A stretch of DNA of 64,000 bases. Origin: Cliona cf. orientalis (lineage: Eukaryota > Porifera > Demospongiae > Clionaida > Clionaidae). Every line of letters starts with the position of its first letter. Positions within the stretch are counted from its first letter, which is position 1. Position numbers and translations under genes: made by a program. The stretch lies in assembly GCA_963930775.1 (NCBI GenBank), contig OZ005695.1, positions 6,324,001 through 6,388,000 of the forward strand, in the 5' to 3' direction. The notes beneath the pieces were generated by a model. That model made no database searches. It saw nothing but the letters and a program-made list of their open reading frames with translations, and was not told where the DNA came from. Positions 1 to 64,000 of the stretch are shown piece after piece.

Positions 1-3000
1 CCAGGTTATCAGTGTGGGGTAGAGGGTTGGACCATGGCAGGGACGAAAGGTCACTGTAGGGTTCAAGGAACTCAGGAGGGAAACAGCAAAACTTCTGCTT
101 GGTTGCTATGGTAACAAGTCCACTATTCGACAGGTCCACTATTCGACAGGTCTCACCATAAAACTACAAAAAATTGGAAAAAGGGACTTAGTCCAGGGAT
201 CAAAGCTCACAAAATCTTGCAGTAACTTCTCAAAAAGATACTGCCAACCAATGCTAATTCTAAAGTGACATCGTTCTCACCATAGAGACGTACTGTCCTA
301 GCTCCTCCTTCAAGGAGTAGATCTGAGCAAGCTTCCCATCGTCACTGATGAAACGAACAGTGTCACCAATGTGCAATGGAGGCAGATCACTGTACACCTG
401 CACACAAATGAATGAACAAGACTGAGGACCATCCCACTGGATGCCAAAGCATCAGCCCAACACTCTCCTTTTTCCCATATAAAAGGAGGAGGGGCAAGAG
501 CCTGGTGATGACTCTCCATCCACATTATTACCCTGTGTGCATTCGCAAGGGGGTAAAGTAATCGGTCGTGCTGTTACCCCACGCATACGTGCAAGGGGTA
601 AAGCAATCCATTTGTCTGTCTATCATTGTTGTTGTTGTTGGCATGAAAATCGCCAGATCTCACATTCTAGGCACCTGTGTGTGCTGCAAGCACAACCAAT
701 CGGTAGATGTCAGTAAAAAAAACTGGTTTCTACGTGCTTCGAATAGCTCAAATGGCTTACTAGCACTATAAATTATGCATTTTCTGTTCAGCACGCCTGT
801 GGTTATCGACCACACCCACTCTACTGGCACATACCCTGCACGTTTTGTAGCCACTGTATTGCAACACAACACTCTACTGCAGAGTTGTTTTATGACTTGA
901 TGACCCTCCCAATATTTAGCTTGAGCATGCGCAATCACATAAGCACGTCATCTCTACAGAGCTGTAGTTGTTATTGTCGTTGCTGTCGTTGTGAGCACAA
1001 AACTACATTTCTTGAGACCTAGGCACCTGAGTGACTTGTTAGCACAATGAATCAGTCAAATTTGGTGAAAAACTGGCTTCTGATCAGTGTACTTCGAATC
1101 GAGGGATATAATTCATGAGCGTCACAAATAGTGCTTTTTTGTTAGCCATCGTAGTCACACCTATGGATAGTGCCTATTCAATATATACAGGCATGTACTT
1201 TCTGCTCATGCGCACAACTAAGTAGCCTAGAACTGGTAAAGATCATCGACATGACTGTAAGATACCTATATAAAATGTACTTATAATATGTAGTAGCAGT
1301 CCTAGTTTAGATCTGGTGCAGAGAGAGAATCAGTGATTGTTTTGGTTGATATCACTGGGACCCTTACAACTCTCACTTACAACCAAGCCTGAGCATTTCT
1401 ACCATGCACACAAAAGTACATGTAGATCTACAGATTGTGCAATGTGCACATGGGGTGCAGAGCTCGGGTTGTAATAAATCATTTGGAGGACACGCCACGC
1501 TCACAACTCTGTATAGTACCTTAGTAACAGCCTCGGCAGAGATGGTCCATCTCTGGTGGGAAGAAAACTTGATCCTGATGTCACCGTTTTCAAACACTCT
1601 CTGCACTCTACCAACTTCACCAAGAATCTATGCAGAGGAATAATCATCAGAGTAACAAAAGATCCAGTTGATACAGATATGAATGTGGAAAAGAAGGTGA
1701 GAGAGAATAGATGGATTCTCAAAATTTTAAGAGAAATGTGAAAAAAGGAATGCCGAGACCCAGGATCGAACCAGGGACCTTTAGATCTTCAGTCTAACGC
1801 TCTCCCAACTGAGCTATCTCGGCTAATTGACATTTCCATATTACCATCCAAAGTAGTCACTGCTGACCACGAGCCAAATGACATATATATACAGTACTAT
1901 AACACAGACATGAATGAACGTGAAGACCTCCATCTATAAGCTACATGTATAGCATGATTGAGTTGAACCCACCTCCATCATGTGATCATCCCAGCCGGTC
2001 TCCTCATTTCCCTCATGCATCGCCCTGAACACCTCCGGGTCTAGCTCCACCTTAACATAGTCTCCTGGAGAAATTTCACCAGACTGAACCACTTCGTCTT
2101 CATCAACAGGGGCACCTGGGTATGGCACACAAGAAATAACTAATAACACACACTGTACAAGGCCATCCTAAAATTTTCGTTTTACAGAAAATGATGAAAA
2201 TTTTTACCCAACAATAGTTTACCTATACTAACTTGTATAGTGAATAATATTATATGGTGTGCATTTGATATTATCATATTTCTAGCATAATACCTAAGTC
2301 TGGAAGGTGGTCAGGGTAGTAGTAGCTCACACAAGATGGCTCCATACACCGAAGCTCCACCTACAAAAGTCATCACGTTAAACAATGCCAGCAGTGTGTC
2401 ATAATATTATTCGTGTACCTTTCCCTCTGAACCAACTCGATGGGTGGACAACGATTGACTATCACTCCACTTCACTTCAGCAAATCCACGCTATACAACA
2501 ATTAAAAGATAAGCAATGCCATTACATAGATATTTGGAGTAGCTATACACTCTATGTGACCCCTGGCCATCCCTATAGTATAGTAAGTAAGGAACTGGAC
2601 TTAATTGCTACAATCCATGGTAATGCTAAGTACTGTATAATAGCCAGAGAAGTGGCTATGAAAATCTCAAAACTTTGGAAATTCTCATGTGGCATCAGTG
2701 ATCTGAGAGGTAACTGCTATCACTCACTGAATTGTCACCATCGGAACCCTGAATGTTCATAACCTCCCCATAGAGAAAGCCATCCATTGAATCTACAATC
2801 GTGATCATAATATGCAGAAACATAATATGAGTATGTAGTGATTATAGTCTGGATTACTCACCTTGGTTGGTTGTTGTCGTGATCCAGTCTCTTCCTGGTA
2901 TCACCTCAGCATGCTGGTATATTCCCCTGGCTTCCTTCTTCTTTGAACTGGCTCGAGTCGGCACCCGAACTCTTATTCTATACCATAACAATAATAATAT

Positions 3001-5376
3001 TATACAATGTACCACTGCCATATCATGTCATTGTCAAATGAAAGAAAGTGGGAGAGGGACGGGAAACAAACAATCTATTTTAATATGTGTACATATATAG
3101 GTGTTCACTGACGTTGAGAAGAACTTGCTACATAATGTATATGTACATAATATAGTTGCATAGCTTGTATTCTGATGATCGCAATAATATACATGTATAT
3201 AGCTATTGCTATGCTCCAAATAGATGCTTCTTTGAAATACACAAAAAATATGCAGAGGGAGGGGTCTATCCCAGTGGCGGATCTAGGATTTCCTGAAGGG
3301 GGGCCCTGTTATACTCTTGCGTGCGAAATTTTAGAAGCCACGCCCACTTTCGGCTAAAAACCACGCCCGTTTTGATCGTTTGAGAGCAAGTACCACTGGT
3401 ACCAGCCCAACCGATCGATTTTTGAACGAATTTTCTGCTAAAGCATGCTAAGGTGAGCCACAATAGCAGTTTTCTTAGTTCTGTAGCCAGAGAGAGGGGT
3501 TCCAGTTAGCCTATCATCAGTACGTTTTATTACTAGGTGCACCCCAAAAGGGGGTTCGGTTGAAACCTCCGAAACCCCCCTAAATCCGCCACTGTATCCA
3601 TTGAGTTAGGAGGGGATCGAATGCTATGGATAAGGCTAGATAACATTTATGATGTTCTACTACCTGGGCGTGTCCATGCGATCAAATTCATGATCTAGTT
3701 CATGTTTTCCAGACATATAGCAGAAGGTGCAAAGGTCACAATCACCACATCTGACGCACTTCCATCGTATCCCAGTGAGCTGAAGGCAGCAGGTACTACA
3801 CATCATGCGAGGGTGCTTGACACCTGCAAATGGACCGGGAAAAAGCAACAACAGTGCACTATTACAATTGAAGGTCTCTAGAATGAAGTTATAATTGTTC
3901 AGGAATACAGTTAGAGCACTCTAAAACACATACGTATACCCCACACGTTGCATCTGCATCTAGATCTATCTGCATAGAGATGAAACCTGCAGCTGTTAGA
4001 ATGCGCCCATTGACGACCTTTACCTATATATTGTGCTAGGTTGTGCACGAGCAGAAAACACAGTGTGGGTAGTGTTGATAGGTGTGGTCAGCTCTAATTG
4101 CACCTTGCCAAACAATTATAAGCATAATGAAGTCAGCTTTTGACAATTTCAACAAATTTATTATGCTCATGAGTCATTCATGTGCCTAAAATGCAGAGCT
4201 TGTGCTGACGACAGACGACCCCAGTCACCTCCCAATTGAACTCTCCCCCTCTCCCGATCCCTGGTTCTGAGCACAGGACAATCTTCAATCACATAGTGTG
4301 TGAGATTACAATAGCTAGGCCACGTACTGGTCAACAATATTGCAGTGGACATCCAAGTGCAATATTTATCCCATGCACATGCACAAGATATTAAATTATA
4401 AAGTAATCCACACACTAGAGCAGACTGTTACAACCAGACTACATAGTATAGTCTCCACTCAATGGACAGTGGACAGATGCTGTTCCCAACCCTCTTCTTT
4501 CCTCTCAAATATACACACACTTCTAGTTCCACTGTGAGTATAAATTATTAACCCTCGGCGCATGCGCCGTAGGGTTACGGTAGTCGTTCTGTGTGTCTGT
4601 GTGTCTGTCTGTCTGTTAACTCTGTAACTGCTTCATACTTCGTTTGCGAGTCTCAAGCTCAGTGTTATACGATTCTTTACGGCGTTTCAAACGTATGTAT
4701 TGTGTGGATTTCGCTGAAAATGCTTTGTTCTCCAGTTCTGGCGGCATTTGCCGATTCTAAGCTTCTTGACTTTGCCCGAGCTAGCGATAGCATGACTTAA
4801 CGTATAAATAGGTTGCGCGCTATATACGGTATGTACGTCAATTAACCCTCAGCGCATGCGCGGTTGCATCAAAAATTAAATATGATCACAGTGGCTTCTT
4901 TTCCAGGCTTAGCTGCCTGCATGTATTCTTGTGGTACCTCTGGCTTGTATGCATGCATGACATTACAGTGCTTGAACTCAAGTGATATTGGACATGCAAT
5001 ATTGCTCAGTGTACTTCAGTCTTGTGCCAATGTTTTGCATCATAGTACTTCAAGTTAAGATGTACCTAGCTATATTATACCCAAGTCCCCAAGAATTGAA
5101 GGTTAGGCTACAGTGAGGGAAATTGAGTTGATGTCGACACCACAGCATGGAGTTTGATACAACACACTAGGGTTGTTGCTGCTATGAGCTGTTGAACCTT
5201 GAATAACACTGCTGTGCAAGTAGCTATAACATTAGCCTCATCCCTGTCTCGCCCCGGCCCCAGCCCTTTAGCTACCCTTCTGCATGCAACTGTTGAAGCA
5301 TGTAGTTAATGCCAAGCAACGCGCCGAGGGTTTTGTGGTCGAGAGAGCTCTAGTTATTAGAGGCATGACCTAATGG

Positions 5377-5409
<33 letters not shown>

Positions 5410-5740
5410 GGGGGTGGTGGGGATTGGAGGAGAAAGAGAGCCTATCACTTGTCATCGGCTAGCAATGGAGTCTATACCTATAGCTATACTCACCAGCAGG
5501 TGCGCTATCGATGACCCTGAGGTCATAGGTGTCTCCCAGTCCACACCTGTACCTGCACCTGTTGCCACAGTCCCACTGGACGGTCACCACACACGGACCA
5601 GGACAGCCTCCGTCCACTAGACCACCAAGATCTGCTCGAAGCACCTCTGCCACCGTACCTACGTGACCCTCTCCGCCATCCTGCTCCCCCCAAGTCCAAT
5701 CTCGACCTCGAACCACTCGCGTACCAACTAGAACGTCCAT
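1..5740 (-). CDS. mind-bomb-like E3 ubiquitin ligase, left copy (3' part outside window)
   Basis: Multi-exon minus-strand gene, cut by the window edge. Exons read by eye: 5494-5740 (first MIB/HERC2 domain), 3664-3823 (ZZ zinc finger), 2862-2977 plus about 2735-2790, 2419-2490 and 2296-2361 (second MIB/HERC2-like domain split over four exons, ending [11 protein letters not shown]), about 1971-2117 and 1500-1619 (repeat region, with [19 protein letters not shown] and [17 protein letters not shown]), about 290-400 and 1-170 (next repeat region). Mind bomb proteins ubiquitylate Notch ligands through C-terminal RINGs after ankyrin repeats; those parts would lie left of position 1. The start at 5740 is chosen because the paralogue begins at the same [10 protein letters not shown]. 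The frame stays open upstream to an ATG at 5782, so a 14-residue longer N-terminus is possible. Splice borders are GT/AG and match the paralogue exon for exon. The family call is firm; the choice between MIB1 and MIB2 is open. Confidence 0.85.
529..1470. repeat. R1 dispersed repeat, two copies in tandem
   Basis: Fills the intron between the repeat-region exons of the left mind-bomb gene. The first copy (about 529-970) starts with a degenerate GCGCATGCGCAAGGGGTAAA-type end, runs through GTCTGTC and TTGTTGTTGTTGGCA blocks, and shares the block around GTGGTTATCGACCACACCCA with copies at 11.5 and 59 kb. The second copy (about 971-1470) matches the other subfamily, with CAATGAATCAGTC and CTCATGCGCACAAC blocks. 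Similar tandem pairing is seen at 40.1-41.1 kb. Confidence 0.65.
1751..1823 (-). tRNA. tRNA-Phe (anticodon GAA)
   Basis: A complete 73-base cloverleaf reads on the minus strand. The acceptor stem GCCGAGA pairs fully with TCTCGGC, followed by discriminator A and no encoded CCA, as expected in a eukaryote. D arm is TAGCTCAGTTGGGAGAGC, the anticodon loop CTGAAGA carries GAA (bases 1790-1788), and the T arm contains GGTTCGATCC, so internal A and B boxes are intact. A six-T Pol III terminator follows (plus-strand A run at 1741-1746). It lies in an intron of the left mind-bomb gene and on the same strand. Confidence 0.96.
3272..3594. mobile_element. MITE with CAGTGGCGGATC termini (5-bp TATCC target repeat)
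   Basis: A non-coding 323-bp element in an intron of the left mind-bomb gene. It begins CAGTGGCGGATCTAGGATTT and ends AAATCCGCCACTG, with a GGGGGG/CCCCCC step just inside each end. It is flanked by TATCC on both sides (3267-3271 and 3595-3599). A second copy at 49995-50330 has the same ends and also a 5-bp target repeat (CCTCC), so the two copies support each other's boundaries. The CAGTG start resembles hAT-like elements; the superfamily is inferred. Confidence 0.85.
3664..3823 (-). CDS. ZZ-type zinc finger exon, left mind-bomb gene
   Basis: 160-nt exon with zinc ligands in the pattern C-S-T-C...C-V-R-C...C-D-L-C-T-F-C and a closing H-E-L-D-H, as in ZZ fingers. It ends DRMDTPR at a GTAGTA donor. 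The acceptor is TTTGCAG. It has the same length and phase as the ZZ exon of the paralogue (14772-14931). Confidence 0.87.
4549..5357. repeat. R1-related repeats (CAGCGCATGCGC/GAGCTCTAGTT ends)
   Basis: Two related blocks lie between exons 1 and 2 of the left mind-bomb gene. One starts TTAACCCTCGGCGCATGCGC (4550) and one starts TTAACCCTCAGCGCATGCGC (4843). The second ends with GGTCGAGAGAGCTCTAGTTA near 5355, the terminal motif of R1. No open reading frame of note is present. Confidence 0.5.
5378..5408. repeat. 31-bp G homopolymer
   Basis: Uninterrupted run of G about 80 bp downstream (in gene sense) of the first exon of the left mind-bomb gene, inside the intron. It could form G-quadruplexes and its length in the assembly is unreliable. 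Confidence 0.9.
5494..5740 (-). CDS. first coding exon of left mind-bomb gene: MIB/HERC2 domain
   Basis: Encodes [20 protein letters not shown], then the [10 protein letters not shown] box typical of MIB/HERC2 domains, then [14 protein letters not shown]. In mind bomb this domain helps bind the tail of the Notch ligand. The donor is GTGAGT at 5493-5488. The sequence is nearly identical to the first exon of the right copy at 16265-16511, which marks a recent duplication or gene conversion. Upstream of the chosen ATG the frame continues with [12 protein letters not shown], which has no counterpart in the paralogue. Confidence 0.88.
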
Positions 5741-5934
5741 CTTCTTTTCCAGAGAGCGGGGGTTTCCCCAAGGAAAGCCCACCCAGTTATTAGTGTTAAT
5801 TAACTGGTGATGATCGTCACTTATGTAAGTGCAGTACGCTATACATTATCAACACATTCCTTAGTCTCTGAAGCTTAGGGGCTGGCACCCATGCTAATTA
5901 ACCTAGTACCATTCTCTTTTCCAGCAAACAGATC

Positions 5935-5990
5935 TAGTCTCGTGGACCAGCCCCTCCTACTTTAAGAAGAGTGCATGGGAGGGGCTGGCT
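5935..5990. repeat. short foldback with CTAGTCTCGTG seed
   Basis: CTAGTCTCGTGGACCAGCCC is followed after a short loop by GGGAGGGGCTGGCTCGA, giving an imperfect hairpin between the two mind-bomb genes. The same seed starts the foldbacks at 17949 and 49967. Confidence 0.55.
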
Positions 5991-6109
5991 CGATCAGCCT
6001 TCAGAATGCCATACAGCCTGAATCCAGAATGCTTCTAGGAACAGTTCAACTGGCACCTGTGCTTCTCAGACTTCTGTAGGATGGTGATATTAGCTAGAAA
6101 TTTGCCAAT

Positions 6110-6970
6110 GTGATACACATGACATTGCATGTCAGTTACATGCTGGGTTTGACTTCTTATACTAAAGGGATTGGCATTTGTATAATATTATTATCTATAC
6201 ACGTACTACTGTTAACTGGTTCCTCGATTATAAGCAGATATTGCTGCAATTGTATTATATACCAGCAACAGACAAGATGTAAAGGATATACTTCAAAGAA
6301 AATATCATAACACAATCATGTATTACAATCATCTAGATCTATTTTGGATCCTTACTCTATCACTTATACTAGACATAGTCCTATTGAGTTGAAAGGAAAT
6401 TTCATATTCTTTCATAGCCTTGCACGGAACCCTACAGTGATAATATAGTCACAAGAGGTGTCAGCTAGGACAATGAATGATCCTAAATCACACAAGTCAA
6501 TACTGAACACTGCCTATGCTTATCATATTATGAGTGTGCGCCAATGGTCACAGCTACATGTATGAGCTTACTATCTATGGATTTAGCATACAACTGCCAT
6601 TACACTTCTTCTAAAATTCGGCCCTTCTAATTATTTGGCACCCTTTTGAAAATAGTCTCGGCAAAGGTCGTCATGCATATAATATACAATAGAATGTGCA
6701 TGCGGATGGAATGTTGAATACTGACCTCTAAAAATTCGGCTCAAGTAATGTCATGCTGAATTTTTAGAAGAAATATGGTACCTACTTATCATGACTGTGT
6801 ATTAATTTTGTTAGCAAAATTTTTACGTTAGAGAAATTTTTATGTAACAACATTTTCGTCAACTTCAAGCGTGCGCCATATATTTGCTACATAAGTCAGT
6901 ACAGGTGAACTATTTTCACGTAATGAAAATTTCGCGAATTATGGTACTAGATGATCGTGATCTATAGTAT
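6110..6970. other. intergenic interval between the two mind-bomb genes
   Basis: AT-rich DNA between the last recognised exon of the right copy and the start of the left copy. I see no coding exon that can be placed. 6800-6945 contains fragments of the GAAAATTT/ATTTTCG repeat also seen at 13100-13290, 28880 and 62.9 kb. The missing C-terminal exon or exons of the right mind-bomb gene should lie here. Confidence 0.4.
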
Positions 6971-6988
6971 CAATGTTACTATACTTAC

Positions 6989-16511
<9,523 letters not shown>

Positions 16512-16852
16512 TATGGCAGAAAGTGGGCGGGGTGAGTGCTAGGGACTTCCCCCTTTCGCTTGATATTCATGCGCGTGGCAGGGCTATTATCGCAGGGTCG
16601 GATGTATAAATGCTAGAACGTTGCTTGGCCTTGATAAACATCGTTGATTATCACTCTTGAGCTTGCCAGCAAAGTGAGAAATCGACTAGTTAGCGAATTC
16701 CAAGCAATTTCATAGTGGTGATAAGTTCCAGCAAATCGGTACATATTATAACTCCGTGCGTGCACTAGATCTACGTACACTACAGGAAAAGAAAGAACTC
16801 GGATCTCGTTGATAATAATGATGATCACGACTACTTGAGTAGACCAGTCAAG
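16512..16852. promoter_or_regulatory. divergent promoter interval between mind-bomb and DOCK genes
   Basis: Only 341 bp separate the inferred start codons of two oppositely oriented genes, so both 5' regions and promoters should lie here unless a 5' non-coding exon exists elsewhere. A TATAAAT lies at about 16606. No other factor site can be named with confidence. Confidence 0.6.
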
Positions 16853-19800
16853 ATGGAGAAGAAAAGATCGTTTGTCAGTGCTCGTAGCGAGTAAGTCCAT
16901 GTCAAATGAGAACACTAGTTTTGACTATACTCGTGCAATGCATGCACGACATGATTTTTTGACACAAGCATTGAATTGTGTGTCTCCACACCTGCAGGAC
17001 GGGGACAGCTGCTCAAATCCGAAGCCAGGTGTCGGTAGCGTTCTCTTCTGGTGGTCTACAAAATGGGAGTCCTTCCTCCTCTATCGGTAGTGCTCAGCAG
17101 GGTAGCAGCAACAGGTCTCCTGGATCATCACTGACAGGTGGTGCAGCATTTGCTGGCCTCATCAGTGGCAGTGTGCCCGAGACTGCCCCAACACTGGTAT
17201 GTATGATACAAAATTCATGTGACTATCTATGATGTGACCGTGCATACATCTTGAGTGGGACTGTATAATAGTATAGCTTGACATCAATAGACAATCGAGC
17301 ATTGTACTTAAAACAATGATTTAACCACAACCAAGCTGATAGACTGCTTAATGAGGTGTAGTCTAAGTGAGTGATTTGCGTTAGTTTTCACACCTGTACT
17401 ACAAATGAGCTGCAATCTCCTACGCTGTAATGTAGCAGGAAATTTCAAGGCTTCCAAATTTGTGGTTAATTAAAAGGCAGATTAATTAAATTTTGTACAT
17501 GTACAGTATTGGCACAATCGTGCTCATCTGTGAAAATTGAACCCATGAAATGTTGAAGAATGCTTATCCTTTAAAATTGAATCCCTTGAAAACTTCTTGT
17601 GTCGTAACACTATGACTGTTGATTGAATTATGATTTATAGAGTCACTCAGTGAGCGTGAGTAGCACTGTTCCGATGGAGCTGAGTGAGCCCATTGACTAT
17701 GAGGACTTTGTGAAGAAGAATCAGAGTTTGTTGGAGGGAGCAGCCCAGAGAGACCTCGTCCTGTTTCCTGAGGATGACATCACCGTAACAACTCTCCCTC
17801 GCAAGTTCCGTACTGTGGAAATCCCAGTCCCCGGGACAGTCAAGTAAGTAGACACATGGAATCTTCATTATTGTGGTCATGATTATGTTACGTACTCAAA
17901 TCCCGGAACCATTCTAGTATCTGTTCATGTGCACTGCCACCTATCTAGGCTAGTCTCGTGGAGCCAACCCCGTACGCCTGTACGTATGGATCTGGCTCCG
18001 CAAGACTAGCAAAAGGCAGAGCCACTTAAATGGCTACCATTGGGCTTTGATGGTTAAAGGAGTTCTCTTTGTCCCATGGGAGCTCTTCCTGCCCACCTGA
18101 GTGCTTCACTGCATGGGCAGCATGCATGCATGCATGGTCACAATATCGTTATTATGGTTACATGTTGGTAGCTATACTGAATATAATTACTACTACGTAT
18201 ATGTAGGCGGTGTGTGGACCCTCTTGTCAAGGACTGTGTTCACTCCTTTACTCAAGACTGGACAGTGGTCAATAGAAAGTAAGCCACATGCATGGTTGGT
18301 TCTGTAGTGCCTTTTCTACTCAAGCTAGCATACATGTATATATTACAGGAAATTCCACTGTGGCAAGGCATTGCTTACTTAAAGCCAATTATTGAAGGGA
18401 GACTGTTCTTAGTGACATGCATGACATTAATGATAAACTTTGTTTTGAGAGCACATCTAATCTAATAATAAACATGACATTGTCTATTTCAAATTTCCTT
18501 ATGAGAAGTTGGGTCTAAGTATGAGTCAAGTAGCCACATGTATCTGTCTGTATCACAGTATAGCATTGCCACCTTTCCTTACGAAAGTTTGACTGCAGAG
18601 ACCTTGGAAATGGCAAAGTTGTCACTTGTAGCTGCCAATACAGTGTCCATATAATGCTGTGACTATCATAATAATGTATGGTGTACGTGGCGTACATTGT
18701 TGGCATGAGAGCTACACATGTAGCAGCTAGGGGTGAGATCTGTGGTAGACTTACAGGGAAGGAAGAGAGGACACATGTCTGCCATTGCTAGGCTCTTTAT
18801 GGAGTACATGCAGACATTTATGTGGATTCTAAGGAACTATAGCTACGTAGCATACTGTCTACATAATAATATTATTATACTCTGTTAAGTAGTACTAGTT
18901 AGTTGTATTATTATGCATGGTCAGACCATCTGTGCTTTCAGTAATATCTGGACTGAGTGCTCTATGTTTATTTTCTAAATGGGTATATATTGTGTTGTCT
19001 AGGAGAGGGGCTTAGATACTGTGGTATTAATCTTATGTACGTACTGGCTAAAATGGTCACCACTGGCCAGAAAGTAATAGAGTGTGCAATATTATATTAT
19101 TGGAGTACTATGTAGTGCTACTCAGAGCTTGAACTAAGTGGCTATTAAGGTAGTGCAGGCTGCCTTACCTGATGATTGTCATACATAGATCTGGCAAAAG
19201 TGTGCTAAACGTGTGTAAATCAGTGCATCCTTGTGATGATGATGGTAATTTTTCACCAAGCATGTGTGTGTGGTCTTTTGAGTTGTGTTTTGTGGTTCCC
19301 CTCACTTCACTATGGCAATTTGTAGCTCCACTGCAGCAGTAATTATTGTCCCTTTCTGTCAGCTGAGATGGCAACAGTAGTGGTGGTGCTAATGTCCCAA
19401 GCCTCTCTTGTGACATACCACAAACATCAGTAAACAAGCGTAATGGTAGTGGAATGTGATTGTCAATTATGGGAAGCTGACTAAACGCTGTAATACTAGC
19501 ACTGGGATTATTTCACTAGTGTAGGTTGGCTCTTTGAGTGTTCAGGCTCAGGTTGCAGTCTATACTCTTCAACACATTCCATAGTGCTAGTAGGTGCGTC
19601 AATGGATATGAAGGCAATTATCCTATGCACATGAACAATTTGGTCTATATACATGTATGCATGAACATGCACATATTATGTGCAAGGTTCACTAACTTCC
19701 TCATGAAGAAGGGCTGAATGTGTGTAAAGAGAAACCATGACGGATCTTTATCTACAATGGCTCTGAATGTTGTAGGCATCATTAAGCCATGAAGCGATGC

Positions 19801-22800
19801 AGCCAAGTTTGGCTTGCAATAATACTGCTGTGAGGTGAACCATGGAAGTGGCTGTGGTCATCCCTCGGCTAATTGATAGTGTAAACATTGTTGTACTATA
19901 CAAACGTTCCATTGCTCATCGTGAAACATGATCCAAAGTTGGTTTACAGTACACGTATATCATATATGTATGCTATATATTCTGGCCATTCTATGGTTGC
20001 ACAGTTGTGCTTCAAATATTCCCTGCCATACAATAGCATGACAATACGGTTTATTAAATTAGTCTTTCCTCCCGTCCTTGTGATTGCTTCTGTAGGGGTT
20101 GGATGGTCCGTCTCACTAAGCTAATACTGTTTACTGTGTCTTGATACAGGTACGGTAGTTTTCATGGTCAAGATGAACAGATTCTATCCAGGAGATTCTC
20201 CACATGTCGTCGAACTCCCAGCTATACCAACCTGCTGCCTAAGCACCAGTATGAAGTGGATATGCCCAAAATTGAGACAAGCAGTGTAAGCACATACATG
20301 TACATGTACTAGTTGTCCAAAATGGTCATAATTGTCCCTAATGTGGATACATTATTATAATCCCAACAGGATGCAGACAAGAAACTCTATAGAGCAAGCA
20401 TGACATCAACGTAAGTATGTACCAACAGCTACTAGTAGACCATTTATTCAGTACCAGTGGCTTTAGAGTGATAATTATGGATACTTGCACATACCATGTA
20501 TTATACAAACATACATAATATTATAGCCTGTATGCATGTATAATTATAATTATGCTATATAATATTCGCAGTTAATTATATGAAAAGGGCTCATTTCCAC
20601 AACCAATCCTAAACCTACATGTATGTATGTATAGTCATGATGTGCCTGGTACATGTGGAATTAAAGGTTCATGTAGTTTATGTTTATAAGCACTGGGTGT
20701 GAGCCTAAGCAAAATGTGATAGGTATCTAACATTAAGCGTATTCATCCTATTTGCATACAGGATTGATTATAATTTGGAGGCTGCTGAGTCCAATAACCT
20801 GATGCTAGACTTGTTGGACGTTCATGAAGAGGTGGATGTTGACCGTGAAAATAGTGAAAAGCGAGCGAATGGCCGACATCACTCTCTCTTTGGTCTCTAT
20901 CCGTTGCTGGAGCGAGGAGAGGCCAAGGAGACTCGTAACACTGTACCCCCACCTTCTGAGCATAGGGGACTAAGACTCCACGTCAAAGTATCAGAACTGA
21001 GGTACTGTAAAGTAGCATAGATTTTATAATATGTACCACTGTAGTTGATCCACTCGCTAAGATGCCTGGATATTTTGATCTGGTGATTTTTGTGTGGGCA
21101 ACAATGATGACCCAATGACAGAAATAGTCACTTTTTCTCTTATGCATGCACATGGGATAAATATGCATCAAACAGTAATTGCTAATGAGGCTAAGTGGTC
21201 TGGCATATCTGCTTACATGTGTTTTGGTGTGTGTCTGTCTTGGCAATTCTAATATGGCCATACTGCAATACAATCAATTCAGATTCAGGCCACACCCAAT
21301 TAGTTGTTTATCAAACTTATATTAAGTGATTAACAGCTTTCTCTGTACACATGAAGTATCAAGCGATCGATCTTAGTCTGATCATTGTTTTGTCGCATCG
21401 ATTCCACAAAAATTTGTCTGATCTCAAGGTGCAGGCACCATAGCAGAATAATCACGAAATTAACAATGAAGTGGCTACAAAGTTTTGTCTTTAAGAAAGT
21501 TACTACAAAATTAATAGTATGTGTACATGTACATAAAGTCATGCCTGCCATATTATCTACTGAAGCTAATCAGTTATGCGTTATTACTGAGTACAATACA
21601 TGCTTGAGTAGATCCTTCCTGGCCTTAGTACTATGCAGGGGAGGAAGGGTGAGCGGTAAATGGCTTTGAGTTGGTGTCAGTGGAATTTTTAATTTGGCAA
21701 TCTGATGCTTAGCATTGTAGATTCTCATGTTAAATCAAATTGATGATCATTACCCAATTCGCTACATCACCAAATTCAAAAACAGACAAAAGTTTTCCGC
21801 TATGGTCAGTAACGGTCAGTCATTACAATTCAGCATGATATGGCTACACATATGATGAATTGCAATGCACGCAGTTATACTCTAGAGAGCTATTGTACAT
21901 AATGTAATAATACTGTAAACCACTATGTGTGTAAGCTATATACTGCCATAAACCATGCTATAACTGTTATATAATCATGTATATCCCATCTGATGTAACG
22001 TGCTTGCTAATTATTATAACTGTGGTGTTAAGAAGTTTCTTTGTGGCTACATGTATGAGATGTGATATAAGTAGATATCATGTGTTGATTTGATTTGTGG
22101 ATTGTGGTATCATCAATCAACTGCCTCATTGGGACAAACGTTAACCCCCTTAACTTATGACACATCAATCGCTGTGGTTACTATTGTTTAACCACTCTAG
22201 GTTTGATTTGAACATTGAGCCAGTGTTTGCAGTGATGGCTCTGTATGATGCCAAAGAGAAGAAAAAGATCTCAGAGTCATTCCACCTTGACTGTAACCCT
22301 TCAGACATCCAACACAAGTGGAGGGACAGCAAGGACGAGCGGAGCCTGGCCAGCCTCTCCAGGTCGGCCATATTCAACATCACCTACCCCTCCAGTGATA
22401 TCTACCTCATCATAAAGGTGAGCAACTGTGTGCATCGCCTCATTCCAATGCCTCATTCCCAAATCCAAGCATGAAGCGGGCAGAGAGTGGGGTATGGGAA
22501 TGAGACCAGCTCTGGCTGCATCCCTGTTCTCAGGGGAAGTCTTCTGACATTTAATTTTATCATACAATGTTCTAATTTAAACAGGCACTCCATGGAACAT
22601 TATAATTTAATTTTCCATCCTAGATTGAGAAAATTCTTCAACAAGGAGACATCAGTGATGCTTCTGAGCCTTACTTGAAGGCCAAAGACCTCGACAGGAA
22701 AAGCCTAGAAAAGCATAAATCTAATGCAGACTTCTTTTGCCAGCAGCTGAGAAAGTATCGAATGCCATTTGCGTGGACAGCTATTGGTGTATTGGATATT

Positions 22801-25800
22801 TTGGCAGGGAACCAGGTATGGAGGGAACTCACAATCATGCTATAATATGACTGACCACGACACTGCACTACTCACAGTAATTCAAATACGTGTATGTACT
22901 TGTATACAAGTATGGTTATTCGTTGAAGTTTCCAACATGTAACCTATGAAGCTGCCTAAGAGCTCTGCATGTACATGTATTTGTTAACAGGGAAATGGAT
23001 TGGGAGGTGGATCTTCTGCTACGGTTGGAGGTGGCAGTGAAGGCCGTAAGAGCATGGTGTATGATAAGGAGGGCACACTGGAGAAAGGAGGAGAGACAGT
23101 CAAGAGGAGGGATACCATCGGGGCGACCATGTCATCCCAAACCAGCCGATCGGGTCTTGAGGACTCATACTCGGCTGAGAGGGAGGCAAGGAAACGAGAT
23201 AGCGTTGCCACACTCACTCAGGACTTCTGCCCAGTCACTCTCACTGTCAATGGATTCTTTAGACAGGTAATTCATCTGATGTGCAACGGTGGTGTAAAGT
23301 AGTTCTTTGTTACTGATAGTAATTACCAAATCCCAAGCTCCATATTTTTGGGACATGAGTTTAGGGATACATTGCTGATTATATGACATGCACTATTGGC
23401 AATGGAGAACTCTATTTCACACTCATCCTCTTTATTAGTCTTAATCACAATTATTAATTTACAGGAAAGTGATAAACTAAGCGATGAAGACCTCTACAGG
23501 TCCTTAGCAGAGATGAAAAAATCTTTAACTGCATTCAGTCGAAAGACAAAGAGTATCCCAGGCAACCTCAAAGTGGACATCTCAGCTCCGGATGATAATA
23601 TGTCATGCTGTTTGACCTCTAGCCTGTGGGAGATTGACCCATTTCCTGACAAACGCACCAAACGTCCGACTCGAGAAATCGAAGAATTCCCACAGAGAGA
23701 AGTCTATTCTCCATGCACAACCTACAAGTAAGTTGGATAAAAACAAAATTTTAGTGCCTAACAACCTGATATCTGAACCCATTAGAACTTGAGGGATGAT
23801 AAGACACGTGCATGCAACCCTGAAGCTAGACTCAAGCCTGCATGCATTGAAGTAACCAAAGTTATCACTGCATGTATAAAAATTGCAATACAGTGCACCA
23901 TTTGCAATCTGAAATTAGTTTGCATGATGTCATGATCAATGTGTCACCAAAAATCCCCGAAGATGACATTATATTAATAATGCTACAATTGTAGCTACTC
24001 CTGGTTGAAAGTTTGGAGGAGCCTGCATGAGGATGAGGCTACTATATACTGTTACAACTGCATGCCACATGCAGACATTGATGCATATTAGTTCTACATG
24101 TAAGTGAACATCATGGCTGTGCCTCACCTGGGTTGCTCCGGATATAAATGTTATGAGAATCATTTGTTCCATTAGAATAAGTATGATATATGACATGCAC
24201 TCCCATATGCGATCAGGAACATGCTTTATGTCTACCCTCTCTCACTGGACTTTCGGAGTGGAAAGGGACGTAATATTGGGGTCAGAGTTCACTTCTTGTC
24301 AGGAGAAGAGAAGGAAGATGTGTGTCCAGCTATCTACGGCAAGTCTTGCTCACCTTCATACCTACGCGAATCTTGGTGTCCAGTTATCTATCACAACAGG
24401 TAAAGCAGCAGTGCACGTACCATAAATCAACATTTTTATGTGTGAGACTTATTATGCGAGTCAAGTGGTGGTTGCATAAATTTTTATCACACCATACATT
24501 GCAATGCATAAACCATTTACATGCATAAATTAAAATCACGTAAACTTTCAAGAGGCCTGTTTTGATGCATATGCATAATTTTTTATGTGCATAAAAATAT
24601 TGCATTACAATCTTTTAGACAATATTGAGTATTATGGGCACTGAATCATATGCTATATAGTTACATACCGTATAGCTGGAAATATTGACAGGAATTAATG
24701 TGAGTAGGACATTTTGGCGGATTTGTAGTATAGACTGCCAAACTGCCAAATTTTCTGGCTATACGGTAGATATGATACAATGTTAGCAAGATGACTTTCC
24801 ATTCAGGCAGCCAGAATTCTATGAAGAAGTCAAGATTGAGCTGCCAGCCAAACTGACAGAGAATCACCACCTCCTTTTCCAGTTTTACCAGATCAGTTGT
24901 AAGGTCCGTCAAGGAGAAGCTCATGCCAGTATTCAAGAGCCAACCTACCTTGGCTGCACTGTGAGTACATATACACGTATCTCTTACTATCAAATAAACC
25001 TATAAAAGTTATACTTTTTAAATATTCTGTCCCACCCAAACTTGATATGTAATTACAAGAAAGTATAACGTGAGATTGCAGGAGATTTTCTCACAGAGGG
25101 AGGGAAACTATAGCCAGTACGGGGATCTGGTGGTGGGATATGCTTTCCTGATCAATTTAACAATGATTCATGTGCCTATGATGCCAATCATTATAATCAC
25201 CAAATTAAATTTGTCAGTACCAACTAAGAGCTGGTTTACCGAACCTAATGGTTGCCATAATTACCTGACAGTATTATATAATCTTTCTCGTTTTTTGCAG
25301 TGGATTCCTATGCTTGAAGATGGCAAGATTCAGACGGGTGAGTTCCAACTGCCTGTTGCTGCTGATAGACCCCCGCCTGGCTACAGCCAGCTCTCCACTC
25401 ACGTCTGTCTCCCAAACCTAAAGTGGGTGGACAGCCACAAGCCTATCTTCAGGGTCAATGTTAACCTGGTTTCATCTGTTCATCCCAAGGTAGTTTAACT
25501 CAGTGTGCAGCATAGACGCTGACACTAATAATATTATTATTCTATGTAGGACAACCATCTGCTTGACTTTATGCTTGCATACTACAAGCGTAGTTCACAT
25601 CCATCAGATGAAAAGGATCTCTCTAACAGTATTGGTAACCTTCAAAGTGCCAACCCGGAGTCCCTTGTACAGTTTTTGCACACCACACTCAGCAATGTAT
25701 GCAGCCTAATGATTAGACCATCAACTGTGGAGGAGTCATTTGACATCCCCAGCAAATCTTTTGAGGCACTGGCTGGTATTATACAGCGGGTGTCCAACTT

Positions 25801-28800
25801 GAGCCTGCCCACTGACAAGCATGACAGAAACCTCATTCTGACCTCGTATGTCCAGTATGTCTTTGACGCTCCTCAAAGCCAGGCAACTAGTGCTATGTCA
25901 GCAACTTTTGAGGGGCGGAATGCGACCATCACCAAGAGCCGAGGTGGGGGTGGTGGGGCTGCAGGGGATGAGCAACTCCTATCGGCTCAAGCTGCTGCTG
26001 CTGCAGCTGCCTTCAAGAAGGGAGGCTCCGTCAGGGGAACCAAGGGCATCTCATTCAATGGTGAGTACACACACAGCCAGCTGCATCTTCTGTATTGATT
26101 TGTGTACTTCATTTTTGCAGTTGACATTGAGGAGATTGGTGCACCTGCAAGAAGAGGGTCTCACAGCTCAGCTAAAAAGGTTTGTAATGTGTTGTAAGTG
26201 TTCTGTCGAGGTTATATCTAATTAATGTTTAACTCACAGCTCTTTCATGAGGAGTTAGTCTTGCAGTGGATTGTTGTTCATCCATCGTCCCGGCCACTGG
26301 TGCTCAGAAATGCCTGGTTTTTCTTCGAAATTCTTGTAAGTATGTCATTGAAATCTGAGAAGCAATATATTGGTTCTCTCGCTCTATTACTCTTTCTCTT
26401 TCTCATACACATGCAGATCAAGGCCATGGCTCAGCATTTGAATAACTCTGACAAGCTCAATTCTCAGCGAAGAGATCGATTTTCTGCCAAATTTATGGAG
26501 GATCTTGACACTTTAGTTGGTTCCATTGCCATGGAGATTTGCAACAAGCATGTGCAGGTACATACCATACTGCTAATCATCATCCATTATCACCATTTAT
26601 TAAAACACGATCAATTTTTAGAATGTTGACTATGCTAAAAGACTGAACACAAGCTTAGCGTTTTTCATTCATGATGCATTTTCTTTGATGGATCGTGGGT
26701 TTGTCTTTGTACTCATCAAAACTTACCTTAAGAAGGTTAGTTTAGAATTCTACATACATGTCATTGTGTATCTGTAGATGATTCAACCTGAGTAATAATA
26801 ATGTTCTGTCGTAGTTCACTCTATCTGTCAAGGATCTCAACCTGCCAGAGTTCAGGCTGGACTTCCTTCGCATTGTCTGTTCCCATGAGCACTATATTGT
26901 TCTGAACCTGCCTCTTGGAACAGTTCTCTATACGTCAGCCACTGGTAGCCAGCATTCCTCTCCGTCTGGCTCCATCAGCTCCACCTATGAGAGCCTGGAC
27001 ATACCCAACGTTGAGGCCATGGGAGAGCTCTCACACGAGTTCAGGCACTTCCACTATCTCTCTGGTCTTGTCCTCTCTGAGCTGGCACAGGTCCTTCTTG
27101 ATGGAAAGTGAGTTTGTGATAACTAATGTCCTACTGAGTTCTTCTATAATGAATTTAATTATTAATACCGTGTTTAATGCCACAGTATATGACGTATTTA
27201 CCGTGATAGCACTCCGTATTGTGAATATTCAGGTCTCCTAAACTGCGTGAGCAAGCCATCCAGGTCCTTCGTGATCTTCTAGCTGGCCACGACAGTGATT
27301 TGCGTTACAACAATGCTGAATCTCGTGCCAAGATAGCCTCCATCTACCTGCCCCTGCTGTCCATTGTCATGGACAACTACCAGATCCTCTATAAGGGAGC
27401 AGATGGATGGGAGGACTGGAGTACAACATTTGAGCGAAACACTGCTGTTAGGAGGAGGTCTGTGGTGATCAGGGGAGATGCTACTGATGGAAGCCCTGAC
27501 ATTGAGGAGGTATTATTGTACATTGCTAGTGAATGTGTAATAAACAATTATAAAAACAATTGAATAAAATTGAAGAATGAAGTAGGAATGGCAGGATCAA
27601 AAAGTACTCAAATAAGAGATAATTGCATCTACTATACATCCCTACGCTTGCTTTTCTCAACTATTGTGCACCTATTAATCATGGTTGATGTGTTTGTTGA
27701 GTGCGGTGTATGGGAGACATTCGTGCAGGTTGTTCCCTAGTTGTCACGATGGTTTGGGTTTATCAGTTTTGATTCAATCGCGTTATTACTGGTTATTTTT
27801 GCACCCCTCAAAAAGCAAGCATAGGGATGTATAGTAGACGCGATTATCTCTTGTTTGAGTACTTTTTGATCCTGCCATCCCTACTTCATTCTTCAACTTT
27901 ATTCAATTGTTTTTATACTTATTTCTGTTCTTTTTATTTGCACTTAGTGTAATTTATCAATGCCATCTTACATGGTTTGCTCACAACTTATTAAGTGGAA
28001 GATGGGAGGTACGCAAAATTCTTTGCCATGCCCCTCATCATAGCAACTTGCATTAATAATATTATAATTTATGACGATGAACAGGATGACAAAGAGGCTG
28101 CTTTAGGAGGCCCAAGTAGTGATGAGACTTTTCCACTTAGGGAGGAAACCAAGTTTTACTGTCGGCGGCAGCTAGCTACTCGGCATATTAAATTTTATGA
28201 TCTATATGTCTTGCACCTTCGTATCATGATGGTATGATATCTATGATCGATCCAGCGTAGCACTAGCGCTGCAAGCGCTAGCGAGTAGCTTGTGCCTATG
28301 CCTAGCGCCTTACCGCTCCCCGAGCCTTGAACCTTCATATCCATGATCAGTCAGCTTGGCCTATATAGGCGCCTAGGGCCAGGTGCTGTCACATGACTTA
28401 ATTCACCATGGCAACATATTCCGAGCATGCGCATTATATCACAAAATGGCGTATCAGACACACCCATTCGATAATGCGCCATACACACCCACTATTACGT
28501 AACTGTCAAGATACGCCAAAGTAGCGTGCCACTGCACTGCGCGCTACAAAATAGAGTGGATTGATACTTACAGTAAGATGAGCGGTGGAGGCAGTCTTGA
28601 GCTAGGCCAAGAAACTAGAAAGAAAGAAAAATTGACAAATGGCTATTTTTTTGAACATCTGGTTCTGACGTGTACAATTGTTTTGATGAATGATCTTGGT
28701 CTTGTTAGATGCACACTTTGCTGGAGATTCTGATTTTCACACTTAGAGGTTTCACAAAATTACCTATTTTGAGTTATTTGGGTATTTATAATGTATTACA

Positions 28801-31800
28801 TATATTATGGCATATCCGGGCCATCCCTACTTATAGAGTCTACCGACTCTATGATTATTGTACATGTACTTGGGCCATTTACCGTAAATCGGGATATTTT
28901 CGCCGGTAAAATAATTTGTTTGTAAAATTTTCACACAGTCTGGAAAGGTAATAGACAAAAACGATGGCACATATGTATTTTTCCTATAGGATTATCCAAT
29001 AGAGAAAGTAGAGAACCTGCTTGGGCCAGTGAGCACGAGGAACCTGTTGGTGTGCTTCCTCTGGGTGATTAGGAGTATAGATAAAGAGCTGCTGTCCAAC
29101 TGGTGGTTCACACTATCCATCACGAGGCTGGACGCTCTGCTCAATGTTCTTGACCTCTGCGTCTCCTGCTTTGAGTACAGGGTGAGTATGGAGTCTCTTT
29201 GCAACTTCAGAGAGAGAAAGAAAGTAACTTCCAGGGAGAGGGAGGGAGAGTGAGAGAGGAGGAAGAGGTGGGGGGGGGGGGGGGGGGGGGAAGGGGGAGA
29301 GTCACGGTTTGAGTCCACAAAGTTTAACACCACTTCAAGAAAAAGCTCTCCATGCATCCTAAGTAACCTGATTTTTTTTTGCCATGACAGGGAAAGCGGT
29401 ATCTGACCAATCAGCCAAGCAATATTGGAACTGCTTCTAAAGGAGGTGATGTTAAGAGTCAACTTGCCAGTGCCATCCTTCATGGTGAGGGATCTGCCAG
29501 GGAGAGGCTCAGAATGAGAAAAGCACAGGCACAGCTTCAAGCACAAGGTAATTATGAGTGATCCTGTGATAAAATACCTCATTGCAGGAAAGCTTTGAAG
29601 GGTCCAATTTTTATAGCTTCTGCAGGTAACCGACTAACCACAATATTTAAAAGCCACAAAATAAGCACAATTGCACAGTATAAATTATAATGGATATGAT
29701 TGTGCAAGTCCGTGAAATTAAGCCACAAAAACCTTTAAGACTGGCTGCCTGTGAAAATTTGACTCTGCAAGAATTTCCCACTATAGAGTAACCCCTGCCC
29801 AAATATCATACGATACATGCATTCAATTATATATGCTGCTCATTTCTGTTGTGTATTTTATATTCTAGCTGATGTTCTTCGGTGGGGCAAGACATATTGG
29901 CAGGCAGCTTCTGAGCATACAGATCGGCCAAAGATTGATGTTGAAGTAGATGCCAAGATTGAGGGAAGCCTTGCTGCTGAGGCCAGTTTGATTGTGCTGG
30001 ACAACCTAGAGTGGTTGGTGCAAACGTTGTCTCTAGAGGGTCAGGCCATGCTCGGACGCACAATGGAAGTCCTCCTCCACCTAATGGGCTCTAACCAGAG
30101 CACTGAGGTGATGAGGAACATCTTTGCCACCCAGCGAGCCATCGTTAGCAAATTTCCTGAGCTAGTGTTTGAGGATGAGACGGAACTTTGTGCTGAGCTG
30201 TGCATACGACTGCTTCGTCACTGCTCGTCCGACATAGCTGAAGTGAGGGCACTCGCCTGTTCATCAATCTATCTCCTCATGAGACAAAACTATAATGAGC
30301 TAGGAAGTGTGAGTTGAACCATAGAGAATATTATGTGTACTATGATTGACTGTTTGTTTTATTGTTCAAAGAATTTTGCAAGGGTCAAAGTACAGTTGAC
30401 TGTAGCATTGTCATCCATTGTTGCTGGAACTTCAGTGAGTAATACATGATTTTAGCTACTCTGTATTGCAGATTGGTTCATAATTTTGTCATTTCAGACA
30501 TTCAATGAGCACCACTTGAGACGTTCCCTCAAGACACTCATTACCTATGTACAAAATGATCCAGAGATGAATGATGATGCAAATTTTTGTGAACAAGTAA
30601 GACTATAGCTATTATTTTCAGCATCAACCATGAGTGACGCTGATGTTATATGCATGATTCTCTCCAAAAACCTGAAGGTGAGAGAGTTGTCACTTAACCT
30701 TCATCGCATTCTCTTGGACACAGTAAAAATGCAAGAATTTCAAGATGTAAGGCTTAATATGCTTTTGTTCTCAGCCACATGTACACATCATTAATTTATA
30801 TCTTTCTTAGGATCCTGAGATGCTCATGGATTTGATGTACAGAATTTCAAAAGGTTACCAAGACTCACCAGATCTCCGCTTGACCTGGCTTCAACACATG
30901 GCTGACAAGCATGTCTCAGTAAGAGTAACTTTAAAAAGCACAATGGTATCTATGTTTACCTTCCTACTTTTACCTCTTCTCTCTCCTAGCGTCAAAACTA
31001 CACCGAAGCTGCCATGTGTTCAGTCCATGCAGCTGCCTTAGTAGCTGAGTACTTGTATCTGCTGGAGGGCCGACCTCACCTACCAATTGGATGTGTTGCA
31101 TTCCAAAAGCTCTCTCCGAATGTTCTTGAAGAAAGTGCAGTTTCTGATGACTTGGTCTCTCCTGTGAGTGGTCATTCTGCTGTCCTATCTTTGATCACCT
31201 CTCTCTCTCCCTCCCTCCCTCTCTCCCCCTGCACATCTGCATAGGAAGAGGATGGAATATGTACCAGTAAGAGCTTTTCGGAGCAGGGATTGGTTGATCT
31301 CCTAGAAAGTGCTGCCAGCTTCTTCTTTGAGGATCAAGCTTACGAGGCTGTCAATGAAGTGTACAAGCTCATTATTCCAATTTACGAGAGTCAGCTCAAC
31401 CACATTCAGCTTGGCAAGGTGTATGTGAAATTGTCTGACAGCTACAAGGAGTTGGTATCTAAGGGACAGCACAGGTTCCTGTGTTCCTACTTCAGAGTTG
31501 GATTCTATGGTCTCATCTTTGGAGATCTCGATAGGCATGAGTTCATATACAGAGAGGCGGCTTTGACAAGACTTGGAGAATTTTCCCTCAGACTTCAAGT
31601 GAGCTCTCATTGCCAGTCTATGTTGCATGGATCATGATCATGAAATGACATGCAGAAACTCTATCAAGATAAACTGGGTGATGGTAAGATTGAATTGATC
31701 AAGGATTCAGGGATAGTTGATCCCACTACACTTGATTACTCAAAGGTATTGATATTCTCTGTGGTCTATAGTATTAGGATGGAGTTACACACTTATTGTT

Positions 31801-33087
31801 TTGAATTAGGGTTATTTACAAATCACGTACGTTGAACCTTACTTTGATGACTGGGAAGACAAGGAGAGAATTACGGTCTACGATAGGTTCTTTAACATAC
31901 GTACGTCGTTGCTCATTATGCTGGCGAATATTTTTTAATTACTGCTTGAAATCGTTTTAGGTCGTTTTGCGTTCAATACCCCTTTCACTCCTAGTGGTAA
32001 GGCTCATGGTGATGTGACGGAGCAATACATGCGCAAGACCATCCTAACTTCTATGGAATGCTTTCCTTATGTCAAGAAAAGGAGCAAAGTCATCAAACTA
32101 GACACGGTACATACAATTATTGACATTGAATTATTATTTTTAACATGTGTGACAACATGAATATGCAGATTGAGTTACCTCCTCTGGAAGTAGCAATTTT
32201 AGGAATGCAAGAAAAAATTGAGAGTTTGAAACATATCCTCAGCCAAGTTCCTCCTGATGCTAAGCTACTGCAAATGCAGCTCCAGGGAGGCATTGCCACT
32301 TCCGTCAACCAAGGGCCCTTTCATATTGCAAATAGTTTCTTGAACATACCCGCAGACCAGCATACTTACCATCATAGACGACTGAAGGTCTGCTTTAAGG
32401 AGTTTACCAAAAGGTATAATATTATATTATCAAGAGTATAATACAAGTAGCCTCGTCCCTAGGCCACTCCCGCGTTTTCAATATTCTGCATGTAACATTG
32501 AAAATGCAGGAGTGGCCTGGGGACGAGGCTATAATATAGGAGGAAGAAGAGAGTATCTAACAACTGAAAAGCTGTTCTTGTAGTACAAAGTTCACCAGAC
32601 ATACAGTAGTTATGATAATACCTTGTCAACTAAGCATAATATTATGTAGCTAGTTGTACTTTGTAGTTGATAAAAAGCTTTTACAGGCAGGACTGTAATT
32701 TTATTTTTTCTCTCCTGATAAAGCTACATGTATACCTAATCCATTTCATTCAATACTGAAATACTGCCAGGTGCTGGGAAGCTCTTGAAGTTAATAAGAA
32801 ACTAATCACCGAGGAGCAAAAAGACTATCAGAAGGAACTGATGTCAAATTTCAAATTGTTCTGTGACAAATTAGAACCCATGGTCAGCACTAAGAAGAGA
32901 CACAAAAGGTCAAGGTATGCGTAAATATTAATGTGTAGTGACTAAGTAAGTATTATTGTAGATCATTGAAGTTTCTTATGACACATGCAGAGATCGAGCT
33001 CTGATTAACATTGCTGGAGCAGGGGCTGCTCGAACCTCAAGGCAATATAGCAGCTCTTCAACCAGCACAGAAACAAATATTAATTGA
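16853..33087 (+). CDS. DOCK-family guanine nucleotide exchange factor (DOCK6/7/8, zizimin-related type)
   Basis: At least 35 GT/AG exons give a protein of roughly 2,000 residues. Early exons: 16853-16890, 16998-17196, 17641-17843, 18207-18278, 20150-20285, 20370-20410, 20762-21001, 22201-22417, 22624-22815, 22991-23266, 23465-23727. DHR-1 exons: 24217-24399, 24807-24960, 25301-25489. Middle: 25550-26060, 26121-26179, 26240-26335, 26417-26557, 26622-26735, 26815-27107, 27233-27509, about 28085-28231, 28990-29181, 29391-29547, 29869-30308. The C-terminal part holds DHR-2. The N-terminus ([45 protein letters not shown]) follows the DOCK-C N-terminal domain order. DOCK proteins load GTP onto Rac/Cdc42 through DHR-2 and bind membrane lipids through DHR-1. 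Stop TGA at 33085-33087. Phases of the exons checked are consistent. The exact DOCK6, 7 or 8 relation needs a tree. Confidence 0.92.
17949..18010. repeat. short foldback in DOCK intron
   Basis: GCTAGTCTCGTGGAGCCA and its inverted form TGGCTCCGCAAGACTAGC enclose a short loop with a GTACG step. Shares the CTAGTCTCGTG seed with 5935 and 49967. Confidence 0.7.
18300..20140. other. long DOCK intron without recognised genes
   Basis: This 1.87-kb intron (18279-20149) is the longest I can place in the DOCK gene. It has only short chance frames, scattered TACATGTA steps and no clear inverted termini. Confidence 0.6.
24217..25489 (+). CDS. DOCK gene: DHR-1 (C2-like) exons
   Basis: Three exons encode [48 protein letters not shown], then [29 protein letters not shown] and [19 protein letters not shown]. 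This order (strand, catalytically inert C2 fold, WIPML block) is that of DHR-1 in DOCK6-8. The exon junction is directly LGCT to WIPM; an open stretch at 25070-25290 is intron. Confidence 0.9.
27549..27917. mobile_element. MITE with about 105-bp inverted repeats in DOCK intron
   Basis: Both ends start TATAAAAACAATTGAATAAA when read inward. The arms continue in parallel through GAAGAATGAAGTAGG, CAGGATCAAAAAGTACTC and CTACTATACATCCCT, with a few mismatches. The loop is about 155 bp and non-coding. It sits 39 bp after the donor of the exon ending at 27509. Confidence 0.88.
29270..29290. repeat. 21-bp G homopolymer in purine-rich intron
   Basis: Part of a GA-rich tract (29210-29300) in the DOCK intron after the exon ending at 29181. 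Confidence 0.9.
30811..32930 (+). CDS. DOCK gene: DHR-2 catalytic exons
   Basis: Exons from about 30811 on encode the helical DHR-2 region: [98 protein letters not shown], then [20 protein letters not shown] and [19 protein letters not shown], ending with [19 protein letters not shown]. These are the landmarks of the Rac/Cdc42 exchange domain of zizimin-related DOCKs. No internal stop interrupts the exons as spliced. Confidence 0.9.
32451..32528. repeat. 78-bp foldback in DOCK intron
   Basis: CCTCGTCCCTAGGCCACTCC pairs with GGAGTGGCCTGGGGACGAGG, and the arms continue inward through GTTTTCAAT/ATTGAAAAT to a small loop. A compact MITE-like hairpin. Confidence 0.8.
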
Positions 33088-33660
33088 AATGTAGCATACA
33101 TCCAGTCATCATAATTATTAACTCTTAATTAATTTTTTGCATCAGCATGTCAACTGCGATGTTCATCATGCAGCAGGTTTTTATCATTGTGAATGTTAAT
33201 GGAGATAATAATTACTGTGGCTACGTATTGTTGACTGGTGGTTCATGTACCATACTCAAATAAGGTGCTCCTAATTATTATTACATGCACACACATATTA
33301 TTGTATTTCATGATGCCCCTTAAAAGCCATGTGCACAATTTTATGCCTAATATGCAATAACCAATAATAATAATGATTATTATTTTCATTATTCATAATT
33401 AACATAGTTGAGAATATTCATAACGTAATGAGAAAACTCAAAATCGGAAACGAGAAATAACCAAATTGGAAGCTGGTATTGAGAAAAATCGAAATTGGTA
33501 ATGGGAAATAATATTGTATTGGGTAATGGACATGGCCCTTCTGGGCCACTGTAGAAATGGCCATGCAGGCATTCTCCAAGTCCATTTCAAACTCATTCTG
33601 GATCTGTAGTGGGAAAGAATAAAAATGGAAGAGAGTGTGCATAATATGCCTTCAAGACAA
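33088..33660. other. 3' flank of DOCK gene
   Basis: AT-rich DNA after the DOCK stop codon. I see no perfect AATAAA close to the stop. A GAAATTGGTAATGGGAAATA-type imperfect repeat lies at 33440-33530. No gene is supported. Confidence 0.5.
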
Positions 33661-33668
33661 CCCAGGGG

Positions 33669-35760
33669 ATGAACGGTTCCCTACAATTCAGGTGTGGTGG
33701 TGGGCAGAGAAGAATCATCTTGAATTGTATGAGTACAGAGCACCGGAAGAATTCCCAAAATAAGGCCAATGCCAAAACTCAAAGTTTGATGGCAAATTCA
33801 GCCTCTATGATTCGTCTAGACGCTGGGAAGGTGGATGTAAATTTGCTCATATCATCGAGGAGAGAGAAATCTGGAATGTTAGACCTAAGGATGTTCCAAG
33901 CAGTAAGTCACTGAACACCACAGCATTTTAAAACTAAGTCTGGCAATAAATATTAATGAAGGATGCAGAAAGAATTGTTTGAATGGGGTGGCACCTTGCC
34001 AAAATATTCATTGATTTATTCCCCAGATAATGATAGTGTCAGTGTACAAACACACAAATGTTCAATGGTCTAATGATTACAGTAAATCTCTTAATTGATC
34101 AGCTGCACCTGCTGATGACAAGCAGTTAAGGAGGAAATTTGATTTACATAATATGCATCAGGCTGAGTCAGCAAGCACATTATCTTCAGTAAGTTTGTAT
34201 TATTATTAACGCTCAGAGTAGTCATAGTCTGTGATAGAACTGGCTGCAATTTGATTAGACTTACTAACGGTCCCAAGCTCCTCCTTAGCCTGTCCTCTAA
34301 GGAATTAATTCAAGTTAATGATTGTAATTGTTGGAGCTGGTCTTGAAAGAAGAACTGACACCGTTGAACTATCAGCAGAAGTTTCCGCTTTGACAAACCA
34401 TGAACGGGATGCACATTGCTAAGAGTTAACGAGAAAGTCAGTAGTTTAATGTGTGCAAGCATGCGGCTACTAAATCATTAATGCAAATTTGATGGATAGT
34501 ACAGGTTTGTGGTTGACAACAAGATGAGTCACTGACGTACCAAAATGAATACACACATCCTGATCTTTATGACTATCTGGATGGTCTTGATCATGATGGA
34601 GATCAGATAGCCTACTGCACACAAGCTATAGTGAAGCGATTACACTTCCTGATCAAAGAGGTAGTACTGGTAAGGCAAAGATCCTTCGGGCAAACAGATA
34701 ACAAACTATATGTCAGTATTGCCAATCAAACTGTCACTCTAAAGAGTATTGCAACTTTTCGCCTGAAGGAATCATACTTTGATCGGCTTGCCTGATCACA
34801 TCATTAAGCGAATAGTACCAAGAAGGGAAGATTTCCGGCCATACCCAATGCTACCTTCCATCTCTCAAAGTCATTTAGCTCTTCACCTTGATTTATGCTC
34901 AGATGATCAATTTGAAGCCCGGCCTTACAGCAGCCATTTCCAGTCCAGGAAGTGGACCACCCTTTCTGATCTCAGGCCCTTTTGGTAGTGAAAAGACACG
35001 AATCTTAGCCTTGATATCTTGCTTTCTGTTTCATGAGCATGATGACAAAGGATGCACACATATCCTTGTGTGCACTCAACAAAACATATCAGCAGATACC
35101 TTCCGTGAATGCTTTAGTGATCTTATGGGAGAGAAAGATAAGAATTTGGAAGTTGTATGCCTAGTCCCTGATCATTACAGCAGAAAGGATAGTGGTGACT
35201 ACACATCATAATGATTGCGTAGTTTGTCTCAAACCACAGTTTGCAGAGAAATAACAAAGTTCTGGTTATGATGACTTATTCCACTGCCTATACTCAACGT
35301 TTCAGCATCGCCATTTTCCTTCAGGATACTTTACTTACATTCTCATCGATGAAGCAGCTCAAATGAGGGAGCCAGAAGCAGCAGGCTAGGTTCCCTTTGC
35401 TTTGCTACTATGCCAATATAAGCATCAGGTTAGTATAGTAACACTGGCATACAAAATAAATATACTGTATATAATATTTATTTTGTATGCCAGCATTATA
35501 GCATGCATGCATGGTATTATCTGTTACTTTGTCTCTAAAGGTTAATTGGGACCGGCCCTACTAGTTCTTGGTGAATGTGCCCAACAATAATATGGTTTGG
35601 CTACATCACTTATGGAGAGATTGTATTGTCTTTATACTCAGTGAAAATTTTCAGGGTGAAGCATTGCAGTACTACAAAGCTCTGACAACAAGCCATCGAT
35701 GTGCAATAGAGATAGTTAAACTATCAGAAAAACTATTCAATCTATAAAACATCTTTGAAG
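33669..35760 (+). pseudogene. broken SF1 RNA/DNA helicase (MOV10/HELZ-like core)
   Basis: Helicase motifs appear in order on the plus strand but in changing frames: PPFLISGPFGSEKTRILALI (34960-35020; Walker A, with E where G is expected before KT), HILVCTQQNISADTF (35075-35110), YILIDEAAQMREPEAA (35335-35385; Walker B, DEAAQ), YGLATSLMERL (35590-35625) and SHRCAIEIVKLSEKLF (35690-35745). The GLxxSLxERL and SHRC motifs are typical of MOV10/HELZ/UPF1-type SF1 helicases. Upstream coding-like pieces (33730-34190, 34540-34790) may be its N-terminal part. Several frameshifts and stops separate the motifs, no set of splice sites rescues them, and the Walker A change would harm ATP binding. This is a decayed copy, perhaps of an active gene elsewhere. 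Confidence 0.72.
35443..35494. repeat. 52-bp palindrome
   Basis: CTGGCATACAAAATAAATAT and its inverse ATATTTATTTTGTATGCCAG surround a short loop. It interrupts the helicase remnant. Confidence 0.85.
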
Positions 35761-35813
35761 CCAATATAGAGCTAGAATTTATTGGACTATCACACGACAA
35801 TCGAAAACTTTAA

Positions 35814-35890
35814 TATGACAACATTTCGACCATAGTAGCTAGGTCTTCATCAGGTCAAGACCTAGCTACTATGGTCGAAATGTTGTCATA
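35814..35890. repeat. perfect 34-bp-arm palindrome
   Basis: TATGACAACATTTCGACCAT... and its exact inverse flank a 9-base loop CATCAGGTC. The arm extends left through CTTTAA; its right-hand continuation (ATTAAAG) is displaced to 36105 by an inserted element, so the palindrome is older than the insertion. Confidence 0.9.
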
Positions 35891-36104
35891 ACAGTGCCTC
35901 CAAGCTGTTCTCCTACCTTTCAGTATAAATATTGAATTTCCCATTTTTCAGTATTTTGCATACACTTTCAGTATTTTTCAGTATTTTACATATATGATGT
36001 ATATGTACTGAATTCGAATTCCCCTAGTTTTCAGTATTTTTGAAAATTTATCAGTATTTATGGTCAGAATTCAGTTGATAAATTTGTATACTTGGAGGCA
36101 CTGT
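35891..36104. mobile_element. 214-bp MITE (ACAGTGCCTCCAAG termini)
   Basis: Begins ACAGTGCCTCCAAG and ends CTTGGAGGCACTGT. The inside is AT-rich with repeated TTTCAGTATTTT. It splits the right arm of the palindrome at 35814-35890. The join is consistent with a TA target duplication, suggesting a Tc1/mariner-type non-autonomous element. Confidence 0.8.
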
Positions 36105-36133
36105 ATTAAAGTTTCATTGTCATTGACCGTTTT

Positions 36134-36564
36134 TGCTCAAGAAACTTGCTACTTCTAAGTCTAGCGCAGCTGGTGGCATCTGGCTGCTGGACCTCTTGCC
36201 AACTGCCTCCTTGAAAATTAGCATTTGTATCATGACACAGTTCCTTTAATCGTAGCACAATCACTCACTTACACCAAAATAGATGATAATGCAGTTCTGT
36301 AGCGTTTCGAGTCCTGTAGAAATACATCCATGTATAGTAGTACATTACACATAACCGTAACTGTAACACTGTCTTGGTGCTGAATTTACCCCTATCTCTG
36401 TGTTTGCTCCAAACTCTAGGAGCAACTAATCTTGATCAGCGCTGAATCAGCAGTGACTGCAGCACAGCGGAGAGCAGTCCTGCCACCCACCTTCCTGTTC
36501 ACCTACAGCCAAAGGCACAGGCTTACTGACAGCACAACTTGAGCAAAAACCATTTATACTTGCA
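36134..36564 (-). pseudogene. displaced fragment of the mind-bomb ankyrin region
   Basis: Nearly identical to 10783-11205 of the right mind-bomb gene and in the same orientation, including intron sequence and the ankyrin exon with GGRTALHCAAV. The fragment has a 5-base insertion in the exon (AGCAACTAATCTTG against AGCAGCTTG), which shifts the frame. Because introns are kept, it arose by DNA duplication and not by retroposition. It ends close to the TTAA element that starts at 36585. Confidence 0.9.
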
Positions 36565-36584
36565 TGCATGCATGCACATACTAT

Positions 36585-39500
36585 TTAAGGTACCATTAAA
36601 TTGCGTGGGCGTGAGGTGGGGGATATGACACCTAAACCACATCAAAGTCATTAGTGAGGTGCATGTTGTGTAACCACGCCCTTTTAATTGCACAGGTCTC
36701 AGGGGTGTGGCTGCTAGAGCCGGAAGTGTTCATTTAATATCCTCCATGGACCGGAAGCCGAGCCGGAAGGGAGGGGCCAGGCCACGCCCAAAACAGCCCC
36801 ACCCTGTTCCCCAAGGACCACCATTCTCAATCAAGTGCCTACTAACCACCGGATGTCCACCGGAAGCCCACAATCAATCCCAATTAAAACACACAGCTTC
36901 CTCAAGGCCAAAACACACACAAACACTTGGAGGCCGTTCCGCCACACCGCCCATGCAAGAGCTCACCTCATTTCCTGTGTGGGCGGAGTAACAACACGTC
37001 ATCGCAACCACATCCGCTTCAAACCATTGTCAGCTTCCGTCCAGCCGTACAGGCCCCTCGATCGCACCGCCGTACAGTGCCTCATTAACTGACATGGCCT
37101 CACCTTTGACCTCCTGCCACGCCCCCAAAGCCTCCTGGCCGGGTTCAAAGGTCACCACCGCATCCGGGACACGCCCACCTATCGCCGCAGCCAAGTCCCC
37201 GGCCCCGATGTCCAAGCACTGGCCTGTGAAGCCACGCCCAATCGGAAGCAATAAAACCTGCATTAACGCACACGCACACTCCACACAGTGCCAGGAACAC
37301 GCCCACATGCTTAATTAGGCCTAATTAGCTTTTTTTTTTTTTTTTTTTTTTTCAAGGCGACCAGAACACTAAGCAGAAAAAAAAATTGTTCGAAAACCGC
37401 CACATAGTTGAGTTTGATGCATAATAGAGCCATACAATGCAAGCAGGCAGCCTATACATCAATTTTGATCAAAGTGGGTAATGGTCGTCACGTTAATGTG
37501 CGCGCGTGGCCCCGCCCCTCACGTAGCGCGTGGGCGGAAAACATTGCAAACGCATGGCTTCCTATACAAACATATGGGAAAACTTCAAAGGGCCGTAACT
37601 TTAATTCTAAGGTGTGAATCAAAATTCCCCTGCGTCAAATCTCTAGTTTCGACCCATTCTGCGTGCCCATATAAAAATTATCCCCCCAAGTGCTCCCAAA
37701 TCCCCCACGAATTAGATTATTTATTTAAATTTGCTTTTTTTTCTACTTAGTGTATAACAAGGCGACCAGAACACTAAGCAGAAAAAAAAATTGTCCGAAA
37801 ACCACCACATAGTTGAGCTGGATGCATAGTAGAGCCATACAATGCAAGCAGGCAGCCTATACATCAATTTTGACCAAAGTGGGTAATGGTCGTCAAGTTG
37901 ATGTGCACGCGTGGCCCCGCCCCTCACGTAGCGCGTGGGCGGAAAACATTGCAAATGCATGGCTTCCTATCCTATACAAACATATGGGGTAACTTCAAAG
38001 GGCCGTAACTTTAATTCTAAGGTGTGAATCAAAATTCCCCGCCGTCAAATCTCTAGTTTCGACCCATTCTGCGTGCCCATGTAAAAATTATCTCCCCAAG
38101 TGCTCCCAATTCCCCCAAACATTAATTAATTATATAAATTCTTTTTTTTTTCTACTTAGTGTATAATTTTTCAAGGCGACCTGAACACTAAGCAGAAAAA
38201 AAAAATGTCCAAAACCACCACATAGTTGAGCTGGATGCTTAGTAGAGCCATACAATGCAAGCAGGCAGTCTACACTCCAATTTTGACCAAAGTAGGTAAA
38301 GGTCGTCACGTTTGTGTGCGCGGGTATTCCCCGTTTTTCACGTAGCGCGTGGGCGGAAAACATTGCAAACGCATGGCTTCCTATACAAACATATGGGAAA
38401 ACTTCAAAGGGCCGTAACTTCAATTCAAAGGCGTGAATCAAAATTCTTTCAGGTCAAATCTCTAGTTTCGACCCATTCTGCGTGCCCATGTAAAAATTAC
38501 GTCCCCAAGTACTCCCAAACCCCCCATGAATTAGATTATTTATTTAATTATTTAAATCTTTTTTTTTCAAGGAGACCAGAACACTAAGCAGAAAAAAAAA
38601 ATGTCCAAAACCCACCACATAATCGAGCTGGATGCATAATAGACCCATGCAATGCAAGCAGACAGCCTAAACTTCAATTTTGACAAAAATGGGTAAAGGT
38701 CGTCACGTTACTGTGCGCGCGTGGCCACGCCCCTCACGTAGCGCGTGGGCGGAAAACATTGCAAACGCATGGCTTCCTATACAAACATGGGGATACTTCA
38801 AAGGGCCGTAACTTTAATTCTAAGGCGTGAATCAAAATTCTTTCAGGTCAAATCTCTAGTTTTGACCCATTCTGCGTGCCCATGTAAAAGTTATGTCCCC
38901 AGATGCTCCCAAATCCCCCATGAATTACATTATTTAAATTTTGTTTTTTTTTCTACTTAGTGTTTAATAATTTCTACTTAGTGTTTAATTTCAAGGGGAC
39001 CACACACTAAGCAGAAAAAAAAATGGTCCGAAAACCACCACACAGTCGAGCTGGATGCATAGTAGAGCCATACAATGCAAGCAGGCATCAAAATAGCCAT
39101 ATGTGCAATGTTTGGTAAAGGGTCGTCAACGTACCCCGCGCGCCCGTAATTTTTTTTATGGGCAAACATTGCAAGTGCATGGCTTCCTATACAAACATAT
39201 GGGGATACTTCAAAGGGCCATAACTTTAATTCTAAGGTGTCAATCAAAATTTTCTCATGTCAAATCTCGTGTTTCGACCCATTCTGCGTGCCCATATAAA
39301 AATTATCTCCCCAAGTGTTCCCAATCCCTCCAAACATTATTTACTGCAAAGAAATCTTTTTTTTTTTCTACTTAGTGTGTAATAAGTCGTTGCGGTTAAT
39401 AGTTAAGAAAGAATGCTTTGATCTTGCTTTGATGTGGGCAATTACTGGCCTTTTCTTCAGGGGCCACTTCCGGTCGCTAATTACACGCGCATAATCATCC

Positions 39501-39862
39501 CTGGCCGATTCTGGACACGCCCACCTTCGACCAAAAGCACTCGTATGGCCTCTTCGACCACGCCCCTTCACGATTCGGATTGATTGTGGGCTTCCGGTGG
39601 ACATCCGGTGGCCAGTCGGCACTTGATTGAGAATGGTGGTCCTTGAGGCACAGGGTGGTGCTGTTTTGGGCGTGGTCTGGCCCCTCCCTTCCGGCTCGGC
39701 TTCCGGTCCATGGAGGATATTAAATGAACACTTCCGGCTCTAGCAGCCACACCCCTGAGACCTGTGCAATTAAAAGGGCGTGGTTACACAACATGCACCT
39801 CACTAATGACTTTAGGTGTCATATCCCCCACCTCACGCCCACGCAATTTAATGGTACCTTAA
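36585..39862. mobile_element. 3.27-kb TTAA-flanked inverted-repeat element
   Basis: TTAA (36585-36588) then GGTACCATTAAATTGCGTGG at the left; the exact inverse then TTAA (39859-39862) at the right. Inverted repeats span 36589-36880 and 39577-39858, about 97% alike apart from a 10-base block CCACATCAAA present only on the left. A TTAA target site suggests mobilisation by a piggyBac-type transposase, but none is encoded. The interior has a GC-rich segment (36990-37310) and five tandem units (37366-39378). Open frames inside are not supported as genes. Confidence 0.88.
37366..39378. repeat. five tandem about 390-bp units, each with its own inverted termini
   Basis: Units at 37366-37753, 37771-38162, 38185-about 38568, 38581-38963 and 39004-39378. 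Each begins ACACTAAGCAGAAAAAAA; four end TTTTTTTCTACTTAGTGT, the inverse with one mismatch. The third lacks the right end and the fourth repeats its last 20 bases. Shared internal blocks include AACATTGCAAACGCATGGCT, GGCCGTAACTTTAATTCTAA and TTCGACCCATTCTGCGTGCC. Each also carries GGTAATGGTCGTCA or GGTAAAGGTCGTCA followed by a GTGCGCGCG-type stretch, as in R1. Confidence 0.9.
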
Positions 39863-39906
39863 AACTTATCTACTGTACACAGTATATGGCATAGTAGAAA
39901 GCTTAA

Positions 39907-40080
39907 TACAAACAAAAACGAAGCTAGCAGCGGTTCCACGGAACCGATTTGCACGGTTAAGGCGTCAGTAGATAGCTCATTCAGTGAGCTATCCAGTGCA
40001 TTTTTTCTCGTGAGCGTACTCCTAACCAGAGCAGAGATATTTTTGATTTACTGGAGGCCCTTGGAGGTTGGATATCGCTA
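39907..40080. repeat. truncated copy of the hAT-like insertion found in the transposase
   Basis: Reads as the inverse of 46297-46470: AACAAAAACGAAGCTAGCAG, CGGTTCCACGGAACCGATTT, TAGATAGCTCATTCAGTGAG, CCCTTGGAGGTTGGATATC. Only the part next to one terminus is present. Confidence 0.8.
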
Positions 40081-40125
40081 ACTGAATTTTATTCATGCCA
40101 TATTTAGGATGTTTCAAGATAATAA

Positions 40126-41066
40126 TTACCCCGCGCGCATGCGCAAGGGGGTAAAGTAATCGGTCGTGTCGTCGTTGTCGTTATTGTTACCCCGCGCGCA
40201 TGCGCAAGGGATAATGTAATCGGTTTTATCTGTCGTTGTCTGTCGTTAGCACAAAAATCGCCAGATCTGGAGATCTAGGCGTCTGAGTGACTCGTAAGTA
40301 CAGCATATCCGTCGACATCGTCGAAAAACTGGCTTCATTATGCTTCGAATCATTTGGTAAGGTCCATGAGCGTCGCAAATACTGCATTTTGTTGGCCACG
40401 CCTATCAACACTACCCACCATGTGCTTTCTGCTCATGCGCACAACCTGGCACAATTTGTAGGTAAAGGTCGTCAACAGACTGCCGGTTGAGTTATAGAGC
40501 TCTAGTTGTAGTTGTTGTTAGCAGAAAAATCGCCATATCTCGAGGTTCAGGCACTTCAGCGACTAGTAATCACAATGAATCAGTCGCATTTGGCGAAAAA
40601 AACGGGCTTCAGTATGCTTCGAATTGAGGGATATGGTCCACGAGCGTTACAAATAGTGCCTTTTTGTTAGCATTCGTAACCACGCCTATCGACAGTGCCC
40701 ACTCAATGCACATGCATACACAGGCCTTGTGCTTTCTGCTCATGCGCATAACATTGAATAATTATGGATGGTAAAGGTCGTCAATAATGCTAGTGGCACA
40801 CGTTTGGCTGGTGGCTATCCGCAGACTGGAATGCAAAGCCCCATCGAATCAGAATGTAAGATACCTATATTTACCTAGTCTAGATCTGGTGCAGAGAGAG
40901 AGATTCAGTGAACTTTTGGCTGATATCACCAAGAGCCCTATAATATTATACAACCAGGGGCTTATGGGGTCTATATATAAGTCCTTGACACAACCAAACA
41001 ACAACAAAAGCAGACCTATAGATTGCGCAATGTGCGTGCGGGGTATGTGCTCTATAGAGCTCTAGT
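40126..41066. repeat. R1 dispersed repeat, tandem pair
   Basis: The best copy for defining the family. The left end is TTACCCCGCGCGCATGCGCA and the right end is GGTATGTGCTCTATAGAGCT followed by CTAGTT. Core motif GGTAAAGGTCGTCAA occurs twice (about 40461 and 40774). Internal blocks are CAAAAATCGCC, TGCTTCGAAT, CACGCCTATC and CTTTCTGCTCATGCGC. No transposase-like frame is present. Confidence 0.8.
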
Positions 41067-41292
41067 TGGCCATGCGGCCATTCTAGTTTTGCACAACTCC
41101 TCTATTGAAGTCACTGTTAAGTGAATACACAACATCATCTTATAATAATTTAGCTATTGTTCAGTGAATATACAACATCTTATAATAATTTTTGGTAGCC
41201 TATCGGCATATCAAATACTAGCTAGTAGTGGTTCCCTCTCTTCATTTACTGGCACATACTATTATTGTGGAAAATTTTCAACTTGATTGCAA

Positions 41293-43976
41293 TCATCATT
41301 CATCATTATTGTTCCAATCCAATGACTGTTGCATTTGGTGAAATTCTCTCTTCCTTTTACAACAACAGCAATACTTAAATAAAAGTGATGCTAGTTTCCT
41401 TGCTGCGTTTACCTTGATGATATGATAAGCATTGATGCTCAAGGCAGTGAGGAAGGCCAAGCCTACGAGAAGATGCGAAGAAATCGTAGAAAACATAACA
41501 CCATAATGAGAATTTGCACATGCAGAAAGAATCGCCAAGTTGGCCAAGAACTAACCTTCAAGGATATTCAGGCAATGTCGTCTGTACAGGCCACCTGGGA
41601 GTGCGTGAGATATGGCTAAAAGTAGGATAATGGTGACCAAAGTTGTGTTGAGTATCCTGCCAGGGTCACCTCCGGAACTGTAAGCAGATATGACCATTAT
41701 CAGGACCCTGACAATCAATAAAAGTCCCGGAGTCCAAAACCATGCATTGGCATAGAATGGTCCAGTGTAGGCATCAAATAGTGGCTTAAGACGAGATACC
41801 CAAAAGAAGGGGCGGTGGTGTGATACCCTCTGAAGGCACTGGTTGAAGAATAGAGCAAATGCAAAGGGCAAAAGAAGGAGACTAAATAGAGAGGCAAAAA
41901 GAGCTAGGGGAATATGTTTGCCCTCAAAATACTTCAGGCTTCCATCACCAAGCCATCGCAGTTCATATTTGTCATCTTCTCTGTACAATTTGGCCACATG
42001 CAATGCACCGATAATAGTTTCAACATTTTGTGCATATAAGAGAGAAAGATTATAGTTGCTAAAACTTTCACTGCATCACTTCTAGCTATCGAGGAGTATC
42101 GCTTACTTAAGCAGATCATAATACCAGTCAGAAACCGGCAGAAGACATACCGTTGTGTCAGGATATGAGGGAGTTTTTCATCACATAACATTCTATCCTT
42201 ATGGCAGAGACACACTGTGAGAGGGGAAGATGTTATCGAGTATCGATTAACAGTATTGTTTGGTATATTAAATATCTTTTTGAACATCTCTGTGCTGTGT
42301 TTGGCTTTGTGTTTTGGATTATCTATCATGTAGCAGTAATCAATTGAACCACCGAAAAGGTTATCACCAGCAAAATATTTGATAGAATTATCAAACACAT
42401 TAACATGGATGGTATCAATAAGAGAACGATTTACTAAAGGTTTGTAGCCTAATTGAAAGAAATAGGGTGGCTTGGGTTGAAGACACAATACATATTCCCC
42501 ACCTGCATGCTCTGCTTCATTGTTTGATATCGTTACGGTCACGCCAGCATTGAAATAGATGACAGCATTTTGACATAGCAGTATCCCCCCTTGTTATCAA
42601 TTATGTTTATGTTGCCAGATTCTATGATATTGCTGCTTGTGGCAAGAACTCCTGTGGTTTTCTTATCATGAACAGTGCAGGTATTCAGTTCAAAATATTT
42701 GTTTGATTTGGTGAAACGATGCCCGTGCCAGAGCCAGATCTTTGATTGCCATCGTGAGCAAAATTACCGTAAAATTCACAGTTCTCGAGAACAACTCGAA
42801 ACTGGGGACTTTATTGATAATAATAGCCAGTAGTGTAATAATTGATGCTATGAAAAGCAATACCACCAAAGCCTGTTTTGCAAACGGCATTATTTGTGAA
42901 AGTAAAATTTAAGAAAACAATCCCCAACTCAGTTTGTGTTCCTAATGCCTGACTGTTCTTACGTTACATAAACACCAGCACCAGCATACACAGCTTCATT
43001 TTCTATGAAAGTTGTATTTACTACATGCAAAAATACTGTAACAGGAGAATTATCAGATAGGCCAAATACCAAACCAAGCATGTGTTATCCCCAAAAAATC
43101 TAAGGATGGATAGCTTTTCTGAATACAATCAGCTCAATGCAAGCTTCACATAGCACAATATCAGAAGAGTGGCAAATGCTTGAATGGTATTGAGTAGGGA
43201 GGGACGCAAAACAAACAGATAGAGTGGGAAACTCAGTTGCCACAAGACTTTTACCAAGGCAGTTATATTGGCATGCAGACAGGTCTCAAATCCTAAGTTG
43301 AGTGAATTTAAGGGAATGATACAAGAGTTATAATTTCATTTGTCAGTGTGCCTCCAGGGACTAGAGTAGAGTCATAATTATGTTTGGGTAAAAAATAGCT
43401 CCATTGACGAATCCAGTAGTAATGGTAACATTCAAGTGCGTTATGAGGAGAATATGGCCACAATTCCAAGAGCAAGAAAGACGAGAAAGAGCAGGATGTT
43501 ACCAATTGGAGCATTGTTTGCAGCTGATTTATCCAAACACAGCATTATAGCCGGCTCTACAACTGCCACAAAGGAATCCAGTTCCGATTGCATTGAACAT
43601 CATAATTAACTTCACTATCACTAGGGCTTCTAACACTACAGTGATGATATCCTGTTCAGGATTGCAGTATCCACATGCATTCATAAATGACTATTTCTTC
43701 ATAAATGGTCCCATCCAAATACCATCTGGGACTAATAGCAGCAAATTATAAGTCGGGGGTCACATACACAAATGCTTTCCTCTGCATCAAATTGAATCCA
43801 AAGCCACAGGAAAGTAACTCAATATTTAACTGTTCCTGAGCTTTTCCAGCGATATCAGTGGAATAGATTACAGGCTTACATTTTGATTCTCCTCGCCAAT
43901 TATTTGAACAGGTAGCTACTTTAGTTTGTTTGTTCTCATCCAGCACTGCGAATCTATCAGATATCAGCAGTGCCAA
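41293..43976 (-). pseudogene. decayed beta-helix / multi-membrane-span surface protein
   Basis: On the minus strand the C-terminal half reads VTISNNEAEHAGG (end of a parallel beta-helix-like repeat region), a Cys-rich CLCHKDRMLC, then hydrophobic helices with LALFASLFSLLLLPFAFALF, PLFDAYTGPFYANAWFWTPG, LLIVRVLIMVISAYSSGGDP and ISSHLLVGLAFLTALSINAY. The DAYxGPF and FWTG...LLLxR motifs recall large uncharacterised membrane proteins of sponges. It is broken: an in-frame TAG after LNILEG (about 41550), a frameshift near 42545 before AGVTVT, and disconnected upstream frames to 43976. No signal peptide or start is seen. Function unknown. Confidence 0.6.
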
Positions 43977-43979
43977 TTC

Positions 43980-44420
43980 TAGGTTTATCTACAGAGGGGA
44001 CCCTGAGTCCCTAACAGGTTAAAACACTAAGCTTTAGTATATATAAATATGTTCCACAAAACTGCATTAGATATTCTTGCATAGGTGCAAATGTTAGCAT
44101 GTGACCAACAGAGATCCAATAACAGGGTGGGTCTGTGCCCCCTCAGGCCCCCCCCCCCACCACTGGATATCAGATGGCATCTGAAAAAGCACATCTATAT
44201 GCTGCTACAATGTTTGAATTGCATATAATAATACATGTCTTGGAAACACTCTTATAATATAATAAAAGCAAAAATCCAAGAGCTCCGTTGTTGAGGTCCA
44301 AGAAGGAATACCGGCACCTTAGATCGTACAAGCTAAATTAATTTATCCTTTTTACTAGGCATTTACCTGATCTTTCAAGCAGTGCCATTGGCTCCCCTTA
44401 AATAAACTTTTAAGCATAAT
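43980..44420. other. intergenic stretch
   Basis: AT-rich DNA with a CCCCCCCCC run at about 44149-44158 and no supported gene. Confidence 0.5.
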
Positions 44421-44894
44421 TACCCCGCGTGCGCGCATGCGCAGCAAGGGGTAAAGCAATCGGTTTGTCTGTCGTCTGTCGTCTGTCAGCATAAAATCGG
44501 CAAATCTCAACATTTATGATTTAGGCGAAAGTAGGGTCGATAAATGGGATAAGATGGTGTAAGACAGCGAAAAAACACCTTCTGTCTCGCTCTTAACCCT
44601 AGGCAATACCCAGGGAGGCTACAAATCGTGCAAGTATGTCGGACACGCCTACATCGGACACGCCCACCTAGTACATTATGAAGTCTATTGCGCATGCTCG
44701 AGCTTATGGGGCGTCTACTGCGCATGCTCGAGCTTCTTCTCATTGGTGATTATGGATCTCAGAGGGAACGAAAAGTTCGTGAGTAGCAAGACTCGGAATA
44801 AACCTCAAAGAATACATACAGGCCTCTAAAAAGAGGCACGGCCATGGGTGATATTGCCATGGCACGCGGGGTATGTGCTCTATGAGCTCTAGTT
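44420..44894. repeat. R1 dispersed repeat copy
   Basis: Starts TTACCCCGCGTGCGCGCATGCG, abbreviated here, with GGGGTAAAGCAATCGGTTTG and GTCTGTCGTCTGTCGTCTGTC-type blocks, and ends ATGTGCTCTATGAGCTCTAG. The centre differs from the other copies (GGACACGCCTACATCGGACA), so it may be a third subfamily. Confidence 0.7.
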
Positions 44895-45267
44895 CTTGTT
44901 GCAGTTCAGGTTATCATTCAATCATTTCAAGAAAGTAGGAGAACATAATCAGTCTGTCATAAATTCTGTGGTACAGTGTAGTATTTCTGATTGTATAATT
45001 TACTAACTTTGCTGTCAAAAAAGAATGCATGCAATAAGTAAGAACAGTACATAGATAATCGGTCATACATTTCACTATTCCATTGAATCTAGACACCCAC
45101 ATTTTTCAGAGGAATCGTTTTATTCCGGGGAGAGTCATTAATCACCGGGGGTCACTCATGATAACTGCAGTTATCCTAGGCGGGAAATGATTTGGAGTCA
45201 TAGTCTGGGCCTAGGAGGAAATGACTGGCAAGTCATCCAGCCCTACCAGTGACACTGGATATTACTA

Positions 45268-45490
45268 CCGTATCCGATCTAATTAACGCGCCTCTCTGAT
45301 AGATGCGCCACCTCGGCCTGAAGTGCAATTTTCACGCTCTATTTAAATGCGCCCACCCACGCGTCCCTATACTTTCGTGTACAAATTTTGCGCGCCACCT
45401 CGTCGCGAAGGATAATTTTTACGCTCTAATGGCGCGCCACCCAGCACTCGTAATTATTTTTTTATGGCGCGTTAATTAGATCGGATACGG
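45268..45490. mobile_element. 223-bp MITE with TA target duplication
   Basis: Ends are perfect inverted repeats of about 25 bp: CCGTATCCGATCTAATTAAC and the inverse before TATATA. The interior has direct and inverted GCGCCACCTCG and ACGCTCTA blocks. Flanking TA on both sides fits a Tc1/mariner-type origin. It lies 200 bp upstream of the transposase remnant; a functional link is not shown. Confidence 0.88.
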
Positions 45491-46296
45491 TATATATAGA
45501 GAAATTCTTATCTCTCCTAGCTGACTTGTTTGCCTCTTGATCTCTCTCAACAGCCTTCGTAGAAGTACATACTGTTGATTTCATGTCACTTGGAACGCGC
45601 GGAATTCCGGGCGGGGCGCGGCCGGGACCGGACGGGACGCAGTCCGCGATCCGTAGGCCGTACACGTAACGTGTAGTGCGCATGTGCCATGTTTGAATTC
45701 TTCAAACGCGGCAATTTCGAGCATGAGCCAGCAAGGACATCAGCTTATAGTGCTGATATCGCAGTAAGAGTAGTATGGCAGAGGCTGGGAATGGGAATGA
45801 CGTTTAGAGATATTGCTAAACGACTACAAATTGGTCTTGGAAGCGCCCATAGGTTGTACAGGCGCTTTGCTGAGACGGGAGATTTTAAGAGAGCTGAGCG
45901 TTCTTCCAGACGACACACCAGAAAGTTGGATGAGTTTCATGAGCTGTATATAATAGGCCTGCTAATGGAGAATCCAGGGTTGTATCTTGACGAAATCAAA
46001 CTGAAAATTCAGGAAGCCACGACGTCGTCGGTGACAGTGTCTGGATCTACCATTTGTAGAGTGCTATATACAGAGAAACGGATACACCAGGAAGAAGATA
46101 TTGCAGGTCGCGAGCCAACGGTGTACAGAATTTAGAGGGCTGTTCATGGCTGAAATATTGCAATATCCACGCGATTTTTTTTTGTCTGGATCGATGAAAC
46201 GGGATCAGACAATCGCGATCAAATCCGTAAGTTTGGGATATGCATTGAGGGGTCTACCACCAGTGTATCACCGTTTGCTTGTCAGAGTACTCGAAT

Positions 46297-46642
46297 TAGA
46301 GATGTCCAACCTCCAAGGGCCTCCAGTAAATCGAAAATATCTCAGCTCTGGCTAGGAGTACACTCACGGAAAAAATGCGCTGGATAGCTCACTAAATGAG
46401 CTATCTACTGACGTCTTAATCGTGCAAATCGGTTCCGCGGAATCGCTGCTAGCTTCGTTTTTGTTTGTATAACGTTTCTATGAGGAAAGTTTAGGTGGGC
46501 GTGGCTACGTAACGGTTTTATCTACGGACACGTTACAAGCACCGTTGGATAGAGCTTGTGGAGAGCTACCTTCTGATACTCGAACATTGATATTCCACTA
46601 TAACATAATCCGCGGAAAAATCAGTGAAATTTGGAGGTTGGA
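46297..46642. mobile_element. 346-bp hAT-like MITE inside the transposase
   Basis: Flanked by TACTCGAAT on both sides (46288-46296 and 46643-46651). Left end TAGAGATGTCCAACCTCCAA, right end TTTGGAGGTTGGATATCAC, an inverted pair. The AGAGATGTCC start and 8-9-bp target repeat suggest hAT or MULE type. A truncated relative lies at 39907-40080. Confidence 0.8.
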
Positions 46643-46930
46643 TATCACTACTCGAATATCCATCATCGTTGCCATGGGCTGTGAAGGTTTGCTAACTTTC
46701 GAGATGATTTCTGGGACAACTAACGGTGAAACTTTCTTTGATTTCATTCGTGGTAGTGTCATACCCTGTATGCAACCCTTCCCAGCACCTGGTTCAGTTC
46801 TAATCATGGATAATTGCTCAATCCACCATATCCAAGAAGTAAAGGATATACTACTTCAGGCAGGGATCTTGCTGTTCTACTTACCTCCTTACAGTCCCGA
46901 CCTCAATCCAGCTGAAGAGTTGTTCAGTTA

Positions 46931-47511
46931 GGCCATATAAAATAACTTACTTGATTCTCATCCCCGCCCGTCCCAATTTTTACAAATTCCGTTATGTACC
47001 CGAAACCCGCGCGCTCTGCGTAGGGGGCTGGGCTAAATCACACAGTATTATACTATGAACGCTAAGGCTAGGTAGGGTTTGGGTTTAGGGTAGTGTTTGA
47101 CACACAAGGGTTAGTACTACTATTGTCTATAAAATCGTGAGAAAAGAGCAACTGTAGCGGCGTTCACGGTGGTGTAGTGGCTAAGGCTCTGGTGCATGGA
47201 TCCGTGGACCCCAGTTCGATCCTCGTTCCATTTGTTGACTTTCTTTTTTTCCCTTATACTCTGGAAATTTTCTAAGTTGGAAGCGGGTTTCGGGTATATA
47301 ACGCCGCTCAATTTTTACAGGCCGCCTCTATGAATTTTATTGCTATCGCGCGTGCGCGGTAGCGACTCTTTACCAAATATCTCGAAAATATGCTCCAGAT
47401 ACTGCTCTTTCTAGTGTCCTGATGAGTAAAAAATAAAAATAAAATGCCTCCTCCCGCCCCTATTTTTTGGAAAAAGGTGGATGAGAATCAATTAAGTTAT
47501 TTTATATGGCC
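46931..47511. mobile_element. 581-bp PIF/Harbinger-type MITE inside the transposase
   Basis: TTA target repeats at 46928-46930 and 47512-47514 enclose ends GGCCATATAAAATAACTTA...TTGATTCTCATCC and their inverse. A TWA target and GGC-start ends are the habit of PIF/Harbinger elements. A second inner inverted pair, GTACCCGAAACCCGC near 46996 and GCGGGTTTCGGGTA near 47284, suggests nesting. It carries the tRNA-like segment at 47165-47230. Confidence 0.87.
47165..47230 (+). repeat. tRNA-like segment (possible SINE or tRNA pseudogene)
   Basis: GGTGTAGTGGCTAAGG resembles a Pol III A box and CAGTTCGATCC a B box, with tRNA-like spacing. The acceptor and T stems do not pair well, so this is not a working tRNA. 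It may be the head of a tRNA-derived SINE carried within the MITE. Confidence 0.45.
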
Positions 47512-47705
47512 TTATGTGAAATATTATCTAAAAAATCACGATGAGATTATACAGTATTCAAGTGATTCAAAGGATATCATCAAATCAGCATTTGAAAGTG
47601 TTACAATTGAATAGTGCAACAAATGGATCACTCATTCTGGATATAACTAGAAATGCTCTGTGTTACTGTTTTGTGTGCAGCTATACAGTGTCATACTCGA
47701 TCATT

Positions 47706-49512
47706 TCAGAATCCTTGTTCATTGAATATCAGCCATGATTTTCTTATGCATTTCATGATAATATTGCTCTTCTGAAACCCATCTTCCATTAGCTTGTGTA
47801 GCTTCTTTAATTGATCAATACACTCGGAGCGTTGCTGTATACGCTTGCCAGGAGAGGCTTGAGATACACTAGCTGTAGATTTACCACCAGAGACTTTGCT
47901 ATTAAAATAGCGATATTCTGGATGGCTCTCGTAAGATGAGTGCTTCTTCATTTGTATAAGATTAGCCCAGCAGTGAAGTTGTTCTGGGGTATACTTATCA
48001 TTGCTGTGCTTCTCCTTAAGCTTCTCAATAATTTCTTGAATGTCATCCACCCTCTTCATTTGTGCATCAAACCGACCTGACCGCTTGGGAGGAGCATCAT
48101 CAGTGGAGCTGCTATGCGACCTTTTCTTCTCTTTCACTTGTACTTTTATCCACAGATTAACACTCTTTCGGCCATCATACTCCATGTACATTGTTGTCAG
48201 TTCATCATCAGCTGTCAAAGAATATTGCTTGCCTTTGACTCCACGGCCAGGACTCAAGTAACCAAAAAGGAAGTCATGGTTGATCAGCAGTTTTTCAAAC
48301 TTATCAAAGAGTTCATCACGCATATTGGCTACTGAAATGAACTTTGTACCACACCACTCTTCAGTAACGTATCCACCTTTGTTTTCTGGATTGATGATCT
48401 TCGCCGAATACTGGACCTCCTTGCCAGTATCAATTACTTCAACCTCCAGTGATTGAAATCATGAGACAGGGGGAGGGAGGGGGAGAGAGAGAGAGAGAGA
48501 GAGATGGTGTGCATTATTAAAAAAGTATGAACACTACACTATAATAATACTATGGAGCAAAACATAAATCAAGGATGTGAACATTTATCCCTATGTTTGA
48601 ATGCCTGCGCGATTTTACCTCGCTAGCAATTGGGTTGTTGTAAACGGTTACAGAAGTTTCATCTGCCTGCCAGGTCATCGGTTGCGCAGACTCACCGTCG
48701 TGTCGAGTCTGGGGCAGCATAATGCACCTATCAATGTCAAGCCCCACCACCCCCCATAGGGGCGAGGGTGGGGGTAGGGTGGGGATTTGACACCCGAGAA
48801 GTTCAAAGTCCCCGCCCCCTGGGCCAAAATTACAGGAAAATCCCCCTATTTATCAAATTCCATGGGAGCTGTGTATTGACTTTGCCTTGCGCAATAATAA
48901 ATGGTGTATTAATGTATTATGTGCAATAATTGCACACTAAGCACGATCAAATGCCCCTCCCATCCCCTATTGGGTCAAATCCCCCACCCTTTAGGCCAAA
49001 ATTTGCGTCAATGGACTTTGAAATGCCCGACCCTCGCCCCTATGGGGGGTAGTGGGGCTTGACATTGATAGGCGCATAACCAGTCGGGATTGAGTAAAAA
49101 GACTTGAAGGCACAGTTGGGGTCGCAAAGTTAGAACTTGTGCTAGCTTGGGTGTCCATGAGAAGTTCTTCTACAGGTTGTGGTTGTAGCTACAGTGATGG
49201 ACGTGAATAAATTAGGCCAATCACATGATATACATTTTTAATACTGATATAGCTTACTTCATTTCGGATAAATAGTTGTAAACAGCTCCCATCTGGGATT
49301 TCATCGCCTTCAAGAAGATCTAGCCATTGCCCTTGCCACTTTTCTGATTTGATTTTAAAATTCAAAACAGTTGCTGCAGTCAAACCCTTGTCAGAGTATC
49401 TCTCAATAGCTGCCTTCTTCAAATTTTGTAATTCATCTCTAGAATCACCAGCATCAAACTTCACGGGCCTTTTATTGGATGATAGATCGACAAGAACTTC
49501 TTTAGTAGCCAT
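47706..49512 (-). CDS. hypothetical protein, three exons, about 401 codons, with MITE in exon 2
   Basis: Exon 1, 49258-49512, starts MATKEVLVDLSSNKRPVKFD and has a ubiquitin/PB1-like feel (a lysine- and acid-containing N-terminal block ending EIPDGSCLQLFIRNE). Exon 2 spans 48619-49188 and contains a 351-bp MITE. Exon 3, 47706-48443, has LLINHDFLFGYLSPGRGVKG, a basic linker KEKKRSHSSS with PPKRSGRF, and a helical C-terminus. Splice sites GTAAGC/TGTAG and GTAAAA/AG fit, and phases are all zero once the MITE and one 6-bp repeat are ignored (85 + 71 + 245 residues). I recognise no named family; similar proteins of unknown function occur in basal animals, as I recall. As it stands the MITE puts stops in exon 2 unless it is spliced out. 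Confidence 0.6.
48723..49073. mobile_element. 351-bp MITE in a coding exon (GCATAA target repeat)
   Basis: Flanked by GCATAA at 48717-48722 and 49074-49079. Inverted ends: CCTATCAATGTCAAGCCCCA, then CCCCCCATAGGGGCGAGG, matched at the other end. The interior has GGGTCAAATCCCCCACC direct repeats. Minus-strand reading passes from QSRLVM straight to PQTRHDG when the element is removed. Confidence 0.85.
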
Positions 49513-49636
49513 ATTTAACTTGCCAATAACCTGCCAAGCCTGCAAAAGTCTGGAAGAATCGCAGGCGTACACGTGGTTCTTCTTTTGCCATGCGCAGCGA
49601 TGTTCAAGTATTAAAAATAGCGCGCTAGGACACGCG

Positions 49637-49776
49637 CTCGATCAAATGCCCCTCCCAATCCCCTGTTGGGTCAAATGCCCCACCCCTTAGGCCAAAATTT
49701 CCGTCAATGGACGATGAAATGCCCCACCCTCGCCCCTATGGGGGGTAGTGGGGCTTGACATTGATAGGCGCATAAA
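49637..49776. mobile_element. partial second copy of the same MITE (right half)
   Basis: Matches 48941-49076 from CGATCAAATGCCCCTCCC to CATTGATAGGCGCATAA. It lies about 125 bp upstream of the start codon of the hypothetical gene and may form part of its promoter. Confidence 0.85.
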
Positions 49777-49966
49777 TCACCCGAGAAGCGGATGCTTTCG
49801 AGACAAAGCGATCGGAGGAACGATCGTTTCTGCAGGTTGCCTCCCACTTGTCCATTGTTAGGTTAGCCCACACTCGCTGAACACTTTTCCCCTTTCTTGA
49901 CACAAATTGAGCGCGCTCCAACAGAGACATGCAAGCAGCATATATATGCGCATGCATGTACATGAC

Positions 49967-50707
49967 TAGTCTCGTGTACCAGACCACTCCCTCCCAGTGG
50001 CGGATCCAGGGGGGGTAAGGGGGGTGCAAGTGTACCCCCCTTTGGGCTGCATCTAACACTAAGAAGTCACTGATAATAAACTAGATGGAACCCCCCTTTC
50101 TGGCTATAGAACTAAGAAAACTTCTGCTATGGCTCACCTTAGAATGCTTTAGAAGAAATTCGTTCGAAAACAGATCGATTGGACTGGTAGGGCTGGTAGT
50201 TTGTCTCAAAAACGATCAAAATGGGCGTGGTTTTGCCCCAAAGTGGGCGTGGCTTCTAAAATTTCGCGCGCGCTTCGCGCGCAAGACTGTACTACAACCC
50301 CCCTTCTAAAAAATCCTGGATCCGCCACTGCCTCCCCAGCTCTGGATGTATTGCATCACCAGCGCGGGGAAGGGAGGGTCTGGCCACTGTTGCACAGTTT
50401 CCGTGGCACAGGTTGGAATGTGGATATAACCAATGAGATTCAAGCTAGAGTAATGATTAGAAACTTTGAATGCACCTGGAGTAAAGATCAAAGTGTGGTT
50501 ATCATCACTTGTACATGTCTGGAGTAAGATCAATGCACTATCTGTAAACACTGGTGACCACACTACAAGCTGTTATGCACATTTCCCAGCCACATGCATT
50601 CCTCTGTGTCACGGAAACAGTGCAACAGTGGCCAGACCCTCCCTTCCCCTCGCTGGTGATGCAATACATCCAGAGCTGGGGAGGGAGTGGTCTGGTACAC
50701 GAGACTA
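49967..50707. mobile_element. foldback element with 9-bp target repeat GTACATGAC
   Basis: GTACATGAC at 49958-49966 and 50708-50716 bounds ends TAGTCTCGTGTACCAGACCA and the inverse. Inverted arms of about 115 bp contain GATGTATTGCATCACCAGCG and GGGAGGGTCTGGCCACTGTT. The centre is non-coding. The left arm is split by the MITE at 49995-50330. The long arms and 9-bp repeat suggest a MULE- or hAT-related non-autonomous element. Confidence 0.9.
49995..50330. mobile_element. second CAGTGGCGGATC MITE, nested
   Basis: 336 bp, beginning CAGTGGCGGATCCAGGGGGG and ending TCCTGGATCCGCCACTG, flanked by CCTCC at 49990-49994 and 50331-50335. Homologous to 3272-3594. Confidence 0.9.
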
Positions 50708-50734
50708 GTACATGACATGCGACACGCAGCAATC

Positions 50735-50830
50735 TACTAGCCGCGGGGCCGGGGTACGCGCGCGCGCCACGCGCCCCGGCCCCCGCTACTCCGCACGTTC
50801 CAAGTGAAGTGAAATCAACGGATGGTTTTT
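50735..50830. repeat. GC-rich repeat fragment shared with 45570-45620
   Basis: CGCACGTTCCAAGTGAAGTG followed by AAATCAAC is the inverse of the stretch near 45570 (GTTGATTTCATGTCACTTGG). Both adjoin very GC-rich blocks (CGCGCGCGCGCC here, GGGCGGGGCGCGGCCGGGAC there). Confidence 0.55.
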
Positions 50831-50917
50831 GTAAGCGTAGTATTGCCACACCCCAAACTGACTCGGATATCACACTTGTACGCATGCATGCGTGGTAGAA
50901 GATCTGTACCATAGTGT

Positions 50918-51430
50918 AACTAGAGCTCTGTAGAGCACATACCCCGCGCGCACATTTACTTTCGGTGCATGGCTATAATTTTGTAAACTTCAGAGAAATG
51001 GAAAATTTAATGCTGCTTAGCCTACTGGGGGTTCCGGTGACACTTGAAAAAGCACTCTCAGCACCCAGACTAGGAAGATATGAATTTCTACCCTATATTA
51101 GAACATCGACGATCTTTACCAGTCATATGCTTGGCCACTTAGTTGTGCGCATGAGCAGAAAGCACAATTGGTATGTATATGCATTGATGGGCACTGTCGA
51201 TAGGCGTGGCTACGATGGCCAACAAAAAGGCACTATTTGTGACGCTCGTGGACCGTATCCCTCGATTTGATGCACACTGAAGCCAGTTTTTCGCCGAATT
51301 CGATTGATTCGTTGTGATTACGAGTCGCTTAGACGCCTATATTCCGAGATATGACGATTTTTGTGCTAACGACAACAACAACAACGACGACAACGATTAC
51401 TTTACCCCCTTGCGCATGCGCGCGGGGTAA
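50918..51430. repeat. R1 dispersed repeat copy
   Basis: Inverse orientation: starts AACTAGAGCTCTGTAGAGCA, then CATACCCCGCGCGC, and ends CCTTGCGCATGCGCGCGGGG. Same subfamily as the second halves of 529-1470 and 40126-41066. The element at 51448-57630 begins just beyond its end. Confidence 0.8.
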
Positions 51431-52479
51431 ATTATCAACGACGACAATTAACTGTTCGTCGGCTTTCCGTGTACATTGTATAGCCTAGCAGAGGCATGCG
51501 AGCTGGCTCGACAGGGTTGTTGTTTGGAGGGTGTACCCGACCTGAGGCGTGGCTTGTTGTGCACTAATGGTGGAGGCCTTACCGGTGCTATGGATTGGAG
51601 GTTTACAGTGTATTTGCAGCTAAGCATTTGTGGGTTGAGTATGGCCAGGCCTCCGAGTTTATTAATCTGCATCTTTTTCCTTGGAGATACTGGTGATGGG
51701 GATGCGCTATTATCCCCATCCCCCTCCTCAGAGGTGGGTACTGGTCACAACTGATTCAGCATCCAGATCAGTTGGACAGTGGTAGCAAGCCAAGGCTAGA
51801 GGTGGGAGGGTGGGAGCTTTGGTTTGAACTGGTAGCTTTGCTGTTGTCAAGGCCCCGTTGTTTGACTAAGACTGAGCAGTGTTGTTGCGGCAGCCGCTTT
51901 AAGAGTTGCTGTATGGCGCCCTACGATATGCGCATGCGCGTAACCCCGGCGCCCGCGCTTAGCTGATCACACCCTCCTTCAGTTAACTCGGGTTAAACTA
52001 TACGTTGAACCCGCATTTAACTGTTCGTCGGCTTTCCGTGTACATTGTATAGCCTAGCAGAGGCATGCGAGCTGGCTCGACAGGGTTGTTGTTTGGAGGG
52101 TGTACCCGACCTGAGGCGTGGCTTGTTGTGCACTAATGGTGGAGGCCTTACCGGTGCTATGGATTGGAGGTTTACAGTGTATTTGCAGCTAAGCATTTGT
52201 GGGTTGAGTATGGCCAGGCCTCCGAGTTTATTAATCTGCATCTTTTTCCTTGGAGATACTGGTGATGGGGATGCGCTATTACCCCCATCCCCCTCCACTG
52301 GAAGGAGAGCCTCTGAGCGAAGAGGTGATCCTTTCCCTCCAAGGAAATAATTCAGGAAGGTAAGGAACGATGGCATGGTATGACACACCGTTTATCGTGT
52401 TGTGGGGTGCAGTTGTGTATGGTTGCTAATCTACTCGTGGGACAGCACTGAGAGGGAAGTACTAGCTCACTAGATGGCA

Positions 52480-55400
52480 GGGTAATTAAGGTACCAACAA
52501 TTCGAGTGTTGCCATTGGATTGTTCAGTTTGCTGCATTTGTACTGTTCTTTGTGGCAATAGCAGCTGCCGCTCTGACCCTATCTGGAGTCAGGCTTAGCT
52601 AGTCTGGTGCCTCAGATGGTGATAGATGGTACTTTGCCCGAAATTCACTTGCTGCGAGGGGAGTCACCAAAGGAACATTAGTATCTGTACCATATTCTCT
52701 GTAGCTATTGGGGATATCCTGCTGTCAGTAACTACGTCACCAGCTGGGGTTAAGTGGCTGAGGAGCTTTCACCCGCTCTTGTTGGTGGACCAGATCTACA
52801 AGCCCATATGACACGAGGCGCTATAGTATGGGTGTCTCTCGTTGCATGTCTGCCGATGCATATGACTATGTATACAGTCAGAGTATTGAGATGGGATCTG
52901 GGTTGATAAGCGATAGCCAACTGGGGTACCCTTATAGCTAGTGGGTGACTTGTTCAATATGAGTTGCACCACTGGGTAGATGCAGGTTCAGGGTGACCAT
53001 TCTTTGCTAATGTGATGGCCAAGAGGATTTGTCTCGGTAGAGAAGCCGGTGGTAGTATGCATGTTCTTCATAGCATGCTTTTATGTCTTCCTGTCTGTAG
53101 AGCACCAATTTATGCAAGCTTGGAAGGGACAGTCTGCTTAACTAGCTACAGACTGTATAGGCCGCCTCTCCGTTATTGTGCCTAGGGCTTTCATGTCACA
53201 TTATTGCTTAGGGCTGTGTTGAACGCCTTCAACTAGGTGAATTGATCAGCTAATTTTTGATCTCTTACTTAACTCTGCTCTGTGTACTAATTATTGCGTC
53301 CCTTGCAATGGTTACTGAATTTGTAATGATGTTAGCACTGGTCCGAGCAGGGCTGACAAACATGATTGCACGACTACATAGAGGTGATGGTCAATAAGGG
53401 GGGCACTACTATAATATAGGTATTGTGCCCAATGGTGGATATGCCTGTAGCTAGCTGTGTCTCGGAGGGTAGTAGTATGGCCATGGGTGTCATTAAAGCC
53501 AACTTAGACTTGAAGCTAGGTATAGACTGCCTTTATAGTCTGAGCGTGCATGCTTAGTAAATGACATCATTGTCACGAATATCAGTTAATGAGACAAATT
53601 TTGTGGCATAGCCTATCGCAAGAAACTGCTCAGAATCCTAGAGATGCCATTGACTCCTATTTCCGATGGGATGCCAAGTCTGCATGAGAGGCAAGAAGCC
53701 GAATTATTGATAACAGCTTGGATGCTTATGCGGATCCCTTTGCCATTGAGGAGGTAGGTAGTGATGGGCGACATAGCTACTGGCCGTGCATGCCAGAGTT
53801 ATTATAGTATTGGCTATTAATGCCACTAAACTTTGTTGATACCTGGACTACCATAATCCATCACTTAGCGATACACAAGGCACACATGAAGCACTCTTAT
53901 AGCGTAGGTACATTGAGCAGCACTGCATGTCCCCTATTATTAATATTACTGCACGCTGCTCACAAGGATCCCTGTACGTCCTTCTAGCATGACATATGAA
54001 CTTATACTTAAAATTAGCTATGTTAAAATGCATTATTCAGACATAATAAATTTAATTATGATTGCTGATTGCGTAACCACAACTGTGACCACCTATTGCA
54101 GACGCACTGACAGAGTAGGTATTATTATCTGCACAGCATAACATTAATTCCAGTCCCACTCATTACTAACTTAAGGTCGTCAGGTATAGCAGCATGCACA
54201 ATACAGTGTAAGTTAATGCCAGCAGCAAAACAACTACTCGAGGTGTGTAAGTCGGGCATCTGCTACAGACGATCGGTAACGCTTAGTGCATGCATGTGGC
54301 GGGGACTTAGTTCCAGGAGTGCATGCTTGCATGCATGAGCCATTTGTGTCTGAATCTGCTGTGTGGCAGGGGGTAGCGAGTTGGGTTGACCCTGTTGTTG
54401 ACATTGCTGTGTTTATGGGGTATATAAGGTATAAGCCGAGCCTCTTGCTCTCTGGGCTTTGCATTTATGGGATTGTCCCCGACATGCTAGCTGATGCTTC
54501 GCCTCTTGTAGAATTTGGGAGATGCTGCAAAGCCAAGTGTCTGGCTATAGGCCATTATGAGCCTGCATTGCTCTAGTTTGTAGGAGGCATCTAGGGATAG
54601 TACTGGGTATGCATGAGTATTGGGGAAAATGCTCGACCTCAATAAACCAGGTAGCACTCTTCGAGAATGTGTGCAGGTTGTTCAAGCTTCTAACGTGCAG
54701 CGGAATTGTTAGCTTTATGGATGTCGTCTTAATTGCAGCGAGCATGATTAGCACGACACGTTGCGACTACTGAGTGCCTATGTCCGACCCGCTGACATGT
54801 ACAGGGAGACATTATGTACTCTTATTAGTGATGTCAGAGAGCTGACAGAATGGATTGTGTATGATAATTGTACACAAGAGCAGCTAGCTTAATAGCAATA
54901 AATGCCATGGATCCCTGCTGTCTTAGGTCCTCTGGGTGTCTGGATTACTAGCTGATATGTATGCTCTTAGCTAGCTACTCTGCAAATGAATAGCAACTTG
55001 ATATGTTGATTCTCATGAGGTGTCCAGTTTGACGCCAAATTTCAGCTCCCTATCACAGTATGTGAATACAAGCAATGGGTCCTCTACATACGTAGCGGGG
55101 GTGCCGCCCATTGTGTCCTAATATAATTTGAGCAAGAGAATTTTCAATTAGCATATGCAAATGAGCAGTGTTAGCTAGGATTTTCAGCTGCTATGAACGG
55201 GCAATACCTTTGCCATTTCTTGGCTGAAGAAGTTATCAGTGCTGACATGACACCATTTGCTGGATTCGCATTGCAACTGGGAGAGGGAGAATCAGGCCGT
55301 TTTTCTGATCTGCACTGACGGTCATGCCCCATAAGGCAGCCAGATGGCCATTATGCTGAGCATACATTATCTTCCGGAGAATACACTCTGGCCTACAAAT

Positions 55401-55560
55401 ATCAACTGGAGGTGCATAGATATTTTATGGCTGAGGATCATGCGCGGCTTTTGCTGGCTATGTCCTCAGTGACGACTTCATCAGTGGCTCGCATTTAGCA
55501 CTTAAGAGAGCGTGTGCGCTTGCCCTGGACCCTGCCGTTATATTATGACGAAGGTATTGC
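52480..55560 (+). other. interior with faint coding-like traces, no gene called
   Basis: Full of stops. Short coding-like pieces include a hydrophobic helix VQFAAFVLFFVAIAAAALTL (52520-52590), LLCVLIIASLAMVTEFVMML (53270-53330), a stretch with SESAVWQGVASWVD (54350-54400) and LTEWIVYDNCTQEQL (54850-54890). Together they hint at a decayed multi-span membrane protein, possibly a sodium/solute symporter, but no motif is decisive. Confidence 0.2.
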
Positions 55561-55699
55561 CACAATATTATGCTTACCATGGGTTAGCCCATGCCATTGA
55601 GACGTGTGAGGCCAAGATCTAGCCAGTCTCGCACCATAATTGGCTCGCTGCAAACTAGGGCTGAACCTAGTTTTAGCAAAAATCCTATAGTGGGCGTGC

Positions 55700-56180
55700 T
55701 GACCTTTCGGATTTGGAGGAGGGAATAATCCTCCCCTGCATGGTGACACCATATGGAAGTTGGTGGCAAGTGATCCCGGGGGGTGGGGGTGGGAGGCTGA
55801 GCATAGTTTGAGCACCAGTCTTAGCTATAATGGCCTTCTCAGATGTGGGGGAGGGAATAATCCTCCCCTGGTCACACCATGCGTGGTGGACAGCAATCAA
55901 AGGGGGGCGGGAAGCTAATAATAAGCTGAGCATAGTTTGAGCGAGTCCTAGAATATGACTGTAAACCTTTCGGATGTGGGGGAGGGAATAATCCTCCCCC
56001 GGTCACACCACACGTGGTGGACAATTGTCAAATGGGGTGGGAGGCCAATAATAGGCTGAGCATAGTTTGAGCGTAAGACCTAGAATACGACTGCAAACCT
56101 TTCCGGATGTGGGGGAGGGGATAATCCTCCCCCTGTCACACCATACATGGTGGACAGTAATCCAAGAGGGGTGGGGCCTA
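55700..56180. repeat. four tandem units of about 133 bp
   Basis: Each unit contains GAGGGAATAATCCTCCCC, then TCACACCA...GTGGTGGACA, a G-rich block, and GCTGAGCATAGTTTGAGC. Starts near 55704, 55829, 55965 and 56099; the last is truncated. The AATAATCCTCC core is a near-palindrome. Confidence 0.85.
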
Positions 56181-56185
56181 TAAAC

Positions 56186-56215
56186 GGGGGGGGGGGGGGG
56201 GGAGGGGGGGATAGG
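56186..56215. repeat. G-rich homopolymer tract
   Basis: GGGG run of about 17 bases, one A, then more G, directly after the tandem units. Confidence 0.85.
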
Positions 56216-56620
56216 GGCTAATAATTATGCGTATTGGCATTCGTGGAACGCCTTGAGAATGCGACACCAGTCAAGGTGTATGCTGGCCACATATGTTGTT
56301 AAGTGGGTATACTAAAGCTGCAATGCCCTTTCAATAACAGCTCATCCATTCATTATTTTTCTTCTCTTGATTCTCGGAACAGTGCATGCCTATACAGCAA
56401 TACGTTGAGGACTTTGTGTGTTGAAGCATAAGCCAGACTTGATTTTGATTCCCCTTTTAATAGAGCAGCTGCACCACGAGTGAAGCTCACCACCAGCTGC
56501 TATAATGCTACTGGCACAGGGTGGTAAGGCAGCAGTCCTGATAGGGGGATTTATCAGCTATGTATACAGCAATGTAGGCATGGGGCTGCCAGTATTTGGC
56601 CTGTGCCCTTATATATAGCC

Positions 56621-57020
56621 AGCTGGCCTGCTGGTTGGATACTGCCAAACTACTTGGTACCTGCGCACTCTGTGCGTGCGTGCTCAAACACGAGCGCAAG
56701 TGCGAGCTGTGCATATGCGCAATGTACAAGCATGTACACGATGCACGCGTGCTATGGAAGCTTTTTTGCAGCTGCTATTGCCACACATGAACTTTAATAC
56801 AGCAATTGGCATCACATAGCTGGCCTGCTGGTTGGATACTGCCAAACTACCTGGTGACCTGCGCACTCTGTGCGTGCGTGCGTGCTCAAACATGAGCGCA
56901 AGTGCGAGCTGTGCATATGCGCAATGTACAAGCATGTACACGGTTCACGCGTGCTATGGAAGCTTTTTTGCAGCTGCTATTGCCACACATGAACTTTAAT
57001 ACTGCAATTGGCATCACATA
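56621..57020. repeat. two tandem copies of a 197-bp unit
   Basis: Copies at 56621-56817 and 56818-57020, each from AGCTGGCCTGCTGGTTGGAT to CAATTGGCATCACATA, about 97% alike, with a GTGCGTGCGTGC length difference. Chance frames through it repeat the same peptide. Confidence 0.93.
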
Positions 57021-57762
57021 CATTACAATCTTATTGGTTGCACAACACATACTATTTAATCTAAGCTTATTCAATAACTAGCTGCCTCAAATTGTCTGTC
57101 CTGGGCCTGCCCCCTTGGAGTGACCACTCCTCTTGCTGCGAGGGTCACGTCAGGCTTAGCATAGCAACAGCACAATTATAGACGGTTCTCGCGTCAAACA
57201 CTGAACTGCCAGCACCATTACTTTGGTATTCGCTTACCAGTATTGGAGGAGGCGGCGGATAGTACGTAGACGCCGTAGACGAAGAACTTTTTGAAGTTGC
57301 TGGGAACTTCGTATTGGGTAGGGTATATAGCCGGCTTGGCTGGTAGACGTAGCTGAGGTGGTGAGGGCCAAGGAAGTCTCTTCGGGCTGTATACGAGCAG
57401 ATATTTAAAGCAGAATTATTTGACTTTCGTTCAGCTTTGGTTTGAACTGGTAGCTTTGCTGTTGTCAAGGCCCCGTTGTTTGACTAAGACTGAGCAGTGT
57501 TGTTGCGGCAGCCGCTTTAAGAGTTGCTGTATGGCGCCCTACGATATGCGCATGCGCGTAACCCCGGCGCCCGCGCTTAGCTGATCACACCCTCCTTCAG
57601 TTAACTCGGAACTATACGTTGAACCCGCATCGATTACTTTACCCCCTTGCGCATGCGCGCGGGGTAATTATCAATATTGTCATAGATATTATAATATAGA
57701 CTACGTACGTAGTCTATAATATGGTCTATGATACATGATATTGTCGGCTTCAGATAAATCAC

Positions 57763-60656
57763 ATGACTCAGCGAACTCTGTACACTCCTATAATTTGGGA
57801 TTCTGTGCTTTTGCCCATGGCGCGTGTTGGATCTTCAGATGATGATGCACGAGAAAAAGAGACGCAAATAGCCAATTCTAGTGAGCATGAGATGGCTGCT
57901 TCATCATCGGACATCAGGTATGAGTTGGGTAATACAAGACTCGGTGATTCAACAGCGGAGCTAAAAGCGGCTAAAACAACACTGTCGAAGCTTTTAAAGA
58001 TCAGTGATGATGTAATAAATCTACTGTTGTCTGCCGACGAGTTAGAAGCTCAAATTCTGAGTGACATAGCAGAGCAACTATTGAAAGCATTGAAACATAT
58101 CTGTGAACTTTTGAATAAGTTACAGGCTGATACTCGGCACTTGATTGGAGAAGTAATATGCTTGGATTCAACAGAAAGTATTCCTCTGATGTACAAGCTT
58201 CATGATAGATTTTTTCTAAGTAAGGAGTTAGCTATTTTCTTCAGCTGTTAATATACAGGGATTCAATTTTGTACATTTTATGGGAGCATCATGTTCAAGT
58301 CATAACTGATTGAAACAGCCTGTACATGCTGTGCCCTCCCATCTGCTTCAGCCCCAAAGTGGGTGTGTCAATAGGCTTTTTGTTTAAATTGCATCTCCAT
58401 AAAATGATGTACCCTGTGAGTTAATTGTGAGAAAATTTAGGGCCTCATAGCCTTTAAGGCATAAAAATATGCACGTTATATCCAGCAAACAGTGATATTA
58501 ATTTTAGAGAGTTGTATGTTCCTTAAATTCTCTGACAAGTATAGCTGGTCAAACTCCATGCAGGAGGCTTAAATTTAAATAAGTAATGTCTGATTTGCCC
58601 CTGGATTCTTGCTGTTTTTTTTTCCCTGTATTTTAAGCATCAATAAGGAATCAAGGATATGCATGACATTAAGCATGCCGGATCAATAAATTCAAACTGA
58701 TTGGTGAAATTTTCATAAATACATTATCCCTAGTATTACTAAGCCTTGGGTCACTGAATATAATTTATTTAGTGACTCCTTAACAGTGCAATACAGGCGG
58801 TTAGACATCTATACAGGAAAAAAGGAGAGAGAAGAGAAGAGAAGAGAGAGAGGGAGAGATAGAGGAGAGGAGAGAGAGGGGGGATATAGAGGAGAGAGAG
58901 AGGGAACTTGAATATTAATTATAATACATGTAAATAGCATTCCCCCTTAAAATAAGTAGGTAATATCATTAATGTTGAAGAACATACAATGTTACTTCAT
59001 CTAACTAGAGCTCTGTAGAGCACATACCCCGTGCGCTCTGTAGCCACTGTAGCGTAGTAGTGCAACACTCCGTGGCATAGCTATTTTATGATCTGACGAC
59101 CCTTTCCAACACCGAGCTTGAGCATGCTAAAAGAGTGGGTGTGGTCGATAAACCACCGGCATGTTGAACAGAAAATGCACGATTTGTAGCGCTAGTAAGC
59201 CTTTTTGAGCAATTCGAAGCCCGTACAAACCAGTTTTTCACCAATATCTAACAATTGGTTGTGCTTGCAGCATGCACAGACGCCTAGAACTCGAGATCTG
59301 GCAATTTTCGTGCCGACGATGACAACGACAACAACAGATGGACAAACTGATTGCTTTACCCCTTGCGCATGCGCGCGGAGTAAAAACCACGAATATTAAT
59401 GGTTTGTGGGGGGGGGGGCACTGGATGTGAAAGTGCCACGCCCACTTCCATCCCAAATTATCTCCCCAGTAACAATTTACTTTTCTGTGGTTATGAGGTA
59501 ATTATAGTGTAATTATGATGAAACCTATGGTGTAATCTATGAGGTAATTATGAGAAAATTCAGGGCCCCGCTGGAGCCTTTCTGAGACTTGAAAATCAGT
59601 AAATATGTAGAGTATCTTACGCGTGTATCCAGCGAATAGATTACAAGCTGAGCGCTACTTTCTCTGAGAAGTACTGTTGGTTGAACTTCACGTGTTTTCT
59701 TGGCTTACGTAATGCCATGGATAAATAAAGCTAGCCTTGCGCTATATATAGCACGCATCACTGCCACAAGGGGCTGGTCCGCGCGCGATTGCAGCAGCGT
59801 GACCAACCTGAACTTCGGAAGGAATACTGTGTTGACGAGTTCGTCTCTGTGATTGAAGCATCGAAACTTGTCGCTATCAAGGTTGAGAGTCGATCTTAGA
59901 TGCCATCTCCATGATTTCTGGGGCCAGCATCGATCGATGTGTACGCATTCTATTGACGACCTTTTACCACATGCACCATTTCACTGTGCAGCTACTGGGG
60001 AGATGGTCAAGGGTTCATAAAATTTTCTAGATGAAACCCTGCATGTGGGTGGCATACTCTTCATAGAATGCATTTAGTGTAAGAAATTCATTATGTGGAA
60101 TTTTAATGAATCCAATCTCCTGTAAAGGTCAATTTACGTACAGGTACTCATCCTAGATAAGAGCATGTAGATAAGGGCTGGAACTTGTGGAATAAAATGG
60201 GGCAGTCTCTATCATGAGTTATAGCTAGATCTGTCATGCCAGCAACACTGGTGCCAATGGATGCCAATAGAGTTATGCCCATGGCCACTAGAGAACGGAC
60301 TATTTAAGAACTAGTTTGAGCTGGCATGCTTATATTGTTGCCCTGATGATGGCTACAATACATAAAACTGTTTGCACAATTTATGATTGTAACTGGTTGT
60401 TGCACAATGAGCACTAGCTATAATTATAATACTATGGCAGTATTAAATTGAGATATTCTTATATCTTGTGTTTTATGCAGAGTTGGGTACTGGCTTGGAC
60501 CAGCACCTGGTGTACTCCTTGCTTTATATCCTGAATGTCCTGATGATTTTGACCGACGGTAGCAAAGGAGCTTGTGAGTACCTGGTAAATTCAGGCTCTT
60601 TATATCAAAACTTTTTCGAATTGGAAGAGCTTAAGAAAACCCTCTCTGGAGACGAG
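57763..60656 (+). CDS. hypothetical protein, two exons found
   Basis: Exon 1 (57763-58219) encodes about 152 residues: a Ser/Asp-rich N-terminus (GSSDDDAREKETQIANSSEH), then an amphipathic helical region (LKAAKTTLSKLLKISDDVIN, LLKALKHICELLNKLQADTR). The donor is GTAAGG. Exon 2 (60481-60656) follows a TTTTATGCAG acceptor in matching phase and encodes LGTGLDQHLVYSLLYILNVL, then DGSKGACEYLVNSGSLYQNF, with a GTAATA donor, so more exons should follow or have been lost. The 2.26-kb intron carries an R1 copy. No family recognised; coding character is inferred from length, composition and consistent splicing. Confidence 0.5.
58790..58915. repeat. GA-rich tract
   Basis: GAGAGAAGAGAAGAGAAGAG and related purine runs in the intron of the two-exon hypothetical gene. 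Confidence 0.85.
59003..59382. repeat. R1 dispersed repeat copy
   Basis: Inverse orientation, from AACTAGAGCTCTGTAGAGCA to CCTTGCGCATGCGCGCGGAG, with the GTGGTCGATAAACCACCGGC block of the first subfamily. Confidence 0.8.
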
Positions 60657-60956
60657 GTAATATATTGGCCAATCTGATTGGTAAATGTAGACTACAGGAT
60701 TATGCTAAATCTGATTGGTCAGTGTAAGTGATATTATATCTACAGTGGTGGATCCAGGGTGGAGCACATGAGCCACCTCCCCCTTCAACCTTGAGTCTCC
60801 CATCCAGCAGAACTGACTTAATGTTTTTGGTGAATTTAATTATGTTTTCAACTTATTTTAACAGCAAAACACACCAAACTTCAACATTAGTCAAAATAAT
60901 ATAGTACTTTGCTATGGAAGCCGAGAAGTGCAATTTACCACACGACGCCCATTTCC

Positions 60957-61150
60957 GCATGCGGAGGGCCAGCTCCGCATGCGGACGTACGTTCTCCGCG
61001 TGCGGAGAGCCAGCTCCGCATGCGGAGACCCTGCTCCGCATGCGGGGGTGTCTTCTCCGCGTGCGGAGACCCTGCTCCGCATGCAGAGATACCTTCTCGG
61101 CATGCGGAGACTCTGCTCCGCATGCGGAGGTAGCGTCTTGACGTGCGGAG
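60957..61150. repeat. CCGCATGCGG array, left arm
   Basis: About ten self-complementary cores (CCGCATGCGG, some CCGCGTGCGG or CGGCATGCGG) spaced alternately 20 and 21 bp, separated by AGGGCCAGCT, AGACCCTGCT or ACGTACGTTCT-type spacers, so the true unit is about 41 bp. Confidence 0.92.
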
Positions 61151-61392
61151 ACCTCTTTTTCAAACCATCACAGCCTAGCCGTTTCATTACCCGACCAGTG
61201 TTAATAGTATAGCGTTGATCTTGGCGTGGTTAACCTTCTTTGTACTACAGTGCGTGGGTGCATCAAAGGCACCGCCTAGAGTTTACCTAGCATAGACCAC
61301 CAAGGTGTAGTCTAACTGCCAATTAGGGCAGTTATACTATGCTTAGTCAGCAATAGATGGTAGTTAAACTACAGCTGTAGTACAAGCCAGAC

Positions 61393-61521
61393 AAACTACA
61401 CACTACTGAGGTTATCACACATACACTCGGTGGTTATGCAAATAGACACCTCGGCTCCGCCTCGGTGTCTATTTGCACAACCACCTCGTGTATGTGTGAT
61501 AACCTCAGTAGTGTGTAGTTT
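61393..61521. repeat. 129-bp hairpin inside the left arm insertion
   Basis: AAACTACACACTACTGAGGT and its inverse at 61502-61521 extend inward through ATCACACATACAC and GCAAATAGACACC to an axis at CTCGGCTCCGCCTCGG. Arms of about 60 bp with very few mismatches. Confidence 0.9.
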
Positions 61522-62319
61522 ATCTATAACTGAGAAGCCTCTTCAGCAGGGACTATGATTTCTACAAGACTGTGACTGCCCGGCGTGCAGGGTGTGGCTA
61601 GCGAGACTAGGTCTGGCGACGATCGAGCCAGAGTGTGTCACAATTAGATAGTATACTAGTAAGTTGTAGCTATTGAACACTTAGTAACTACTGTCCATAT
61701 TCTCTGGCTACTGGCTCTAAGACAGTCGTTCCATTCATGGGGCGGAGCCCAATTTCACAAAGCGACCACACCCAATTTTATTGATCACGCCCATAATACA
61801 TGTAGGGTGTGCATATTATTCAGCAGCTTTTGATGAACTATAGCTAGCAATTTTGAAGCTTGATAAAAACGCTATGCTAAAGCTTCAAAATCGCTATCCC
61901 GTTCATTAGTAGCTGCTGAATAATTCACACCCAATAATTATAATATTATGATGAGCGTGATCAATAAAACGGGGTGTGGTCGCTTTGTGAAATTGGGCTC
62001 CACCCCACGAATGGTATAGAGTCAGTAGCCAGGAATATGGACGGTATATATACTAGGTGTTCAATCCTAGTAGCTACAACTTACTATAGTATACTATCTA
62101 ATTGTGGCGCACTCCGGCTCTCGGTTTGACCGTCGCCGGATCTATTAGCCACACCCTTAAGCATCATGCTGGGCCTTTGCTCAGTCACAGCCTTGTAGAA
62201 GTCACAGTGCCTGCTGAAGAGGCTTCTCAAGAAGGTTAACCACGCCAAGATCGACGCTATACTATTAACACTGGTCGGGTAATGAAACGGCTAGGCTGTG
62301 ATGGTTTGAAAAAGAGGTC

Positions 62320-62582
62320 TCCGCACGTCAAGACGCTACCTCCGCATGCGGAGCAGAGTCTCCGCACGCCGAAAAGTGCATCTCCACATGCGGAGCAGGG
62401 TCTCCGCACGCCGAGAAGTGCATCTCCGCATGCGGAGGTACGTCTCCGCATGCCGAGAAGTGCATCTCCGCATGCGGAGGTACGTCTCCGCACGCGGAAA
62501 ACGTTTGCCCGCGTGCGGAGCTGGCTCTCTGCACGTGGAGAACGTACGTCCGCATGCGGAGCTGGCCCTCCGCATGCGGAAA
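62320..62582. repeat. CCGCATGCGG array, right arm (inverse of left)
   Basis: Inverse of the left array but longer, about 13 cores, with added copies carrying the spacer AAGTGCATCT. The arms have therefore diverged in copy number since the palindrome formed. Confidence 0.9.
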
Positions 62583-62855
62583 TGGGCGTCATGCGGGAAA
62601 TTGCACTTCTCGGCTTCCACACTTTGCAACCTGAAGCCAGCAACAAAACATGGCAACTGTGGCAATTAGGGGCCATGGTTCACAGATTTTGGACCTTTGC
62701 CAAAAACTTTTGCGCATGTATATTATAATCATGCTCCCTCCTTTCTAAAATCCTGGATTTGGCTCTGAGCTACATCCATAATAAGTTATAAATGAGGTTT
62801 ATTACAATAAACCAAGGTTAATGGTGTCCCAGGACCGCGCAATGTACCTCTGACA

Positions 62856-63990
62856 TACTGTAAATTGCAAATATTTTGATGTTAAAATATTTTCGGACAG
62901 CATGGCTTGTGCGAAAATTAAATGCATGAAATACATGTGCAATATTTACGACAATGCGGTACAGGCAGTCTACGCTAAGACCTCCTTAAGTGGTACTATG
63001 GAATGTTATCATCGATCAACCGCGGTTGACATATGCGCGCGCCACAGTCAGGTAGAGTGGTCTATGAATATAATTATTTGTGCATGCCTTGCGTAAGCTG
63101 TAAGTGATTGAAGCCCTATGCATGACGTCACACCACTGGTCGACACGGCTACAAATTCACTTTTTTGAGATTTTGTGCAGCTATATCTGAACACGAGCAA
63201 GGACTTACCAGAAGCCAAGGCAGGCTACTGATCTATGGGATGTAATGTTCATGTGACCAATTAATCAAGCAGCCAGGACCGTTTGCTGCAAGTTGAACAC
63301 TCGCTTGAACTTTGCTGAAACAGAGCGATGATTGGCGATGGCTATGAAGATCGGTTCATAAATAACAAACGGTTATAGGTAGGGAGTTGAAACCTGTTAC
63401 AGAGACCAGCAGTAAGGTAGATCTATTAGCCTCAGTTCAGTTTAGTTAGTACTACAGTATTGTACATGAAGCTATTTTTGTGAGAATTATTGAATTATTT
63501 CTGATATTTGAGCTGGTGTTTCTGGAGGTAACGACAACGGTATGTCTCCAAAATTTGTCAAGATACTTACCTGAAAGTTAGCTCCCAGATTTGTAACTAT
63601 GAACTGCTGGAGGCTGTTTGCTGCATGTTGAACACTCAACTGAAGTTGGAGGCAGCCAGACTCGCCTAAGGAGCGTTTGGCCTTGTTCTGCTCAAATGAC
63701 CGGCCAGAATCTATGATCTTGTACTCCCAGGTGTTCTATAATCCCTTTGCACTGTGTGTTTTAAGTGTGTAGCTTACATCTCTTACGTCTAGGTAGCTAC
63801 GAAAATTTAGTACATGCATTATTCCACCATGCGGTCGCCCATATACTACTGTACAGCTGCTCAAACCACATTCCAGAGCCAATTAAGGTGGTCTTAGCGT
63901 AGACTGAGGGTCGTTTTGTCCAAAAATTATTTAACGCGAAAAATTATCGCACGAAATATTTTAGACACGAAATATTCGCGATTTACAGTA
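62856..63990. mobile_element. 1.1-kb inverted-repeat element (TACTGTAAAT termini)
   Basis: The left end is TACTGTAAATTGCAAATATT; the right end, inverted, is TACTGTAAATCGCGAATATT. The inverted match resumes inside at CAGTCTACGCTAAGACC (62966-62983 and near 63893-63910), so the terminal repeats are about 130 bp and diverged. The centre is non-coding. The TGCGAAAATTAAATGCATG and CGAAAATTTAGTACATGCAT blocks also pair. Confidence 0.75.
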
Positions 63991-64000
63991 CACGCATGCT

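Follow-up and report, generated by a model that had tools for sequence, protein, structure and literature searches.

Two questions are raised by a giant palindrome in the genome of the sponge Cliona cf. orientalis: whether it is a mobile element, and what purpose the arrays of self-complementary cores in its arms might serve. The palindrome lies near one end of the window analysed (the whole stretch of 64,000 nucleotides, positions 6,324,001 to 6,388,000 of contig OZ005695.1; coordinates without a contig name refer to it), and an initial annotation had proposed, from the letters alone, that its arrays could be the binding region of a transposase.

A foldback element and its dispersed copies

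The 1.7-kb palindrome has two inverted arms ending in arrays of CCGCATGCGG-like cores, and its palindromic nature is borne out by the arm pairs 60915–61025/62509–62619 (95% identical) and 61093–61240/62229–62376 (98%); alignment of the whole arms, with a 290-bp insertion set aside, gave 774 columns, 129 of them gapped, with 88.7% identity in the rest. Because an exact 6-bp target duplication, CTTTGC, sits directly outside 60913–62621 (at 60907–60912 on the left and 62622–62627 on the right), we place the ends of the element at these positions (TA..CA, with termini TATGG..TCCACA), two bases beyond the 60915–62619 first annotated; the arms of that extent stand, its limits do not. The left arm is broken at 61241–61530 by the 290-bp insertion, which is found in this arm only, contains a hairpin with 67-nt arms (61389–61525) and matches nothing in those copies of the window family that were fetched; part of it matches a flank at another locus, L039. 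The left non-array arm thus comprises an outer part (61154–61240, plus strand) and an inner part (61531–61800, plus strand), the latter resembling, like the right non-array arm (61945–62320, minus strand), the transposase-side end of a 10.8-kb copy on contig C11 described below. No open reading frame of at least 150 aa occurs within 60913–62621, and the architecture is that of foldback elements, in which long inverted repeats contain tandem arrays and the interior has little coding capacity or none. A second large palindrome in the window (36584–39863; arms of 53 nt, 100% identical, and of 241 nt, 97% identical) encloses most of a 405-bp tandem array of five copies, and no exact duplication of 6–9 bp was found near its ends.

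A search of the genome (217 Mb, 149 contigs) with the 239-bp left arm yielded 212 matches, many of them repeats inside one array, and the 21-bp terminus, with up to three mismatches, occurs at 353 sites, sister families included, versus three for the reversed control. Our sample consisted of 27 fetched places, one of them in two loci, to which further copies were later added. Among 35 two-ended copies of the window family and its sisters, the 6-bp duplication was perfect in 29, matched at 5/6 positions in five and at 2/6 in one (L049, which was retained in the count), while flanks taken 10–55 bp farther out as a control matched at 5/6 or better in only 1 of 350 cases; L034 and L035, for each of which just one end with the window-family terminus was found, were left out of the duplication and core counts. 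The duplications start with G or C in 26 of the 35 and finish with G or C in 25, and have A or T at position 3 in 29 and at position 4 in 30, a base pattern that fits a symmetric target.

The copies take two shapes, one in which the non-array arms are wholly or partly present (the window copy, L009, L012–L015, L021, L026–L028, L031, L033 and the C11 copy) and another without them (L016–L020, L022–L025, L029, L030, L032, L036 and L047, the middle of the last being a KDZ unit). The non-array arms of L009, L012 and L027 are 96–97% identical to the left arm in the window, which suggests fairly recent spread. Were the palindrome a non-mobile local inverted duplication with satellite-like expansion, as its shape taken by itself would allow, the dispersed copies with their common termini and target duplications would not be expected, and we regard that explanation as practically untenable. 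The initial annotation had conceded that an array found only here, with neither termini nor cores elsewhere, would mean a local expansion; copies, termini and cores are all dispersed, and its mobile-element reading is upheld by them, by the excess of termini over the control, by the target duplications, 29 of them perfect, and by the autonomous-type partner candidate described below. The window palindrome is a single copy of a foldback transposon that is scattered through the genome.

Core arrays in the window copy and in the family

Scanning the window element for CCGCATGCGG with up to two mismatches revealed 21 cores (nine on the left, 12 on the right), ten of them exact, whereas the average over 300 dinucleotide shuffles was 0.96 cores, with a maximum of six and none exact. 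The left array (60955–61127) has nine cores with successive spacings of 20, 21, 20, 20, 21, 20, 21 and 20 bp, and the right array (62342–62579) has 12, spaced by 20, 22, 20, 22, 20, 22, 20, 21, 20, 21 and 20 bp; the core at 62529 in the latter has three mismatches, and an extra two-mismatch core at 62587, 17 bp on, lies off the series. The 'about 10 and 13' cores of the initial annotation are therefore nine and 12 in the regular series, a fair estimate if one degenerate core per arm, discernible by eye, is admitted, and the alternation of 20 and 21 bp that it described holds roughly for the left arm but fails on much of the right, where 20 and 22 bp alternate.

In all, 27 family copies contain 813 cores, mostly 20–22 bp apart. 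Their 786 consecutive spacings (813 – 27) include 704 at 20–22 bp, out of 733 short ones, and 33 at 40–44 bp, where one core was missed, the remaining 49 being other values or gaps between arrays; the mean of the 719 spacings of 19–22 bp is 20.65. Since the number of cores per copy ranges from 12 to 45, the unequal copy number in the two arms, held to be unusual, is ordinary in this family. In 447 distinct 42-mers a 14-bp palindrome, (C)TCCGCATGCGGA(G), is conserved between variable spacers. The cores were selected on their inner ten positions, and the outer CT/AG flanks, which played no part in that selection, are also conserved; the conservation could nonetheless partly reflect recent array expansion together with the selection procedure.

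The spacing of 20–22 bp is consistent with two helical turns, although its constancy is no proof of selection, because tandem growth by itself also yields it. The idea that all cores face the same side of the DNA accordingly fits the window family, but sister families described below have array periods of 7, 12, 21 and 23 bp, so that the 20/21-bp phase is no general rule; a functional role for equal helical facing is plausible. A terminal 13-mer, GCCGAGAAGTGCA, recurs within the array units two to 11 times per element in the 11 of the 27 copies examined for it. Observed/expected CpG ratios are 1.06 and 1.25 in the two arrays of the window element versus 0.56 in the window, and the array CpGs, which are without visible decay, may point to youth or to a lack of methylation.

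A gene-bearing copy and its transposase

The search for an autonomous partner with the same termini led to the candidate on C11 (C11:6463065–6473834, assembled from L010 and L011), a 10.8-kb copy with the ends and arrays of the window family, 44 cores, a perfect 6/6 target duplication (CTGATC) and an rva_4 transposase; one of its ends is identical to an end of the window element at 59 of 60 positions, and it is the one gene-bearing copy of the exact window family that we found. The Pfam profile PF24764 (rva_4, integrase core) has 137 matches in the genome, one of them inside this copy (E = 2.3e−5). The transposase appears to be encoded on the minus strand by a spliced gene, modelled by homology, with the motifs HVDGYD, SDYGTEN and RIEGWW. 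When joined, its core exons match rva_4 with E = 5.1e−25 and rve with E = 0.008, below the cut-off, and had no match in PDB (phmmer) or NCBIfam; the joined N-terminal exons match HTH_21 with E = 5e−4, also below the Pfam cut-off, and no HHCC zinc motif was seen by eye in those N-terminal exons that were read from this incomplete gene model.

Two other enzymes lie within copies of the family. At L047, a 6.2-kb copy, the ends and arrays of the family come with a 5/6 target duplication and a KDZ (Kyakuja–Dileera–Zisupton) transposase exon (E = 2.3e−13), and mobilization of the window family by this transposase was considered on these grounds. However, a 105-bp inverted repeat within the array belongs to the KDZ unit itself, and copies of this unit that are 99.7–99.9% identical lie at L052 and L053 with no core and no bounding terminus in the 7.1–7.2 kb fetched; moreover, Zisupton duplications are given as 8 bp in the available text of PMC12730594. 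KDZ as partner is very unlikely, and we rejected it on account of the separate inverted repeat and the occurrences elsewhere without the array. Beside the KDZ gene at L052 lies a 343-aa open reading frame (5766–6797, minus strand) that, by reading, has a C-terminal CXXC-like cysteine motif.

In L009, a 6.85-kb copy, an exon encodes a TNP-like RNase H domain (E = 1.4e−10), which raises the question of a P-superfamily foldback of the Galileo kind, mobilized by this P-like transposase, all the more as the available parts of PMC3688188 describe long, internally repetitive terminal inverted repeats (TIRs) with sites for a THAP domain in Galileo. Against this, the P-like gene resides in an element of its own, with CAAGAGTATATAA TIRs (146 bp, 95% identical) and, by eye, a 7-bp duplication, ATCACGC, and among ten fetched non-foldback places with related P exons, six have TIRs starting with CAAGAGT or CAAGAGTA and apparent 7-bp duplications. 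Such an origin is extremely unlikely: the P-like element is nested in the foldback and duplicates 7 bp, the foldback 6 bp, and this candidate too was discarded. P-like transposons with CAAGAGT-starting repeats and apparent 7-bp duplications were noted at L009:1081–6606, L038, L039, L040, L042, L044 and L046, the genome has 74 related P-like RNase H matches, and inside the unit in L009, on the strand opposite to the transposase, a 403-aa open frame (1325–2536) has no Pfam match.

Apparent inserted foreign elements are present in the long copies L009, L047 and L055. In the C11 copy, blastn (at least 20 bp) reported no nested inverted repeats, only the copy's own arms, but since nesting is common this falls short of proof, and the C11 transposase might conceivably be an inserted gene whose own repeats have vanished.

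The assignment of the rva_4 transposase to IS3EU/GingerRoot rests on termini, target duplication and fold class. The available text of PMC10045372 gives, for complete IS3EU families, ends of TA..TA and duplications that are usually 6 bp long, and for GingerRoot elements 6-bp duplications with TA..TA or occasionally TG..CA ends; fungal IS3EU termini are TAYGG..CCRTA (PMC12730594, available parts). Several features of these transposons recur here: a 6-bp duplication, perfect in 29 of the 35 copies, family ends of TATGG..CCATA, and an integrase-like DDE transposase in the autonomous-type copy on C11. Each of the 35 copies has TA at one or both ends and none has TG at both; many, that in the window included, have mixed TA/TG ends, a pattern without description in the available portions of PMC10045372 and PMC12730594. 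We therefore read the window element as a non-autonomous, long-TIR cut-and-paste transposon of the IS3EU/GingerRoot type at whose arrays the enzyme of the family would dock, and give this reading a probability of roughly 0.8. Both window arms resemble the transposase-side end of the C11 copy (77% identity over 380 columns and 74% over 400), while their matches to its opposite end extend over only 139 and 151 columns; thus, judging from these alignments, the palindrome probably arose by inverted duplication of one end, with loss of the genes.

Sister families, putative docking arrays and a companion kinase

The nearest relatives of one C11 transposase exon are 65–67% identical to it. The closest transposase exons lie at four places: C11 itself and E2 have both ends, E3 has a left end only and C17 has none (no terminus with up to four mismatches in the 7 kb fetched). 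E2 (C1:35067126–35078768; L057, L061 and L058) has the same terminus, a 6/6 target duplication (GGATAC) and transposase and kinase exons homologous to those of the C11 copy, and its array is made up of CTCCGAAGCTTCGCCGAAGTCAC (23 bp). E3 (L060 and L062; left end at C1:8728594, right end not found in 13.5 kb) bears TACGGAAGCCGAGAGG together with a 12-bp TCGCCGACATCA array, and TACGG is found at the right end of E2 and the left end of E3. Further sisters are L050, with a 21-bp CTCCGCTAGCGGA array and no transposase gene found, and those with 7-bp CCGCATC/CCGCAAC arrays, identified by a repeat finder in L048, L051 and L056 and by reading the ends in L049, L054 and L055, in all six of which no transposase gene was found; L054 and L056, both long copies, have no recognizable open reading frame of at least 100 aa. 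The foldback at L055 contains (2231–5749) a 1172-aa frame that, by reading, appears to encode a LINE-type endonuclease/reverse transcriptase.

Termini are thus conserved between families and arrays are not, even though CCGC or CCGA underlies each of the five array types seen. We propose that the transposase acts on the TATGGAAGCC terminus, conserved among families, and that the family-specific CTCCGCATGCGGAG cores, palindromes made of TCCGC half-sites, are bound by its HTH-like N-terminal part or by a partner. With many cores at regular spacing, several transposase dimers could be loaded per end, which would raise the specificity of end recognition; with transposase on the cores, the ends would then most likely be synapsed, cleavage would take place at the TA/TG termini and insertion would follow with a 6-bp stagger. 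That the array is the transposase-binding region, as first suggested, is plausible, and we read the arrays as family-specific docking sites mainly because the termini are constant, the arrays differ and GCCGAGAAGTGCA is repeated in the array units, and by analogy with Galileo, for which docking has been shown (PMC3688188, in the parts available). The array of an IS3EU-type element could instead be a passive tandem expansion, or serve the host in chromatin or methylation, and be no transposase site at all: tandem arrays expand easily, core number varies almost fourfold among the 27 copies, and sister arrays differ in period. We consider this unlikely, though worth keeping in mind, since the cores hold their sequence and near-constant spacing while the spacers vary, four other CCGC/CCGA-based array types occupy the same subterminal position in sister elements, and the terminal 13-mer lies within the array units.

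Besides the transposase, the C11 copy has on its plus strand a protein kinase gene, convergent to that for the rva_4 protein. Its joined exons match Pkinase with E = 1.1e−29, VAIK, HQD and DFG motifs can be read from the letters, and receptor-like kinases and IRAK4 make up most of the best 60 of 2042 PDB matches. A kinase exon match (29 genome-wide) lies within 12 kb, a limit chosen after the coordinates had been seen, at 10 of 26 transposase-exon loci, all ten including a convergent one; without the C11 query element the count is 9 of 25, and within 5 kb there are matches at 8 of 26 loci, six of them convergent. In 5000 trials of random placement on the same contigs the mean number of convergent cases within 12 kb was 0.06 (maximum 2), or 0.09 (maximum 3), in as many trials, when C1 kinases beyond 15 Mb were kept within 15–37 Mb. 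Three of the ten loci also have a same-strand match, which at two of them is closer than the convergent one, and 16 of the 26 have no kinase match within 12 kb; a single simple transposase–kinase unit is therefore not supported everywhere. Nevertheless, the layout recurs in diverged relatives that have the same terminal bases and different arrays: kinase exons homologous to those on C11 occur in E2 and also in E3, convergent with the rva_4 gene. Separately, we noted a 20-kb pair of sister-family termini (C1:15824672–15845108) that encloses kinase matches at C1:15833942 and 15834201.

In fungal rust IS3EU families with a TET/JBP gene, an alpha-kinase lies opposite to the transposase (PMC12730594, available parts), and this companion is therefore a precedent for a kinase beside an IS3EU transposase, albeit of a different type. 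Among the matches listed from open-licence PMC papers, none was seen to report IS3EU elements that have arrays of this kind or a protein kinase of the ordinary class. We tentatively suggest, at less than even odds, an animal-type IS3EU/GingerRoot lineage in which a convergent transposase and receptor-like kinase are inherited together, and whose families renew their docking arrays while keeping their termini. If so, the arrays would be family-specific address codes that co-evolve with the binding domain of the transposase and block cross-mobilization between sisters, and the role of the kinase would be to control either the transposase or the way the host responds. The convergent kinase, parallel to the fungal alpha-kinase, suggests that kinases may be a recurrent partner of IS3EU-type transposases.

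Comparison with known foldback and IS3EU-type systems

Drosophila Foldback and Phantom (Mutator-like) elements are likewise foldbacks whose long inverted repeats contain tandem repeats, but differ from the window family in transposase and in duplication length, theirs being about 9 bp. Duplications are of 8 bp in hAT elements and of 7–8 bp in the P superfamily. Kat1, a hAT element and so of another superfamily than the window family, is similar in that its subterminal repeats are needed for enzyme activity, according to the available text of PMC4763223.

The sponge elements depart from IS3EU/GingerRoot elements, as described in the available parts of the two papers cited for them, in having arrays of palindromic cores inside their inverted repeats and large palindromes as non-autonomous copies. 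The TIR of the fungal Styx, which is IS3EU-like, measures 36 bp (PMC10853768, available text), unlike the array-bearing repeats here, and the companion kinase belongs to the ordinary protein kinases (IRAK/receptor-like) instead of being the alpha-kinase of fungal IS3EU (PMC12730594, same parts); no TET/JBP gene caught the eye in the sponge elements.

Galileo, a P-superfamily element of Drosophila and thus with a transposase of another superfamily, offers a likeness in how it works, as far as the available parts of PMC3688188 describe it: the DNA-binding domain of its transposase binds repeated sites inside the long, internally repetitive TIRs, as we propose for the sponge enzyme, and different families have the same terminal bases, the binding site being located in the stretch that is particular to each family. 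Its sites, one footprinted and two identified by search and gel shift, do not form dense arrays of palindromes at 20–22 bp in the same text. What long, repetitive inverted repeats are for is a long-standing question in Galileo, Foldback and Phantom alike, and with several sister families in one genome that combine a common terminus with differing adjacent arrays, their role becomes testable.
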